Origin: Methylovirgula sp. HY1
GTDB taxonomy: Bacteria > Pseudomonadota > Alphaproteobacteria > Rhizobiales > Beijerinckiaceae
Length of the DNA: 64,000 nt
Direction: 5' to 3'
Assembly (NCBI RefSeq): GCF_019343105.1
Contig: NZ_CP073764.1
Location: forward strand, 1,860,001-1,924,000
Every line of letters begins with the position of its first letter. The first letter of the stretch is position 1. Positions 1-64,000 of this stretch are shown in pieces. The notes beneath the pieces were generated by a model. It had not been told where the DNA came from. It saw only the letters and a program-made list of their open reading frames with translations, and did no database searches. The translations under genes and the position numbers were made by a program.

Positions 1-356
1 AAGCTCAGTCCGATCTCGCCAGGCAAGATCGCTTGGAACAAGTGGCAGCAACTCGCGTGCCAATAATATTTGGCCATCAACATGTTGAAGTTAAAGTGTG
101 TTTAGCCTAGAAGCCCTGTCGCGATGCTGACAGGCGAAAAATGCCGCCCGCACGGCATGTTTGAAACGCGACACTTGCGCTGGTGGGTCGCCAAACGCAG
201 GGTGCGGGCTACCACACCGTCGAAGACCAGGTATGGCGGCTTTTGCGGCTGCGCCGACGCAATAGTCTCGAACAGCCGCGGGTCGGCCAAACGGCTCAGG
301 GCCGGCGTGTGCATCGCCAGCCCTGTCATCACCATCTCTGAAAAAGAGATTCGGGA
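1..356. other. Left edge, no supported gene
   Basis: No gene can be supported here. On the plus strand an open frame runs in from the window edge and stops at 64-66 (its last residues read WQQLACQ), so it could be the tail of a gene lying to the left, but that is too short to judge. A 77-codon minus-strand frame at 102-335 sits just downstream of fdxN, but it has no visible ribosome binding site and no recognisable motif, so I do not call it. Confidence 0.3.
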
Positions 357-551
357 TTATGCAGGAACGCAAGTCGCGGGAACGGGGCAGACCGTGTCGC
401 ATTGCGGGTGCTCGAACGAACCCTCGCACTCGGTGCACTTCTTGGGGTCGATCACATAGGTTTCGTTCTTGAACGAGATCGCCGCATTGGGGCACTCGAA
501 TTCGCAAGCGCCGCAAACCGTGCATTGAGACGCGATGATCTTGTAAGACAT
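357..551 (-). CDS. fdxN: 2[4Fe-4S] ferredoxin, FdxN type
   Basis: Small 64-residue bacterial-type ferredoxin expected to carry two [4Fe-4S] clusters and to donate low-potential electrons during nitrogen fixation. The first cluster motif is C10-x2-C13-x2-C16-x3-C20-P; the second has the expanded spacing C39-x2-C42-x8-C51-x3-C55-P. The enlarged second loop is typical of the nif-associated FdxN/FrxA group and of NifB-linked ferredoxins. The start is an ATG preceded by GAGGAG seven bases upstream. It lies downstream of nifA on the same strand but about 685 bp away, with no open nifB frame in the gap. Assignment to the ferredoxin family is secure; the nif role rests on motif spacing and the neighbouring nifA. 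Confidence 0.88.
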
Positions 552-1000
552 GTCAGATCTCCTCGAACTTAAGGGCCGAAGCTAGCGGCCAAATGTCTTG
601 CCTTTGTCGCGAGCAGAAGCCAATCCTCCGCCGGAAACGCCAAAGGCTCGCCCTCGCCCGATTGCGCCGACAGTGCCGGGACTATGTCGTTAAGTTAGTC
701 CAGCAACCTGCCGCGACGCGCGACGTCGCCGCCATCGAGCAAGTTCCAAGCCACGGCTGAACACGCCACACGACAGAGCCTTACGAGGCCTCGGAATAAA
801 TGATTTATCTATTTGAACTATATAATATTTTTGTTGACGATCCCGGGCAGCGGCGGGCGCCGAAGGCAAAGGAATCACCGGCAAAATCTATGTCGTAGAC
901 GTCATTTTTCGCGATGTCGGACCTGCGACACGCGCGATCGGTTTGATAGAGCCGGATGTATTCACTCGGAATCGTCCTTCGGCTCTATCTCGTTATTTTA

Positions 1001-1051
1001 ACGCATGATCTTGTCGGAAAAGTCGGTCAACTTTTCCGGAACATGCTCTAG
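1001..1051. repeat. Dispersed palindromic repeat, core module
   Basis: Contains the inverted core cggaaaagtcggtcaactttt followed by ccggaacatgctcta. The same core recurs near 23280, 30480, 31680 and 63500, always between genes. This copy holds only the AAAAGT/ACTTTT stem and the CATGCTCTA end. Confidence 0.75.
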
Positions 1052-1168
1052 CCTTTGCAGATCGGATAGGGAGCAAGATCCGATCGACAAGGCAGGCAAA
1101 ACCGTCAGGGACGGCGCCGGAGCTTGGACCAATGATCCGGGAAAGGATGCGGCGCGATCTGCACATAC

Positions 1169-1195
1169 AAATGGCCCGATGTCATCGGGCCATTT
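1169..1195 (-). terminator. Terminator-like hairpin after nifA
   Basis: Perfect 12-bp stem (AAATGGCCCGAT pairing with ATCGGGCCATTT) with a 3-base loop, 41 bases past the nifA stop. The U-rich tail on the minus strand is weak (ATTTGTATGT), so this could be a terminator or a 3'-stabilising stem. Confidence 0.55.
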
Positions 1196-1235
1196 GCACG
1201 CGCGTCATGACGGGCCGGTTCAACCCGACCGACCA

Positions 1236-2972
1236 TCAGAATTTCTTGATCTCGATGCTGTGCTTGCGCAGCGCATAGCCGATCTGGCGTGGGGTCAAGC
1301 CCATCATCCGCGCGGCTTTGGCCTGGACCCAGCCCGATTTCTCCATCGCGTCGAGTAGCTTGACGCGCTCATTCGCGTCATCGCTACCGGCGGCGAGGCC
1401 GCCGGCATGCGTCGCATGCGTGTCACCACTCTCAATATGGCGCGGTGCTGCGGGCCGCTCTGCATAGCTGCCGTCGCCAGCAGTGGGCGGCAAGGGGCCT
1501 AGGCCGCCGACTCCGGTCGAGGGATGCTCATGCGACTTGCCCTTCCAAAGCGTCGCCGACAGGCACTGATCCTGGCCGCAAGCGAAGTCCGCGGCGACGA
1601 TCGCGTCGCCGACCGCGAAAGTCGCCGTGCGCTGCACGCAATTTTCAAGTTCGCGAACATTGCCGGGAAAGTAACAGGACTTGAGGACTTGCGTTGCCTC
1701 TTTGCTGAATACGAGTTCGCGGCCGTTCTGCTGATTGAATTCTTCCAGGAAATGCGCGGCGAGCAACGGAATGTCACTGGTGCGCTCGCGCAGCGGCGGC
1801 AGCAGCATGGGCACGACGCTGATGCGATAATAAAGATCGGCGCGGAACTCGCCCTTGCGAACCGCCTCTTCGAGATTCTTGTTGGTCGCCGCGATCAACC
1901 GAACATCGGCCTTCAAAGTCTTGGTGCCGCCGACGCGTTCGAATTCGCCGCCTTGCAACACGCGCAAAAGCTTAGCCTGAAACGCCAGCGAGATCTCGCC
2001 GATCTCGTCGAGAAACAGAGTGCCGCCGTCGGCCAGTTCGAACCGCCCCTTGCGGGTCGCGATTGCGCCCGTGAAGGCACCTTTTTCATGCCCGAACAAT
2101 TCGGACTCGAGCACGCTTTCGGCGAGTGCCGCGCAATTGACCTTGACGAAAGCCTTCGACGCGCGCGGCGACAATTCATGCAATGCACGCGCGAAAAGTT
2201 CTTTGCCGGTTCCGGATTCGCCGCGCAGCAGCAAAGTCGCGTTGGAACGCGCGACAATCGCGATCTTGTCCATGACCGCTTTGATCTGCGGGCTGTCGCC
2301 GATGATCCCGGACATCCGCGCCTTCGGCATCGGGCTGGGCTGCAGCTTATGGATCTGCTTTTGCAAACGGTGGCTTTCCTCGATCAGCCGATCACGGTCG
2401 CGCGCGACCACGCGGTGGAGCTTGACCGTCTGACCGATCAGATTGGCGATCATGACCAGGAAGCGGACGTCGGAGTCGAAACGGAACAGGCTTTCACCAT
2501 CCCAGAGCCGATCAACCGTCAGCGTCCCCACAACCTTGTCGCCGGCCCGAATCGGGACGCCGGTAAACGACACTTGAGCGCCATCGCCCGCCAAGGCGGC
2601 GACATCCTCGGGATCGAAAAGCTCGTGATCGGCGATGTTGTGGACGACCAACGGCACCGCCGTCGCCACAATCTGATCGATCGCCCGTTGCGGAAAGCGT
2701 TGCGGACGATGAATGGGCGCCTGCTCGCTCCAATCGGCGCCGACCGCGACATCCGGCACGCCGTCGTCGCCCAGAAGCACAATCGTCCCATGCCGCATCT
2801 GGAGAAACGACGACAGGAGATTGACGACATTCGCGAGCGTCGTCTCCAGCCGCGTTGGCGCAGCCAATATTTTTGAAATTTCATACACGCCGATAAGGGC
2901 GATATCGCTCAGAGGAATGCGCTGCCCCGCGGCTGGTTTTTCATCGCGGGCCAAGGCGTCGAGGTCAGTCAT
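1236..2972 (-). CDS. nifA: Nif-specific sigma-54 activator NifA
   Basis: Enhancer-binding protein that activates sigma-54 promoters of nitrogen-fixation genes. In the 578-residue protein an N-terminal GAF domain (about 25-170) precedes an AAA+ domain (about 220-450) with Walker A GESGTGKE, the sigma-54 contact loop GAFTGA and Walker B GTLFLDEIGE; a Fis-type helix-turn-helix occupies the last 45 residues (AARMMGLTPRQIGYALRK). Between AAA+ and the linker the cysteines are spaced C-X11-C-X19-C-X4-C, exactly the pattern of oxygen-sensitive rhizobial NifA. I choose the ATG at 2972 because GGAGG stands seven bases upstream; in-frame ATGs at 3029 and 3023 lack such a site. No nif structural genes lie in the window. 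Confidence 0.95.
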   Translation of the reverse strand: MTDLDALARDEKPAAGQRIPLSDIALIGVYEISKILAAPTRLETTLANVVNLLSSFLQMRHGTIVLLGDDGVPDVAVGADWSEQAPIHRPQRFPQRAIDQIVATAVPLVVHNIADHELFDPEDVAALAGDGAQVSFTGVPIRAGDKVVGTLTVDRLWDGESLFRFDSDVRFLVMIANLIGQTVKLHRVVARDRDRLIEESHRLQKQIHKLQPSPMPKARMSGIIGDSPQIKAVMDKIAIVARSNATLLLRGESGTGKELFARALHELSPRASKAFVKVNCAALAESVLESELFGHEKGAFTGAIATRKGRFELADGGTLFLDEIGEISLAFQAKLLRVLQGGEFERVGGTKTLKADVRLIAATNKNLEEAVRKGEFRADLYYRISVVPMLLPPLRERTSDIPLLAAHFLEEFNQQNGRELVFSKEATQVLKSCYFPGNVRELENCVQRTATFAVGDAIVAADFACGQDQCLSATLWKGKSHEHPSTGVGGLGPLPPTAGDGSYAERPAAPRHIESGDTHATHAGGLAAGSDDANERVKLLDAMEKSGWVQAKAARMMGLTPRQIGYALRKHSIEIKKF

Positions 2973-3326
2973 AGGGTAACCTCCGAAACCTTGCGGTTTC
3001 ACTGGATGTCGGCGCTCCGACATCGCCAAATCTTTTACCCAACGTCATATTACCGTCGGTCAAAATAGATGTCGGTATTGCGACGCAAAACTGTAGCCCT
3101 GACCCAATGCGGTGTCTCTAGCAAAATTTGTGCAAAGTCCTGTAGGACACTTGTGCAATACGCACGATTATCTGGCACGGACTTTGACAAAAGCTTGCCA
3201 GAGCTGCGCAAAGTCGAAATTTTATCCAAATGGATGAAAGAGTTAAGCCAAAGCGGCGGTGAATATGCCAGCTCTGGCATAGCGTTATCGGTTCGGCGAC
3301 GATTGCCTCCGAAACGCACAGCGAAC
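2973..3326. other. Intergenic region upstream of nifA
   Basis: About 350 bases between nifA and the convergently ending iron-cluster gene, all minus strand. It carries a perfect inverted repeat at 3264-3281 (TATGCCAG, CT, CTGGCATA) that may be an operator or a terminator of the upstream cluster; no T-run follows it. A sigma-54-like element at 3173-3187 points away from nifA. I could not find a convincing NifA upstream activator sequence or FixK/Fnr box. Confidence 0.4.
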
Positions 3327-4802
3327 CTACCAGACGAAGAACAACAGCACCCAACTCAGGACGCCGAGGCCAACGGCGCTGCCAAAGAGTACGGTAGCAA
3401 CTGCCTGCTGAAGCCGCGATTTGCTGTACAAACCGGCAATCTTCCAACCCAAATAGAGCGACCAGACCGCCGCGCCGGCCAAGAACAGCGCCCGCAGCGC
3501 CGGGACGAAACCCAGGCCGAACCCTTCGTTGCGCAGAAGCGTCACCGTGAGTGCGCTAAGGCCGAGGACGACGCCGCTTCCGGCCATTGGGATGAGCGCT
3601 TGCGCCAGATGGTGGAATTTCGCCATCGACCAGCGCCCCAGGCAAGACGTTGCAGCGGCCAAGGACAGGCACAAAAGCCCGCCCATCACCACGGCGGTGG
3701 CGAGGATGTAGCCAATGAGCACGCTGCCGTCGAGCACCGTCATCATGTCGTTGCGGGCCGGATAATCGGTGAGGATCCACCACGGCGGCTGCAGGGCCAA
3801 CACGAAGGTCAGGCCATGATTGATCAGCCAGAGCGCCATATCCTGCTTGATCTCGACGAACCAAGGGCTGGCGCTCCAATGGAAGGCGCCGACCGCGACG
3901 CCCATCAGGCCAAAGAGGATGAGCACTGTTTCCCAGGGCTTGGGCGTCGCCCCGGCGACCCGGACGATCTCGTCCGTCGGCGAGCGGAGCTGCAGAGTGA
4001 CCGCCCCGCGAAAGCCGTCGCAGCGGCCGCACATATGGCAATCGCTGCCGCCCTTCATCGTGCGGATGGCGACGAGCGGCGCGCAATTGAGCGGCGGACT
4101 CCGATGCGCCGCTTGCGCTCCGGAGTTGAGAAGGGTGTTTGGCGGGTTGCGCTCCCAGGCCTCGGCGTCGACATGGAAATGCAGCGGCGCAAGTTTCGCC
4201 AAAAGCCCGAAGACGCCATTCACCGGGCAAAGATAGCGGCACCATACCCGTTTGTTGCGGCCATAAAGATAGCCGATCGCAATGGCGCCTGCCGTCGAAC
4301 CGCCGAGAATCAGCAGCACCGGTTTCGGATATTGATAGACGCTGATCATCTGGCCATAGATCGTGGTGCAGCTAAAGGCCACGAAAGGCCAACCCTTCCA
4401 CTTGAGCCAACCGGGAATCGCAAGGCCGCGGCCATGCCGGCTCACAACTTCGGTTAGATTGCCTTCCGGGCACATCAGGCCGCACCAAGCGCGCCCGACC
4501 AAGACCATGCTGAGAAGAACGAAGGGCCACCAGATGCCCCAGAAGCAGAATTGCGCAAAAAGCGTCAGATTGTTCCAGATATACGCCGTCTGCCCTGGCA
4601 GAGGCAGAAACGCCGGAACCGCGACCAGCAGCAAATAGAGCCCAACGACCGCCCATTGGACATTTTGAATGAGCCGCTGATGGCGCCGCAGCCAAGCGCC
4701 CAAAGCCGCGACGGCGGCGTTCGCGTCCAACCGCGCCGCAACCGGCCATTCGGCGGGCGCGTCAGGCCAATCCTTCGCGCGTTTGGGAGCCGATGAGGAC
4801 AA
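3327..4802 (-). CDS. Membrane polyferredoxin, FtrD-like (iron uptake)
   Basis: 491-residue inner-membrane iron-sulfur protein. Several transmembrane segments flank two cluster motifs of the NapH/NosR/CcoG type, CGLMCPEG (about residue 106) and CRYLCPVNG (about 185), plus CHMCGRC near 255; a further hydrophobic half follows. Together with the next two genes it matches the FtrABCD-type ferrous iron system, where FtrD is thought to pass electrons across the membrane. It is the last gene of the set (gap of 59 bases to the cupredoxin gene). The start is TTG at 4802, with AGGAAGAG upstream; there is no better ATG. Odd: the FTR1-type permease expected in such a cluster is not here. It could instead serve another periplasmic redox task. 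Confidence 0.75.
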   Translation of the reverse strand: MSSSAPKRAKDWPDAPAEWPVAARLDANAAVAALGAWLRRHQRLIQNVQWAVVGLYLLLVAVPAFLPLPGQTAYIWNNLTLFAQFCFWGIWWPFVLLSMVLVGRAWCGLMCPEGNLTEVVSRHGRGLAIPGWLKWKGWPFVAFSCTTIYGQMISVYQYPKPVLLILGGSTAGAIAIGYLYGRNKRVWCRYLCPVNGVFGLLAKLAPLHFHVDAEAWERNPPNTLLNSGAQAAHRSPPLNCAPLVAIRTMKGGSDCHMCGRCDGFRGAVTLQLRSPTDEIVRVAGATPKPWETVLILFGLMGVAVGAFHWSASPWFVEIKQDMALWLINHGLTFVLALQPPWWILTDYPARNDMMTVLDGSVLIGYILATAVVMGGLLCLSLAAATSCLGRWSMAKFHHLAQALIPMAGSGVVLGLSALTVTLLRNEGFGLGFVPALRALFLAGAAVWSLYLGWKIAGLYSKSRLQQAVATVLFGSAVGLGVLSWVLLFFVW

Positions 4803-4861
4803 GATCGTCTCTTCCTATCTCGACGCGTCGGTATCGACGCAGGCATTGGCGGCGCCGAACG

Positions 4862-5260
4862 TCACTTTGCGATCAGAACCGCCTTCGGTGCATTCGGATG
4901 GAAATCGTCGAAGAACGTATATTTGCCAAGGTCGAGCGTGCGGATCACGAGCACCGAAGTGCTTTGTGCCGCCAGGACTTTTTCCAACCGCAATTCGGTG
5001 CTTTCGAATTCGGCCGGGGTAATCCCGGTATTGTGTAGCTCGATTCTGAAGCGGCGATTGGCCGGCACTTCGAGCTGCGTCGGCGTCACCTTCCCATCGT
5101 GAAACTCGATCGAGAAGGTCGGCGTCGCATCGGCCTTTGCCTGCCCGACACCGACAAAGCCCGCCAGCGCGAAGAAGAGCGCCAAGAACGACCCAAAGAA
5201 CGACCCAAAGAACGACCCAAAGAACGGCACCGAGAGAATTCGCAGGTTTTCGCGTTCCAA
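4862..5260 (-). CDS. Exported cupredoxin-domain protein, FtrB-like
   Basis: 132 residues: an N-terminal signal peptide, then a small cupredoxin-like beta domain (about 48-132) resembling the FtrB/EfeO-N type that is proposed to oxidise ferrous iron at a copper site in the periplasm. The hydrophobic core of the signal peptide is made of a repeated FGSF unit, encoded by three exact 12-bp tandem repeats. Start codon is TTG at 5260, chosen because AGGAG lies seven bases upstream; no ATG is available in frame. Classic copper ligands are not obvious (a single FHPN near residue 120 is the only His-rich spot), so copper binding is uncertain. It sits between the P19-like gene and the polyferredoxin gene. 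Confidence 0.7.
   Translation of the reverse strand: MERENLRILSVPFFGSFFGSFFGSFLALFFALAGFVGVGQAKADATPTFSIEFHDGKVTPTQLEVPANRRFRIELHNTGITPAEFESTELRLEKVLAAQSTSVLVIRTLDLGKYTFFDDFHPNAPKAVLIAK
5184..5226. repeat. 12-bp tandem repeat in signal-peptide coding region
   Basis: Three exact copies of aagaacgaccca (5184-5219) followed by a partial fourth. The unit is a multiple of three, so on the minus strand each copy adds four residues (FGSF) to the hydrophobic core of the cupredoxin signal peptide without changing the frame. Confidence 0.95.
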
Positions 5261-5419
5261 ATCGCTGCTCCTCAGCTCAAGCTCGTTTATCTTCCTCGGC
5301 CGCTTCGACTGCGCTTGTGCGATTGCGCCTTCCTCATTTCAGCGCCTGTACGCTGCGACGCAAGAAGCGCACCGTGCGGCAAAAGCGACGCCGCACGATT
5401 GGCCGCCCAAACGCCATGA

Positions 5420-5977
5420 TCAATAGGCGCCCTTCTTGCCGACACCGGCGAAGACGAATTCATAATCTTCCGTGAATTTCGGAAACCATGGGCCGACACC
5501 CGTCTCCTTATCGACATGGCGACCGAAATGATTATGCGGATCGGCAGTCGGCGGTGCGATATCGAGAACGAGCTTATATTTGCCGGGTCCCATCAGCTTG
5601 ACGTTGTCGCCATAATGCGGACCGTCATTGGCGACCATCGGCATCATGTCGCCCTTGATGGTTTTGTTGTCGCCTTCTTTCGTCAAAGTATAGTGAACGA
5701 CGAGATAGGGCATCCAATCGCCTTCGGCGAAACCATTGGTGTTGTTCTTGGCGGCATGAATATCGGCTTCGAGATGAACATCCGATTGCGCCGCGGGGCG
5801 CATGACATTGGGCGGATCCATCACGATCGGCTGCAGATAGACCGCCCCGAGAGTCATTCCGTATATTTGCCGCGGTTTGCCGATCGGATATTCTTTGGCG
5901 TAAGCCATCGCCGGCCAGACGGCCGCCATCAAAACCACGAGAGACGCCAAACCGGCGCGACGACCAAAATCCATCAC
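5420..5977 (-). CDS. P19/FtrA-like periplasmic iron-binding protein
   Basis: 185-residue exported protein of the P19/Tp34 family, which binds iron and copper in the periplasm and feeds a ferrous iron permease. A signal peptide (about 1-27, ending AYA) is followed by YPIGKP, the conserved LQPIVMDPP segment, DVHLEADIHA and the PHYGDN and DPHNHFGRH segments that carry the metal-binding Met, His and Glu residues typical of the family. Length agrees with family members. It is first in a minus-strand cluster with the cupredoxin and polyferredoxin genes. ATG has AGGAG nine bases upstream. Three TTAGAA half-sites 150-190 bases upstream suggest iron control. Confidence 0.88.
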   Translation of the reverse strand: MMDFGRRAGLASLVVLMAAVWPAMAYAKEYPIGKPRQIYGMTLGAVYLQPIVMDPPNVMRPAAQSDVHLEADIHAAKNNTNGFAEGDWMPYLVVHYTLTKEGDNKTIKGDMMPMVANDGPHYGDNVKLMGPGKYKLVLDIAPPTADPHNHFGRHVDKETGVGPWFPKFTEDYEFVFAGVGKKGAY

Positions 5978-6128
5978 TTCCGTCTCCTAGAAAAGAATAC
6001 AGCCGTGTCCGCCGTCAGCAGACGGGCCTCGGGACGCCGGATCGCCCGGCCCCGCTCTTGCCGCAAGCCAAATATTGAATCTTCGACTAGCCAGATAAAA
6101 AGCCAAATTTTCAATTGAGTGCAAGTTT

Positions 6129-6170
6129 TTTAGAAGCAACTTAGAAGTCGTATAAAATAACAATTTAGAA
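6129..6170 (-). promoter_or_regulatory. Three TTAGAA half-sites (possible Irr boxes)
   Basis: TTTAGAA at 6129, CTTAGAA at 6140 and TTTAGAA at 6164, the first two one helical turn apart, in an AT-rich stretch upstream of the P19-like gene. Rhizobial Irr binds ICE motifs of the form TTTAGAA-N3-TTCTAAA; here the half-sites are direct repeats, so binding by Irr is inference only. Confidence 0.35.
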
Positions 6171-6279
6171 AGCTTATAATCCGCCCTGTAGCGCAGCCTG
6201 CGGACCATTGTCGCGCTACGCTTCGGCGCGAAACTTTGCCGCAGATTCAGCTTCGGCCAACGCCGGCTTCGATGGCAGC

Positions 6280-6323
6280 GTTTTCCAACCGGATGGAATC
6301 ATCCGGTCGAGAAGAAAACGCCC
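6280..6323. repeat. Dispersed palindromic repeat, outer module
   Basis: Reads gcgttttccaaccggatggaatcatccggtcgagaagaaaacgc in pattern: an imperfect palindrome of GCGTTTTC and GAAAACGC arms round CCGGATGG-AATC-ATCCGG. The same arms occur near 23340, 30345, 31561 and 61500. Confidence 0.65.
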
Positions 6324-6434
6324 CAAGCCAAAAAGCCGGCGCATGCTCTTGCCCCAGACTCGGCTTGCCGGGGCTGCCGTGGAATGCGATGACGCAGCCT
6401 TCGCCAAAACAGCAGATTCGAATGGATAGGCGCG

Positions 6435-7526
6435 ATGGAATGGTCGCCGCAGCAAGACGCGGCGCTCAAAGCGGTCGGCCAATGGCTGAAGCGCCGCGAG
6501 CCGCAAGTCTTCCGCCTGTTCGGCTATGCCGGCAGCGGCAAGACCACGCTCGCGCGCACTCTGGCCGACAACTCCGATGGCGAAACGCTGTTCGGCGCCT
6601 TCACCGGCAAGGCTGCTCTCGTCTTGCGTGCTAAAGGCTGCAAGAACGCCCGCACCATTCATAGCCTCATCTATCGCGCCCGCGACACCGACACCGAGGA
6701 GCCGAGCTTCGAATTGAACGAGGAGAGCCCGGCGGCCAAGGCGAGCCTCATCATCATCGACGAATGTTCCATGGTCGACGAAGAACTCGGCCGCGATCTG
6801 CTCTCCTTCGGCAAGAAAGTGCTGGTGCTCGGCGATCCGGCGCAGCTTCCCCCCGTCAAAGGCGGCGGCTATTTCACCGAATGCGAACCCGACGTGATGC
6901 TGACCGAAGTGCATCGCCAAGCAGCCGATAATCCGATCATCCGCTTGTCGATGCTGGTGCGCGAAGGCGGCAGGCTCGAAGCCGGCCGCTATGGCGACAG
7001 CGACGTGATTTTTCGCGACGGCATCGATGCCGAGCGCGTCAAGGCCGCCGACCAAATCCTTGTCGGGCTCAACCGCACGCGCCGCGCATACAATCAGCGC
7101 ATGCGGCAATTGGCCGAACGCGCCGGCATTCTGCCCGAGCCCGGCGACAAGCTCGTGTGCCTGCGCAACAATGCGCAGAAGGGCCTCCTCAACGGCTCGC
7201 TCTGGACGGTCGCGACGACATCGCCAGTGCGCCGCAAGAAGCTGCGCTTGAGCGTGGTGCCGGAAGAAGACCCGGCGCATAAGCCTTTGCGGATCGGTGT
7301 CTTGCCCGAATTTTTCACCGGCGGCGAGGAGACGATTCCCTATACGCTGCGGCGCGACTCCGACGAATTCGATTATGGCTATACGCTCACCGTGCATAAG
7401 GCGCAGGGCTCGCAATGGGACGACGTCGTTTTGTTCGACGAAAGCCGCGCCTTCCGCGAGCATAGGGACCGCTGGCTCTATACAGGGATCACCCGTGCGG
7501 CGCGGCGGCTGACCGTGGTTTTGTGA
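6435..7526 (+). CDS. ATP-dependent DNA helicase, RecD/Dda-like (SF1B)
   Basis: 363-residue superfamily 1 helicase resembling phage Dda and the core of RecD2: unwinds DNA 5' to 3' in repair or replication restart. Visible motifs: Walker A GYAGSGKTT (about 33), Walker B IIIDECSMVDE (about 112), GDPAQLPPV (motif III), and the UvrD-C2 end with YTLTVHKAQGSQWDDVVL and YTGITRAARRL close to the C-terminus. No N-terminal accessory domain and no nuclease domain, so it is the compact form common as a stand-alone gene in Rhizobiales. The ATG is 4 residues before the conserved start of the fold. Neighbours do not point to a pathway. Confidence 0.9.
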   Translation: MEWSPQQDAALKAVGQWLKRREPQVFRLFGYAGSGKTTLARTLADNSDGETLFGAFTGKAALVLRAKGCKNARTIHSLIYRARDTDTEEPSFELNEESPAAKASLIIIDECSMVDEELGRDLLSFGKKVLVLGDPAQLPPVKGGGYFTECEPDVMLTEVHRQAADNPIIRLSMLVREGGRLEAGRYGDSDVIFRDGIDAERVKAADQILVGLNRTRRAYNQRMRQLAERAGILPEPGDKLVCLRNNAQKGLLNGSLWTVATTSPVRRKKLRLSVVPEEDPAHKPLRIGVLPEFFTGGEETIPYTLRRDSDEFDYGYTLTVHKAQGSQWDDVVLFDESRAFREHRDRWLYTGITRAARRLTVVL

Positions 7527-7728
7527 GCTCTCGCGACGCTGGCTACAATCATCCATCGCTTCGTGGAAAAGCCCGCGCAGCGCCTCGCACGGCGTTTGGT
7601 CCCGCGACAACGATCATGGACAAGACGGACCGCTCCTGTACCGCCCGTGGCCTAACATGCAGGCCCTGAGCCCGTGTACCAGAGCCGCAAATTCGTGCAT
7701 CATAGGCGCGTTTCGAGGATAGGCGCCC

Positions 7729-8562
7729 ATGAAATCGATTCTGATTCCTGTCGAAGATCATGCCGGCATGGGCGCCGTATTCGAAACCGCGCTGCGGCTC
7801 GCCGAACGATTCGGCAGCTATATGGAAGGCGTCGCGCTCGGACCCGATCTCGCACAGATCGCCGCCGCCGATTTCTCGCTCGGCGGCGTCGTCTTCGACG
7901 AGCGCACCCGCCGCGAGCTCTTGAGCGAAGCCTATGAGCTCTTCGCGGCCTTCATGCAGAGCCATGCCATCGCGCATGGCCAAACGGAGACGCCAAGGCC
8001 CTATCATGGCTGGCGCGGCGACAGGCTGCTCACCGATGCCGGCGTCGGCGAATATGGCCGCGTTTTCGATGTGATCGCGATCGGCCGGCCGGCCAATGGC
8101 ATTCACCAGCCGCGCAAAACGACCCTCGAAGCCGCGCTGTTCGAAAGCGGCCGGCCGCTGCTCATCGCGCCGCCGCAAGCCCCGGCGAAGCTCGGCGAAT
8201 GTATTGCGATCGCCTGGAACGCCAGCCCCGAGTCGGCGCGCAGCGTCGCCTTTGCCATGCCGCTGCTTCTCGCGGCGCAAGACGTTCCCGTGATGATGGT
8301 GCCGGGCACAAGGCTCGCGGGACCGGACGAAAGCGAGCTGGCAACCAGTCTCAGACGGCATGGCGTGCCCGCCCGCACCGTCCCGACTTTGGAGACGCCG
8401 AAAGGCCCGGGCCATGCTGTGCTCGAAACCGCCTACGGGCTCGGCGCCGATCTTCTCGTCAAAGGCGGCTATACGCAGAGCCGCATGCGCCAGTTCATCT
8501 TCGGCGGCCCGACGAGTCAGATTCTCGCGGAAGCGAATCTGCCCGTCTTCATGGCGCATTGA
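7729..8562 (+). CDS. Universal stress protein, tandem-Usp type
   Basis: 277-residue cytoplasmic protein made of two UspA-like units. The first begins MKSILIPVEDHAGMGAVFE, the second near residue 160 (GECIAIAWNASPESARSV) and ends with the family's nucleotide-site pattern in GADLLVKGGYTQSRMRQFIFGG...LPVFMAH. Tandem Usp proteins of this size are frequent in Rhizobiales and accumulate under stress; no specific partner is shown. The gene stands alone between the helicase gene and the RND operon. Alternative starts upstream are not needed because the beta-strand of the Usp fold begins directly after the ATG. Confidence 0.85.
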   Translation: MKSILIPVEDHAGMGAVFETALRLAERFGSYMEGVALGPDLAQIAAADFSLGGVVFDERTRRELLSEAYELFAAFMQSHAIAHGQTETPRPYHGWRGDRLLTDAGVGEYGRVFDVIAIGRPANGIHQPRKTTLEAALFESGRPLLIAPPQAPAKLGECIAIAWNASPESARSVAFAMPLLLAAQDVPVMMVPGTRLAGPDESELATSLRRHGVPARTVPTLETPKGPGHAVLETAYGLGADLLVKGGYTQSRMRQFIFGGPTSQILAEANLPVFMAH

Positions 8563-8819
8563 AGCAGCGCCGTTCGGCGCGCGCCGCATATTGAATCGAG
8601 TTTGTCGCAACAGATTGACGAAATATTGCGCGCATCCCCACAATGCAGTGCGCCGTTCCGTCATAGATCGCAGCGCCGGCTTGCGTACCGCTAACCATGC
8701 TGTATCGTTTCACACCCTTCTCAAAGGCATAGGCAGGCGCAGAATTCGGGGTCGGTTGCGGCCGATGAGCGTTGCTCCAGTGCCAAAGAACAGTGAATCG
8801 AAAGCGCGGGGGAACCCGA

Positions 8820-9986
8820 ATGCGATCTTTTTTCGACAGAGTGCGATTGCCTTGCGGCTTGACCCTTCTCTTAGGCTTTAGCCTGCTCGCGGGTTGCAGC
8901 GAAAAGAATCGCTATGTGCCGCCGCCGCCGCAGAAAGTCGGCGTCGCGCTGCCGCTGCATCAGAAGGTGACGCCCTATCTCGAAGCGACGGGCAATCTTG
9001 CTGCCGTAAACACCGTAAAGCTCGTCGCGCGCGTGCAGGGCTTTGTCGAAAGCATCAAATATCAAGACGGCGCGTCCGTCAAAAAAGGTACGCCGCTCTT
9101 CGTCATCGAGCCCGAGCCTTACAAGTTGAAAGTCGTGCAGGCCAAGGCCGCGACCGACGGCGCCAAGGCCCAGCTCGTTCAGTCCCAAGCCGAGTTCGAA
9201 CGTCAATCCGCGCTGCAATCGCGGCAAGTCTCGACCCAGGCGCTTCTCGACAAGGCCCGCGCGCAACGCGATCTCGACCGCGCCACCGTCGAATCGGACG
9301 AAGCCAATGCAAAGCAGGCCGAGATCAATTACGGCTATACGCAGGTTCTCGCGCCCTTCGACGGCGTCGTCACGCAAAGGCTGGTTTCGGTCGGCGAATT
9401 GGTCGGAACCAATGCCGCGACCGAACTCGCCAGCATTATTCAGCTCGATCCGATCTGGGTGAATTTCAACATCAGCGAACGCGATGCGCAGACGATCCGC
9501 GCGGCGATGGCGCTGCATGGCGTGACCCAGGCCGAGATCATCAACAAAGTGCCCGTCGAAGTCGGGCTGCAGACCGACCCAAACTTTCCCTACCGGGGCG
9601 TGATCGATTATATCGCGCCTTTCGTCGATGCATCGACCGGCACGCTCGCCCTGCGCGGCATCCTCGACAACAAGGGCGACGCCCTCCTGCCCGGCTATTT
9701 TGTGCGGGTCCATGTCCCGCTGCGTCCCAAAGAAGCTTTGCTGGTGCCGGAAACCTCCATCGGCAGCGATCAGAGCGGGCGCTATGTCCTCGTCCTCGGA
9801 TCGGATGATGTCGTCGCCGAGCGCAAGGTCACTATCGGCCAGACCTTCGGCACGATGCGGGTGATCGAGAAAGGGCTCACGCCGGAAGACCGCATCGTCG
9901 TAGCCGGGATCGCGCTCGTCGCGCCGGGTGAAAAAGTCGTGCCGCAGATGCGCAAGCTCGCTGCCGCCGACAGCGATCAGAAATAG
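8820..9986 (+). CDS. RND efflux periplasmic adaptor lipoprotein
   Basis: 388-residue membrane-fusion protein of the AcrA/MexA (HlyD) family that links an inner-membrane RND pump to an outer-membrane channel. A lipoprotein signal ends at LLAGC (Cys26). The barrel-sandwich domain is split by a coiled-coil hairpin (about 95-180, VQAKAATDGAKAQLVQSQ...), followed by YTQVLAPFDGVVTQR and beta-barrel and membrane-proximal domains. Start at 8820 is chosen because it places the lipobox correctly; an upstream TTG (8772) would give a charged extension. Ten bases separate it from the pump gene. No TolC-like gene is present, so an outer-membrane channel must come from elsewhere. Confidence 0.92.
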   Translation: MRSFFDRVRLPCGLTLLLGFSLLAGCSEKNRYVPPPPQKVGVALPLHQKVTPYLEATGNLAAVNTVKLVARVQGFVESIKYQDGASVKKGTPLFVIEPEPYKLKVVQAKAATDGAKAQLVQSQAEFERQSALQSRQVSTQALLDKARAQRDLDRATVESDEANAKQAEINYGYTQVLAPFDGVVTQRLVSVGELVGTNAATELASIIQLDPIWVNFNISERDAQTIRAAMALHGVTQAEIINKVPVEVGLQTDPNFPYRGVIDYIAPFVDASTGTLALRGILDNKGDALLPGYFVRVHVPLRPKEALLVPETSIGSDQSGRYVLVLGSDDVVAERKVTIGQTFGTMRVIEKGLTPEDRIVVAGIALVAPGEKVVPQMRKLAAADSDQK

Positions 9987-9996
9987 CGGGGCCGCG

Positions 9997-12900
9997 ATGA
10001 TCTCGAAATTCTTCATCGAGCGGCCGGTTCTCGCCAATGTCATCGCCGTCCTGACGCTGCTGATCGGCACCATTGCGCTGTTTGCTTTGCCGGTCGCGCA
10101 ATATCCCGACGTCGTGCCGCCGACCATTCAGGTGACGACGAGTTATCCCGGCGCCAGCGCCCGCACCGTCATCGACACGGTTGCCCTGCCGATCGAGCAG
10201 CAGGTGAATGGCGTCGAAGGCATGATCTATATGCAGTCCTATGCCGGCGCCGACGGCAGCTATACGCTCACCGTCACTTTCAAGATCGGCACCGACATCA
10301 ATTTCGCGCAGATTCTCGTGCAGAACCGCGTCGCGACGGCGCTCGCCTCGCTGCCGCAGGCCGTGCAAAAGCAAGGCGTGAACGTGCAGAAGAAATCGAC
10401 ATCGATTCTTCTCTTCGTCACGTTGAGCTCGCCCAATTCACACTATAATTCTCTTTTTCTGGCCAATTACGCGACGATCCATTTGATGGACGAACTCGCG
10501 CGGCTCCCCGGCGTCGGCAATGTCAATATTTTCGGCGCCGGCCAATATGCGATGCGCATCTGGCTCGATCCCAATAAGCTGAAGGCGCGCGCGCTGACGA
10601 CGCAGGACGTCATCAGCGCCTTGCAGCAACAGAACCAGCAGGTAACCGCCGGTCAGCTCGGCATGCCGCCGGCGGGAGCCAACCAAGCTTTTCAATATAC
10701 CCTGAACGTCATGGGTCGGCTCGATGATGTCCATCAATTCGGCAGCATCATCCTGAAGACCGGCGCGGATGGCGCGATCACCCGCGTCCGCGATGTCGGC
10801 CGCGTCGAGCTCGGCGCCCAGACCTATGGCCAGACCTTCGATCTCGACAAACATCCGGCGGCCGGCATCGCGATCTATCAATTGCCGCAAGCCAATGCGC
10901 TGCAAGTTGAAAAGGAAGTGCGCGCCAAGATGACGGAACTGGCGAAGAGCTTTCCGTCGGACCTGGTTTATAGCATCCCCTTCGACACCACGACATTCGT
11001 CACCGCCTCGATCGACGAGGTCTATAAGACGCTGATCGAGGCGGCGATCCTGGTTTTGATCGTCATATTGGTGTTTTTGCAGGATTGGCGCGCGATGCTC
11101 GTGCCGGCGACGACGGTGCCGGTCACGATCATCGGCGCCTTCGCTGCCATGGCGGCGCTCGGATTCACCGTCAATCTGTCGACGCTCTTCGCCATCGTGC
11201 TGGCGATCGGCATTGTCGTCGACGATGCGATCATCGTGGTGGAAGGCGCCGCGCATTACATTGAGCGCGGCCTGTCGAGCCATGACGCGGCGATCGGTGC
11301 CATGAACCAATTGCTCGCGCCGATCATCGGCATCACCCTTGTCTTGATGTCGGTCTTCCTGCCTTCGGCGTTTCTGCCGGGGCTCACCGGCCGCATGTAT
11401 GCGCAATTCGCGCTGGTCATCGCCGCGACCGCCCTGATCAGCGCGGTCAATGCCGCGACCTTGAAGCCGACCCAATGCGCGCTCTGGCTCCGCCCGGCGG
11501 TGCCGCCGGAGCAGCGCAATTTTTTCTACCGCGGCTTCAACGCCGTCTATGGTCGAATCGAAAACGCCTACACCGGCCTCATCGCCCGCATGGCGCGCCA
11601 TAGCCATGTAATGGTTGCGATCGCACTCTTGATCATCGGCGCGGCGGCCTATGGCATGACGCGCATTCCCACCGGCTTTCTCCCGATCGAAGATCAAGGC
11701 TATGTCATCGTGTCTGTGCAATTGCCGGATGGCGCGGCGCTGGAGCGGACCCAACATGTGCTCGCGCAAATGAGCGCGCTTGCCGCCAAGGTCGATGGCG
11801 TCGCCCATGTCATCGCGATATCAGGCGTTTCAGCGCTCGACAATAATGCCAGCCTCGCCAGCGCCGGGGTCGCCTATGTCGTGCTGAAAGACTGGTCGGT
11901 GCGCGGCAACAAGCTCGGGCTCAAGGAGATTTTTGGCAAGCTCACCAAGGAATTTTCGAGCATTGAAGCGGCGCGGGTGGTGATCTTTCCGCCGCCGCCG
12001 ATTCAAGGCATAGGCAATGCCGCCGGCTTCGTCATGCAGGTCGAATTGAAGGACGGCAGTTTCGATCTGGCCAAATTGCAAAGCATCACCAATGCCATGG
12101 TTTCCCACGCCGAAAGCCAGAGCGGTCTGCGAAACGTCTCGAGTTCGTTTCGTTCGAATGTGCCGCAAATGACCATCGAGGTCGATCGCGTCAAGGCGGA
12201 AAGCCTGCATGTCTCGGTCGAGCAGGTCTTCGCGACTCTCAGCGCCTATTTGGGATCGACCTATGTCGATCAGTTCAACAAATTCGGCCGGACCTTCCAA
12301 ATCTATGTGCAGGCGGAGTCCCGATTCCGTCTCTTGCCGCGCGATGTCACCAATCTGCCGGTGCGCACGCAAAGCGGCACCATGATCCCACTCGGCACCA
12401 TCATCCATCTCGTCCCCTCGGCCGGGCCGTCCTTGCTCAGCCTCTATAATCTCTATCCTTCGTCCACAGTTCTCGGTCTGCCCGCCGCGGATGTGAGTTC
12501 CGGCGACGCGATGCGGTTGATGGAAGAGGTCGCGGCGAAGACCTTGCCGGCCGGGACCGGCTATGAATGGACGGCGATGTCCTATCAGGAGAAGATCACC
12601 GGCAATCAGATCTACCTCGTCTTCGGCCTGGCTTTGCTGCTCGTCTATCTGGTGCTCGCCGGCCAATATGAGAGCTGGTTCGCACCGATCTCGGTTATCC
12701 TCGCCGTGCCCTTGTCGCTCGTCGGCCCGGTCGCGATGTTGAGCGTGCTCAATATCGCCAATAATCTTTATGTGCAGATTGGTCTCGTGCTGCTCATCGC
12801 GCTTTCGGCGAAGAACGCGATCCTGATCGTCGAATTCGCCCGCGAATTGCGCCACGGCGGCCATTCGCTGGTCGAGGCCGCGGCGGAAGCGGCGCGAGCG

Positions 12901-13143
12901 CGGTTCCGGCCGATCCTGATGACCTCCTTCGCCTTTATTCTCGGTGTCGCGCCGCTCGTCTTCGCCGAAGGCGCCGGCGCCAGCGCCCGCAAATCGATCG
13001 GCATCACCGTGTTCAGCGGCATGATCGCCTCGACCTGCCTCGCGGTTCTTTTCGTGCCGTCTTTCTTCGTCGTCGTGCAAATGTTCGAAGAATGGCGCGC
13101 CCGCCGCAAGGGCGCTGCATCGACGACGCAGGCAGCGGAATAA
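9997..13143 (+). CDS. RND multidrug efflux pump, AcrB/HAE1 family
   Basis: 1048-residue proton-driven inner-membrane exporter. The start MISKFFIERPVLANVIAVL is the typical first helix of HAE1 pumps. Twelve transmembrane segments and two large periplasmic loops fit the length. Proton-relay residues are visible: the Asp pair in GIVVDDAIIVVE (transmembrane helix 4) and the Lys in LSAKNAILIVEFARE (helix 10). The preceding adaptor gene is co-transcribed (10-base gap). Substrates cannot be read from the sequence. The next operon, exbB-exbD-tonB, begins about 310 bases downstream. Confidence 0.95.
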   Translation: MISKFFIERPVLANVIAVLTLLIGTIALFALPVAQYPDVVPPTIQVTTSYPGASARTVIDTVALPIEQQVNGVEGMIYMQSYAGADGSYTLTVTFKIGTDINFAQILVQNRVATALASLPQAVQKQGVNVQKKSTSILLFVTLSSPNSHYNSLFLANYATIHLMDELARLPGVGNVNIFGAGQYAMRIWLDPNKLKARALTTQDVISALQQQNQQVTAGQLGMPPAGANQAFQYTLNVMGRLDDVHQFGSIILKTGADGAITRVRDVGRVELGAQTYGQTFDLDKHPAAGIAIYQLPQANALQVEKEVRAKMTELAKSFPSDLVYSIPFDTTTFVTASIDEVYKTLIEAAILVLIVILVFLQDWRAMLVPATTVPVTIIGAFAAMAALGFTVNLSTLFAIVLAIGIVVDDAIIVVEGAAHYIERGLSSHDAAIGAMNQLLAPIIGITLVLMSVFLPSAFLPGLTGRMYAQFALVIAATALISAVNAATLKPTQCALWLRPAVPPEQRNFFYRGFNAVYGRIENAYTGLIARMARHSHVMVAIALLIIGAAAYGMTRIPTGFLPIEDQGYVIVSVQLPDGAALERTQHVLAQMSALAAKVDGVAHVIAISGVSALDNNASLASAGVAYVVLKDWSVRGNKLGLKEIFGKLTKEFSSIEAARVVIFPPPPIQGIGNAAGFVMQVELKDGSFDLAKLQSITNAMVSHAESQSGLRNVSSSFRSNVPQMTIEVDRVKAESLHVSVEQVFATLSAYLGSTYVDQFNKFGRTFQIYVQAESRFRLLPRDVTNLPVRTQSGTMIPLGTIIHLVPSAGPSLLSLYNLYPSSTVLGLPAADVSSGDAMRLMEEVAAKTLPAGTGYEWTAMSYQEKITGNQIYLVFGLALLLVYLVLAGQYESWFAPISVILAVPLSLVGPVAMLSVLNIANNLYVQIGLVLLIALSAKNAILIVEFARELRHGGHSLVEAAAEAARARFRPILMTSFAFILGVAPLVFAEGAGASARKSIGITVFSGMIASTCLAVLFVPSFFVVVQMFEEWRARRKGAASTTQAAE

Positions 13144-13455
13144 TTCCGCACCTCGGATATGGCCGCCGGCCACGTTGAATTTTTCCAACGCGGCATAGAA
13201 AAATTCCCGAACGAAATAGGACTAAATCATTCCGGTCGAATCTCAGAGACGCGCGCCCTAATTCTCGCTATAGACATTCAGCTCTTGCAGCTCTTGCTAC
13301 ATGCTGGAAATTTAGTCTCGCATCGGCGCAACAGATCTCCGGCTATAGCTGCATGCAAAGCAAGCGAACGCATGCCAAGATGAGCATGCGCCGGCCATAA
13401 AGTGACGGCAAACACATGCGTAGATCATGTGAGTCCGGAAGCGAGGATCGCCTAT
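13144..13455. other. Intergenic region before exbB
   Basis: About 310 bases without a gene; it should hold the exbBD-tonB promoter. I see a duplicated gctcttgcagctcttgctac stretch near 13280 but no clear operator, Fur box or terminator. Confidence 0.35.
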
Positions 13456-14466
13456 ATGAACGCGTATCAGTCCTGTTTCGTCCGCCGGCTAGCGCTTCGC
13501 GCAATCCTCGCCGCGATGCTCTGTTCGGGATTAGGGTTCGCAACGTCGCCGAGCCATGCGGAAGACATGACCCCGGCGGCGCAAGCGCCGATCGCTGCTG
13601 CGCCGGAAAAAGCCGCGCCAGCCAATGTCGCCCCCGTCAAGCCGGCACTCGCGGCGCCGACACCCGCAGCGCCTGCACCCGATCCATCCGCTGCCGCTCC
13701 GACGAAAGATGCAGCCGCTGATCCGTCCGTTTCGGCGCGCCTGCTGCCGCATGAGCTCTCACCCTGGGGCATGTTCCTCTCCGCCGATATCATCGTGAAG
13801 GTGGTGATGGTGGGCCTCGCCCTGGCATCGGTGACGACCTGGACCGTCTGGCTGGCGAAGAGCATCGAGCTGTTTTCCGCGCGCCGCCGCGCCGTGCGAC
13901 AACTCGGGATGCTCGCCGGGGCGGATAGTCTCGCCGGCGCTCAGTCCCAATTTGCCGGCGCGAAAGGCGCCGTCGCGCAAATGGTCGCCGCCGCCGCTGG
14001 CGAACTCGCCCGCTCCAACGATCTGTCGGCCGAAGGCATCAAGGAGCGCGCCGCCGCGCTCATCGCCCGGATCGAAGCCCGCGCCGGACGGCAGATGAAC
14101 CGCGGCACCGGTGCGCTGGCGACGATCGGCGCGACAGCGCCCTTCATCGGCCTTTTCGGCACGGTTTGGGGCATCATGAACAGCTTCATCGGCATTTCGA
14201 AAACCAATACGACCAATCTCGCCGTCGTCGCGCCCGGCATTGCCGAAGCGCTGCTGGCGACCGCGATCGGCCTCGTCGCCGCCATCCCCGCCGTGATGAT
14301 CTATAATATCTTCGCCCGCAGCATCGCCTCCTATCGTGCCGCGCTCGGCGACGCCGCCGCTGAAATCTTGCGGCATTTGTCGCGCGATCTCGACCGCGCA
14401 ATGATGGAAGCGGCGGCGGACGAAGGCGAGTGGGGTGTCGTCGGCATGCGCCAATCAGCCGAGTGA
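13456..14466 (+). CDS. exbB: TonB-system proton channel subunit ExbB
   Basis: 336-residue ExbB/TolQ-family protein that with ExbD converts the proton gradient into movement of TonB. A cleavable signal peptide ([20 protein letters not shown]..., ending SHA) is followed by an Ala/Pro-rich periplasmic stretch (about 38-100), as in the long exported ExbB form of many alphaproteobacteria. Three transmembrane segments follow, the last two in the MotA/ExbB domain ([20 protein letters not shown]...[20 protein letters not shown]). I choose ATG 13456 so that the signal peptide begins at the N-terminus. It is first of three genes, 16 bases from exbD. Confidence 0.92.
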
Positions 14467-14482
14467 CGCACGGAGCGAGCCA

Positions 14483-14962
14483 ATGGCCATCAAACTTGCC
14501 AGCAGCGATGACGGCGATCTCGACGAACATCACGAGATCAACGTCACACCCTTCATCGACGTCATTTTGGTCCTGCTCATCATTTTCATGGTGGCCGCGC
14601 CGCTGTCGACCGTCGACGTCAATGTCGATCTGCCGACCTCGACCGCGAAACCGAGCCCGCGTCCTGACAAGCCGCTGTTCGTCACGATCAAGCCGGATCT
14701 CTCGCTGACGCTCGGAGAAGCCCCGGTTTCGCGCGCGGCACTGGGATCAGCTCTCGATACGGCGACGCATGGCGACAAGGAGCAACGGATTTTCGTGCGC
14801 GGCGACAAGACCGTGCCTTACGGCTCCATGATGGACATGATGAATCTCCTGCGCGACGCCGGCTATCTCAAGATCGCTTTGGTCGGCCTCGACTCGGGCC
14901 AGGCGGCAGAGAAGCCGAATAATGCCGCGCCGACGAGCCCCAAAACACCCGCCGTCCCATGA
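14483..14962 (+). CDS. exbD: TonB-system subunit ExbD
   Basis: 159-residue ExbD/TolR-family protein with one N-terminal transmembrane helix. The signature INVTPFIDVILVLLIIFMVAA is present, including the Asp in FIDVILVLLI that takes part in proton flow; the rest is the periplasmic domain, ending in an Ala/Pro tail. The stop overlaps the tonB start in ATGA, so the two are translationally coupled. The ATG at 14483 is the only start close to the conserved N-terminus. Confidence 0.94.
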   Translation: MAIKLASSDDGDLDEHHEINVTPFIDVILVLLIIFMVAAPLSTVDVNVDLPTSTAKPSPRPDKPLFVTIKPDLSLTLGEAPVSRAALGSALDTATHGDKEQRIFVRGDKTVPYGSMMDMMNLLRDAGYLKIALVGLDSGQAAEKPNNAAPTSPKTPAVP

Positions 14963-15855
14963 CCAGCTATACCGACACGATTCTGCCGCCGCGCGAAACC
15001 CGCGGCCTACCGCGTTGGGGCATTGCCGTGCTGGTCGTGCTCGCCATGCATCTTGCTGTCGGCGCCTTTTTCATCCTGACGCGGAAGCCGGATGTTCCCG
15101 CCGGGGCACCGACCGATGCGGTGATGATCGACCTCGCGCCCGTCGCTACTGCGCCCTCCGCGCCGCAGCAACAGACGACGCCGCCGCCACAGGAAGAACC
15201 AAAACCGGAGCCCAAGCCGGAACCTAAGCCGGAACCGCCGCCCCCACCGCCGGAGCCGCCGTTGCAAACGGTGCCCGAGACGCCGCCGGTGATGGCTGCG
15301 CCGCCGCAACCTGCGCCGCCGGTTCCGACGATTCTGCAGACACCGGACCTGCCGCCGGCGCCGCCAAAGGCCGAAGCCGTATTGCCGACGCCGCAGCCAG
15401 TCGTTCCGCCGCCGCCGCCGCAAACTACGCCGGACAAGAGGCTCGAACAAAAGCGCGTCGAACTTCAACGCCAACGCAAAGAAAAGGCCGAGCAGAAGCG
15501 CAAGGAACGCGCTGCGGCCCGTGCGCGCGCGGCTGCGGCGCGGCGCGCTGCCGGGCCGCTACCCGGCGCATCGCGGCAATCCATGGCGTCTTGGGCAAGC
15601 CAAGTGCAGGCACGGGTCAATGCCGCCAAACGCTATCCGGAGGCGGCGCGCGCACGCGGCGAAAGCGGCACGGCCACGCTCGCCTTCACCGTCGATGCCC
15701 GCGGTCGGGTCGTTTCAGCCCGCATCGCGAACAGTTCCGGCTCCTCTGCCCTCGATGCCGCGACATTGTCTATGACGCATCGGCTCGGCCGTTTGCCGCC
15801 ACCCCCCAATGGCCAGGTCACGCTGAGGGTCCGGGTGAGCTTCAGCGTCCGTTGA
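14959..15855 (+). CDS. tonB: Energy transducer TonB
   Basis: 298-residue protein spanning the periplasm to energise outer-membrane receptors. A cytoplasmic/transmembrane start (WGIAVLVVLAMHLAVGAFFI, with the conserved His in the helix) is followed by a long Pro-rich part with EPKP repeats (about 75-155), a Lys/Arg/Ala-rich coiled segment (about 155-200) and the C-terminal TonB domain (YPEAARARGESGTATLAF...). The long proline region is expected in the family. No TonB-dependent receptor gene lies in the window, so the substrate is unknown; iron or lanthanide/copper chelates are possible but unproven. Confidence 0.93.
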   Translation: MTSYTDTILPPRETRGLPRWGIAVLVVLAMHLAVGAFFILTRKPDVPAGAPTDAVMIDLAPVATAPSAPQQQTTPPPQEEPKPEPKPEPKPEPPPPPPEPPLQTVPETPPVMAAPPQPAPPVPTILQTPDLPPAPPKAEAVLPTPQPVVPPPPPQTTPDKRLEQKRVELQRQRKEKAEQKRKERAAARARAAAARRAAGPLPGASRQSMASWASQVQARVNAAKRYPEAARARGESGTATLAFTVDARGRVVSARIANSSGSSALDAATLSMTHRLGRLPPPPNGQVTLRVRVSFSVR

Positions 15856-16050
15856 CCGCAGAATTTGGCGGACCGGCTTTGGCCAATGGGGATCGGCACG
15901 GCATTGCTGCTTCTTCAGCGTGGCGCGACGCCGAATCTGCGGCTATCAAGAAGCGCGCTTCTTGAACCGGCGCCGGGGTTTTGCAATCCAAAGACATCCC
16001 CAGCCCTGTTCGTCCTCCCCCTCCTTTTCCATCACCAACGGGGCAGCGGA

Positions 16051-16425
16051 ATGCAGGCTTATCTGGCAATTGCGATCGGCGGCATCCTCGGCTGCTGGGC
16101 CCGCTACTTCATGACGAACCTGATCCAGACGCTCTTCGGCCGCGATTTCCCCTATGCGACTCTGTCGATCAATGTGCTCGGCAGTTTCGTCATGGGATTT
16201 CTGTTCGTGCTGACGCTCGAGCGGCTGGTGATCAGCTCCTATGTCCGGCTCGGCGTGCTCACCGGTTTTGTCGGTGGCTTTACGACTTTCTCGACATTCG
16301 CGATGGAAACCTTGCTCCTTGCCGAGCAAGGGGAATCCGGCAAAGCTGCCGCCTATGTCGTTTTGTCGGTCGGGCTCGGCGTGGCAGCGGCGATCGGCGG
16401 CGCTTATATTGCCCGTAATATCTAA
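16051..16425 (+). CDS. crcB: Fluoride ion channel CrcB/Fluc
   Basis: 124-residue four-helix membrane protein that exports fluoride as a dual-topology dimer. The family signature is clear: GGILGCWARYF, the Asn in TLSINVLGSFVMGF, and the GFVGGFTTFSTFAMET segment with the Phe box and Na+-site Thr. Length equals the usual Fluc monomer. The ATG at 16051 is picked because the fold begins there; the open frame extends upstream without resemblance. It is followed at 33 bases by a DUF190 gene, a frequent partner. I looked for a fluoride riboswitch upstream but did not find its conserved segments. Confidence 0.93.
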   Translation: MQAYLAIAIGGILGCWARYFMTNLIQTLFGRDFPYATLSINVLGSFVMGFLFVLTLERLVISSYVRLGVLTGFVGGFTTFSTFAMETLLLAEQGESGKAAAYVVLSVGLGVAAAIGGAYIARNI

Positions 16426-16458
16426 GCGCGAATCGCGGAGGAACGTCGGAGGAACATC

Positions 16459-16773
16459 ATGGGAAGCGACGTCACATTCGTCCGCATCTATCTTCACGAG
16501 GCGGATCACGGGCGACACAAGCGCTTGATGGAGGAGATTTTGAACATCCTCCAGAAGCAGCATGAAGTGCGCGGCGTCACCGTGTTTCGCGCGATTGCCG
16601 GTCTTGACGAAAGCGGCGAAGTCCGCGCTTCGGATTTGCTGCGCCTCGTGATCAATCTGCCGCTCGTCATCGAATTCTTCGACGAGCCCAAATTGGTGGA
16701 GACCGTTCTCGCCGCCCTCGACGGCTTGGTTCCAGCGGGGCGGATCGTGCTATGGAGCGCCTCTTGCCGATAG
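16459..16773 (+). CDS. DUF190 family protein, CrcB partner
   Basis: 104-residue soluble protein of the DUF190 family, a ferredoxin-like/PII-like fold often encoded next to or fused with CrcB. The family look is given by VTFVRIYLHEADHGRH, the GVRGVTVFRAIAG-like strand (here VRGVTVFRAIAGLDESGE) and LPLVIEFFDEPKLVE. Because PII proteins bind nucleotides and control channels, a role in modulating fluoride export is plausible but is inference. It has a GGAGGA site seven bases before the ATG. Confidence 0.88.
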   Translation: MGSDVTFVRIYLHEADHGRHKRLMEEILNILQKQHEVRGVTVFRAIAGLDESGEVRASDLLRLVINLPLVIEFFDEPKLVETVLAALDGLVPAGRIVLWSASCR

Positions 16774-17426
16774 GCGTCGGTGCGTCGGGTGACCGAACGA
16801 AAGCCATTCGGAAGCCGCGACTCTCAATCGATTTGTGACCGGCAACGATGTGCCGTCGCTCTATCCGACGGACGACGCATCAGCGCGACTGGATGAGATC
16901 CAAGTCGACAAGATACTTGCCGAACGAGAACATCACAAAGATCCGAGAAATATTTGTTAAATCAATATGATACTTCCAGAACGGGCGGATGATTTAGCGT
17001 GGCATATCTGCCACAGTGCTGCAGTGGAACGGAATTTTTTCGGAAAAGCTCTTGGCGTTGTCACAGAAAACGACTAGGTTCCCGGCTCAAAGATTACCTT
17101 TCGCTGCTGAAATGAGCAACGCGGGGAGCGTCGAGGTTCCGTACCCCCTGGAAAAGACGCCCGATGGGTAAGGGCCGTCGCACAGGGCAGATGCGGTCTC
17201 CGCCACCCACGCGCCGATAGTGCTCAGCTCGATCAAGGTGATTGTCCCCAAAGTCTGAGACCCCAGGAAGCGTGGGGTCGGCAGTCGCGCCGCGGCTCTG
17301 CCGCGAGCTAATTGTTGCCAGCTGGAGATATGACGCCAGCTTGCCCTTCGCATACGAGGGTTCGGCAAATTGTATCGACTTGGCATTGCCGGGAATCGCG
17401 GACACGATGCCACCCAAGGATCATCG
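16774..17426. other. Gene-poor region before the DUF4167 gene
   Basis: About 650 bases with lower GC than the neighbours and no supported gene. It holds inverted repeats at 16999-17014 (GTGGCA-TATC-TGCCAC) and 17259-17279 (GACCCCA-7-TGGGGTC). Short minus-strand frames at 17087-17417 look partly protein-like in two different frames, which may mark a decayed gene, but I recognise no family. In other Rhizobiales prfA and prmC usually precede the DUF4167 gene; prmC is instead at 50 kb. Confidence 0.35.
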
Positions 17427-18533
17427 ATGAGACCAAATCAAAACAAGCGTATGCGCGGCCGTAATACAAGCAATCGCAAGGGCCCGAATCCTTTATCGCG
17501 CACCTATGAATCGAATGGCCCCGACGTCAAAATTCGGGGCACGGCGCATCATATCGGGGAAAAATACCTGCAATTGGCGCGCGATGCGCAATCCTCCGGC
17601 GACCCGGTAACCGCCGAAAGCTTTCTCCAACATGCCGAACATTATTTTCGTCTGATCGCCGCGGCGCAGGCTGCGCAGCAGGTCGCTAATGGCTATCAGC
17701 GCCAGCCGGGCGAACCCGAGGTCGAGGAATTCGACGAGGACGAGGATTTTTCGGGCGGCATGGACCGATTTGCGTCGCCAATCGAGCGTGTCGCGCCTGC
17801 ACAGCCGACCTATCCGCAGCCCGTCAGTAATCAGAATCAGCCGACCTATCCGGAACGCGAGCAGCGCGGCTCCTATGGCAATGGCGAGCGGCAGGGCTAT
17901 GAGCGCCAAGAACGCGGCCCGCGCCAGGACCGCAACTTCCAGGACCGTGGCTATCAAGACCGCAACTTCCAGGACCGTTCGCCCGACCGTAGTGGGCAAG
18001 ATGCGCCGCAAGAGCGCAATTATCGCGACCGCTCGCAAGAGCGGAACTTCGATCGGCCGGAACGGCCGGTGTCCGATCGCCCGGCCCGCGAGAACGAGCC
18101 GCGCAACGGCCGTGGTGGCCGTGGTCGCGACTATCGATCCGACAATGGCTCGCGCGAGAATAGTTCGCGCGACAATAGTGCGCGCGACAATGGTCCGCGT
18201 GACAATGGCGCGCGTGACAATGGCGCGCGTGACAATGGTTCGCGCGACAATGGCGTCCGCTATGAACGCGGCGAACCGCGCGGACCCGTCGAAGATATCG
18301 ACGGCAACAAGGGTCTGCCGGCATTCATCACCTCGCCCGTTCGCCTCCAGCCGGAATCGCATCTGAGCGGCATCGGCGGACAGCCCGTCACAGCGGAAAT
18401 ACTCGAGAGGTCGGAAGCGGAAACCGAAGCGACCGGCTTTCATTTGCGGCCGCGCCGCCGCCGCCGCAGCAAGGCCGAGTTGGGTGAAGGCCCGGCCGAG
18501 ATCACCTCGGCAAGAGATCCCGTCGGCGACTGA
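17427..18533 (+). CDS. DUF4167 domain protein (RNA-binding-like)
   Basis: 368 residues. The N-terminal 75 residues form the DUF4167 domain, recognised by the start MRPNQNKRMRGRN and by ESNGPDVKIRGTAHHIGEKY and SFLQHAEHYFRL. The rest is low complexity: Arg/Asp/Asn/Gln-rich with several NFQDR and a run of about seven RDNGA-type pentapeptides, then a basic RPRRRRRSK patch near the C-terminus. The composition suggests a disordered nucleic-acid-binding tail; the function of the family is not established. ATG 17427 begins the conserved N-terminus. The gene lies just before clpB, as in many Rhizobiales. Confidence 0.85.
   Translation: MRPNQNKRMRGRNTSNRKGPNPLSRTYESNGPDVKIRGTAHHIGEKYLQLARDAQSSGDPVTAESFLQHAEHYFRLIAAAQAAQQVANGYQRQPGEPEVEEFDEDEDFSGGMDRFASPIERVAPAQPTYPQPVSNQNQPTYPEREQRGSYGNGERQGYERQERGPRQDRNFQDRGYQDRNFQDRSPDRSGQDAPQERNYRDRSQERNFDRPERPVSDRPARENEPRNGRGGRGRDYRSDNGSRENSSRDNSARDNGPRDNGARDNGARDNGSRDNGVRYERGEPRGPVEDIDGNKGLPAFITSPVRLQPESHLSGIGGQPVTAEILERSEAETEATGFHLRPRRRRRSKAELGEGPAEITSARDPVGD
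18150..18255 (+). repeat. 15-bp tandem repeat inside the DUF4167 gene
   Basis: About seven imperfect copies of cgcgcgacaatggnn, in frame, encoding the pentapeptide R-D-N-G/S-A/S/P. The copies differ by single bases, a pattern expected from slippage or unequal recombination. Confidence 0.9.
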
Positions 18534-18574
18534 TCGGGAGCCCCCCTTTTTTCTTCCAGGCTTCGGAGCGCGGA

Positions 18575-18597
18575 GCGGCGCCCCCTCAGGGCGCCGC
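18575..18597 (+). terminator. Hairpin after the DUF4167 gene
   Basis: Perfect 9-bp GC stem (GCGGCGCCC with GGGCGCCGC) and a 5-base loop, 42 bases past the stop. No T-run follows, so terminator function is uncertain. The rest of the 320-base gap up to clpB shows no gene. Confidence 0.4.
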
Positions 18598-18855
18598 CGT
18601 CTCCAATGATCGCGGCCTGAATGATCGCGGCCTGGCCATTCTTTTCTTCAAGGCACGCGGCCAAACCGACTAACATTTTGGCGAGCCCTCCTTACATGTG
18701 ACGACAAAGACTGCCGCAAGCTCGACTTCCCTGCCGTCCGTATCTACCTCGACTGACATAAGTCATGGCCGGCCCGGGAGACTTGGGATAGGGGCATTTG
18801 TCAGCGCTGCGCCACGGCTGCTTCGGAGCTTGCGCGTAGGCGAGGAGGGTCGCTT

Positions 18856-21492
18856 ATGAATTTCGATAAATATACCGATCGGGCGCGCGGTTTCGTTCAG
18901 AGCGCCCAGTCGCTCGCGAGCCGCGAAGGGCACCAGCAATTCACGCCTGAACATTTGCTCAAGGTGTTGCTTGACGATGATCAGGGCCTTGCCGCCGGCT
19001 TGATCGACCGGTCCGGCGGACGCTCCCGCGACGCCCTTGTCCAGACCGAGCTGGCATTGTCCAAACTGGCGAAAGTCCAGGGGTCTGGCGCCGGTCAGGT
19101 CTATCTCGCGCCGACCACGGCCCGCATTTTCGACAATGCCGAAAAGATCGCCCAGAAAGCTGGCGATTCCTATGTCACGGTCGAACGGCTGCTGCTCGCT
19201 CTGGCGATGGAAAAAAGCGCCGAGGCGGGCAAGATTCTCGAAAAGGCCGGCGTCACGCCGCAGAACCTCAATGCCGCGATCGAAGAGCTGCGCAAGGGCC
19301 GCACCGCCGATAATGCGACGGCGGAAAACGCTTATGATGCGCTCAAGAAATATGCCCGCGATCTGACCGAGGCGGCGCGCAACGGCAAGCTCGATCCGGT
19401 GATCGGCCGCGACGAAGAGATTCGCCGCACGATTCAGGTTTTGTCACGCCGGACCAAGAACAACCCCGTCCTCATCGGCGAGCCCGGCGTCGGCAAGACC
19501 GCGATCGTTGAAGGCCTCGCCCTGCGCATCGTCAATGGCGATGTGCCGGAGAGCCTGCGCGACAAGAAACTGCTGGCGCTCGACATGGGCTCGCTCATCG
19601 CAGGCGCCAAATATCGCGGTGAATTCGAAGAGCGCCTGAAATCCATATTGACCGAAGTCACCAGTGCCGAAGGTGGCATCATCCTCTTTATCGACGAGAT
19701 GCATACGCTCATCGGTGCCGGAAAATCCGAAGGCGCGATGGATGCGTCCAATCTGCTGAAGCCGGCGCTCGCTCGCGGCGAACTGCATTGCGTTGGCGCG
19801 ACGACGCTCGATGAATATCGCAAACATGTCGAAAAGGACGCGGCGCTGGCCCGCCGTTTCCAGCCGATTTTCGTGGCCGAGCCGACTGTCGAAGATACGA
19901 TTTCGATCCTCCGCGGCTTGAAAGAAAAATATGAGCTGCATCATGGCGTGCGGATTACCGATTCGGCGATCGTCGCCGCGGCGACTCTGTCGCATCGCTA
20001 TATCGCCGACCGTTTCCTTCCCGATAAAGCGATCGATCTCGTCGACGAATCCGCCTCGCGTCTGCGCATGCAGGTCGATTCCAAGCCCGAAGAGCTCGAT
20101 GAAATCGACCGCCGCCTCATTCAGTTGAAGATCGAGCAGGAAGCTCTCAAAAAAGAGACCGATCCGGCGTCCAAGAGCCGTCTCACCAAGCTCGAAGGCG
20201 AGCTGGCCGAAACCGAGGAGAAATCCGCGGCTTTAACGGCGCGCTGGCGGGCGGAGAAGGACAAGCTCGGCGCCGCCCAGAAGATCAAGGAGCAGCTGGA
20301 GGCGACCCGCAACGAACTGGTGCAGGCCCAACGTCGCGGCGAATATCAGCGCGCCGGCGAATTGACCTATGGCATCATCCCCGAACTCGAGCGGAAATTG
20401 GCCGCAACCGAAGCGCAGCGGAGCGATGTTCTGCTCGAGGAGGCGGTCACGGCGGATCACATTGCGCAGGTCGTGTCGCGCTGGACCGGCGTGCCGGTCG
20501 AGAAAATGCTCGAAGGCGAACGCGACAAGCTTTTGCGCATGGAAGAGGCCCTCGCCAAGCGGGTCGTCGGCCAGACCGATGCGGTGCGTGCGGTCTCGAC
20601 CGCTGTCCGGCGTGCGCGTGCCGGATTGCAGGATCCGCATCGTCCGATCGGTTCCTTCATGTTCCTGGGCCCGACCGGGGTCGGCAAGACCGAACTCACC
20701 AAAGCGCTCGCCTTGTTCCTCTTCGACGACGAGACCGCAATGGTGCGCATCGACATGTCGGAATATATGGAGAAACATTCGGTCGCCCGACTTATCGGCG
20801 CGCCGCCGGGCTATGTCGGCTATGAGGAAGGCGGCGCGCTGACCGAAGCCGTGCGGCGCCGACCCTATCAGGTCGTGCTCTTCGACGAGGTCGAGAAAGC
20901 GCATCCCGACGTCTTCAACGTGCTCTTGCAGGTGCTTGATGATGGCCGGCTCACAGACGGGCAAGGCCGCACGATCGATTTCCGCAATGTCCTCATCATC
21001 ATGACCTCCAATCTCGGCGCCGAATTCCTGGTCACTCAGAAGGAGGGTGAGGAATCCTCTGCGGTGCAGGCCGAAGTCATGCAAATGGTCCGAGCGCATT
21101 TCCGGCCGGAATTCCTGAACCGGATCGACGAAATCATCCTGTTCCATCGGCTGCGCCGAGAGGACATGGCGGCGATCGTCGATATTCAACTCGAACGGCT
21201 CGCAAAGCTGCTGGAAGATCGCAAAATCTACCTCGATCTCACGCCCGAGGCGCGGGCTTGGCTCGCCGACAAGGGCTATGATCCGGCCTATGGCGCACGC
21301 CCGCTGAAGCGGGTGATGCAGAAGGCGCTACAGGACGATCTGGCGGAGAAGATCCTCGCTGGGACGATCCATGACGATGAGGTCGTCGTTATCGGGGCTA
21401 CCCCGCAGGGTCTCAGTTTCCTGACTGGTTCGGAAGCCGACGAGCAGGACGAACGTCAAGCCACGGTGGTGAACTTTCCGAAGGGGACCTGA
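18856..21492 (+). CDS. clpB: ATP-dependent disaggregase ClpB
   Basis: 878-residue Hsp100 chaperone that works with DnaK to pull polypeptides out of aggregates. Order of domains: N-terminal Clp-N repeats (1-145), first AAA+ domain with Walker [14 protein letters not shown] (about 205) and [10 protein letters not shown], the long coiled-coil middle domain (about 400-530), second AAA+ domain with [13 protein letters not shown] (about 605) and [14 protein letters not shown], and the C-terminal D2-small domain. Length is normal. There is GGAGGG 8 bases before the ATG. Heat-shock control is expected from the family; I could not fix an RpoH promoter. Follows the DUF4167 gene, as in other Rhizobiales. 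Confidence 0.97.
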
Positions 21493-21505
21493 GCCCTCCA
21501 GCATA

Positions 21506-21545
21506 GCGCACCTTCTTGTCCGGCAGCAGACCGAGGAAGGTGCGC
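21506..21545 (+). terminator. Hairpin after clpB
   Basis: A 10-bp perfect stem (GCGCACCTTC with GAAGGTGCGC) with a 20-base loop, 13 bases past the clpB stop, followed by a short direct repeat gcgccttat-gcgccttat but no T-run. Confidence 0.45.
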
Positions 21546-21764
21546 CTTATGCGCCTTATGCGTCCGCCTCATTGATGCATGCCTATGTCGGCGCGCTTCG
21601 GTATGTTTTTTGCTTTGTAGTGCATGCACCTAACGCGTGGATGGCGGTTGTCAGTCTTCATTGGCTGCGAGCCGCTATGGCGCGTGAACATGCGCAGTTA
21701 AGCAAAAAAATTGGTGCGTCGACAATGTAGTCGATGCCCCTGTCCCGACAGACTGGAGTATGAC

Positions 21765-22253
21765 ATGCAGTTAGCCGAGGCCTTTGCCAGTTCAGATGTC
21801 GACGCGATCAAAGTTGCCCTCGAAGGTGCGACCGTTCGCGTCTACTCTTGCCCGCAGCCGGAACATCCGGACAAGCCTATCATCCGCAATGGTTTTCTTG
21901 CGGAATTCACGTTTGCCGCGCCGGCCTTTGTCGGCGACGAGCCGCAATTTGTCGATCCGAAGGTTCCGGCGAAGAATGTCGGCACTCCGCTGTTCGTGCG
22001 GGCCACAAAGGACGGTACCACGATCGGCGATTTCTCCTGCGGTCCGGGCGATTCCGACGTCAAGCTGGCGGAAGTTTCCTGCTCCAAGGACGCGCCGGTT
22101 CGCGTAACGAAGTTCCAGATTCGTCCGGGCATTGGCAATGGTGTCCGACCGGTCAGCCCGACCGACGTCATGCGCGAAAAGACCGGCCATCAGATCTCGC
22201 ATGAGCAGACCTATCACTGGAACGACGATTTCGCGGCGCGCAAGACGAAGTAA
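21765..22253 (+). CDS. Unknown protein, first of a tandem paralogue pair
   Basis: 162 residues, not assigned to a family. No signal peptide or membrane segment. After a helical start it has beta-strand-like segments, VRVYSCPQPEHPDKP, NGFLAEFTFAAPAF, PLFVRATKDGTTIGDFSCG and the end pattern GDSDVKLAEVSCSKDAPVRVTKFQIR. The last pattern resembles phage structural proteins that end in G-D-L-N-...-G-V-V-T-F strings, but this is only a resemblance by eye. Cysteines at YSCPQP and VSCS are shared with the next gene. The second part (after about 120) ends in a unique tail rich in His and Trp. ATG 21765 has GGAG nine bases upstream; the overlapping ATG at 21760 is out of frame. Confidence 0.75.
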   Translation: MQLAEAFASSDVDAIKVALEGATVRVYSCPQPEHPDKPIIRNGFLAEFTFAAPAFVGDEPQFVDPKVPAKNVGTPLFVRATKDGTTIGDFSCGPGDSDVKLAEVSCSKDAPVRVTKFQIRPGIGNGVRPVSPTDVMREKTGHQISHEQTYHWNDDFAARKTK

Positions 22254-22286
22254 TTCAATAAGCTTTGCAGCATTGCTCTCCAGCAC

Positions 22287-22313
22287 AGCCCGGCCGTTTC
22301 GGCCGGGCTTTTG
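22287..22313 (+). terminator. Rho-independent terminator between the paralogues
   Basis: Perfect 10-bp stem AGCCCGGCCG/CGGCCGGGCT with loop TTT and then TTTTGCTT. A textbook terminator 33 bases past the first paralogue, so the second paralogue probably has its own promoter. Confidence 0.85.
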
Positions 22314-22452
22314 CTTGTCTGCTCCACGACGGTCGACCGGTCGCGGGCTTCGCACCGATACCAAGCTCAAAACCGCTCCCATCCAAAAAGTCAGGGCAGC
22401 GCCGCCGCAAAACCGAGAGCGGCTTTGCTACATTGCTCTTGAGGATCCTGTC

Positions 22453-22878
22453 ATGAAACTCGCTGAATCCTACGCCAAATGCACGATCGAAGAGGTGAAA
22501 GCAGCATTGGCCGGTGCTGTTTTGCGCGTCTATTCCTGCCCGCAGCCGGAAAAACCGGAAAAGCCGGTGTTACGCAACGGCTTCCTCGCCGAGTTCGCGC
22601 TCGCAACCCCGGCGTTCGAGGGCGATGTCATCAAGCCAGTGGAAAGTCCCGTGCCGGGCAAGGACGTCGGCGTGCCGCTTTTCGTCCGCGCCACCCAAGC
22701 GGACGGCACGCCGATCGCGGATTTTTCGGCCGGCCCAGGCGATATGGATGTGAAGCTTGCGTCAGTATCGTGCTCGGTCGGCGCCCCCGTCGCGATCACC
22801 AAATTCCAAATCCGCCTTGGGGTCGCCAATCCGAGCCGGCCGTTGAGCCCGCGCGACCGGATGAAGGAGAGCGATTGA
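22453..22878 (+). CDS. Unknown protein, second of a tandem paralogue pair
   Basis: 141 residues, clearly homologous to the preceding gene: both share V.RVYSCPQPE.P.KP, RNGFLAEF, FVRAT, IADFS/IGDFS, DVKLA.VSCS and TKFQIR. It lacks the C-terminal tail of its partner and ends shortly after the last shared strand (SPRDRMKESD). Function is not known. No signal peptide or membrane segment. The stretch 22424-22441 in front of this gene (gctttgc..cattgctct) repeats 22262-22279 behind the first gene, which suggests that the pair arose by a tandem duplication that included flanking DNA. Start ATG 22453 is preceded by GAGGA. Confidence 0.75.
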   Translation: MKLAESYAKCTIEEVKAALAGAVLRVYSCPQPEKPEKPVLRNGFLAEFALATPAFEGDVIKPVESPVPGKDVGVPLFVRATQADGTPIADFSAGPGDMDVKLASVSCSVGAPVAITKFQIRLGVANPSRPLSPRDRMKESD

Positions 22879-22881
22879 CGC

Positions 22882-22930
22882 CAGAACATTTTCCGATTGA
22901 AATGCTCTCAAAATCAACAAGCTGGAGCAA
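22882..22930. repeat. Degenerate copy of the dispersed repeat
   Basis: Carries attttccgatt...aatcaacaagctggagca, a decayed version of the linker that joins the two modules of the repeat in the copies at 30343 and 31561. Confidence 0.45.
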
Positions 22931-22988
22931 CAACTCCATAATATCATTATAATTTAGCCGAATGCAGACCGCGCGCGGACCCGAAAAA

Positions 22989-23234
22989 TCAATCGATCGA
23001 TGAAATCTTTATCGGCGTGGTGAGATCGGCATGCACGGGCTTCATGCCGGCCTTTTCGACCGCTGCCTCGTCGGCATACCAGGTCGACTCATGGTCGAGA
23101 CCGCCATATTTGTTGAAGACCATGACATATTTCGCTTTGTAATCGACTTCGCAGCGCAGCCCCTTACCCGGCTGATCGATCGGCCGCATTTTCCCATCCC
23201 AGTCGATGAAATAGCCCACGGGTTGATCAGCCAT
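22989..23234 (-). CDS. Small unknown protein (81 aa)
   Basis: 81 residues, soluble, no recognised domain. Sequence is aromatic and acidic/basic mixed (MADQPVGYFIDWDGKM, KAKYVMVFNKYGGLDHEST, TTPIKISSID). It is supported by a strong ribosome binding site, GGAGGG eight bases before the ATG at 23234, and by coding-like codon use. The longer open frame starting at 23279 runs into the dispersed repeat and is not credible. It is convergent with the second paralogue and divergent from gyrB; no function can be proposed. Confidence 0.65.
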   Translation of the reverse strand: MADQPVGYFIDWDGKMRPIDQPGKGLRCEVDYKAKYVMVFNKYGGLDHESTWYADEAAVEKAGMKPVHADLTTPIKISSID

Positions 23235-26301
<3,067 letters not shown>

Positions 26302-26341
26302 GCGTGGGTTTGTGTTGTCTGGGATAGAAAGAGGACGAAAC

Positions 26342-26941
26342 ATGTCTCCGTTACAGCCATCGGCCAATTCCGAAGTACCTCCCACCCTTGCCAAATCGCT
26401 GCACGACCATTGGGGCGTGTTTCTGGCGGAAGGGATTATTCTCATTCTGCTCGGGCTTGCGGCGATCGTGGTGCCGCTCATTGCCGGTCTCGCGGCGACC
26501 GTCTTTCTGGGATGGCTCTTCCTCATAGCCGGCGTCCTGGGGCTCGTCGCCACGTTCCGAGCCAAACACGCGCCAGGGTTCAACTGGTCTCTCCTCTCGG
26601 CGCTTGCGGCATTGATCGCCGGCATCGTTTTACTGTGGAATCCGCTGCAGAGCCTGGTGACGCTCACCTTTGTTCTGATCGCCTTTTTCATCGTCGACGG
26701 CATTTTGATCATCATTCTGTCGATCGCCCATCGCCGCGAGCTTTCGGGCAAATGGGAATGGATGATGGTCAACGGCATCATCGACCTGATCTTGGCCGCA
26801 ATCATCATCTCGGGTTTACCGGGCACGCTCGTCTGGGCACTCGGCCTCCTCGTCGGTATCGATCTTGTGTTCGGCGGAATGGCGCTCGTCGCCGTAGCCT
26901 TGGATGCACGCAACGCGCCCTCGGCACTCGGTCGCGCTTGA
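26342..26941 (+). CDS. HdeD family (DUF308) membrane protein
   Basis: 199-residue inner-membrane protein with about six transmembrane helices in three pairs, as in HdeD, whose E. coli member is linked to acid resistance. Repeated patterns such as AEGIILILLGLAAIVVPL, GWLFLIAGVLGLVAT and LVGIDLVFGGMALVAVALDAR fit the DUF308 repeats. Start ATG at 26342 has AGAGGA eight bases upstream; an in-frame start at 26312 lacks one. It follows gyrB at 40 bases and could be co-transcribed. Function in this organism is not shown. Confidence 0.85.
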   Translation: MSPLQPSANSEVPPTLAKSLHDHWGVFLAEGIILILLGLAAIVVPLIAGLAATVFLGWLFLIAGVLGLVATFRAKHAPGFNWSLLSALAALIAGIVLLWNPLQSLVTLTFVLIAFFIVDGILIIILSIAHRRELSGKWEWMMVNGIIDLILAAIIISGLPGTLVWALGLLVGIDLVFGGMALVAVALDARNAPSALGRA

Positions 26942-26979
26942 CCGCGGGCAAAGCCTTTCCTCGGGCCGCTAATTGCTCG

Positions 26980-27004
26980 TGCCGCGTCCCAAAAGGGCGC
27001 GGCA
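26980..27004 (+). terminator. Terminator-like hairpin after the HdeD-like gene
   Basis: Stem TGCCGCG(T)CCC with GGGCGCGGCA, loop AAAA, one bulged base; no T-run. Located 38 bases past the stop. Confidence 0.4.
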
Positions 27005-27055
27005 GCAGAATTCTGTTTCACCGAAGAATTGAAGAACCAGATTGGGGTGTCGGAC

Positions 27056-27457
27056 ATGGCTGACAAACAGTTCGAAGTGACCCATAGCGATGAGGAATGG
27101 CGCAAGCTTTTGACGCCTGAGCAATATGAGATCATGCGCGGACACGGCACCGAAGCGCCGCATAGTTGCGCGCTCAATCATGAAAAGCGCGCCGGCGCTT
27201 TCTACTGCGCCGGATGCGGCCAGAAGCTTTTCGCGGCCACTACCAAATTCGAGAGCGGGACGGGTTGGCCGAGCTTCAACGATCCGGTCGCGGGTGCGAT
27301 CGAATCGACGGAAGACCGCAGCTACGGGATGCGGCGCACCGAGGTGCATTGCGCGCGCTGCGGCAGCCATCTCGGTCATGTCTTCCCCGACGGGCCGCCG
27401 CCGACCAGTCTGCGTTATTGCATCAATGGCGTCGCCTTGGATTTCAAGCCGGACTGA
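27056..27457 (+). CDS. msrB: Peptide-methionine (R)-S-oxide reductase MsrB
   Basis: 133-residue enzyme that reduces methionine-R-sulfoxide in proteins. Zn-binding pairs C-A-G-C and C-A-R-C are present, as are the SGTGWPSF motif, GHVFPDGP and the catalytic Cys in RYCINGVALDF. Length is that of a single-domain MsrB. The start ATG at 27056 (MADKQFEVTHS) is preferred over GTG/ATG-like starts upstream as it begins the family's N-terminus. Confidence 0.95.
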   Translation: MADKQFEVTHSDEEWRKLLTPEQYEIMRGHGTEAPHSCALNHEKRAGAFYCAGCGQKLFAATTKFESGTGWPSFNDPVAGAIESTEDRSYGMRRTEVHCARCGSHLGHVFPDGPPPTSLRYCINGVALDFKPD

Positions 27458-27610
27458 CGGCGCTCCGCCGCGCCCGGTTCGGGACGAAACCGGATGGTGC
27501 GATCATCGCTGAGGATGACTCAATGAGAAGCCGGGCGGTTGGCGCAAAGATCCTATCGCCCGGCGCGGTCCCGTGCCACATTCCGAGACTTTACCAAACC
27601 GATCGAAGCC

Positions 27611-28195
27611 ATGTCGAAAGAAGAGAGAGAAGAGAGAGCCCGCGCCAAGCTTGCCGCCGATCCATTGCCCGCGAGCCCCTATCTGCAGGTGAATGCGGAT
27701 CATATCCTGATCAAATGCGGGTTCAGCGAGCAATTGCTGCAGATTCTGCGCTGGGTTCCGAAGCTCGAATGGCGGCCGGAGCTGCGCGGTTGGCAAGTGC
27801 CGATTGTCGGCGCCGAAACGCTGCGCAGCGTATTGCCGGAGGTGCTTCGGCTGGCCGAAGCGTCCGAAGAAATCGACGCCCGCAAGCCGTATGCAGCAGC
27901 GCCTAACGCAGCGCCCGCAGCCGAAGATCTCTTCAAGGCGGCGGCCCGACTCCTCTTCGGTTCCGACTGGCAGCGCGAGACCGCCCGCGCACTCGGCCGC
28001 GACGAAACGAGCCTCGCCCGCTTTCTGCTGGGCGAACACACGCTTGAAGATGCCGACCGGCTCAATGCCGACATGCTCGCCTTGATGCAGCGACGGACAG
28101 CCGAAATCGCCGCCGCCGCCGATCGCTTTGCCGCCGCGCTGGCGCTCCAGCGAGAGAGCCGACAAGAACTTCCCACGACCGATCAGGGAATGTAG
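27611..28195 (+). CDS. Unknown protein, HARP-like and HTH-like segments
   Basis: 194 residues from the ATG at 27611 (a TTG at 27539 would add 24 residues). The segment from about 25 to 65, YLQVNADHILIKCGFSEQLL...LRGWQVPI, resembles by eye the small HARP-like fold found in front of SNF2 helicases, in which a strand-helix-strand ends in R-W-x-V/F-P. The segment from about 120 to 165, ALGRDETSLARFLLGEHTLEDADRLNADML, resembles a degenerate helix-turn-helix. No catalytic domain is seen. Both resemblances are inference from pattern alone. It lies 13 bases into the convergent small gene. Confidence 0.6.
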   Translation: MSKEEREERARAKLAADPLPASPYLQVNADHILIKCGFSEQLLQILRWVPKLEWRPELRGWQVPIVGAETLRSVLPEVLRLAEASEEIDARKPYAAAPNAAPAAEDLFKAAARLLFGSDWQRETARALGRDETSLARFLLGEHTLEDADRLNADMLALMQRRTAEIAAAADRFAAALALQRESRQELPTTDQGM

Positions 28196-28398
28196 ACGGC
28201 TTCGATCACTTTGAGATTTTCGCCCATCGGATCGAGTTCCAGGCGCACCACTTCGGCCATCAGCCGATCGCGGAATTTATAGGCGCGGCGCCAGCCATCC
28301 TCGGTCCGCGGCGGCCATGGCGTGTAGCTCTGCTTGTCGACCATGAGCGCTTCGCACCGCAGGTGAGGACCGGTGATATTGCGCGCGATAATATACAT
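28183..28398 (-). CDS. Small unknown protein (71 aa)
   Basis: 71 residues beginning MYIIARNITGPHLRCEALMV and ending NLKVIEAVYIP. No recognised domain. Codon use is coding-like and the frame continues 27 bases upstream to another ATG, but the start at 28398 leaves the protein fold intact. It overlaps the convergent gene by 13 bases. No function can be proposed. Confidence 0.5.
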   Translation of the reverse strand: MYIIARNITGPHLRCEALMVDKQSYTPWPPRTEDGWRRAYKFRDRLMAEVVRLELDPMGENLKVIEAVYIP

Positions 28399-28567
28399 GG
28401 GACTTTCCAATAGGCGCTGCTCCACGATTTATTCTAGCTCATCCTGATCGCTTTTCGTAGCGCTGGAACTGGTTCGGACGAAATCGGTTCGCCATCCAAC
28501 CGCGCGGAGTCAAATTCGCTCGCCGCATCCGTACTGCTTTGCGCGCGCGTTGCTGGCGAGCCCTCTC

Positions 28568-29305
28568 TCAACCCCGCTGCGCGAGTTTTGCGAGCTGGTT
28601 CAAATATTCCGGATTGATGGCGAGATTTTCGATCGCCGCGCCGGCAGCCAACAGAAGCGCAGCAATAAAAGACTGATCGGCCCTTTCGTCATCGAGCGCG
28701 GCGCGAATCCCGAGCCAGACTGCGTCCGGGTTGAGGGCCGGATTGGGGCCTGCGATCACGGCCTCCCATTGCGCACGCAGCCAAGCGCCCAGGATCGGTG
28801 TCAGCTCGCGCTCGAAATTTGAAGACCTCAGCCTTTGCAGCAGCCGCAGGCCGGCATTCCAAAGCCTGTCCGGAGCGAAGTCCTCGCCCTCGAACAAAGA
28901 CTTCAGGACCTGTCCCACCGCATCATCCAGGGTGACGATCGGGTCGATCGTCTGATTGCAATGATAAAGCGCCGAAGAACCGGGATAAATGATGCCGAAG
29001 CGTTGGGTCAAGAGCTTGTCCAGCGCCGTAAAAGCGGCGGCATCGCGGGCGAGGCCGGCGGCGATGCAGAAGCCCATGACAGCATCATCGGCTTCTTTTC
29101 TGGTGCCGACATCGCGGAGATCGACAGCGTTGAATTGCAGGATTGCTCCCGGCTCCATCCCGAGCTTGGCAAAATTCGGCCGGGTCCGCAGATAGGCCGT
29201 TGCTTCCAGCCAGGGCTGAAAATGATCGGCAAAGCGCTCGGCATCATGCGCCCCGATCGCGGCATCGATCGCAGCTTTTCGTTCAATCACTTCGGACATC
29301 GACAT
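28568..29305 (-). CDS. Unknown alpha-helical protein (245 aa)
   Basis: 245 residues, soluble, mostly helical (for example IDAAIGAHDAERFADHF, ADDAVMGFCIAAGLARDAAA, QSFIAALLLAAGAAIENLA). I recognise no domain or catalytic motif. Starts are ATG 29305 or 29299, the latter SEVIER... It is divergent to the DUF2380 gene; the 170 bases between hold the promoters of both. Confidence 0.6.
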   Translation of the reverse strand: MSMSEVIERKAAIDAAIGAHDAERFADHFQPWLEATAYLRTRPNFAKLGMEPGAILQFNAVDLRDVGTRKEADDAVMGFCIAAGLARDAAAFTALDKLLTQRFGIIYPGSSALYHCNQTIDPIVTLDDAVGQVLKSLFEGEDFAPDRLWNAGLRLLQRLRSSNFERELTPILGAWLRAQWEAVIAGPNPALNPDAVWLGIRAALDDERADQSFIAALLLAAGAAIENLAINPEYLNQLAKLAQRG

Positions 29306-29475
29306 GGTCGGCTCGATCGGTTCTGCGTCGCCGATTGGCTGGTCGCATCAGCCAAAGACGCGCGGCCGGTGCATTTTTTGGCGCGAAATGGCAAACTGGG
29401 ACCCAGCGCCACGGGCTATGGTCGCCACATCACGAAACCGCGCCGAAGCAAAAGGCGGCAACAAGGGAGGAAACC

Positions 29476-30015
29476 ATGCCGGCACACTGTGTAACCCTTG
29501 CGCCGCATATTGCGGCACCTCGGTGGCAAGGACTTGTGGCAATCCTGGCACTGGCCTTCATCGCAGCTTTCGCGCCAAAGAGTGCGACGGCCGAAGATGC
29601 CCAGACCATCGCCATCACCCCTTTCTCTTTTTCCGACACGTCCGGCGAAGTCCAGGACCAATCAGCCGTGCATCAAGCACGCTTGCACCGCTTCGCGGAG
29701 GTGCTCCAAGCCAGCCTTCAGAAGATCGGCGGCTATCGCGCCATCGCGCTGGGCTGCCCGAGCGATCCTTGCGCCGCGACTCCTGCGGATGGCGCGGATC
29801 TGTTGAAGGCGGCCCAGAAATCCGGTGCGACGCTCGTGGTTGTCGGCGGCGTTCACAAGATGAGCAGCCTGGTCATCTTCATGAAGGCCGATGTCTATAA
29901 GGTCGCCACCGATCGCCCGGTTTTCAGCAAGCTCTATACATTCCGCGGCGATAATGACAAAGCCTGGGTCCGCGCGGCCGAGTTTTTGGCGAACGAGATC
30001 AAGGCCCACAAGTAA
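29476..30015 (+). CDS. Exported DUF2380 family protein
   Basis: 179-residue exported protein. A signal peptide covers about 1-39 (ending SATAED). The mature part, QTIAITPFSFSDTSGE, then KIGGYRAIALGCP...ATPADGADLLKAAQKSGATLVVVGGVHKMSSLVIFMKADVYKVATDRPVF, matches DUF2380, a family proposed to be related to TolB N-terminal or lipoprotein-like binding folds and common in methylotrophic and denitrifying alphaproteobacteria. GGGAGG is six bases before the ATG. Stands alone. Function unknown. Confidence 0.75.
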   Translation: MPAHCVTLAPHIAAPRWQGLVAILALAFIAAFAPKSATAEDAQTIAITPFSFSDTSGEVQDQSAVHQARLHRFAEVLQASLQKIGGYRAIALGCPSDPCAATPADGADLLKAAQKSGATLVVVGGVHKMSSLVIFMKADVYKVATDRPVFSKLYTFRGDNDKAWVRAAEFLANEIKAHK

Positions 30016-30604
30016 TCATCCGATCGAAGGCGTGATGAAACGCGCCGATCCAATCCGTGGGACCTTCGAGGCACATCACCTCTCACGAACGCCAGCCAGC
30101 AAAAGCGCCATCTTTCGGCCTTTTGCGTCACGTGTAGTGGATTAAACATACGATCGACTGGTGTCGGCGGCATCGCCTGCAGATAATTCACCCGGTCAGC
30201 AGCGCGCTTGTGTCTGACGGCAAAATTCATAGAATAGAGATCTTCGCAGCCTGGATGATTTGCCGAGGCCGTCGCAATGGCAGGCATAAAACCTTAACCT
30301 TCCGTGGCGATAGGAAGAACCTGCTCCGGGCGGCAGACTTGCTAGAGCGTTTTCCGATCGGGTGGCATTACCCGATCGGAAATCGCTCCAAATCAATAAG
30401 CTGGAGCATATTCTCATCGATGAGAACTCGGATATGTCCCAGTTCTGACAAATGCGACACCGGATATATCCGATGTCTAAAAACAGAAAAGTCGATCAAC
30501 TTTTCTGTAACATGCTCCAGTGAGAGCAACAGCGGCCCAAAAACGGACTGCCCGGGAATGATACCGGACAGGCGGGCAAGAAGCGCTTAACGTTTGGTGC
30601 GGAC
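30016..30604. other. Intergenic region holding a repeat copy
   Basis: About 590 bases without a gene; the 30343-30520 part is the full dispersed repeat. The remaining 330 bases left of it look like plain intergenic DNA with no hairpin that I can see. Confidence 0.4.
30343..30520. repeat. Dispersed palindromic repeat, full copy
   Basis: Outer module gagcgttttccgatcgggtgg-cattac-ccgatcggaaatcgctc, linker aatcaataagctggagca, middle palindrome attctcatcgatgagaactcgg and a second ggatatatccg stem, then core module cagaaaagtcgatcaacttttctg and catgctcca. It is one of the two most complete copies. Confidence 0.85.
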
Positions 30605-31474
30605 ATGCAGCAAGTCGACAAACATCCACGCCGCAAGAGGATGAAACTGTATATTTGCAGCTGTCTTTCCGCTGCGCTCGTCGGCCTCGCCGGCGGCGCG
30701 GTCGCGGGCGATTATTCGGCTCCCGCTCCGTTCATGTCCTTCATCCCGCCGTCGACTTTCAATTGGACGGGCTTTTACGGCGGCGAAAGCGGAACCTATA
30801 GCTGGACCGACGGAGGTGGGAATCGGAGCCCCGACGGACTATGGACGATCGCTTCCGATGCTGCCGGCAGCGCCATTTCCGCAGCGAACGGCTCGTCGCC
30901 TCAGGATCCGCACAACGCCCTCGGCGGCGGCCAGCTCGGTTTCAATTACCAGATCCAGAATCTCGTTTTAGGTGCCGAAGGCGATCTTTCCTACACCGGT
31001 CTCGACACGACCATGGGTGTCTTCGGTCCGCCGCGCACCACCGAGAGCCTCGCTTTCGCACCGGATATTAATTCGCATTGGCTGTCGACGATCCGCGGCC
31101 GATTCGGCACGTCCATTGACCGATTGCTCGTCTTTGCGACCGGCGGCCTCGCCGTTGCCGGGAGGAATTTCAATAATGGCTACACGGTTCTCTCGCCGGA
31201 CGGGCAGGATTTTTCGATCGGCAATGCATCCCGGGTGGCGGCCGGCGTTGCGATCGGCGGCGGCCTCGAATATGCGCTCAACAATCATTGGACGGTAAAG
31301 GGCGAATATCTCTATGCCGGTCTCGGAGCGGGCAACTCATTTATGCCCAGCGACACCCCGCTGCCGATCAATCCGGGTTATCGCTCCGCCGATATGAGCG
31401 AGAAAGTGGTTCGCGCCGCGATCAACTACAAATTCGATTGGCCCAACGGATCGAGTTCCAACGCCGACAAATAA
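30605..31474 (+). CDS. Outer-membrane beta-barrel protein
   Basis: 289 residues with a signal peptide (about 1-35, ending AVAGDYS) and an Omp25/Omp31-like eight-strand beta-barrel: FNWTGFYGGESGTYSWTDGG, GGGQLGFNYQIQNLVLGAEGDLSY, STIRGRFGTSIDRLLVFATGGLAVAG, ALNNHWTVKGEYLYAGLG, and a C-terminal strand ending VVRAAINYKFDWP. The start at 30605 gives a charged n-region (KHPRRKR) before the hydrophobic part; ATG 30641 is possible. Its relation to the convergent barrel gene next door suggests that they are paralogues, though they share only the barrel pattern. Substrate or role is unknown. Confidence 0.82.
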   Translation: MQQVDKHPRRKRMKLYICSCLSAALVGLAGGAVAGDYSAPAPFMSFIPPSTFNWTGFYGGESGTYSWTDGGGNRSPDGLWTIASDAAGSAISAANGSSPQDPHNALGGGQLGFNYQIQNLVLGAEGDLSYTGLDTTMGVFGPPRTTESLAFAPDINSHWLSTIRGRFGTSIDRLLVFATGGLAVAGRNFNNGYTVLSPDGQDFSIGNASRVAAGVAIGGGLEYALNNHWTVKGEYLYAGLGAGNSFMPSDTPLPINPGYRSADMSEKVVRAAINYKFDWPNGSSSNADK

Positions 31475-31560
31475 GCGCACCGACATAGCCACGACCATGG
31501 GCTCTCGGTGCAACTATGAAGGATCAAGCAGGCACTCAGCCTCGCCGGTTATCCCCTTTT

Positions 31561-31718
31561 GAGCGTTTTCCCCTCGATCGGGGGATGGAATCGCCCGATC
31601 GAAAAGAAAACGGCTCCGAATCAATAAGCTGGAGCATGGTCTCATCTATTAGAACTCGGATATATCCGAGTTCTGAAATATCGGAAAAGTCATTCAACTT
31701 TTCCGGAACACGCTCTAG
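31561..31718. repeat. Dispersed palindromic repeat, full copy
   Basis: Same order as the copy at 30343: outer module gagcgttttcccctcgatcg...cccgatcgaaaagaaaacggctc, linker aatcaataagctggagca, palindrome agaactcggatatatccga, core cggaaaagtcattcaacttt and tccggaacacgctctagc. It separates the two convergent barrel genes and its 3' end reaches within three bases of the second one. Confidence 0.85.
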
Positions 31719-31720
31719 CT

Positions 31721-32482
31721 TCAATATTTGGCGACGACGGGTGACGGCGGCGCGAACCAATTGAACCTGTAGTTCACGCCGACCAGAAGCGTCTGAAGAT
31801 TGTTTTGTTCGTAATATGAGTATGGGGTCGCGAAAGCGGCGACCGGGCTCGAATAATTCAAAAGCATATTTTGACTGCCGAAGCCCGCGTAATCATATTC
31901 GGCGAATACCGACCATCCCGGCGCCACGGCATATTCAAAACCGGCGCCGATTGTCCATCCAACCCGCGTCGAACTCGCGCCTCCCCAGTAGGGGATGGTC
32001 GTATCCACGTCCGAGAGGCCGATCTGCGCCTCGGCTACGCCGCCCCTGACATAGAGCAACGTCCGCGGCATGATGGCGTAACCGAGGCGCCCCGTCTCGG
32101 TTGCTAACCAATCGGTGTGGGTCCCCAATATATCGGCCGGCGTACCGCCATAGTAGTAATGGTTGCCGCTTATACCCGAGCCATCGAATCTTCCCTGAAA
32201 GCCGAAGACAAACGGCCCCTGCTGATAATCACATCCGACCTGGCCACCGCCGACGATTCCGTCCGCCGTGTCGCCGCCCGCGTCGAGGAACGTATTCGGG
32301 TCGTAGGTATGGTCACTTTGCCAGCCGAAACCGATGTTCAAGCCGGCATAACAGCCGGACCAAATTAAAGGCGGCGGCTCATAGGGCATCGCGCTCCCGA
32401 CGGGCGGCAGATCGGCTGCGAGCGCGCTGCCCATCAAGGAAAAAAAGCTGGTCGCAACCGCGACTGTTCTTGTCAAGCGCAT
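31721..32482 (-). CDS. Outer-membrane beta-barrel protein, Omp25/31-like
   Basis: 253 residues with a signal peptide (about 1-22, SALAADLPP) and the barrel pattern typical of Rhizobiales outer-membrane proteins: IWSGCYAGLNIGFGWQS, DGIVGGGQVGCDYQQGPFVFGFQGRFD, DWLATETGRLGYAIMPRTLLYVRGGVA, GWTIGAGFEYAVAPGWSVFAEYDYAGFGSQN and the end LLVGVNYRFNW. Two cysteines (GCYAG, GCDYQ) occur at the first strands. The start ATG is clear. The upstream end of an IS5-family element lies only 62 bases in front of the start codon, which may have cut off or replaced the promoter. Confidence 0.88.
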   Translation of the reverse strand: MRLTRTVAVATSFFSLMGSALAADLPPVGSAMPYEPPPLIWSGCYAGLNIGFGWQSDHTYDPNTFLDAGGDTADGIVGGGQVGCDYQQGPFVFGFQGRFDGSGISGNHYYYGGTPADILGTHTDWLATETGRLGYAIMPRTLLYVRGGVAEAQIGLSDVDTTIPYWGGASSTRVGWTIGAGFEYAVAPGWSVFAEYDYAGFGSQNMLLNYSSPVAAFATPYSYYEQNNLQTLLVGVNYRFNWFAPPSPVVAKY

Positions 32483-32544
32483 GATGTGATGCCCCCGAAT
32501 GAGTCGAGAATGGAAAGCTCAGGGGTCACACGCGCCACACGTTA

Positions 32545-33476
32545 GAGCCCGACCTGAAAATGGTTGATCGGCCCCGTGGCGTTTGATTCCCTGGGTTTGC
32601 TACAACCCCGAGGGATTCGCGATGCCGTGGAACGAGGCCGATCGACTGAAGTATGATGTGATCCGCGCACGTTATTCAAGTGACATGTCTGACGAGGAAT
32701 TTGAATTGATTGCTCCGCTTCTGCCGCGGCCCAAGCGGCGAGGTCGGAAGCCAACCGATCCGCGCGAGATACTGAACGCCATGTTCTATTTGATCCGCTG
32801 CGGTTGCCCGTGGCGGCTTCTGCCCAAGGATTTCCCGCCTTTCACCACGGTGCAGAACCACTTCTACGCGTGGCGCGACAACGGTCTTTGGACGCAGATC
32901 GTCTGCATTCTGGTCATGAACGCCCGCGAGAGCGAAGGCCGGGAAGCCTCGCCTACCGCGGTCATCGTCGACAGCCAATCGGTGAAAACAACCGAGGCCG
33001 GCGGGCCGCGCGGCTTCGACGCCGGCAAAAAGGTCAAGGGACGCAAACGGCATATTGCGGTCGATATGCTCGGATTGCCGATCGAAAGTCAGGTCACGCC
33101 CGCCGCTGTCCAGGACCGCGACGCGCTCGCCCCTATACTCGGCGAGGTTCATCGCAAAAGCCCTTTTGTAAGCATGTGCTTCGTCGACGGCGGCTACAAA
33201 GGCGACGAAGCCCAACGAGCCGCCTATGAAGCCAGTCGAATCTCCATCACCGTCGTCGAGCGCTCGGACAAGCGCGTCGCGGGGTTCGTCGTGCTGCCGA
33301 AGCGCTGGGTGGTCGAGAGGACGCTAGGCTGGATCAACCGAGCGCGCCGCCTCGCCAAGGACTTCGAGGCGACCATCGAATCGTCACTGGCTTGGCTCCT
33401 CATCGCTCTCGCCTTCCTGCTCATGCGCAGGCTGGCAAGGCTCTCTCCTCAACCCACGTAATTTCGAGTCGGGCTC
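32545..33476 (+). mobile_element. Complete IS5-family insertion sequence
   Basis: 932-bp element carrying one transposase gene. Imperfect 16-bp terminal inverted repeats: GAGCCCGACCTGAAAA at the left end and, on the other strand, GAGCCCGACTCGAAAT at the right end. A three-base target duplication TTA flanks it (32542-32544 and 33477-33479), as expected of IS5 subgroups that duplicate TNA (IS1031/IS427-like). It sits between an outer-membrane protein gene and lepA. Confidence 0.92.
32622..33461 (+). CDS. IS5-family transposase
   Basis: 279-residue transposase with an N-terminal DUF4096-like part (MSDEEFELIAPLLPRPKRRGRKPTDP) and a DDE catalytic domain: Asp in AVIVDSQSVKT, Asp in CFVDGGYKG and Glu in RWVVERTLGWINRARRL. 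The start at 32622 (MPWNEADRLKYD) is the first ATG inside the element. The frame is intact across its whole length, so the element may be active. Confidence 0.93.
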   Translation: MPWNEADRLKYDVIRARYSSDMSDEEFELIAPLLPRPKRRGRKPTDPREILNAMFYLIRCGCPWRLLPKDFPPFTTVQNHFYAWRDNGLWTQIVCILVMNARESEGREASPTAVIVDSQSVKTTEAGGPRGFDAGKKVKGRKRHIAVDMLGLPIESQVTPAAVQDRDALAPILGEVHRKSPFVSMCFVDGGYKGDEAQRAAYEASRISITVVERSDKRVAGFVVLPKRWVVERTLGWINRARRLAKDFEATIESSLAWLLIALAFLLMRRLARLSPQPT

Positions 33477-33703
33477 TTAGCGGCGAAGGCCATATGCCCC
33501 TGCATGAAGATTCGCGGGAAACGCCGCGCGGACCATGCGTGTCCACTGCAGCAACGATAGTCGAAAAACCCGCGCCACGGAATAGATCCGAGCCAACCGA
33601 CAGGTGTTTTGTTATGCGCGTGACTTTCATGGCACGTTTTTGTGCATCGGCCGAATTTTAAAATAAAGATTAAATCTTGTTGCTCGACTTATTGCTTAGG
33701 TTA

Positions 33704-35509
33704 TTAACTGTCCATCTTTAGCGCTGCAATGAAAGCTTCCTGCGGGATTTCAACCTTGCCGAATTGGCGCATGCGTTTCTTGCCGGCCTTCTGCTTTTCT
33801 AAAAGCTTACGCTTGCGGGTCGCATCGCCGCCATAGCATTTTGCCGTCACGTCCTTGCGCATGGCGCGCACGGTTTCTCTGGCGATGATCTTGCCGCCGA
33901 TCGCCGCCTGGATCGGGATCTGGAAGAGATGCTGCGGGATCAGATCCTTCAGCTTTTCGACCATGACGCGACCGCGCGTCTCGGCGCGGTCACGATGCAC
34001 CAGCATGGAGAGCGCATCGACAGGCTCGGCATTGACGAGAATCGACATTTTCACGAGATCGCCATCGCGATAATCGGTGATCGCGTAATCGAAGCTCGCA
34101 TAGCCTTTGGAGATCGATTTCAGCCGGTCGTAAAAGTCGAACACGACTTCGTTGAGCGGAAGGTCATAGGTCACCATGGCGCGCTTGCCGACATAGTTGA
34201 GATCGATCTGGATACCGCGCCGATCCTGGCAAAGCTTGAGGACGGCGCCGAGATAATCATCCGGCGTCAAGATAGTGGCGCGAATCCAGGGCTCTTTGAT
34301 CAGCTCGATCCGTGACGGATCCGGCATATCGACGGGATTGTGCAGATCGATCTCCTCGCCCGAGCGCAGGAGGATCTTGTAGATGACCGAAGGCGCCGTC
34401 GCGATGAGATCGAGATTGAACTCGCGCTCCAGCCGCTCCTGGATGATTTCGAGATGCAGCAGGCCGAGGAAGCCGCAGCGAAAGCCGAAACCGAGCGCCG
34501 CCGAACTTTCCATCTCGAAGGAAAAGCTCGCGTCGTTCAGCCGCAACCTGGCCATTGCGGCGCGCAGATCGTCGAACTGCGCCGCATCGACCGGAAACAG
34601 CCCGCAAAAAACCACCGGCTGCGCCGGCTTGAAGCCGGGGAGCGCTTGGACGCAGGGCCGTTTCTCGTCGGTGATCGTATCGCCGACGCGGGTATCGGCG
34701 ACCTGTTTGATCTGCGCTGTGATGAAGCCGACTTCGCCAGGGCCAAGCCCCTCGACATCGACCATTTTGGGCCGGAATACACCGATCCTGTCGATGTCAT
34801 AATGGGCATCTGTCCCCATCATCAGGATCTTCTGGTGCTTTTTCATCGTCCCATCGAGGACGCGCACCAACACCACGACGCCGAGATAGGCATCATACCA
34901 GGAATCGACGAGCAGCGCCTTTAAAGGCGCCGCGGCATCGCCCTTGGGCGGCGGCAGGCGGGTGACGATGGCTTCGAGCACGAGATCGATGCCGAGCCCG
35001 GTCTTGGCCGAAATTTCCACCGCATTCGAGGCATCGATGCCGATCACGTCCTCGATCTGCTCCTTGACCCGCTCCGGCTCGGCGGCGGGAAGATCGATCT
35101 TATTGAGCACCGGAACGATCTCATGCCCGGCATCGAGCGCATGGTAGACATTGGCGAGCGTCTGCGCCTCGACGCCCTGGCTCGCGTCGACGACCAGCAG
35201 CGAACCTTCGCAGGCCGCAAGCGAGCGCGAGACCTCATAGGCGAAGTCGACATGGCCGGGCGTGTCCATGAGATTCAAAATATAGGTTTGACCATCCTGG
35301 GCCTTGTATTCGAGCCGGACGGTTTGCGCCTTGATGGTGATCCCGCGCTCGCGTTCGATGTCCATCGAATCGAGCACCTGCTCGACCATGTCGCGCTCAG
35401 CCAGCGCCCCGGTCGTCTGGATCAGCCGGTCGGCAAGCGTCGACTTGCCGTGATCGATATGGGCGACAATGGAAAAATTGCGGATATTTTCGAGTCTATG
35501 GGTCGTCAT
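33704..35509 (-). CDS. lepA: Translation elongation factor 4 (LepA)
   Basis: 601-residue ribosome-associated GTPase that back-translocates or helps initiation on stalled ribosomes. G motifs are [22 protein letters not shown] and NKIDLP; the LepA-specific C-terminal end follows ([62 protein letters not shown]). ATG at 35509 starts [15 protein letters not shown], as in other members; the open frame extends 30 codons further, without support. Divergent to the ABC exporter genes. Confidence 0.97.
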
Positions 35510-35721
35510 GGAGGCGGAATAGCAGGGCGGCGAGGGGAAAGAAAGGCGAATGGATGAGCGGATTCGTGCTTTGTCGGCAGTTGGCTCACCCAGGGCCAAG
35601 CCTGTCGCCGGCCACGCCGCCGCAAATGGCGCGACCGCGGCGGACGGACCCCGAACACATAGCAGTGAGGGCGATCATGTCGCGCCTTCACGCCCCTTCA
35701 GGTTAGGCTATAAGCACAGCC

Positions 35722-36648
35722 ATGCAGCCGATTATTTCCGTCCAAAATCTCTCGAAGACCTATGCCTCGGGCTTTTGCGCGCTGAAAAGCGTCGATCTCG
35801 ACATCCGGGCGGGCGAGATTCTCGCCCTTTTAGGACCCAACGGCGCCGGCAAGACGACGCTGATCAGTATCATCTGCGGCATCGTCAACGCCTCGGATGG
35901 CACAGTCACGGTCGATGGCCATGGCATCGTCAAAGACTATCGCCTGACAAGATCGATGATCGGCCTCGTGCCGCAGGAACTGACCGTCGATCATTTCGAA
36001 TCCGTCTGGGCCTCCGTGACCTTCAGCCGGCGCCTGTTCGGCAAGCCCGACGATCCGAAGCTGATCGAGAAGATCCTGCGCGATCTGACGCTATGGGAGA
36101 AAAAAGACAGCGAAATAAGAGCGCTGTCGGGTGGCATGAAACGCCGGCTGCTCATCGCCAAGGCACTCTCGCACGAACCCCGGATTCTCTTTCTCGACGA
36201 GCCGACCGCCGGCGTCGATATCGAACTGCGCAAAGACATGTGGCAGATCGTGCGAACCTTGCGCGCCTCCGGCGTCACCATCATTCTCACGACGCATTAT
36301 ATTGAAGAAGCGGAAGCCATTGCCGACCGGATCGGCATCATCGACAAGGGCGAATTGATTCTCGTCGAAGACAAGCATTTGCTCATGCAAAAGCTCGGCA
36401 AAAAGCAATTGACCGTGCATTTGCGCGACAAGCTCGAGGCCATTCCGACAAAACTCGCGGTCTATGATCTTGCTTTAGCGACTGACGGCAACATGCTCAC
36501 CTACACCTATACGAAAGCGGGCGATGGGCGCACCGTCGCAGGCCTGTTCGCCGAACTCGCGACCGCCGGGATCACGTTCACCGATATCACCACCCGCGAA
36601 AGCCGCTTGGAAGATATATTCGTTCAGCTGGTGAGGCAGAGACAATGA
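35722..36648 (+). CDS. ABC transporter ATPase, YadG-like
   Basis: 308-residue ATPase of an ABC-2 type exporter. Walker [10 protein letters not shown] (about 45), signature [15 protein letters not shown] (about 138), Walker [17 protein letters not shown]; the C-terminal extension is that of the YadG/NodI-like group. Its stop overlaps the start of the permease gene (ATGA), so the two act together. Substrate is unknown; homologous pairs export polysaccharide, drugs or lipid-like compounds. Confidence 0.92.
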
Positions 36649-37406
36649 ACCTTCAAGCTGTCCGCGCGATTTATATTTTCGAAATGGCGCGCACCGGCCG
36701 CACGCTGTTGCAGAGCATCATCTCGCCCGTCATCTCGACCTCGCTCTATTTCGTCGTCTTCGGCGCGGCAATCGGCTCGCGCATCCGCGAAATCGAGGGC
36801 GTATCCTATGGCGCCTTCATCGTGCCGGGGCTCATTATGCTGATGCTTTTGACGCAGAGCATCACCAATGCCTCTTTCGGCATTTTCTTTCCGAAGTTCA
36901 CCGGCACGATCTACGAGCTTCTCTCCGCGCCGATTTCATTCTTGGAAATGGTGATCGGCTATGTCGGCGCGGCGGCGACAAAATCGATCATTCTCGGGCT
37001 GATCATTCTGGCGACGGCCAGTCTCTTTGTACCGATTACGATCGCCCATCCATTCTTCATGCTGGCTTTTCTCGTCCTCACCGCCGTGACGTTCAGCATG
37101 TTCGGCTTCATCATCGGCATTTGGGCGGATCGTTTTGAAAAGCTGCAAGTCGTGCCGCTCCTCCTGATCACGCCTTTGACCTTCCTCGGCGGCAGTTTTT
37201 ATTCGATCAATATTTTGCCGCCGGTCTGGCGCACCGTGACTTTGTTCAATCCCGTCGTCTATCTGATCAGCGGCTTTCGTTGGAGCTTCTTCGACAAGGC
37301 CGATGTGAGCGTAAACGTCAGCCTCGTCGCAACGTTCATCTTCTTGATCGTCTGTCTCTTCGTGGTTTGGCGGATTTTCGCGACAGGCTATCGGCTGAAA
37401 AGCTGA
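36645..37406 (+). CDS. ABC-2 type permease, YadH-like
   Basis: 253-residue integral membrane permease with six transmembrane segments, for example [43 protein letters not shown] and the C-terminal ISGFRWSFF followed by a last helix. Partners the preceding ATPase through a four-base overlap. The G-x-x-Y-E-x-L-S-A-P motif is typical of the ABC-2 family. Confidence 0.9.
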
Positions 37407-37563
37407 AGCTGCTCGTTTTAACCAGGATTTGGCGCAAAGCGAAACGTCGCGAATTTATTCCGGGGCTCGTTTCTTATCGTCGCGACCTCACGACCGGGTC
37501 TCGCATCTTGCGAAACAAGCGCGAACCCGCAATTTATTGATAGCAACGATTTTGAAAGCACCC

Positions 37564-38157
37564 ATGGCTCAGCCGCACCTTCAATCGCTCCTGCGAAAAC
37601 TCACGCGCCCGTTGTGGTTCGTCCTCGCCGCCATCTTCCTCTTCGAAGCTTGGCTATGGGACGTCCTCGGCGATGCGTTGACGCGGCTCGCGGCACGGCT
37701 TCCCTTCGAGTCCTTCAAACATGCGCTCGCCCGTCTCGTAGGACGCCTGCCCGCGCCTGTCGTGCTTCTCGTCTTTCTGATTCCGCTCGCAATCATCGAG
37801 CCGTTCAAATTTCTCGGCCTCTGGCTCATCGGCCATCATCATATTGTCTTCGGCATTCTTGCCTTCGTCGCCGCCAAGATCGCGGGCCTCGGCGTCATGG
37901 CCTTTCTGTTCGATATGACGCGGACAAAACTCCTATCCATGGGCTGGTTCGACCGCTTCTATCTCTGGGTCATACGCATGCGCGCCTGGGCGCATGATGT
38001 CCTCGCGCCCTATAAGCAGCAGATCCACGAGGCGCTGGCGCCGTTCAAGCAACGACTCAGCGACATGCTAATATCTTTCGAAAGCCGTGGCGGCGGGCTC
38101 GGACGCAAGCTCGCGCTGTTGCGCAATCGGGCGCGGCGTTTGCGCGGCCTCACTTGA
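37564..38157 (+). CDS. Unknown membrane protein (197 aa)
   Basis: 197 residues. Hydrophobic segments at about 15-36 (LWFVLAAIFLFEAWLWDVLG), 60-90 (PAPVVLLVFLIPLAIIEPFKFLGLWLIG) and 95-120 (VFGILAFVAAKIAGLGVMAFLFD), then a charged C-terminal half with amphipathic helices (DVLAPYKQQIHEALAPFKQRLSDML). Resembles Rhizobiales inner-membrane proteins of unknown function; no motif gives a role. I use the ATG at 37564. It overlaps the convergent pseudouridine synthase gene by 8 bases. Confidence 0.6.
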   Translation: MAQPHLQSLLRKLTRPLWFVLAAIFLFEAWLWDVLGDALTRLAARLPFESFKHALARLVGRLPAPVVLLVFLIPLAIIEPFKFLGLWLIGHHHIVFGILAFVAAKIAGLGVMAFLFDMTRTKLLSMGWFDRFYLWVIRMRAWAHDVLAPYKQQIHEALAPFKQRLSDMLISFESRGGGLGRKLALLRNRARRLRGLT

Positions 38158-38833
38158 CCGCAAGATCCATTAGGCTTGCGACCTTCGCCTCCATATGCGC
38201 GGGCAGAGGTGCTTCGATCCGCAAGGGGTCTTTATTCTTGTAGAGCGGGATCTCGATGGCCCGCGCATGAAGATGCAAGCGCGCGCCGTCGCACGAACTG
38301 GTCCCATAGACGGGGTCGCCAAAAATCGAAAAGCCCATAGCCGCGCAATGGACGCGCAATTGATGCGTGCGGCCGGTCAAAGGAGTCAGCGCCAGAAAGC
38401 TGAAACCTTCATTCCGACCCAGCACTTTCCAGCGCGTCTGCGCCGGCTGGCCCAACGGATCGACCTTCATCCACCAGCCGCGCGTCGCATCGAGGCGTGC
38501 CAATGGCAGATCGATCAACCCCTCTTCCGCCTCGGGGCTACCCACGACCACGGCCCAATAGGTCTTGCCGATCTTGCCTTGCTTGAAGAGCAGGCCGAGC
38601 TGCGTCAGCGCCTTGTGATGGCGGCCGAGAACAAGGCAGCCGGATGTCTCGCGATCCAGCCGATGCGCAAGCGCCGGACTGCGCGGCAGACCGAAACGCA
38701 AAGCCTCGAAATGCGCTTCGAGATTGTCGCCGCCCTTCGGGCCTTTGTGAACGGCGATTCCCGACGGCTTGTCGATAACCAGAATCAGGCCGTCGCGATA
38801 AAGCAGCCGAGATTGCATCTCTTCAGGCGTCAT
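38150..38833 (-). CDS. RluA-family pseudouridine synthase
   Basis: 227-residue RNA-modifying enzyme that converts uridine to pseudouridine. The catalytic segment HRLDRETSG with the active Asp is at about 57-65; KPSGIAVHKG, GKIGKTYWAVVVG and LTGRTHQLRVHCAAMG are further family motifs. No S4 domain is present, so it belongs to the short RluA/TruC-like forms rather than RluC/D. Substrate is not determinable. ATG at 38833. Confidence 0.9.
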   Translation of the reverse strand: MTPEEMQSRLLYRDGLILVIDKPSGIAVHKGPKGGDNLEAHFEALRFGLPRSPALAHRLDRETSGCLVLGRHHKALTQLGLLFKQGKIGKTYWAVVVGSPEAEEGLIDLPLARLDATRGWWMKVDPLGQPAQTRWKVLGRNEGFSFLALTPLTGRTHQLRVHCAAMGFSIFGDPVYGTSSCDGARLHLHARAIEIPLYKNKDPLRIEAPLPAHMEAKVASLMDLAVK

Positions 38834-39321
38834 TGCACGATCTTCGCATCCCGTTCCTTGGAGGTTCTAACCCAGCCGGGCATCCGGCGCGATATGCGCG
38901 CGGCGATCTCCTTAGAGCAACGGCCCCACAAGGCCAAGCCAGGGCAGCAGCGGCGGCGGAAGCCGTTGCGCGCGGCAACCCCGCCCAAAATAGCCAAGAA
39001 GAATGCGGCCGTATTTGCGGCACTCGGGTAGCCAATCTCATGAGTCAAGCAAAAAGCGAAGGAACGGATCGTTTTCTTCGGCGTTAATCAAGTGTCGGCG
39101 CGCCTATAGGATCGCGACACGCGAAGGCACGACTGACACTATGGCATGAACGACGTAGTTCAATCGCCTCTGTTCTGGATCTTTGGCTCTCGCCTGAGAC
39201 GAATGGCAACATGGCTATGTTAATAATGTCTGGCGGAGCCTGGCTTCCCAGCGCGGTGACTTGCGCGGCTTTGTTGTCGGCAGTTTCGGCATGGCCGAAT
39301 TGAGAAGGCAAGAAGAGACAA
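38834..39321. other. Gene-free stretch
   Basis: About 490 bases. Short frames occur on both strands but none has a start with a ribosome binding site or a recognisable motif. I see no hairpin or repeat of note. Confidence 0.35.
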
Positions 39322-39597
39322 ATGCAGCGCGAAATCCGATCCCAGGCGCAATTGCGCGACATATGTTTGCAAACTCTGAAGGGTTGCCAAGGATTTGAAG
39401 ACGTCGACGAAATCCTGATTCAACCGCGCGATCCACATGCCGGCGGCGCAAATTGGACTTTGGCAGGCTTCCGCCCACGCGTCGCCAATAATGCATTGCG
39501 AGCTGCCCGTACCACCATTCAGGAATTGCAGATGGCCTATCAATTGGATGGCGCCGAGGCCGCAATTGGCAAGGGCTGCGACCGCAAGACCTTTTGA
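39322..39597 (+). CDS. Small conserved-looking unknown protein (91 aa)
   Basis: 91 residues without signal peptide or membrane segment. Middle pattern LKGCQGFEDVDEILIQPRDP, then GGANWTLAGFRPRV and ALRAARTTIQELQMAYQL, resembles small proteins of unknown function in Rhizobiales that share C-..-V..I.I..P....-NW-........-L...YDL. The ATG is preceded by AAGAAGAG. A strong hairpin follows the stop (39631-39656), which supports this gene being real. Confidence 0.55.
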   Translation: MQREIRSQAQLRDICLQTLKGCQGFEDVDEILIQPRDPHAGGANWTLAGFRPRVANNALRAARTTIQELQMAYQLDGAEAAIGKGCDRKTF

Positions 39598-39630
39598 CCC
39601 ACCCACAAAGCTTGTGATCTCCCCTCCCAG

Positions 39631-39656
39631 GCGTGATCCCCCCACGGGGATCACGC
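39631..39656 (+). terminator. Hairpin after the small unknown gene
   Basis: Perfect 11-bp stem (GCGTGATCCCC with GGGGATCACGC) with a four-base loop. No T-run, so Rho-independent termination is only possible. Confidence 0.5.
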
Positions 39657-39829
39657 ATCGCTTAATCACATTTACAATTAGTGACTTGTGAACATTGTTC
39701 AGCTTTATATCTTGCCATCTCGTCTTTGATCCAAGTTTTCGGCTGCATGCGTCGCCGCGGGAATAGGATTCGGCGTGGCGATTAGAACGCGGTGAACGGC
39801 GCCGCGAGCCGGACGCGTCAAAGAAAGTG

Positions 39830-40819
39830 ATGACATTGACGCAGTCGCTAATTTTGGGAACGGGATCCTACGCCCCGTCGCATATTCTCACCAATCAAGA
39901 TCTCGAAAAAATCATCGACACTTCCGACGCCTGGATCGTCGAGCGGACGGGGATCAGAGAACGTCACATTGCGGCTGAGGGCGAGACGACATCCGATATG
40001 GCTGTCGAGGCGGCCAAAAAGGCCCTGGCCATGGCAGAGACCGATCCGGCCGAACTCGACATGATCATCGTGGCCACGATCTCGCCCGACATGCCGATGC
40101 CCTCCTGCGCCGTGTTCGTGCAAGCCAAACTCGGCGCGACACGGGCCTTCGCCTTCGATATTTCCGCTGCCTGCGCCGGCTCGCTCTATGGGCTGAGCAT
40201 CGCGGACCAATTCATTCGTTCCGGCCAAGCGAAACGTGTCCTCGTCATCGGCGCGGAACTGCTGAGTCGCGTCATCAATTGGAATGACCGCACCACTTGC
40301 GTTCTCTTCGGCGACGCGGCCGGCGCGTTTGTCGTTGGGCCGAGTAACGATCCGGCCCGCGGCCTCATGTCAGCGCATCTTCATTCCGATGGCGCGGCGG
40401 CCAATATGCTTACGATCCCCGGTGGCGGCAGCAAATATCCGCAATCCGAAGACGTCATCGCCAAGCAAATGCACAAAGTGGCGATGAACGGACGCGAGGT
40501 CTATAAATTTGCACTTCGCGTGCTCCCTGATGCCATTCTGGAAGCGCTTGCGGCGCATGGCTTGAAACCTGGGGCCATAGACCATCTCGTCACGCATCAA
40601 GCCAATGTGCGTATCATCGAATCCGTGGTCGACCGGCTCGGCGTTCCGCGCGAGAAATGCTGGCTCAACATCGAGCGCTACGGCAATACGTCGAGCGCAT
40701 CGCTGCCGATTTCACTCGATGAAGCCAACCGAGAAGGGCGATTAAAGCCCGGCGACCTGGTTGCGATGATGGCGATCGGCGGCGGCATGGCCTGGGGCAG
40801 CGCGCTCATGCGCTGGTGA
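39830..40819 (+). CDS. fabH: 3-oxoacyl-ACP synthase III (KAS III)
   Basis: 329-residue condensing enzyme that starts fatty acid synthesis by joining acetyl-CoA to malonyl-ACP, or a related acyl-transfer paralogue. The Cys-His-Asn triad is complete: AFDISAACAGSLYGL, LVTHQANVRI and ERYGNTSSASLPISL. The start is ATG 39830 (a GTG directly before gives the same protein plus one residue). In most Rhizobiales the main fabH follows plsX; here it stands alone, so it may be a second copy with a special starter unit. That reading is inference. Confidence 0.92.
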   Translation: MTLTQSLILGTGSYAPSHILTNQDLEKIIDTSDAWIVERTGIRERHIAAEGETTSDMAVEAAKKALAMAETDPAELDMIIVATISPDMPMPSCAVFVQAKLGATRAFAFDISAACAGSLYGLSIADQFIRSGQAKRVLVIGAELLSRVINWNDRTTCVLFGDAAGAFVVGPSNDPARGLMSAHLHSDGAAANMLTIPGGGSKYPQSEDVIAKQMHKVAMNGREVYKFALRVLPDAILEALAAHGLKPGAIDHLVTHQANVRIIESVVDRLGVPREKCWLNIERYGNTSSASLPISLDEANREGRLKPGDLVAMMAIGGGMAWGSALMRW

Positions 40820-41100
40820 TCATGCATGCCACGGCGCGCAGCGAAAGATTGAATCAATTGAGAACTATGTGGGCGAACAGAGCATTATAGGCTCTCGTCG
40901 GCACCTGCCTCGCATGGTGTCTGCGGCGGTTCTCGATCGCTTCCGACGATCCGGCTTCTCATGGCCCGGCTTTTCCTGCTAAGTTCAGCTTTCGCGGGGT
41001 CTCTGCGGACGGCTCGCGGTGCGATGCGCAAGAAAACGAGATGTGTTCGCCAGGAGCATTCATCGCGCCATCCGGCGGTTTGAGGCTCGGATGAGGGATT

Positions 41101-43341
41101 ATGCCATCGAAGGATGAAAAGCTGGCGGTGGACTCGGACGCCACACAAAAACGGCAAGCCTCGCCGGCACCTCGGCTTGACGCCAGGGCACTGATCCTGA
41201 CCCTGGGCCTGTCGATCATCATCCTGGTCGGCATAGGCGTAGGCTTCGCTATTCACAAATTGCGTCTCCGCGATTTGAACGAGGAGCAGCGCACGCTGGC
41301 GGCCATCGACCTTCTCCTCGTTCAAGAAACCGAACATACGCTGCAAAGCGTCGATCTCGTCCTGGTGAATGTCGCGGAGAAGCTGATAGCCGACAATCTC
41401 ACCACGGCGAAGCAATTCGCCGCGAAAGAATCCGATCGCACCACCTATGAAATGCTGAAATCGCGGATCATCGGCATTCCACAACTCGATGTCATAAGTC
41501 TCATCGGCGCCGATGGCAAAGTGGTCAATTCCTCTCGCGGCTATCCGCCTGTCGATTTCAGCGTCACCGATCGCGACTATTACCAAGTGCTCGCCGCCAC
41601 GCCGAGCGATCAGGCCTTTGTCAGCCAGCCGGTGCAAAACCAGGCAACCGGCAAATGGATGCTTTATCTCGCCCGCCGCATCAACAGCGCGTCTGGAAAA
41701 TTTCTCGGTCTGGTGATCGGCGGCATCGACCTCGATTATTTCGAAAATCTCTATAAGACGCTGCAGATCGGACGTGGCGGCACGGTCAGCCTGTGGCGTG
41801 CAGACGGCACTTTATTGGCCCGTTATCCTCCGAATCCAGGAGTCGGCCATGGCGTCAAGGCCGAGCATCTTGCGCGGGCCGATCAATCCGTCCACCCGAT
41901 CGCGTTCAAGGTCGACGATTCCTTCGATGGTCCGCGGCGTCTGATTGCGACCATGGCGGCCAAACAATTTCCCATCGTCGTCAATATTTCTAAAGCGACG
42001 GGCCAAATCCTGACGGATTGGAACCAAGTCACGGCGCTCATCGCGGCCGGCACTTTTATTTGCATCGCCGCGCTCGGTTTCGTCCTGTGGCTGCTCATGC
42101 GCCAGGTCAATACCTATGATGCGCTGACCCAAGCGCATGAAGAACGCAGCAAGGCCATTGCCGAGCGCGAACAGGCCGAGGCGCAGTTGCGGCAAGCGCA
42201 GAAGCTGGAAACAATCGGTCAGCTGACCGGCGGCATCGCCCATGATTTCAATAATCTGCTCACCGCGGTTTTGGGAAATCTCGAGCTTTTGAAAAAGCAT
42301 ACGGAAAGCACCGACGAACGTCTGCATCGCTGGGCCAGCAATGCCTATGACGCTGCCAATCGCGGCGCTGTCTTAACGCAAAGGCTCCTTGTCTTTTCGC
42401 GCCGTCAGCCGCTTGATCCGCGCGCGACCGATGTCGTTACGCTACTGGCATCAATGTCGGATCTGCTTCGTCGCACGCTCGGCGAGAACATCGAAGTGAC
42501 GACCGAAATCGAGCCTGGGCTCTGGTCGGCGTATGCCGATCTCAACCAGCTCGACAATGCGATCCTGAACATCGCCATCAATGCGCGCGACGCCATGGAA
42601 GGACGTGGCCGCCTCACCATCGCCGCCCACAATTCTCATATCGCCGGGCCGGGCCGCGCCGGAGATCCGGAGATCGAGCCGGGCGAATATGTGATTCTGG
42701 CGATCACCGACACCGGTAAAGGAATCGCCGAGGATGTGCTGGAGCGGGTCTTCGAGCCCTTCTTTTCAACCAAGCCGATCGGGCAAGGCACGGGGCTCGG
42801 CCTCAGCCAAGTCTATGGTTTCGTCAAACAGACGGGCGGCCATGTCCAGATTCACAGCCAACCGGACAAGGGTGCGCGGGTCGAGCTTTATCTGCCGCGC
42901 GCGCCGCATGAAGAATTAGCCGAATCTGTGCCTTCCAAGGCCGATGACGCTGTCCGCGGCACCGGCCGCATATTGGTGGTCGAGGATGATCCCGATGTCC
43001 GCGCTTATTCAGCCGAAATCCTGCGTGAGCTCGGCTTTGTCGTCCGCGAAGTCCCGAATGCGAAACTGGCGCTCGACCTGCTGCGCACCGATGCCGGCAT
43101 TGACCTGCTCTTCAGCGATATCGGTCTGCCCGGCATGACTGGGCCGGAACTCATGCGCGAAGCGCTGAAATTGCGGCCGGGGCTCAAGATCCTGCTGACC
43201 ACGGGCTATGCGCAGGATAGCATCATCGACCACGTCCGGCCCGAACGCGGCGTCCTCTTGATCGCCAAGCCTTTCGGACGCGCCGATCTGGCAAAAAAGA
43301 TCGGCACCTTATTTCCGCCATCGGCGCAGCAATGCGCGTGA
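41101..43341 (+). CDS. Membrane hybrid histidine kinase with receiver domain
   Basis: 746-residue two-component sensor. Transmembrane helices at about 32-55 and 317-340 frame an extracytoplasmic PDC/dCache-like sensor. A coiled coil leads to the dimerisation/phosphoacceptor segment with GQLTGGIAHDFNNLL (His about 382), the GHKL ATPase with N, G1 and G2 boxes (ITDTGKGIAEDVLERVFEPFFSTK, GQGTGLGLSQVYGFVKQ), and a C-terminal receiver (about 628-742; phospho-Asp in LLFSDIGLPGMTG). No response-regulator gene is next to it, so partners are unknown. The ATG follows a GAGG. Confidence 0.92.
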   Translation: MPSKDEKLAVDSDATQKRQASPAPRLDARALILTLGLSIIILVGIGVGFAIHKLRLRDLNEEQRTLAAIDLLLVQETEHTLQSVDLVLVNVAEKLIADNLTTAKQFAAKESDRTTYEMLKSRIIGIPQLDVISLIGADGKVVNSSRGYPPVDFSVTDRDYYQVLAATPSDQAFVSQPVQNQATGKWMLYLARRINSASGKFLGLVIGGIDLDYFENLYKTLQIGRGGTVSLWRADGTLLARYPPNPGVGHGVKAEHLARADQSVHPIAFKVDDSFDGPRRLIATMAAKQFPIVVNISKATGQILTDWNQVTALIAAGTFICIAALGFVLWLLMRQVNTYDALTQAHEERSKAIAEREQAEAQLRQAQKLETIGQLTGGIAHDFNNLLTAVLGNLELLKKHTESTDERLHRWASNAYDAANRGAVLTQRLLVFSRRQPLDPRATDVVTLLASMSDLLRRTLGENIEVTTEIEPGLWSAYADLNQLDNAILNIAINARDAMEGRGRLTIAAHNSHIAGPGRAGDPEIEPGEYVILAITDTGKGIAEDVLERVFEPFFSTKPIGQGTGLGLSQVYGFVKQTGGHVQIHSQPDKGARVELYLPRAPHEELAESVPSKADDAVRGTGRILVVEDDPDVRAYSAEILRELGFVVREVPNAKLALDLLRTDAGIDLLFSDIGLPGMTGPELMREALKLRPGLKILLTTGYAQDSIIDHVRPERGVLLIAKPFGRADLAKKIGTLFPPSAQQCA

Positions 43342-43345
43342 CATT

Positions 43346-43389
43346 GCGGATGCTTTCCGGCGCTCCACGAGACGTCGGAAAGCATCCGC
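43346..43389. terminator. Hairpin between convergent genes
   Basis: 14-bp perfect stem GCGGATGCTTTCCG/CGGAAAGCATCCGC with a 16-base loop, five bases past the kinase stop and 13 bases before the stop of the convergent TPR gene. Probably shared by both, but it lacks a T-run. Confidence 0.6.
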
Positions 43390-43401
43390 ATGAACGGCCC
43401 A

Positions 43402-45741
43402 TCAAGCAATCGGGAAATTCATGCGCGCGACGACGTCCGCCGCGATCTTGTCGAACACCGGCCGCCAGTCGCCGCGGTCGATCTGGCGGAACAGCCGCAA
43501 GGTCGGATACCACGGTGAGCGCTCGCCTTGCATCGACCAACGCCAGTCGGGCACGCGTTTCAGCGCCACATAGGTCGGTCGCCCGAGTGCGCCCGCGAGA
43601 TGCGCGATCGACGTGTCGGACGTCACGATCAGATCGAGATGCGCCATCACCGCTGCCGTGTCCACAAAAGCGTCCGCTCCATCGAAATCGGAATCGAGCG
43701 TCTCGATCGGAAAATCCACCGATTTTGTCGCCCCCTGATCTTCCTTCATCAGGCTGATCAGCCGCACGCCTTCGATCGCCGCCAGAGGCGCGAAATTCGA
43801 CAATGGAATGTTTCTTTCGAGATTGATCTTCGGATTGCCGCGCCAGCAGATGCCGATGCGAAAACCGCTGTCGCCGATCCGCGCGCTCCATTGCGCCACA
43901 CGCTCCGGCTCCGCATAGAGGTAGGGAATCTGCCCTGGGATCGTTTCGGGCGTCGTGCCGAAGACATGCGGCAGGCTCATCAAAGCGATCTGATAATCGT
44001 AAATGCTTTCGTCGACGACGTTTTCGACGAAATGCGGGACGCGGGGCAATGTGCCGAGCAGGCGAAAGGTCGAGCGCCGGCCGAGCAAGGTGACCTCCGC
44101 GCCGCGATCGGCAAGCGCCGGCAGATAACGACAGAACTCGATGAGATCGCCGAGCCCCTGCTCGTCCCAGACCAGAATGCGGCGAGCCTCGAGTGGTTCG
44201 CCGCGCCATGTCGGAAGCTTGGAATAGATCGTCTTGCGCGGCGCGTTGCCGCGCTCCCAGCGGCTTTCATAAGCGGCAAAACCTCTGACGAGATCGCCGC
44301 AAAGCAAAAGTGCCCCGGCCTGATTGTTGCGCGCGTCTGGATAGTCCGGCTTCAATCGCAAGGCTTCGTCGAAAGCCGCCATCGCTTCGCTCAGCCGGCC
44401 GAGTTCCTTCAAAGCAACGCCGCGGCTCGACAGAACTTCGGCATAGTCGGGGCGAAGGGCAAGCGCCTTGTCATAGCTCTCCATCGCCTCGTCGTAGCGC
44501 CCGAACTCTTGCAAGACATTGCCGCGATTGAGCCATGCCTCGGGAAAATCCGGCTGCGCGCGCAAAGCGCGATCGAGGGCGACCAAAGCCATTTCGAGTC
44601 GACCGAGCTTATGCAGCGCCGCACCGCGGACGCAATTGGCCTGGGCATGCTCGGGCTCGCGCGCGAGAATTTCGGCGCAGCCTTCGAGCGCATCCTGATA
44701 GTGCTCCAGCGCGAACAGGCCATTGATGCGATTGATCCGGGCTTGCGGAAAAATCGGGCGCAGCTGCAGAGCCGCGTCATAGGAATCGATCGCCTCCGCG
44801 AAACGCCGCAGCTCGTGCAAAACATTGCCGCGATTGCATAAGGCTTCCGGATAGCCCGGCTTTTGTGCGAGCGCCGCATCAAAGGCCATCAGAGCCTCGG
44901 ACAGGCGGCCGAGGCGGTGCAAGGCAATGCCGCGATTATAATGCGCTTGCGGATATTCGGGCCGCAGCCCCAGCGCCGCATCATAGCCCGCGAGCGCCGC
45001 CTCAAACCGACCGAGCTTTTGCAGCGTGTTACCGCGGTTGAGTTCGATTTCCGCATCGGCGGCACCAAGCGCCCGCGCCTGGTCATAGGCGGCGAGAGCC
45101 GCATCGAAACGGCCGAGCCTTTGCAGCACCGAACCGCGGTTGAAATGTGCGGCCGCATCGCCGGGCCGCAACACCATTGCCGCATCGAAAGAGGCCAAAG
45201 CTTCCTCGAAACGGCCCATTTGTTCCAGCAACACCCCGCGATTGGTCAAAGCCTCGCAATAATCCGGCTTTTGAACAAGCGCCCGATCATAAGCCGCCAG
45301 CGCCTCAGGCCGGTGATCGAGGCTCTGGTGGATGACGCCGCTCATATACATAGCTTCATGATTGCCGGGATCGATCCGCAAAATAGTCTCGAAGTTCGCG
45401 AGCGCTTCCTGTGTATGCCCGAGCCTTTGCAGGACCACCGCGCGGGCAGCCAGTGCATCCGGAAAATCGGCTTTCAGACTAATAGCGCGATCGAGCCATT
45501 CGAGCGCCTGCTGCGCCTCGCCTAGGTTGAAATAAAACAGCCCAAAGACGTAGCTGGCATTCTCCCGCGCAGCGGCAATCGGCTCGACGGGCTTGAGATG
45601 CGCCAGCGCCTCCGCCACAGCGCCGGTATTGACGCAGTCGAGGGCCGCGGTCAGCGCGAGCTGCAGCCGCAGATCATCAGCCGACCTGCCGGCGCCCGTA
45701 GCTGGTTCGGCATGCATTTTTTCTTGCGGAGAGGGGGGCAT
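43402..45741 (-). CDS. TPR-repeat glycosyltransferase-like protein
   Basis: 779 residues. About fourteen tetratricopeptide repeats of 34 residues cover 25-500 (recurring A-L-A-x-Y-D-x-A-L-x-L-x-P and N-R-G motifs); the last 280 residues are a glycosyltransferase-like domain: TWRGEPLEARRILVWDEQGLGDLIEFCRYLP, FRIGICWRGNPKIN, FDGADAFVDTAAVMAHLDLIVTSDTSIAHLAGALGRP. This resembles the TPR-GT9/heptosyltransferase-like family common in alphaproteobacteria. It may modify proteins or envelope glycans, but no substrate is known. Start ATG 45741. The next gene on the other side, hrcA, is divergent. Confidence 0.85.
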   Translation of the reverse strand: MPPSPQEKMHAEPATGAGRSADDLRLQLALTAALDCVNTGAVAEALAHLKPVEPIAAARENASYVFGLFYFNLGEAQQALEWLDRAISLKADFPDALAARAVVLQRLGHTQEALANFETILRIDPGNHEAMYMSGVIHQSLDHRPEALAAYDRALVQKPDYCEALTNRGVLLEQMGRFEEALASFDAAMVLRPGDAAAHFNRGSVLQRLGRFDAALAAYDQARALGAADAEIELNRGNTLQKLGRFEAALAGYDAALGLRPEYPQAHYNRGIALHRLGRLSEALMAFDAALAQKPGYPEALCNRGNVLHELRRFAEAIDSYDAALQLRPIFPQARINRINGLFALEHYQDALEGCAEILAREPEHAQANCVRGAALHKLGRLEMALVALDRALRAQPDFPEAWLNRGNVLQEFGRYDEAMESYDKALALRPDYAEVLSSRGVALKELGRLSEAMAAFDEALRLKPDYPDARNNQAGALLLCGDLVRGFAAYESRWERGNAPRKTIYSKLPTWRGEPLEARRILVWDEQGLGDLIEFCRYLPALADRGAEVTLLGRRSTFRLLGTLPRVPHFVENVVDESIYDYQIALMSLPHVFGTTPETIPGQIPYLYAEPERVAQWSARIGDSGFRIGICWRGNPKINLERNIPLSNFAPLAAIEGVRLISLMKEDQGATKSVDFPIETLDSDFDGADAFVDTAAVMAHLDLIVTSDTSIAHLAGALGRPTYVALKRVPDWRWSMQGERSPWYPTLRLFRQIDRGDWRPVFDKIAADVVARMNFPIA

Positions 45742-46000
45742 GGATCAAAATCCGAAAACGCGCCGGCATGGGGCTGCGTGCGGTCTCAGCCGGCAAATGA
45801 AGCCCAAAAGCGACGCACAGGACGTGGTGCCTCAGAAAAGCCCAGCAATCTTTCGCGGGCCTGACCCGCCGCAGGCCGTGGGATCGAAAAAGCGGCTACC
45901 AGGCACAGAAAACCGAAAGCTTGCATCTGGGAGGCCCGCCAGCCATCTTAGAAACAGCGCCTATGCCGCAGGCCTGCCGCCCTTGCTCTAAGACAGGTGA

Positions 46001-47095
46001 ATGCCCGTGGATTACCCAAATAAGTCCATGCGTATCGATATCAGCGCCCTCGGTATGATGAACGAGCGGCCGCGCGAGATTTTCCGCCATATTGTCGAAT
46101 CCTATCTCGCTTTCGGCGAGCCGGTGGGTTCGCGGCATTTGTCCCGGCTTTTGCCCATGGCGCTGTCGCCCGCTTCAGTCCGCAATGTGATGCAGGATCT
46201 CGAAGAGCTTGGACTGATCTATGCCCCGCATACGAGCGCCGGCCGCCTGCCGACGGAACTTGGTCTGCGCTTCTTCGTCGATGCCATGCTTGAGATCGGC
46301 GACATCGGCGGCGAAGAACGTTCCCAGATCGAGGCGCAGATCAAGGCTTCCTCGCAGGATCAGACGCTCGAGAGCATGCTGAGCGATGCGATGACCATGT
46401 TGTCCGGCCTGACCCGCAGCGCCGGCCTGGTGGTGACGACGAAGGAGAATGCCCGGCTCAAGCATATCGAGTTCATGCGGCTCGATCCCGAGCGCGCCCT
46501 CGCCGTGCTCGTCGCCTCCGACGGCTCCGTCGAAAATCGCGTCGTGCCTCTGCCGCGCGGCCTGCCCGCCTCGGCGCTGGTCGATGCCAGCAATTATCTC
46601 AACGCCCGCATCGCCGGCCGCACGATCGCGCAAGCCAAGGCAGCGATCGAAGAAACCCGCGTGATGGCCGAAGCCGAACTCGGCGAATTGACGGCGCGCC
46701 TCGTCGAAGCGGGCTTTGCGAGCTGGGTCGATGTGGCGGGCCAAGGCCAGCAGCTCATCGTGCGCGGCCAAGCCAATCTTTTGGAAAATCTGACGGCGCT
46801 CGAAGAACTCGAACGCATCCGCCTCCTCTTGGCCGATCTCGAAACCCAAAAGGATGTCGTCGATCTCTTGAACCGGGCGGAGGGCGGCGAAGGCGTGCGT
46901 ATCTTCATCGGCTCCGAGAACAATCTATTTTCGCTCTCCGGCTCATCGATGATCGCCGCGCCCTTCCATGACAGCCAGCATCATATCGTCGGCGTGCTCG
47001 GCGTCATCGGCCCGACGCGGCTGAATTATTCGCGCATCGTGCCGATGGTCGATTACACGTCAAAGCTCGTCGGCCGCGTCGTGCAGGGACGGTAG
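46001..47095 (+). CDS. hrcA: Heat-inducible transcription repressor HrcA
   Basis: 364-residue repressor of class I heat-shock genes (groESL, dnaK) at CIRCE operators. An N-terminal winged helix ([30 protein letters not shown], then [12 protein letters not shown]) precedes the HrcA GAF-like and dimerisation domains ([56 protein letters not shown]). ATG 46001 is preceded by AGG; an in-frame ATG at 46028 is possible. In other Rhizobiales it is followed by grpE, but here the next gene is cheW on the other strand. No CIRCE element was seen in the window. Confidence 0.94.
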
Positions 47096-47114
47096 GCGTC
47101 GTGCCACCTCTCGA

Positions 47115-47591
47115 TTAAGCCGCAGCTTGCTCGTTGCTTGGCGGCAATATGGCTCCGAGCGAAATCAGGCTGATCATGCGCCCTTCGGTGGCGACGATGC
47201 CACTGACGAAATCCTTCGCGGCCTGCGAAGCAATATCGGGCGTCGGCTGGATCAGGCCTTCGTTGATCGTCAGAATCTCCGACACGCCTTCGACCAGCAA
47301 GCCGATGGTCTGACCGCCGATCTGGACGACCAGGATGGCGTGCCGCGTCGTCGGTTGGGCCGGTGGGAAGCCCAATCGCGCCGCAAAATCGATGATCGGC
47401 AGAACATTGCCGCGTAGGTTAATGACGCCGCAGACGTAGCTTGGCGCCTGCGCCACCGGCGTCACCGGTGCCCAAACTCGAATTTCTCGTACCGACATGA
47501 CATCGATACAGAACTCCTGATTGCCAATCAGGAACGTAATCATTTCGCGCGCCTTGGCGGCGTCCGCCTTGCCCAGTTCAGTCATGTGCAT
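47115..47591 (-). CDS. cheW: CheW chemotaxis coupling protein
   Basis: 158-residue adaptor that links chemoreceptors to CheA. The CheW fold is seen in MITFLIGNQEFCIDVMSVREIRVW, YVCGVINLRGNVLPIIDFAARLGF and VEGVSEILTINEGLIQPTPDIA. It lies 74 bases downstream of the double-PAS receptor on the same strand, so a receptor-CheW module is likely; no cheA, cheB or cheR is present in the window. ATG 47591, or 47585 two codons inside. Confidence 0.94.
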   Translation of the reverse strand: MHMTELGKADAAKAREMITFLIGNQEFCIDVMSVREIRVWAPVTPVAQAPSYVCGVINLRGNVLPIIDFAARLGFPPAQPTTRHAILVVQIGGQTIGLLVEGVSEILTINEGLIQPTPDIASQAAKDFVSGIVATEGRMISLISLGAILPPSNEQAAA

Positions 47592-47664
47592 TCGCCTGCT
47601 TAATCCGGCTAACGGATTTCGGAATCTCGTCTGCCTCTGAAATTAGGGAGCGCCCATAATCCCT

Positions 47665-49509
47665 TCAAAACTCTTTCCAGTCGCCTGATTCTTCGCCGGC
47701 GGAGGCACCATTCACGATCGCTTTGGAGCGGGCGCGCGCCAACCGTGGGACAGGCGCCTTGCGCGTTTCCATGCGTCCCGACGCGGCCTTCATCGGCTGA
47801 TGGAAGGCATGTGGGGCAATCTTTTGCAATTCACGGCGCAAGGGATTGGCCTCGGTGGAGCGGCCGATCTTGAACTGCCCGACCAAACCAGAGAGCTGCG
47901 ACGTTTCCTGCGACAGCGACCGGCTCGCCGCCGTCGATTCCTCGACCATCGCCGCGTTCTGCTGCGTCACCTGGTCCATCTCATTGATCGCCGTGTTGAC
48001 TTGCACGAGCCCTGTCGCTTGCTCGTTGGCGCCTGAGGCAATCTCGGAGATGACGCTGTTGATTTCGCCTACCTGGATCATGATGCGCTCCAGCGACTTG
48101 CCGGTTTCGGCGACCAGGGCGACACCGCGATCGACCTGCGTCGTCGACGCTGAAATCAGGCTCTTGATCTCCTTCGCGGCCTCGGCCGAACGCTGGGCGA
48201 GCGCCCGCACTTCGGAAGCCACCACGGCAAAGCCGCGCCCCGCGTCACCGGCGCGCGCGGCCTCGACACCGGCATTCAGCGCCAGAAGATTGGTTTGGAA
48301 CGCGATCTCGTCGATCACGCCGATGATCTGGCTGATCTGCAGCGAGGATTTGGCAATTCCGTCCATCGCTTCGACCGCCTGCCGCACCACGAACGCACTC
48401 TTCTTGGCATCGTCGTCGGCCGCCGCTGCGACTTGACGCGCGTGACTCGCGCCTTCGGCGGATTTCTTGACGGTCGCGGTGATTTCGTCGAGGGCCGCCG
48501 CGGTCTCTTCGAGACTGGCGGCTTGCTGCTCGGTGCGGCGGGAAAGATCGTCGGAAGCCGCCGATATCTCCGCCGTTCCCGACGCGATCGAGCTGGTGCT
48601 TTCGGCGACCTGCAGCAATGTGGATTGCAGATTTTCAAATGCCGCGTTGAGATCCAAGCGGAGCTTTTCGAAATCCGCAATGAACGCTTTGTCGATCCGA
48701 TATTCGACGTCTCTGTCAGCCAGGCGCGCCAACCCCACGCCAATCTCGTTCACGGCGCGCACGCGTTCGGTGACGTCCGTCGCGAATTTAACGACTTTTG
48801 TCACCTTTTTGTTGAGATCGAAGATCGGATTATAGGACGCTTGAATCCACACCTCCTTGCCGCCCTTGCCGATGCGCTTGAACTCGGCGACGACAAATTC
48901 TCCGCCGTTCAATTTCCTCCAAAATGCTTGGTAATCATCGGATTGCGCGTAGCTCGGCTCGACGAACATGCGATGATGCTTGCCCTTGATCTCATCAAGG
49001 CGGTAGCCCAGCACGTTTAGAAAATTTTCATTCGCGGTGATGACTTCCCCGGCCGGTGTGAATTCGATGACGCCTTGGACGCGTGAGATGGCGTCGAGCT
49101 TGCCCTCGAACTCGGCGGCTTTGAGTTTTTCCGCCGTGATATCGGTCGCCACCTTGACGACCTTCAAAACCTTGCCATTTGAATTCATCACCGGATTGTA
49201 AGATGCTTGAATCCAGATTTCCCGCCCGCCCTTGCCGATGCGCTTATATTCGCGCGCGTCAAACTGGCCGCGACCGAGCTTCGTCCAAAAGTCTTTGTAC
49301 TCCGCGCTGCGGGCGTAATCCGGCTCGACGAGCATGCTGTGATGCTGGCCTTTGATTTCCGAAAGGCTATAGCCGAGAACCTTGCAGAAATTTTCGTTCG
49401 CCGAAAGAATCGTTCCCGTCGGATCGAACTCGATAATGCCGAGCGACTGACTGAGAGCCGCCAGCACCGCTTTCGTGTCCGACTTGGAAAGAAGACTAAA
49501 ATCAAACAT
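47665..49509 (-). CDS. Soluble double-PAS methyl-accepting chemoreceptor
   Basis: 614 residues without a membrane helix. Two PAS domains of the Aer-like type (about 10-125 and 135-250, each with FDPTGTILSANENFCKVLGY or FTPAGEVITANENFLNVLGY, and KRIGKGGREIWIQASYNP) are followed by a HAMP-like/coiled helix and the signalling domain with the hairpin tip IGVIDEIAFQTNLLALNAGVEAARAGD and AFAV. The PAS pair suggests redox or oxygen sensing; heme or FAD binding is not shown. The start follows CAGGAG. Partner cheW is directly downstream. Confidence 0.93.
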   Translation of the reverse strand: MFDFSLLSKSDTKAVLAALSQSLGIIEFDPTGTILSANENFCKVLGYSLSEIKGQHHSMLVEPDYARSAEYKDFWTKLGRGQFDAREYKRIGKGGREIWIQASYNPVMNSNGKVLKVVKVATDITAEKLKAAEFEGKLDAISRVQGVIEFTPAGEVITANENFLNVLGYRLDEIKGKHHRMFVEPSYAQSDDYQAFWRKLNGGEFVVAEFKRIGKGGKEVWIQASYNPIFDLNKKVTKVVKFATDVTERVRAVNEIGVGLARLADRDVEYRIDKAFIADFEKLRLDLNAAFENLQSTLLQVAESTSSIASGTAEISAASDDLSRRTEQQAASLEETAAALDEITATVKKSAEGASHARQVAAAADDDAKKSAFVVRQAVEAMDGIAKSSLQISQIIGVIDEIAFQTNLLALNAGVEAARAGDAGRGFAVVASEVRALAQRSAEAAKEIKSLISASTTQVDRGVALVAETGKSLERIMIQVGEINSVISEIASGANEQATGLVQVNTAINEMDQVTQQNAAMVEESTAASRSLSQETSQLSGLVGQFKIGRSTEANPLRRELQKIAPHAFHQPMKAASGRMETRKAPVPRLARARSKAIVNGASAGEESGDWKEF

Positions 49510-49940
49510 GCAAAATCGCTCCTGAAAGGGCGCGAGCCCTCGCGAGTTTCGAAAACTTTTTGGGAGGATAGCGATTTCGGATCGAAACCAGGGTCGTGCG
49601 CCGCGTTGCGCCGTCGACCTGCTGTTTCGCTGACCGTGCCGCTAAATCATTGCGTTGAATTTAAGCGAAGAAAAGTTAATTAAATTTTTCCGAGGCTGGC
49701 TAAAAACACGAAATGCGGACGATGATAAACATAGCCAAATGCGCCAGTGCAGGGCGCGATGCTTCTCCCGCTTGCGAAAGGGAGCGGGCAACAGAGCCGG
49801 CGAAATGAAGAGCGGCCGTCATGCGCGGACTTGATCCGCGCATCCAGGCGCGCCGAGTGCCGGACGCCGGATCGCTTCAGCGAAAGACCCGTCATACTTC
49901 ACATGACGCCTGCTCCCGCAATTGGGAGCCGGGTTCGCGC
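49510..49940. other. Intergenic region with repeat-like DNA
   Basis: About 430 bases without a gene. The middle part (49755-49795) has ttctcccgcttgcgaaag, and 49815-49905 reads gtcatgcgcggacttgatccgcgcatccaggc-like DNA, a form often seen as a dispersed repeat in Rhizobiales genomes. I cannot confirm other copies in the window. Confidence 0.4.
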
Positions 49941-50840
49941 CTAACCTCGCTTCGCCACGATGACCCGTTCGATCCCAGCGAGATCGCGCTTTGCGCCCAT
50001 CACGCTGAGCCCTGCCGCTTTCAACAAATCGCCAACGCCTGACGCCTGTCCGATGCCGAATTCGAAGCCGGCGATCCCTTCAGGCGCAAGCAAGTGTGGC
50101 AGTGCCGGCGCGAGCGCGCGATAGGCGGCAAATCCATCGTCGCCGCCGTCGAGCGCCAGCATGGGATCATAATCACGGACATCGGGAGCGAGCGTCGCAA
50201 TCTCGGCATGCGCAATATAGGGCGGGTTCGACACGATGATATCGAAGCCGCCGCGCAGGGCCTTCGTCCAATCGCCGCAGACAATCATCCCGCGCGCGGA
50301 AAAACCGAGCGCATCGAGATTTTTCGCGGCCACCCGGCAAGCCGCTTTTGATACATCGACGCCAATTCCAAAAGCCTGCGGGAAAGACACGAGCAGCGCG
50401 CATAAAAGCGCGCCGGAGCCGGTGCCGAGATCGAGAAGGCGCAAAGGCGCATCGCGGCGCTGCGCCATCGCCGCCAGCACCGCCTCGACCAATGTCTCCG
50501 TGTCGGCGCGCGGATCGAGCACCGCCGGACCGATCGCCAGATCGAGGCCCCAAAATTCGCGGCGGCCGAGAATACGCGCAACCGGCTCGTGCTTCGCCCG
50601 GCGCGCCGCGAAACAGGCGAGCCTTTCGATCGCTTCCGCGCCTTGGGCACCGATCGGCTTGTCGCCATCGCGCAGGAAGACGGTGTGATCGATCCCGAGC
50701 GCGGCGCAGAGAAGCATCCGCGCCTCGGTCATCGCTTCGCCCTGCCCCGATCTGGCGCCCGCGAAAAATTTCGCAAGCTGGCGCTGCACGGCACTCAGCG
50801 ATGCGGCGGGATCGAGGACGAGCGAAGGCTCCTGCCTCAT
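49941..50840 (-). CDS. prmC: Release factor glutamine methyltransferase PrmC
   Basis: 299-residue methyltransferase that modifies the GGQ glutamine of release factors RF1 and RF2. The S-adenosylmethionine-binding pattern LRLLDLGTGSGALLCALLVSFPQ and the catalytic IIVSNPPYIAH motif are present. The start ATG overlaps the htpG stop (ATGA), so the two genes form an operon. In other Rhizobiales prmC usually follows prfA and precedes the DUF4167 gene; here it is separated from both. Confidence 0.92.
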   Translation of the reverse strand: MRQEPSLVLDPAASLSAVQRQLAKFFAGARSGQGEAMTEARMLLCAALGIDHTVFLRDGDKPIGAQGAEAIERLACFAARRAKHEPVARILGRREFWGLDLAIGPAVLDPRADTETLVEAVLAAMAQRRDAPLRLLDLGTGSGALLCALLVSFPQAFGIGVDVSKAACRVAAKNLDALGFSARGMIVCGDWTKALRGGFDIIVSNPPYIAHAEIATLAPDVRDYDPMLALDGGDDGFAAYRALAPALPHLLAPEGIAGFEFGIGQASGVGDLLKAAGLSVMGAKRDLAGIERVIVAKRG

Positions 50841-52801
50841 GCAGCCGGTTCGCGCGCAGCTTTGAGCAGGATGCGGGTGAGCCGCGTCGCAAAGCCGCTG
50901 GCGTCTTGCGGCTTCTCGCCTTCCATCAGCCGCGCCTCTTCGAAAAGAAGCCAGATGATGTCGTCGAGCGTCGCCTTATCCGCCTGGCCGACGCGTTCGG
51001 CGAGCACGCTGACGAGCGGGTGCGTCGGATTGATTTCGAGCACGGGTTTCGACAAGGCGCCCAATTGGCCATGCTCAGCCAGCATGCGCTCGAGACGCCG
51101 ATCCATGCCATGGTCGGGCGCAATCAGACAGGCAGGGCTCTCGGACAGCCGATCGGAGGCGCGGACATCGTCTACCACGTCGGCAAGCTCCTGCTTCATC
51201 AAAGCAAAGAGACTGGCGAGCTGGCCGGAAGGCGGTTCGGCAGCCGGCGTTTCCTTGCCCGCTTCGGGCGCGATGGATTTGATGTCGGCAGCACCTTGCG
51301 ACACCGATTTGAACGGCTTGCCGTCATAGCCGACAGCCGTCGAAACCCAGAAGGCATCGATCGGATCGGACAGCAGCAAAACCTCGATGCCGCGGCTGCG
51401 AAAACCTTCGAGCTGCGGGCTGACGTTGAGCCGCTTCACTTCTTCGCCGAGCAGATAATAGATCGCCGTCTGGTTCGGCCGCAGCGCGGCGACATAATCG
51501 GCGAGGCTGCGCTTGCCTTCGGGATAGGTAGAGGTCGTGAAGCGGGCGAGCTTGAACAAAGCGTCGCGCCGTTCCGGGTCTTCATAGAGCCCCTCCTTCA
51601 TGACAGCGCCGAAATGCGACCAGACATTTGCATAAGCTTCTGCGTCGCTCTCCGAAAGTTTCGTGAGTTCCTGCACGACGCGATTGGTCACCGCCTTCTT
51701 GATCGCCGCATAGACCGGACTTTCTTGAATCATCTCGCGCGACATATTGAGCGGCAGATCGGCGGAATCGACGACGAGACGGACGAAACGCAGCCAGCCG
51801 GGCAGAATCTCCGCATCCTGCGCAATCAGCACATGGCGAACATAGAGCTTGCCGCGGCCTTTGCGCGCCGGATCGAAGAGATCGAAAGGTTGCGAGCCCG
51901 GAACGAAGGCCAGCACCGAATATTCATGCCGGCCCTCGGCACGCCAATGCAGCGTGAGCGCCGGCTTGTCGAACTGGCCGGAGAGATTGCGATAGAACTC
52001 CGTATAATCATCGTCGCTGACGGCGCTTTTAGGCTTCGTCCAAAGCGCCGAGCCATCGGTGATGCGGCGCGGCTCACGCGGCTTTTGCGCCGCCTCCTCG
52101 GCCGCATCCTGCGGCGGCGTCTCCGCGGCCGGTTCCTGCCCGAGTTCGACGAGTTCGACCGGCACCGCGATGGCGCTCGAATAATCGCGCAGGATTCTCT
52201 CGACGCGATAGGCATCGAGATAGTCGTCACTCGTCTCGTTCAAATGAAGAATGACTTTGGTGCCACGCGCCGGCGCCTCTTCGAGCGGCAGCGGCACAAT
52301 GGAAAAGCTGCCCCTGCCGTCCGAACTCCAACGATAGGCCTCGCTGGTCCCGGCGCGGCGCGACAAGACATCGATATGGTTGGCGACCATGAAGGCCGAA
52401 TAAAAGCCGATGCCGAACTGGCCGATCAGATCGCTGCCGACCGGCCCGTCCTCTTTCGCATCAGCCCGCAGCTTTTCCAAAAAGGCGCGCGTGCCGGACC
52501 GGGCGATCGTGCCCAGCGAACTCGCCAGCTCCTCCTTGGACATGCCGATTCCATTATCGGTGACGGTCAAAATCCGATTGGCCTTATCGAGGCCCACCGT
52601 GATGAGAAAGCCTGGGCAATCTGCCGTCAGCGACGGATCGGCCAGAGCCTCGTGACGCAATTTCTCACAGGCATCAGCGCCGTTGGACACGAGTTCGCGC
52701 AGAAAAATATTGCGTTCGGAATAGACCGAATGGACCATGAGATCGAGAAGCCGGGCCACATCCGCCTGGAATGCATGGGTCTGGCCGTCCATCTCCGTCA
52801 T
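50837..52801 (-). CDS. htpG: Molecular chaperone HtpG (Hsp90)
   Basis: 654-residue Hsp90. GHKL ATPase motifs at the N-terminus are complete: LRELVSNGADACEKLRHEAL, TVTDNGIGMSKEEL, GTIARSGTRAFLEKL, QFGIGFYSAFMVA; the middle domain has LNMSREMIQESPV and the C-terminal dimerisation domain ends the protein. I choose ATG 52801 (MTEMDGQTHAF), which has GGAGGG seven bases upstream; the open frame extends 73 codons further but into the candidate small RNA. A possible heat-shock promoter is at 52874-52903. Co-transcribed with prmC. Confidence 0.96.
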   Translation of the reverse strand: MTEMDGQTHAFQADVARLLDLMVHSVYSERNIFLRELVSNGADACEKLRHEALADPSLTADCPGFLITVGLDKANRILTVTDNGIGMSKEELASSLGTIARSGTRAFLEKLRADAKEDGPVGSDLIGQFGIGFYSAFMVANHIDVLSRRAGTSEAYRWSSDGRGSFSIVPLPLEEAPARGTKVILHLNETSDDYLDAYRVERILRDYSSAIAVPVELVELGQEPAAETPPQDAAEEAAQKPREPRRITDGSALWTKPKSAVSDDDYTEFYRNLSGQFDKPALTLHWRAEGRHEYSVLAFVPGSQPFDLFDPARKGRGKLYVRHVLIAQDAEILPGWLRFVRLVVDSADLPLNMSREMIQESPVYAAIKKAVTNRVVQELTKLSESDAEAYANVWSHFGAVMKEGLYEDPERRDALFKLARFTTSTYPEGKRSLADYVAALRPNQTAIYYLLGEEVKRLNVSPQLEGFRSRGIEVLLLSDPIDAFWVSTAVGYDGKPFKSVSQGAADIKSIAPEAGKETPAAEPPSGQLASLFALMKQELADVVDDVRASDRLSESPACLIAPDHGMDRRLERMLAEHGQLGALSKPVLEINPTHPLVSVLAERVGQADKATLDDIIWLLFEEARLMEGEKPQDASGFATRLTRILLKAAREPAA

Positions 52802-52873
52802 TTCGTACCCTCCAGAATAATGATTGATCGATGCGCGCACGAATGGCGCGCAACTCCGCGTCGCGGTAGCTGT

Positions 52874-52903
52874 GATATCGCCTTTGTGAAAGCCGGATTC
52901 AAG
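52874..52903 (-). promoter_or_regulatory. Candidate heat-shock promoter of htpG
   Basis: On the minus strand CTTGAAT and CGATATC are 17 bases apart in the expected places for an alphaproteobacterial RpoH promoter (-35 CTTGAA, -10 like C-C/G-x-TAT). The implied start lies about 65 bases upstream of the htpG ATG. Assignment from two short hexamers only. Confidence 0.4.
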
Positions 52904-52989
52904 GGAGACTGTAGCAGCGCAAAAAGACATCTGCGCGCCCGCGCATATTCGTCGTGGTGATCGCCTGTTTGCAAATAGGCAAAACCGGC

Positions 52990-53029
52990 AAAAAAAGAGC
53001 CGGCTGAAGCAAGGCTTCAAACCGGCTCT
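52990..53029 (-). terminator. Rho-independent terminator (minus strand)
   Basis: Stem AGAGCCGG/CCGGCTCT with an inner TGAAGC/GCTTCA stem, followed on the minus strand by a run of six U. It cannot end htpG, prmC or the DUF2794 gene, because all are outside its reach or on the other strand, so it must serve the candidate small RNA. Confidence 0.85.
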
Positions 53030-53226
53030 AAGGAGTCGCCACTATAAATCGACGAGAGTTCGGACCTACGATTCCCCAGGGGGGCTGGGGGGCTGACGAA
53101 TCCAGAGGAATCGAACGGGGCCCGAACGGCGACAATTGGAGATTGGCTGAGCAACAGGGCGCCGGCTGGGCTGCAAAAGGGCGAAACTGTGATTTCAGCG
53201 GCCCCCTGCAGATTCCCAATCAAAGT
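52990..53226 (-). ncRNA. Candidate small RNA upstream of htpG
   Basis: About 235 nt. On the minus strand a sigma-70-like promoter (CTGACA at 53261-53256, 17-base spacer, AATAAT at 53238-53233) stands in front of a GC-rich transcript that ends at a strong Rho-independent terminator (hairpin with 8-bp and 6-bp stems at 52996-53029, then six to seven U). No gene with a ribosome binding site begins inside it; a 95-codon open frame crosses it but starts upstream of the promoter. I could not match it to tmRNA, 6S RNA, SRP RNA or RNase P RNA by their conserved blocks. Confidence 0.5.
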
Positions 53227-53375
53227 AATTTTATTATTTAGACACAGCGACTTATTGTCAGCTGACTCAGCTTGCGGCGGGCCTCGCGCGCAGCCTCCAC
53301 TCAAGCTTCGTCAAAACGTCACGCAAGGCTTGCCGCACACCCAGCTTTCCGCAATCATGCGCGGCGGAGGTGCTC

Positions 53376-53783
53376 ATGAGCGCGGAGTCTACTGAAGATT
53401 GTCAGCCAGCGGGCCGGGTGGTTCCCCTCGTCGAGGGAAGAAGTTCCAAAGCCGCCTGGCCCGCCCCCCTTGCCGCCGTCCCTGGAAAGGTCGCCTTCGA
53501 CCGAACCGAGCTGCGGCAGATTCTGGATCTCTATGGCCGCAAGGTCGCTGATGGCGAATGGCGCGACTATGCGATCGAATTCACGAGCCAGAAGGCCGTG
53601 TTCTCGATCTATCGGCGAGCCGCGGAATTTCCCTTGTACCGCATCGAAAAGACCGGACGAATGGTCCGCCAACAAGGCGCCTATAGCGTGCTTGCCGCGA
53701 ACGGTCGCGTGCTGAAAAGCAGCCATGATCTGGCCCCCATCATCAAGGCTCTCGACAAGCAACTCACACTCGTTTCGGGATGA
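53376..53783 (+). CDS. DUF2794 family protein
   Basis: 135-residue protein of the DUF2794 family, nearly restricted to Rhizobiales. Recognised by FDRTELRQILDLYGRKVADGEWRDYAIEF and by FSIYRRAAEFPLYRIEKTGRM...QQGAYSVLAANGRVLK. The function is unknown. The start ATG 53376 has GGAGG five bases upstream. It converges on a Bax-inhibitor-1 gene across a shared terminator. Confidence 0.88.
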   Translation: MSAESTEDCQPAGRVVPLVEGRSSKAAWPAPLAAVPGKVAFDRTELRQILDLYGRKVADGEWRDYAIEFTSQKAVFSIYRRAAEFPLYRIEKTGRMVRQQGAYSVLAANGRVLKSSHDLAPIIKALDKQLTLVSG

Positions 53784-53811
53784 GCTCGCCTACCTGGGCC
53801 TGCGCATCGGC

Positions 53812-53858
53812 AAAAAAAATCCCCTTCGCCCGGCGGGCGAAGGGGACGATATTTTTTT
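53812..53858. terminator. Bidirectional Rho-independent terminator
   Basis: Perfect hairpin CCCCTTCGCCCG-G-CGGGCGAAGGGG region (53821-53845) flanked by eight A on the left and seven T on the right, so it can end transcription from both convergent genes, DUF2794 and the Bax-inhibitor-1 gene. Confidence 0.9.
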
Positions 53859-53872
53859 GAGACCGTCTATTC

Positions 53873-54661
53873 TCAGTTGTTGCGCGATCCGGTGAGATAG
53901 AGCAGCGACTGGAAGATGTTGATGAAATCGAGATAGAGCATCAACGCGCCATTGACCGATTTCTTGGTCGCGACCTCGTAATCGTCCGACGCATAATACA
54001 TGTCCTTGATCGCCTGCGTATCCCAAGCGGTGAGGCCTGCGAAGATCAGAACGGTCAGGATCGACAGGCCGAACTGAAAGGCCGAGCTGTGCAGGAAGAG
54101 GTTCACAACGCTGGCAATGATCAGCCCGAACAGACCCATCATCAGGAATGAGCCCATGGCGGAGAGATCGCGCTTGGTCGTATAGCCGTAGAGGCTCAAA
54201 GCACCGAAAGCAGCCGCTGTCTCGAAAAAGGCCCGGTACACCGACGCGCCGGTGTAGATCAGCAGGACTGTCGACAGCGACAGACCCATGGCCGCCGAGA
54301 ACAAATAGAATGTGTTGCGTGCCGTCGCGGCCGACATCTGGCTGAGGCGGAACGAGAAGAAGAACACGAAGCCGAGCGGGGCCAGCATCACCAGCCATTT
54401 GAGCGGCGTCATGTAAAGCGCCTGGCCGAGCGGGGTCAGCATCATATGGCCGATGCCGACGACCGGGATCGCCGCCGCGGCGGGATCGGTCGTGACGGCG
54501 AACATGTTCACGCCATAGGCGACCAAGCCGGTGATTGCGAGGCCCATCACCATATTGTTGTAGACGCCGAGCATGTAAGAGCGAAGGCCCTGGTCGATTT
54601 CGGCGCGCCCGCGGACGGCCCCTTGCCCCCAACGGACAGCGTTGCGATCGAAGTCGGACAT
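53873..54661 (-). CDS. Bax inhibitor-1/YccA family membrane protein
   Basis: 262-residue inner-membrane protein of the BI-1/YccA family with seven transmembrane segments. Pattern YNNMVMGLAITGLVAYGVNMFAV, PLGFVFFFSFRLSQMSAATARNTFYLFSAAMGLSLS and the end FAGLTAWDTQAIKDMYY...LYLDFINIFQSLLYLTGSRNN is typical. Members are thought to be pH-dependent calcium-leak channels or to protect membrane proteins from FtsH; the role here is unknown. GAGGAAACT precedes the ATG. Confidence 0.92.
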   Translation of the reverse strand: MSDFDRNAVRWGQGAVRGRAEIDQGLRSYMLGVYNNMVMGLAITGLVAYGVNMFAVTTDPAAAAIPVVGIGHMMLTPLGQALYMTPLKWLVMLAPLGFVFFFSFRLSQMSAATARNTFYLFSAAMGLSLSTVLLIYTGASVYRAFFETAAAFGALSLYGYTTKRDLSAMGSFLMMGLFGLIIASVVNLFLHSSAFQFGLSILTVLIFAGLTAWDTQAIKDMYYASDDYEVATKKSVNGALMLYLDFINIFQSLLYLTGSRNN

Positions 54662-54912
54662 AGTTTCCTCACGGGTTCAGGAGGCTTCACCGCCTCCGTG
54701 CGCGCTCTCTGCGCCGAATCTAACGGCCAGACAGGCACTACAGGATAATACAGCGCAGGGTCTGACGCAAAGCTGCGTCCAACACGAATATGCTGCGACC
54801 TTCCCCATCCCGGCGCGCGAAACCGCAAAACCAAGATGGAGCGTCGCCGGTAATATGGCGCCGGATCGGGCTCCGTACAAGGGCGCCGAGGCTTAGTCTG
54901 GCCCGGCGCAAC

Positions 54913-57486
54913 CTAAAGATTTCGTAAATATTGGGCGGGTTTGCGGCCCAAAATGCGAAAGGTGCCGGCGAGGCCCAGCAGAACCGCCGCCGCCAGGGCG
55001 CCGAACGCGGCAACCAGCGCCTGCGGCCAAAACCAGACGAAATCGAGCTTCATCACGAAGCGGACTACGGCGAGCGCGGCGAGGCTGCCGGCCACCACGC
55101 CGAAACCCGCCGTGGCAAGCCCGATGAGCCCAAATTCGCAGAGGAAAGCGACCACGAGCCGCGCGCGCGTCGCGCCCAGAACTTTCAAGATCACGCTGTC
55201 ATAAAGCCGCGTCTGCTGACCGGCGGCCAGCGCGCCGCCGAGCACGAGTGTTGCCGTGACCAGAGCCACGCTCGCGGCGCCGCGAACCGCGAGTGCGAGC
55301 TGATTCACCACATCCTTGATGGCATCGAGCGCATCCTTGACGCGCAGGCTCACCACCGCGGGAAACGTCTTGGCGACCGCCCGCACCAGCGCGACATCCC
55401 GGTCGGACTTATCGCTTTTGGGAAAAGTCATCGTCGCGAGATCACTGTAGGGCGCGCCGACAAATGTGTGCGGCGAAAAGACGAGCACGAAATTGATCCC
55501 GAAATCGCGCCAATCGACATGCCGCAGATTGGCCACGCGCGCGGTGATCGTGCGGCCGAGGACGTTGACGCTGATTTCGTCGCCGACCCCAAGACCGAGC
55601 CCATCGGCGACATCGGCGGCGAGCGAAACAAGCGGCGGCCCGGCATAGGCTTTGTCCCACCATTTGCCAGCGATGATTTTGGACCCTTGCGGGACGGTCT
55701 CGGCGAAGGTAATGCCGCGATCGCCCAACAACGCCCAGGCCGCCTTGTCCTTCACTTTCGCCTTGGCGATTGGGATGCCTTTGAGCGCGGTGATCCGGCC
55801 GCGCAGCATGGGGACGAGTTCCATTTTTCCGCTTTTGGCATAGCGTCCGAGAAAGCTGCGAAAATCCTCTGCCTGCGCCGCTGGGATGCCGAGAAAGAAA
55901 AAGCTCGGCGTGACGCCCGGCTGCGACCGATCCAGCTCACGCCGCAAATTGGCATCGATGAGGGCAAGGCCGACGAGCAAGGTGAGGCCGAGGCCGAGCG
56001 ACAGCACGATGGACGGCGTCAAGGCGCCGGGCCGATAGAGATTGGCGAGCGCGAGCCGCAGCTCGACGCGGCGCGGCCGCGGCGCTCTTTTGGCGGCCGC
56101 CATGAGAAGTCCGGCGGCACCGCGCAAAAAGACGAAGCCGCCGAAACAGGCGGCGAGATAGGTGAGCGCCAGCATCCGGTCGGCGGTGAAAAACAGCACC
56201 GCCGCCGCCAGGCCGGCCGCGGCCGCGCCGGCCATGACGCGGTAGCGCCATCGCACACGTGTCGTCTGCGGCGCCACCTCATCTCGGAACAGTGCCGAAA
56301 CCGGCACGTCATGCACGCGGCCGAGCGGCCCTAGGCAAAAGGCCAGCGCCGTCAATGTCCCATAAAGCAGGCCAGCGCCGATCTCGCTCGGATAGAGTGC
56401 TGGCGCGAGCGGAAACGGAATGAGCCTGACGAACGCCGCATCGAGCACGAAAGGCAGCGCCGAGCCTGCCACGACGCCGATCGCCATGCCGATCGCGGCC
56501 ATAGACATCACTTCGCAGAGCATGATCGCGAAGACCAAGCTGCCGGTGGCACCGAGCGCCTTCAAAGTCGCAATGACTGGCTTCTTGCGCTCGACGAACA
56601 CATGCACCGCATTGGCGACGCCGACGCCGCCGATGATCAACGAGGTCAGACCGACCAGCGTGAGAAATTGGCTGAATCTTTCCAGGCCGCGCGAAAATTC
56701 CGGCGACACGTTTTTGCGCGTGCGAATTTCAAAGCCGGCATTCGGCAGCGCGGCGCGCACGGACGCCGCGACGGAGGCGAGCTTGGCATCGCTTGGCGGC
56801 AAGGCGCCGGGCATCGAAACACGATAAAGCCAGGTGACCAGCGCGCCCGGCATCAGGAGATGCGTCGCCCGTAAGCCCGCTTGCGACATCAGGACTCGTG
56901 GCCCGAAGCCGACACCGCCGGCGAGCTTGTCGGGCTCGGAGGTCAAATCGGCGCGCAAGGCAAAGGTCTGAGCCCCGATCCTGAATCGATCGCCGCGCTT
57001 GAGGCCGAGCCGCGCGGTAATCATCGGATCGGCGGCAACGCCATAGGCGCCGTCGCGCAGCGCCAGCACCTCGGCCAAAGGCTTTGGCGGATCGAGTTCG
57101 ACCGCGCCTTGCGTTGGATAGGAACGATCCACCGCCTTGATCTCGACCAGCGCCGATTGGCCATCGGCTGTTCGCGCCATGGCACGCATCAGCGCCACTT
57201 GCGCAAGCTGGCCAAAGCCGGAGAGCACTTGGCGTTCAGGCGCGGTCGCCTCGCGCTGGACCAGCCCGAAAGAAATGTCGCCGCCGAGAATGATGCGGCC
57301 CTTTTGCGCCAGCCCGTCGTTCAGCGCATGCGCGATCGCGCCGACACCGGTGATCGCCGCGACGCCCAGAGCGAGACAGGCGAGAAAAATGAAGAAGCCG
57401 GAAAAGCCGCCGCGGAAATCGCGCAAAGCGAGGCGAAGCGCGAGAGGAAGCCGAGAGCCCCCGGAGGGTTTGGAATGCATGGCCAT
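54913..57486 (-). CDS. ABC transporter permease, YbbP-like (FtsX fold)
   Basis: 857-residue permease with two FtsX/MacB-type halves: about ten transmembrane segments arranged as 1+3 helices, a long periplasmic loop, a second set starting near 440 and a final trio of helices (GVVAGSLAALAVVRFVM, LVAAFGALAAAVLLGLAGTFRILG). It matches YbbP-like proteins whose usual partner ATPase (YbbA) is 2.6 kb away here. ATG 57486 (MAMHSKPS) or 57480. The partner gene pair normally lies next to an arylesterase (TesA), also found here. Confidence 0.88.
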   Translation of the reverse strand: MAMHSKPSGGSRLPLALRLALRDFRGGFSGFFIFLACLALGVAAITGVGAIAHALNDGLAQKGRIILGGDISFGLVQREATAPERQVLSGFGQLAQVALMRAMARTADGQSALVEIKAVDRSYPTQGAVELDPPKPLAEVLALRDGAYGVAADPMITARLGLKRGDRFRIGAQTFALRADLTSEPDKLAGGVGFGPRVLMSQAGLRATHLLMPGALVTWLYRVSMPGALPPSDAKLASVAASVRAALPNAGFEIRTRKNVSPEFSRGLERFSQFLTLVGLTSLIIGGVGVANAVHVFVERKKPVIATLKALGATGSLVFAIMLCEVMSMAAIGMAIGVVAGSALPFVLDAAFVRLIPFPLAPALYPSEIGAGLLYGTLTALAFCLGPLGRVHDVPVSALFRDEVAPQTTRVRWRYRVMAGAAAAGLAAAVLFFTADRMLALTYLAACFGGFVFLRGAAGLLMAAAKRAPRPRRVELRLALANLYRPGALTPSIVLSLGLGLTLLVGLALIDANLRRELDRSQPGVTPSFFFLGIPAAQAEDFRSFLGRYAKSGKMELVPMLRGRITALKGIPIAKAKVKDKAAWALLGDRGITFAETVPQGSKIIAGKWWDKAYAGPPLVSLAADVADGLGLGVGDEISVNVLGRTITARVANLRHVDWRDFGINFVLVFSPHTFVGAPYSDLATMTFPKSDKSDRDVALVRAVAKTFPAVVSLRVKDALDAIKDVVNQLALAVRGAASVALVTATLVLGGALAAGQQTRLYDSVILKVLGATRARLVVAFLCEFGLIGLATAGFGVVAGSLAALAVVRFVMKLDFVWFWPQALVAAFGALAAAVLLGLAGTFRILGRKPAQYLRNL

Positions 57487-57621
57487 ACTATCTGAGCCGC
57501 AAATGTGGCGAAGCAGGGTCGACCAGCTCACCGATTAAGTTTCCGTCTCAGCTTCGCCAGCTTCATGCAACATCGCGGAGGGAGATTGTCCGCTGCCCGA
57601 CCTTGAACCCTGTCCGAAGAA

Positions 57622-58554
57622 ATGCTGATGCTTCCCGACGGTACCTTTCAATTCGCCTTCTTCGCGATGGGTTCGCCATGCAGCCTCTGCCTTTATGCGA
57701 AGGCGCAAGACATGGCCAAAGAGATCGCCGACGCGGCCATCGAGGAAGTCCGCCGCATCGAACGAAAATATTCGCGCTATCTGGGCGACAGCTTGCTGAG
57801 CGGAATTAACCGCGTCGCGCGCACCGGCGGCGACATCGCCGTCGATCCGGAAACGGCCATTCTCTTCGACATCGCGTTTCGCGCGCATGAACGATCCGAT
57901 GGCTTGTTCGACATAAGCTCGGGTCGCATGCGGCAAATTTGGAACGACGCCATCGAGGCCATTCCCGATGACGCCGATATCGTCGCGCTGCTCGGCCTCG
58001 TCGGATTGGGAAAAATATCCTGGCAGCCGCCGCAACTCAGCTTTGCGGTCGCCGGGATGGAACTCGATCTCGGCGGCATCGCGAAGGAATATGCCGCCGA
58101 TCGCGCCGCCGAGATCTGCCGCGCAAAAGGATCGCAGCATGGGTTCGTCAATCTCGGCGGCGATATTGCCGTCATCGGCGCGCATCCCGACGGCGCACCC
58201 TGGCGCATCGGCATTCGCGATCCATTTGGAAGCGACGGCGCCATCGCAACGCTTTTTATCGACGGCGGCGGTATCGCCACAAGCGGCGACTATGAACGCT
58301 ATTGGAGCGTCGAGGGGCGCCGCTTCGGCCACCTCATCGATCCGAGAACAGGCTGGCCGGTTCAAGGTTTGCCCTCGGTCACGGTCGCGGCGGACACCTG
58401 CCTCGCAGCCGGAATGGTTTCGACGATCGCAGTCCTGAAAGGGCAAGCCGGACCAAAATGGCTGCGCGAATCCGGCGCGGCGCATCTTTATGTCGAAACC
58501 ACCGGAGCGCTTGGCGGATCGATCCTTCTGGATCAATCCTTGACAGGGTTATGA
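57622..58554 (+). CDS. apbE: FAD:protein FMN transferase (ApbE)
   Basis: 310-residue enzyme that attaches FMN to threonine residues of periplasmic redox proteins. The ApbE pattern is clear: FAFFAMGSPCSLCLYA, HERSDGLFDISSGRM, ELDLGGIAKEYAADRAAEIC, HGFVNLGGDIAVIG, IATSGDYERYW and HLIDPRTGWPVQGLPSVTV. No signal peptide is seen, so it may act in the cytoplasm, or its start is elsewhere. It overlaps the convergent EF-hand gene by six bases and lies in DNA that separates ybbP from ybbA. The flavinylated target is not in the window. Confidence 0.92.
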   Translation: MLMLPDGTFQFAFFAMGSPCSLCLYAKAQDMAKEIADAAIEEVRRIERKYSRYLGDSLLSGINRVARTGGDIAVDPETAILFDIAFRAHERSDGLFDISSGRMRQIWNDAIEAIPDDADIVALLGLVGLGKISWQPPQLSFAVAGMELDLGGIAKEYAADRAAEICRAKGSQHGFVNLGGDIAVIGAHPDGAPWRIGIRDPFGSDGAIATLFIDGGGIATSGDYERYWSVEGRRFGHLIDPRTGWPVQGLPSVTVAADTCLAAGMVSTIAVLKGQAGPKWLRESGAAHLYVETTGALGGSILLDQSLTGL

Positions 58555-58872
58555 TGACGCGATGCTGCCATTGCGGAGTTGCATCATCAGTTGCGTCATG
58601 CCCTGAATGAAGTTTTGCTGCGAAACCAAGCCGGCACTGTTCGGATTCAACGCCTGAAACGACGCGTTCGCGCCCATGGCACGGAATCCGGCGGTCGGAT
58701 TCATGGTGTTGAAAGCCTGGGTGAACTGGCTTTGGTTGATGGATCCAGAACCGCTCGTATCGATCTGCGAAAACAGACTGCTCATCCTTTGCGTCGGCGA
58801 CATGCGCGCGCTTGCCCCCGACATCGCTTGCGGGGAATAGCTTCCGCCGACACCCGAAACACCCATGCTCAT
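58549..58872 (-). CDS. Small EF-hand-like protein
   Basis: 107 residues, rich in Ser, Gly, Met and Gln, with no signal peptide. One EF-hand-like loop is seen at DTSGSGSINQSQF (about 39-51), a pattern with D-x-S-x-S-x-S-I at calcium positions but Gln in place of the usual Glu at position 12. A second, weaker loop reads NPNSAGLVSQQNF (about 77-89). Calcium binding is therefore doubtful. It may be a calcium-sensing relic or a loose EF-hand fold. GGGAGAG stands before the ATG. Convergent with apbE. Confidence 0.65.
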   Translation of the reverse strand: MSMGVSGVGGSYSPQAMSGASARMSPTQRMSSLFSQIDTSGSGSINQSQFTQAFNTMNPTAGFRAMGANASFQALNPNSAGLVSQQNFIQGMTQLMMQLRNGSIASS

Positions 58873-58978
58873 CGTCGTCTCTCCCTGACTGATTTCCAGT
58901 TGCGGAAATCATCGAGAGCTAAGTCGCGGATCTTGCCCGAAGCTTGAATGCGCCTGCCTGAAAATTTTCTTTAATGTC

Positions 58979-58991
58979 CGGTAAGTTACCG
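58979..58991. promoter_or_regulatory. Palindromic operator-like element
   Basis: Perfect 6-1-6 palindrome CGGTAA-G-TTACCG, 24 bases upstream of the decayed toxin-antitoxin gene start. It may be the autoregulatory operator of the former module. Confidence 0.45.
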
Positions 58992-59015
58992 CACATTTAG
59001 CGGCGAGGAACAACA

Positions 59016-59313
59016 ATGGCTCAGGAAGCAACTCGCACTCGGCGCATCGAGGCGCGTGCCGGGCTCATCGAGCAGTTAGCCGTCGATCGAAAATCAACGA
59101 TAGCGGCTCGGTAGCGCCCTCATCATGAATGCCGCCGTGCGGGCAGAACGTGCCGAACCGGCGATCTTCGCGCTGATCGTCGATGCAAAAGACGAAGCGG
59201 CGATTGCCTTCTATGAACATCACGAATTTCGGCGCTTTGCGAGCAAGCCGATGTCGCTGTTCTTGCCGGTGGCTACGGCGGTGAGGGCGTTGGGCAAAAA
59301 AGGTGGGAAATGA
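59016..59313 (+). pseudogene. Decayed GNAT toxin-antitoxin (TacAT-like) remnant
   Basis: Two fragments of a former module. The first reads MAQEATRTRRIEAR, like the start of DUF1778 (TacA) antitoxins, and runs without a break into LIEQLAVDRKST, like the beta-strand before the acetyl-CoA loop of a GNAT toxin, then stops at TAG 59112-59114. A second frame continues in register with GNAT: RLGSALIMNAAVRA, then ALIVDAKDEAAIAFYEHHEF and PMSLFLPV to 59313. So the middle of both genes is lost and a frameshift follows. Not expected to be functional. Confidence 0.6.
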
Positions 59314-59357
59314 GGGCGGCGGTTTCTCACCCCACGCACGCAAGAACATCAAAGGAC

Positions 59358-59957
59358 TCACTGAAACAGAAATGGGAATTCGCAAGCACTTCCCAGACGC
59401 AGCTTCTCCAAAAGTCGGTCCGCGTGCGTTGCTTCCTCATGAACCGACAAGTCGAGGTAGAAATTTTTCCCACTGTGTTTCGCAAAGATGATCCAATCAC
59501 CCGTCATTCTCTTGGCTGCGACACGCTCCTCCAGACCACCAACCACAAGTCGATGCACAAGTAGCCTCGGCCACAAATCTGGCTGATCGCCATAAGTCGC
59601 GGCCACTTCCTCGATCATCGCCGATAGGTCGCGATTCCCAGCTTTTCCAAGTGCCCATCGTTCTCCCATGTTACGTATAGTGTGCCGCGACGTAGCAAAG
59701 TGCTTGTGCCAAAACGGATGCAAAGGCGGCCTGAATTGCGTCGCTTCTTTCGTCGAATAAGAATTCCGGGCAAGCCCTTCAAGAACATCAATTTCGTGCA
59801 GTACCTGATGGTCTTCCCCAAACTTTTCACGCAATTGAATGAGCCTAATGGCAAAGCCAATACTGATTCTGCCGGCATAAGAAGCACCGTGGGTCACCTG
59901 TTCCTTGATGCTCCGCACTTCATCCAGACTCAAGCTTAGTTGACACATCTCAGGCAT
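59358..59957 (-). CDS. Unknown protein (199 aa)
   Basis: 199 residues, no signal peptide, no membrane segment, no known motif that I can name. Segments: SLSLDEVRSIKEQVTHGASY, TSRHTIRNMGERWALGKAGN and MTGDWIIFAKHSGKNFYLDLSVHEEATHADRLLEKL. The last part resembles small accessory genes of mobile or defence loci, but I cannot support that. ATG 59957 or 59948. It lies in the segment that splits ybbA from ybbP, next to the toxin-antitoxin relic, and its GC is lower than that of its neighbours, which suggests acquired DNA. Confidence 0.6.
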   Translation of the reverse strand: MPEMCQLSLSLDEVRSIKEQVTHGASYAGRISIGFAIRLIQLREKFGEDHQVLHEIDVLEGLARNSYSTKEATQFRPPLHPFWHKHFATSRHTIRNMGERWALGKAGNRDLSAMIEEVAATYGDQPDLWPRLLVHRLVVGGLEERVAAKRMTGDWIIFAKHSGKNFYLDLSVHEEATHADRLLEKLRLGSACEFPFLFQ

Positions 59958-60062
59958 GATGGCGTTCCACTTTATAAGTTCGGGAACTCACTGCGTTATC
60001 ATGACAGCTCGCCGAATCGCTCGCGCGCCGATAATTATAAGGAAGCTACAAGCGGCGCGTTA

Positions 60063-60098
60063 CGCAAACCTTCTCCCGCAAGCGGGAGAAGGTTTGCG
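60063..60098. repeat. Long perfect hairpin after ybbA
   Basis: A 17-bp perfect stem (CGCAAACCTTCTCCCGC with GCGGGAGAAGGTTTGCG) and a two-base loop, 18 bases past the ybbA stop. Could be a terminator, although no T-run follows, or a REP-type element; ttctcccgc...gcgggagaa arms are common in Rhizobiales intergenic DNA. Confidence 0.6.
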
Positions 60099-60115
60099 CA
60101 GTGTACCCTCACCCC

Positions 60116-60790
<675 letters not shown>

Positions 60791-60803
60791 GATCGCGTCC
60801 ACT

Positions 60804-61499
60804 ATGAGCCTCCAAGAGAACGACCGCCGGGCGTGGCGCAAAGGCCGGCGCCGCCGCTATGTTCATGCTTTACTTGCCTGTCTGATTCCGGCGGTTTTCG
60901 GGCTCGCGCTTGTGCCAAGCACCGGCGCCGCCGGCGCGCTCAAACTCGTCGCTTTCGGCGACAGCCTCAGCGCCGGCTATCTCCTGCCGGCAGACGCCGC
61001 CTTCCCCGTCGTGCTGCAAAAGGCTCTGCGCAAAGATGGGTTCAATGTGGACGTCGTCAATGCCGGCGTATCGGGAGATACGGCCTCGGGCGGCCTGGCG
61101 CGGCTCGATTGGAGCGTGGCCGAGGGCACCGATGCCGTCATTTTGGAACTCGGCGCCAATGACATGCTGCGCGGCACCGATCCCGCCGTCACCCGCAAGG
61201 CGCTCGATACGATCCTCGCCCGACTCACGGCGCGGCATATCAAAGTGCTGATCGCCGGAATGCTGGCAACGCCAAGCCTCGGCAAGACCTACACGAGCGC
61301 CTTCGACCCGATCTATCCGCAGCTCGCCGCGAAATATAAGGCGCCGCTTTATCCATTCTTCCTCAACGGCGTAACCACCCAAAAAGGCCTTACCCTCCAA
61401 GATGGGATGCATCCCAATGGGGCCGGCGTCGACAAGATCGTCGCCGGAATTCTGCCGCAGGTCGAGGCTTTGCTGCGAACGATCCCGGCCAAGACATAG
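60804..61499 (+). CDS. tesA: Exported SGNH arylesterase, TesA-like
   Basis: 231-residue SGNH hydrolase with a signal peptide (about 1-40). Catalytic blocks are seen: Ser in GDSLSAGY, Gly in NAGVSGDTASGG, Asn in LELGANDMLRG and the Asp-His pair in DGMHPNGAGV. It hydrolyses acyl or aryl esters in the periplasm. ATG 60804 is chosen (MSLQEN); an in-frame ATG at 60789 overlaps the divergent ybbA start. Together with YbbA and YbbP it forms a typical neighbourhood. Confidence 0.93.
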   Translation: MSLQENDRRAWRKGRRRRYVHALLACLIPAVFGLALVPSTGAAGALKLVAFGDSLSAGYLLPADAAFPVVLQKALRKDGFNVDVVNAGVSGDTASGGLARLDWSVAEGTDAVILELGANDMLRGTDPAVTRKALDTILARLTARHIKVLIAGMLATPSLGKTYTSAFDPIYPQLAAKYKAPLYPFFLNGVTTQKGLTLQDGMHPNGAGVDKIVAGILPQVEALLRTIPAKT

Positions 61500-61553
61500 A
61501 GCGATCTCCGACCGGATGGAATCATCCGGCAACTTTCCGGAACGTGACCTAGA
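61498..61553. repeat. Dispersed repeat, shortened copy
   Basis: Reads tagagcgatctccgaccggatggaatcatccggcaactttccggaacgtgacctaga. The outer module is joined directly to the end of the core module, with the linker lost. Confidence 0.6.
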
Positions 61554-61696
61554 CGGAATCGGGGAATTTTGTCCGGCGATCTTTCGCGGGAATACGAATC
61601 GGTTCAGAATGAGCCGGCGACTCAGAGCACGCTGCGCTAGCATATGCAGAGCTTCAATCGGCCCGATTTGTCGGCGCCATACTTGGAGGAGGAGCC

Positions 61697-62230
61697 ATGC
61701 CCCGTCTGTTCACGGGCCTCGAGATCCCCTCCGATGTTGCTTTGGATCTCGCCAATATGCGCGGCGGCATTTCCGGTGCGCGCTGGATCGACGTCGAGAA
61801 CTACCATCTCACTTTACGCTTCATCGGCGACATCGACGCCGCCGCGGCGCGCGATGTTTTTACGACGCTCGCGCAGATCCGCCGGCGACCTTTCACGGTG
61901 ACGCTCGAAACGCTCGATTCCTTCGGCGGCGGCCGGCCGCGGGCGATCGTCGCCAAAGCCAAGCCGGCACAGCCGCTCGTCGAACTCCAGGCCGAACAGG
62001 AAAGGCTGATGCGCCGCATCGGCATTCCACCGGAGCCGCGAAAATTCACGCCACATGTCACTTTGGCGCGGCTGCGGGATGCGTCGACGACGGCGGTCGC
62101 CGCCTATCTTTCCGCGCGTGGATTTTTCTTTTCCCGCCGGTTTGAAGCCACGCGTTTTGTGCTTTTCTCCGCTCGAGCCTCGACCGGCGGTGGGCCTTAT
62201 GTGGTCGAGGCCGCTTATCCGCTCGGATAG
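61697..62230 (+). CDS. thpR: RNA 2',3'-cyclic phosphodiesterase (2'-5' RNA ligase family)
   Basis: 177-residue member of the LigT/2H phosphoesterase family. Both HxTx motifs are present: NYHLTLRFIG (about 36) and FTPHVTLARL (about 117), and the LFTGLEIP start is typical. It hydrolyses cyclic phosphate ends of RNA, or ligates half-tRNAs, in vitro. GGAGGAGG stands a few bases before the ATG. Followed by a short terminator-like stem. Confidence 0.93.
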   Translation: MPRLFTGLEIPSDVALDLANMRGGISGARWIDVENYHLTLRFIGDIDAAAARDVFTTLAQIRRRPFTVTLETLDSFGGGRPRAIVAKAKPAQPLVELQAEQERLMRRIGIPPEPRKFTPHVTLARLRDASTTAVAAYLSARGFFFSRRFEATRFVLFSARASTGGGPYVVEAAYPLG

Positions 62231-62274
62231 AGCACGGCTTTGAAAAATATCTGATTTTTCTGGGCTTAAAACTT

Positions 62275-62294
62275 CGGAACTCGTTCCGGCTTTT
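62275..62294 (+). terminator. Short stem with T-run after thpR
   Basis: CGGAAC-TC-GTTCCG followed by GCTTTTTG, 45 bases past the thpR stop. A six-pair stem, so a weak terminator. Confidence 0.45.
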
Positions 62295-62363
62295 TGATTT
62301 TGCGGGTTTTCTTGTCGGCCGGGTGCTTCCATCCGGTCAAAAAACCCTCTTGAGGCGCCACGC

Positions 62364-63155
62364 TCAGTTCTTGATCACACGATCGAGATGCGCGGCGGCG
62401 GCAAACGAGGGCGCCTGAGAGGCGTCGATCGTGGCGCTGGTCACATCGCAGTCCTTCAAATCCGTATTGCCCAAGATGACGCCACGAAAATCGGCGCCCG
62501 CCGCGTCAGCGCCCGCCAGATCGGCATCGACCAAACTGGTGCCGGCGAGTTTCGAAAATTCGAGATTGGCGCGGGCAAGATTAGCGCCTTGAAAATCGGC
62601 ACCACGAAGATCGGCCGAGTTCAGTACCGCGCGCATGAGGCCCATGGATTGATTCGTCATATCGGCCGAGAGATTCGCTTTGACGAATTTCGCCTTGCGC
62701 ATTTGTGCGCCGGAAAAATCGCCCGCGATGCGCGCATAGGAAAGATCCGCATTGTCGAAATTCGCCTTCTGCATTTGCGCGGCGAAGAGGGAAGCATGAG
62801 TAAGATCGGCGCCGGAAAAATCCGCGCCGATTGCCCAGACCTGATCGAATATGGCGCCTTGGAGTCGCGCGCCCTTGAATTTCGTCTTGTTGAGCCGTGC
62901 GGCGCGGAAGTTGACGCCGGAAAAATCGAGACCTGAAAGGTCGAGCCCATTGAGGCTCTTCGAGGAAAGATCGGGCTTCTTGCCGGCCGCCAGAAGCTTC
63001 TCGATTTGGAGACGCGTCATGTCCGCTGTCGTGTATTGCGGCGAATTGAGATCGAGACCGCGCATCGCATCTTGTGCCGCGATCGGCGGCGCGAGAGCGA
63101 TCATGCCGGCAAGCGCGCCGGCGCATACGAAGATACGTGTCATTGGGGCTGTCAC
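62364..63155 (-). CDS. Exported pentapeptide-repeat protein
   Basis: 263 residues from a GTG start at 63155, chosen because AGGAGG stands five bases upstream; an ATG lies 12 bases later. A signal peptide (about 5-27, ending PIAAQ) is followed by a quadrilateral beta-helix of A(D/N)LxX repeats (about 60-250: SGLDFSGVNFRAARL, GADFSGADLTHASLFAAQM, ADLRGADFQGANLARANL, DLAGADAAGADFRGVILG). Pentapeptide proteins can mimic DNA or act as scaffolds; an exported form implies an envelope role, but this is inference. Confidence 0.85.
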   Translation of the reverse strand: MTAPMTRIFVCAGALAGMIALAPPIAAQDAMRGLDLNSPQYTTADMTRLQIEKLLAAGKKPDLSSKSLNGLDLSGLDFSGVNFRAARLNKTKFKGARLQGAIFDQVWAIGADFSGADLTHASLFAAQMQKANFDNADLSYARIAGDFSGAQMRKAKFVKANLSADMTNQSMGLMRAVLNSADLRGADFQGANLARANLEFSKLAGTSLVDADLAGADAAGADFRGVILGNTDLKDCDVTSATIDASQAPSFAAAAHLDRVIKN

Positions 63156-63639
63156 ATCATCCTCCTGGGGGCGCACCTGGTCGGTCGTCGCGCAAGCATA
63201 GATCTTCAGCGATCATGTGGTCGTCTGGATGCCAGCGCTCGACTTCCTCGGCTCGTAGGAATGTCGGTAGGCTTTCCGATGTTCTACTCGGCGCTTTCAA
63301 GATCGCAACTTTCAAGGCCTAATTGGAGAAACAGCAGAGCTTGACCGGCAACACGCGCGCGCTGCCCGTACTCTTCACCGAGAGCGGGGCCGGCCCCGGG
63401 AGGCGGCATTTTGAACGAGGCCAGTTGCCCGGCTTGCGGAATTCCTCGTCTTGTCGGTGCAACCTACAAATGACACCATCGGCATAATCCGATTTCCAAA
63501 TATCGGAAAAGTCATTCAACTTCTCCGAAACATACTCTAGCAAATGCTTTCGTTTCTGTCGGTGACCCAAGTCACCAACCAAGTCACCAACCAAGCACGA
63601 AGCACGGACACTGTCGTGCTCATAAATCAAGGGACGGAT
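63156..63639. other. Intergenic region before the Crp/Fnr gene
   Basis: About 480 bases without a gene. It holds one copy of the dispersed repeat (63481-63541) and a small direct repeat gtcaccaa-gtcaccaaccaa near 63565-63590. No promoter can be pinned down. Confidence 0.4.
63481..63541. repeat. Dispersed palindromic repeat, core module
   Basis: aatccgatttccaaatatcggaaaagtcattcaacttctccgaaacatactctagc: the core stem with AAAAGT-CATTCA-ACTT and the end catactctagc, as in the copy at 31680. Confidence 0.65.
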
Positions 63640-64000
63640 ATGGCCGAGAGCCGCAAAATCGATCGATGGGTAGAAGGCTTCCCGTTTCTTCGCGCACTTG
63701 AAGCCGATCAATTCGCCAAGCTCGCCAAGGTCGTCCAATTTCCCGTCCTGGAAATTGGCCAGGTCGCTTACCAGCAGGATTGGGAATGCCCCAATTATAT
63801 CATGTGCGTCGAGGGCCGTACCCGCGTCTACAAGACGAGCGGCGCCGGCCGCGAGGTGTTGATCTATAAGGTCGAGGGCGGTGGCACCTGCGTGCTGACG
63901 ACACAGTGTCTGCTGTCAAACAGCAATTTTCCGGCGGAGAGCGTCGCCGAAACGCGGACCGAATTGGCGATTCTCCCCAAAAGCCACTTCCATAAGTTCA
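63640..64000 (+). CDS. Crp/Fnr-family regulator, cut by the window end
   Basis: At least 120 residues from ATG 63640 to the window edge, with the stop beyond it. The N-terminal cyclic-nucleotide-binding-like beta-roll is visible: FPFLRALEADQFAKLAKVVQFPVLEIGQVAYQQ, and VEGRTRVYKTSGAGREVLIYKVEGGGTCVLTT. A CVLTTQCLLSNSNFPAESVAETRTELAILP segment resembles non-Cys-cluster Crp/Fnr relatives. The DNA-binding helix-turn-helix lies outside the window. AAGGGA stands before the ATG. Confidence 0.7.
   Translation, partial: MAESRKIDRWVEGFPFLRALEADQFAKLAKVVQFPVLEIGQVAYQQDWECPNYIMCVEGRTRVYKTSGAGREVLIYKVEGGGTCVLTTQCLLSNSNFPAESVAETRTELAILPKSHFHKF

What the first reader, a model, noticed from the sequence alone, without database searches (positions are those of the whole stretch)
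52990..53261. Candidate small RNA with its own promoter and terminator
A near-consensus promoter (CTGACA, 17-base gap, AATAAT) and a strong minus-strand terminator frame about 235 bases that contain no gene with a ribosome binding site. The terminator cannot belong to any neighbouring gene. No known RNA family fits by its conserved blocks. This is the best candidate in the window for an undescribed element.
Basis: seen in the sequence. Interest (0 to 1): 0.7.

Follow-up and report, generated by a model that had tools for sequence, protein, structure and literature searches.

The report
BjrC174 small RNA beside htpG
The stretch does look like a small regulatory RNA gene, but of a kind already catalogued (BjrC174, first named in Bradyrhizobium); comparing genomes suggests it is more widespread than its label says and starts at a different promoter, one that resembles binding sites of the cell-envelope stress regulator ChvI.

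Summary
The sRNA is very probably real, but it is not undescribed. The minus strand at 53210-52993 matches Rfam RF02355 (BjrC174) over the full model, 50.0 bits against a cut-off of 45. Bradyrhizobium and Rhodopseudomonas members of RF02355 lie at the same place, just upstream of a divergent DUF2794 gene, so this is the syntenic orthologue. Comparison of 108 loci puts the promoter about 93 bases further down: GCC-N8-GCC-N8-GCC (53182-53158), a -10-like box at 53145-53140, +1 near 53133, so about 144 nt. GCC-N8-GCC is the ChvI consensus reported for Sinorhizobium (second-hand, PMC9731502); ChvG-ChvI control is the leading inference, not shown. The RNA is a covarying hairpin with a nearly invariant C-rich loop and a terminator. 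Likely action: loop pairing with G-rich mRNA sites; no target was found. A model built here hits 82 of 101 genomes of the order, 42 of 289 of the class, and 26 of 200 of the phylum, the 26 all within the class.

The parts
52990..53133 (-). Predicted sRNA transcript, about 144 nt (BjrC174 orthologue)
   Evidence: RF02355 match at 53210-52993; +1 from the 108-locus comparison; fold -61.8 kcal/mol, z -4.81
53158..53182 (-). GCC-N8-GCC-N8-GCC, candidate ChvI operator (half-sites 53182-53180, 53171-53169, 53160-53158)
   Evidence: At least 8 of 9 letters in 38 of 48 core-selected loci, shuffles 1.45 +- 1.2; exact here
53180..53192 (-). Conserved TCACAGTTTCGCC block at the upstream edge of the promoter
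53140..53145 (-). -10-like box CAATCT
   Evidence: Aligned position has A in 76% at its second base
53035..53133 (-). Hairpin region: P1 GUCGCC 53133-53128 with GGCGAC 53040-53035; outer stem 53127-53119 with 53066-53058; inner stem 53113-53105 with 53077-53069
   Evidence: Fold; covariation of the homologous stems; P1-like pairing enriched
53079..53095 (-). Nearly invariant loop CAGCCCCCCAGCCCCCC (two AGCCCCCC units), candidate seed
52990..53029 (-). Intrinsic terminator: hairpin 53029-52996 and seven U
53233..53261 (-).
53370..53783 (+). Divergent neighbour, DUF2794 (PF10984)
50837..52801 (-). Downstream co-directional neighbour, htpG

Best explanation
This is the Beijerinckiaceae orthologue of the BjrC174 small RNA. 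It is transcribed as an independent RNA of about 144 nt from a promoter that carries three GCC half-sites around the -35 region, most likely activated by the response regulator ChvI (ChvG-ChvI envelope-stress system). The RNA folds into a long hairpin that presents a fixed C-rich loop with two AGCCCC units, and ends at an intrinsic terminator. The loop most likely pairs with G-rich sites near ribosome-binding sites and changes translation of those mRNAs. Shown here by comparison: family match, synteny, covarying hairpin, nearly invariant loop, phased GCC repeats. Inferred: start site, ChvI as regulator, antisense action. Unknown: targets. Separate likelihoods: sRNA and BjrC174 orthologue 0.93; promoter and +1 as placed 0.75; ChvI 0.55; loop acts by mRNA pairing 0.6.
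For: RF02355 above cut-off; same place beside DUF2794 as in Bradyrhizobium and Rhodopseudomonas; covariation, 59 double-change cells against 16.0 +- 6.2 in shuffles, 8 of 8 pairs; core in 35 of 84 DUF2794-upstream regions within 2 mismatches; GCC triple in 38 of 48 core-selected loci, only at period 11, 20 of 28 when loci found through RF02355 are left out; the block keeps its place by the hairpin in three inverted loci; GCC-N8-GCC given as S. meliloti ChvI consensus in PMC9731502; ChvG and a neighbouring OmpR-type regulator present here; co-occurrence with the ChvG domain, 40 of 42 against 124 of 247 genomes; PMC4842269 reports strong promoter activity for BjrC174 without a mapped RpoD or RpoN motif.
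Against: No transcript or binding data for this organism. The GCC triple is unremarkable in one sequence (4 in the window, 2.78 expected). The Caulobacter ChvI motif in the same paper is different (TTGC-N3-GCAA). Upstream of chvI here there is no GCC-N8-GCC on the gene's strand and one on the other strand. Co-occurrence with ChvG is confounded by ancestry, and 2 of 42 class genomes and 2 of 82 order genomes with the RNA show no ChvG match. No target found. The 241-nt form from the upstream promoter also folds better than shuffles (z -3.93), so folding does not choose between start sites. The 20 class-level loci give only a weak consensus fold.
Confidence: 0.6

Rival explanations
1. Same RNA family, but transcribed from the upstream promoter named by the first reader, giving about 235 nt; the TCACA/GCC block is then part of the RNA, as the Rfam model boundaries imply.
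For: 10-of-12 promoter match; the Rfam model covers 53210-52993; the 241-nt form folds with z -3.93; congener L015 has sigma70-like matches upstream too.
Against: Site count within chance; no such match in L005, L013, L017; near-fixed spacing of the GCC block and its 11-base period suggest DNA; the predicted 5' bases pair in P1.
Confidence: 0.15
2. The RNA is real and starts at the GCC promoter, but the activator is another OmpR-type regulator, not ChvI.
For: Direct repeats with 11-base period are general for this regulator type; CenR uses TGA-N8-TGA (PMC9275681); Caulobacter ChvI motif differs.
Against: The half-site here is GCC, as in the quoted S. meliloti ChvI consensus; association with ChvG.
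Confidence: 0.3
3. Cis-acting leader or attenuator of htpG rather than a trans-acting sRNA.
For: htpG is co-directional and downstream here, in 11 of 64 named loci with enough flank, and in 4 of 9 loci away from DUF2794 or second copies.
Against: 53 of 64 named loci showed no htpG within the flank held; inverted in three loci; an RpoH-like site lies between terminator and htpG at 52903-52875.
Confidence: 0.05
4. A small protein gene.
For: Open frames cross the region.
Against: No family match; the three frames are about equally open (72, 68, 65 of 111) and GTTGCC-to-core distance is spread over the phases (21, 16, 14); strong covariation.
Confidence: 0.02

Closest known systems
BjrC174 (Rfam RF02355), sRNA of Bradyrhizobium japonicum
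   Same: Full-model match above cut-off, C-rich loop, same place beside DUF2794
   Different: 50 bits here against 168-181 in five Bradyrhizobium/Rhodopseudomonas loci; loop has 6+6 C here, 5 C in the first run of the Bradyrhizobium sequences shown
ChvR of Caulobacter crescentus (PMC6237742, passages)
   Same: sRNA predicted here, and shown there, to be under ChvI
   Different: ChvR lies upstream of recF and was reported without BLAST conservation beyond C. crescentus; sequence homology to this RNA was not tested here
GsrN of Caulobacter (PMC5869019, passages)
   Same: C-rich loop; works by pairing with G-rich mRNA sites
   [quoted passage not shown] BLAST homologues limited to Caulobacteraceae
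EcpR1 of Sinorhizobium meliloti
   Different: Loop UCCGCCGCAUCU, encoded between divK-pleD and rpmG

Membership tests
BjrC174 (RF02355) | Covariance-model score at or above the gathering score | tested here: met
   50.0 bits, cut-off 45, model 1-201 of 201
BjrC174 (RF02355) | Same genomic place as the Bradyrhizobium members | tested here: met
   Upstream of divergent DUF2794 in both
BjrC174 (RF02355) | Expressed as an abundant small RNA | not testable with these tools
   No transcript data for this organism; PMC4842269 calls the B. japonicum RNA abundant
ChvI-activated sRNA (as ChvR) | ChvI-type operator at the promoter | tested here: inconclusive
   GCC-N8-GCC-N8-GCC conserved and equal to the second-hand S. 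meliloti consensus; binding not testable
ChvI-activated sRNA (as ChvR) | ChvG-ChvI present in the genome | tested here: met
   ChvG sensing domain at G000:C1:2086030-2086365, OmpR-type regulator beside it
EcpR1 | Loop UCCGCCGCAUCU and place beside rpmG | tested here: not met
   Loop is CAGCCCCCCAGCCCCCC; neighbours are DUF2794 and htpG; published loop
GsrN | General-stress sigma promoter and general stress locus | not tested
   No scan for that promoter type was run; neighbours are DUF2794 and htpG

The most novel reading that the evidence does not exclude
RF02355 is the visible edge of a class-wide family: an ancestral ChvI-activated envelope-stress sRNA of Alphaproteobacteria, encoded next to DUF2794 (and often htpG), whose seed loop of two AGCCCC units has been held nearly fixed across many families and which has become a set of three to five genes in one genus. 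The first third of the present Rfam model would then be promoter DNA, not RNA.
Probability: 0.45. Interest if true: 0.7.

Novelty: new member of a known kind. Interest (0 to 1): 0.5.

Why it matters
Rfam labels the RNA as a Bradyrhizobiaceae sRNA, and no function for it was found in the one held paper that names it. The comparison makes it an order-wide and probably class-wide gene with a fixed seed, and gives a cheap test: does ChvI switch it on? ChvG-ChvI governs envelope stress and host association in this class; in the passages read here ChvR of Caulobacter is the sRNA shown to be under it, and the promoter region of a second, CCNA_R0088, is bound by it.

Tried and rejected
EcpR1 was considered because it is a widespread sRNA of the order; rejected on loop sequence and location. 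c-di-GMP-I riboswitch and SorY: weak cmscan matches, 17.1 and 16.3 bits, below gathering scores of 35 and 111. tRNA/tmRNA: none at 50000-56000. Regulon search with CACAGTTTCGCC-N8-GCC in the whole genome: 191 matches at up to 3 mismatches against 181 for the reversed control, so no sign of a regulon; that listing did not show the window's own exact site, which one search confirms. Targets: the 13-letter complement of the core with up to 1 mismatch occurs at the locus itself and once more, inside a long plus-strand ORF away from its start. Duplex energies of the loop against 54 crude gene starts in the window were no better than for shuffled loops (best -30.3 against a mean best of -30.4); htpG did not appear in that list, presumably displaced by the longer antisense ORF, so htpG was not tested there. 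htpG as obligatory partner: rejected. CCNA_R0088 of Caulobacter as possible orthologue: its place could not be found.

Rows dropped: one search left out 8 of 56 loci (near-duplicates or weak cores); one search left out 9 of 56; one search kept 111 of 145 after core and redundancy filters; one search used 108 of those 111, chosen by the GCC score itself, so its logo is partly circular at the GCC columns; one search used 106. One search found DUF2794 in 91 of 101 genomes; 84 upstream regions were examined. One search was given 16 of the 80 named loci. A notebook line gives 18 of 28; the recount is 17 of 27 outside this family.

Full report
The observation. The promoter is a 10-of-12 match, but two such matches were found in 6 kb where 1.3 +- 1.1 are expected. 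The terminator is strong: hairpin 53029-52996 plus seven U, -23.4 kcal/mol, z -5.67. The TTG ORF across the span has no Pfam or NCBIfam match.

What it is. A scan of the window against all Rfam families gives one match above threshold: RF02355, BjrC174, at 53210-52993 minus, 50.0 bits, cut-off 45, model 1-201 of 201. So the claim that no known family fits is wrong. Of 16 named loci given to Rfam, 6 match RF02355; the five from Bradyrhizobium and Rhodopseudomonas score 168-181 bits and lie immediately upstream of a divergent DUF2794 gene. Here too the neighbour is DUF2794 (53370-53783 +). I take this as the orthologue of BjrC174.

Spread. RF02355 itself finds 21 of 60 relatives at E <= 0.001, 8 of 60 above cut-off; 20 of the 21 carry the core, L021 does not and is probably a chance match. 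I then looked without it: DUF2794 occurs in 91 of 101 genomes of the order; of 84 upstream regions examined, 22 hold the exact 17-base core and 35 hold it within two mismatches, where 0.30 matches within three mismatches are expected in 64 kb. A covariance model R1 was built from 47 loci. R1 hits 70 of 80 named DUF2794 loci, among them Bradyrhizobium, Rhodopseudomonas, Afipia, Microvirga, Methylobacterium (four loci, 24.6 to 46.5 bits), Bosea, Kaistia and Ancylobacter; the ten misses are Methylocapsa acidiphila, Beijerinckia mobilis, Enterovirga, Labrys, two Aureimonas, three Paracoccus and one MAG. R1 hits 82 of 101 genomes of the order, 42 of 289 of the class and 26 of 200 of the phylum, each of the 26 in the class or closer; how many of the 200 lie outside the class was not listed. 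Of 30 loci from the class search, 19 have DUF2794 on the same short locus, 17 of the 27 that lie outside this family. Three of the 70 named loci (two Ancylobacter, one MAG) carry the unit inverted, hairpin and GCC block together.

Anatomy. A MAFFT alignment of 47 loci and its consensus fold give a hairpin in which all eight predicted pairs show double changes: 59 double-change cells against 16.0 +- 6.2 in shuffles, and 89.9% of cells paired against 14.8 to 57.6% when the partner is slid. A set of 44 non-redundant named loci gives a similar stem with compensatory changes; the 20 class-level loci give only a weak consensus fold. The apical loop carries CAGCCCCCCAGCCCCCC, that is two AGCCCCCC units; 14 columns of the 47-locus alignment are invariant, 12 of them in the core (the loci were chosen for the core, so this overstates it). 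In this genome the RNA from 53133 folds with P1 GUCGCC/GGCGAC, outer stem, inner stem, open C-rich loop and terminator, -61.8 kcal/mol, z -4.81. The hairpin without terminator is less remarkable (z -1.3 to -1.5), and the longer 241-nt form also beats shuffles (z -3.93), so folding alone does not fix the start. P1-like pairing of the first bases with the segment after the hairpin is enriched: at least 7 pairs in 29 of 106 loci, 4.8 expected.

Promoter. Upstream of the hairpin lies a block with nearly fixed spacing: TCACAnTTTCGCC, then GCC-N8-GCC-N8-GCC, a -10-like box whose second base is A in 76%, and GTTGCC at offset 49 from the first GCC. The triple is at least 8 of 9 letters in 38 of 48 core-selected loci (27 perfect), shuffles 1.45 +- 1.2, largest 6, and other periods from 6 to 16 give 0 to 4; restricted to loci found by synteny and core alone, 20 of 28 with 12 perfect. 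The loci are related, so this measures conservation, not independent events. In a single sequence the triple is not unusual: 4 in this window against 2.78 expected. Here the half-sites are 53182-53180, 53171-53169 and 53160-53158, the box CAATCT is 53145-53140 and +1 is predicted near 53133.

Regulator. A GCC-N8-GCC repeat is the ChvI consensus reported for S. meliloti, as stated in the discussion of PMC9731502 (passages); the original paper was not held. The lead came from recall of ChvR and was then checked in PMC6237742 (passages). This genome has one PF13756 sensing domain (which I recall as that of ChvG) with an OmpR-type regulator beside it. In the class sample 40 of 42 genomes with R1 have that domain against 124 of 247 without R1, P 4e-9; in the order sample 80 of 94 genomes above the domain's cut-off have R1 against 2 of 7 others, P 0.002. 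Shared ancestry and genome reduction explain part of this. Against: the Caulobacter ChvI motif in PMC9731502 differs; upstream of chvI here there is no GCC-N8-GCC on the gene's strand and one on the other; CenR is an alternative with TGA half-sites (PMC9275681, passages). The strong BjrC174 promoter without RpoD or RpoN motif in B. japonicum (PMC4842269: section 16 and part 1 of section 15 read) fits an activator-dependent promoter; that paper does not mention ChvI, ChvG or DUF2794.

Action. A fixed, unpaired C-rich loop on a variable stem suggests an antisense seed; GsrN of Caulobacter works this way with six C against G-rich sites (PMC5869019, passages). No target could be named: no long complement was found elsewhere in the genome, and a crude scan of gene starts in the window gave nothing above shuffles. 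htpG is co-directional and downstream here, in 11 of 64 named loci with enough flank and in 4 of 9 loci where the RNA is away from DUF2794 or is a second copy. But an RpoH-like site lies between terminator and htpG at 52903-52875 (the RpoH consensus is partly recalled, partly from PMC4842269), and the other 53 of 64 loci showed no htpG in the flank. A leader function is therefore unlikely.

Novelty. The RNA is a member of a catalogued family. New here, as far as the searches in the held library show (listings, with passages read in some of the papers), are its order- and class-wide spread, the DUF2794 synteny and the ChvI-type promoter. The 2012 paper that named BjrC174, and its report that the RNA is more abundant in nodules, are recalled, not read.

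Noticed in passing
52875-52903 (minus): RpoH-like promoter CTTGAA-N17-CGATAT between the sRNA terminator and htpG; the only CTTGAA-N16-18-C[CG]ATNT in the 64 kb window.
   Followed up: partly
L229-L234 with L134, L138, L141 (genomes G172, G299, G395): One genus of another order has three to five R1 copies per genome, some in tandem, with loop AGCCCCCAAGCCC and GCC-like promoter blocks.
   Followed up: partly
L242 (genome G084): The sRNA lies about 1.9 kb downstream of chvI-chvG and directly upstream of htpG.
   Followed up: partly
L170:1922-2064 (Oryzicola mucosus): Another catalogued sRNA, BjrC1505 (RF02356, 76.6 bits), lies near DUF2794 and about 110 bases from a weak R1 match.
   Followed up: no
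53819-53847: Strong hairpin with T-runs on both sides between DUF2794 and the convergent Bax1-I gene, a likely bidirectional terminator.
   Followed up: no
50348-52960 (plus): An 870-codon open frame antisense to htpG, probably a by-product of GC-rich coding sequence.
   Followed up: no
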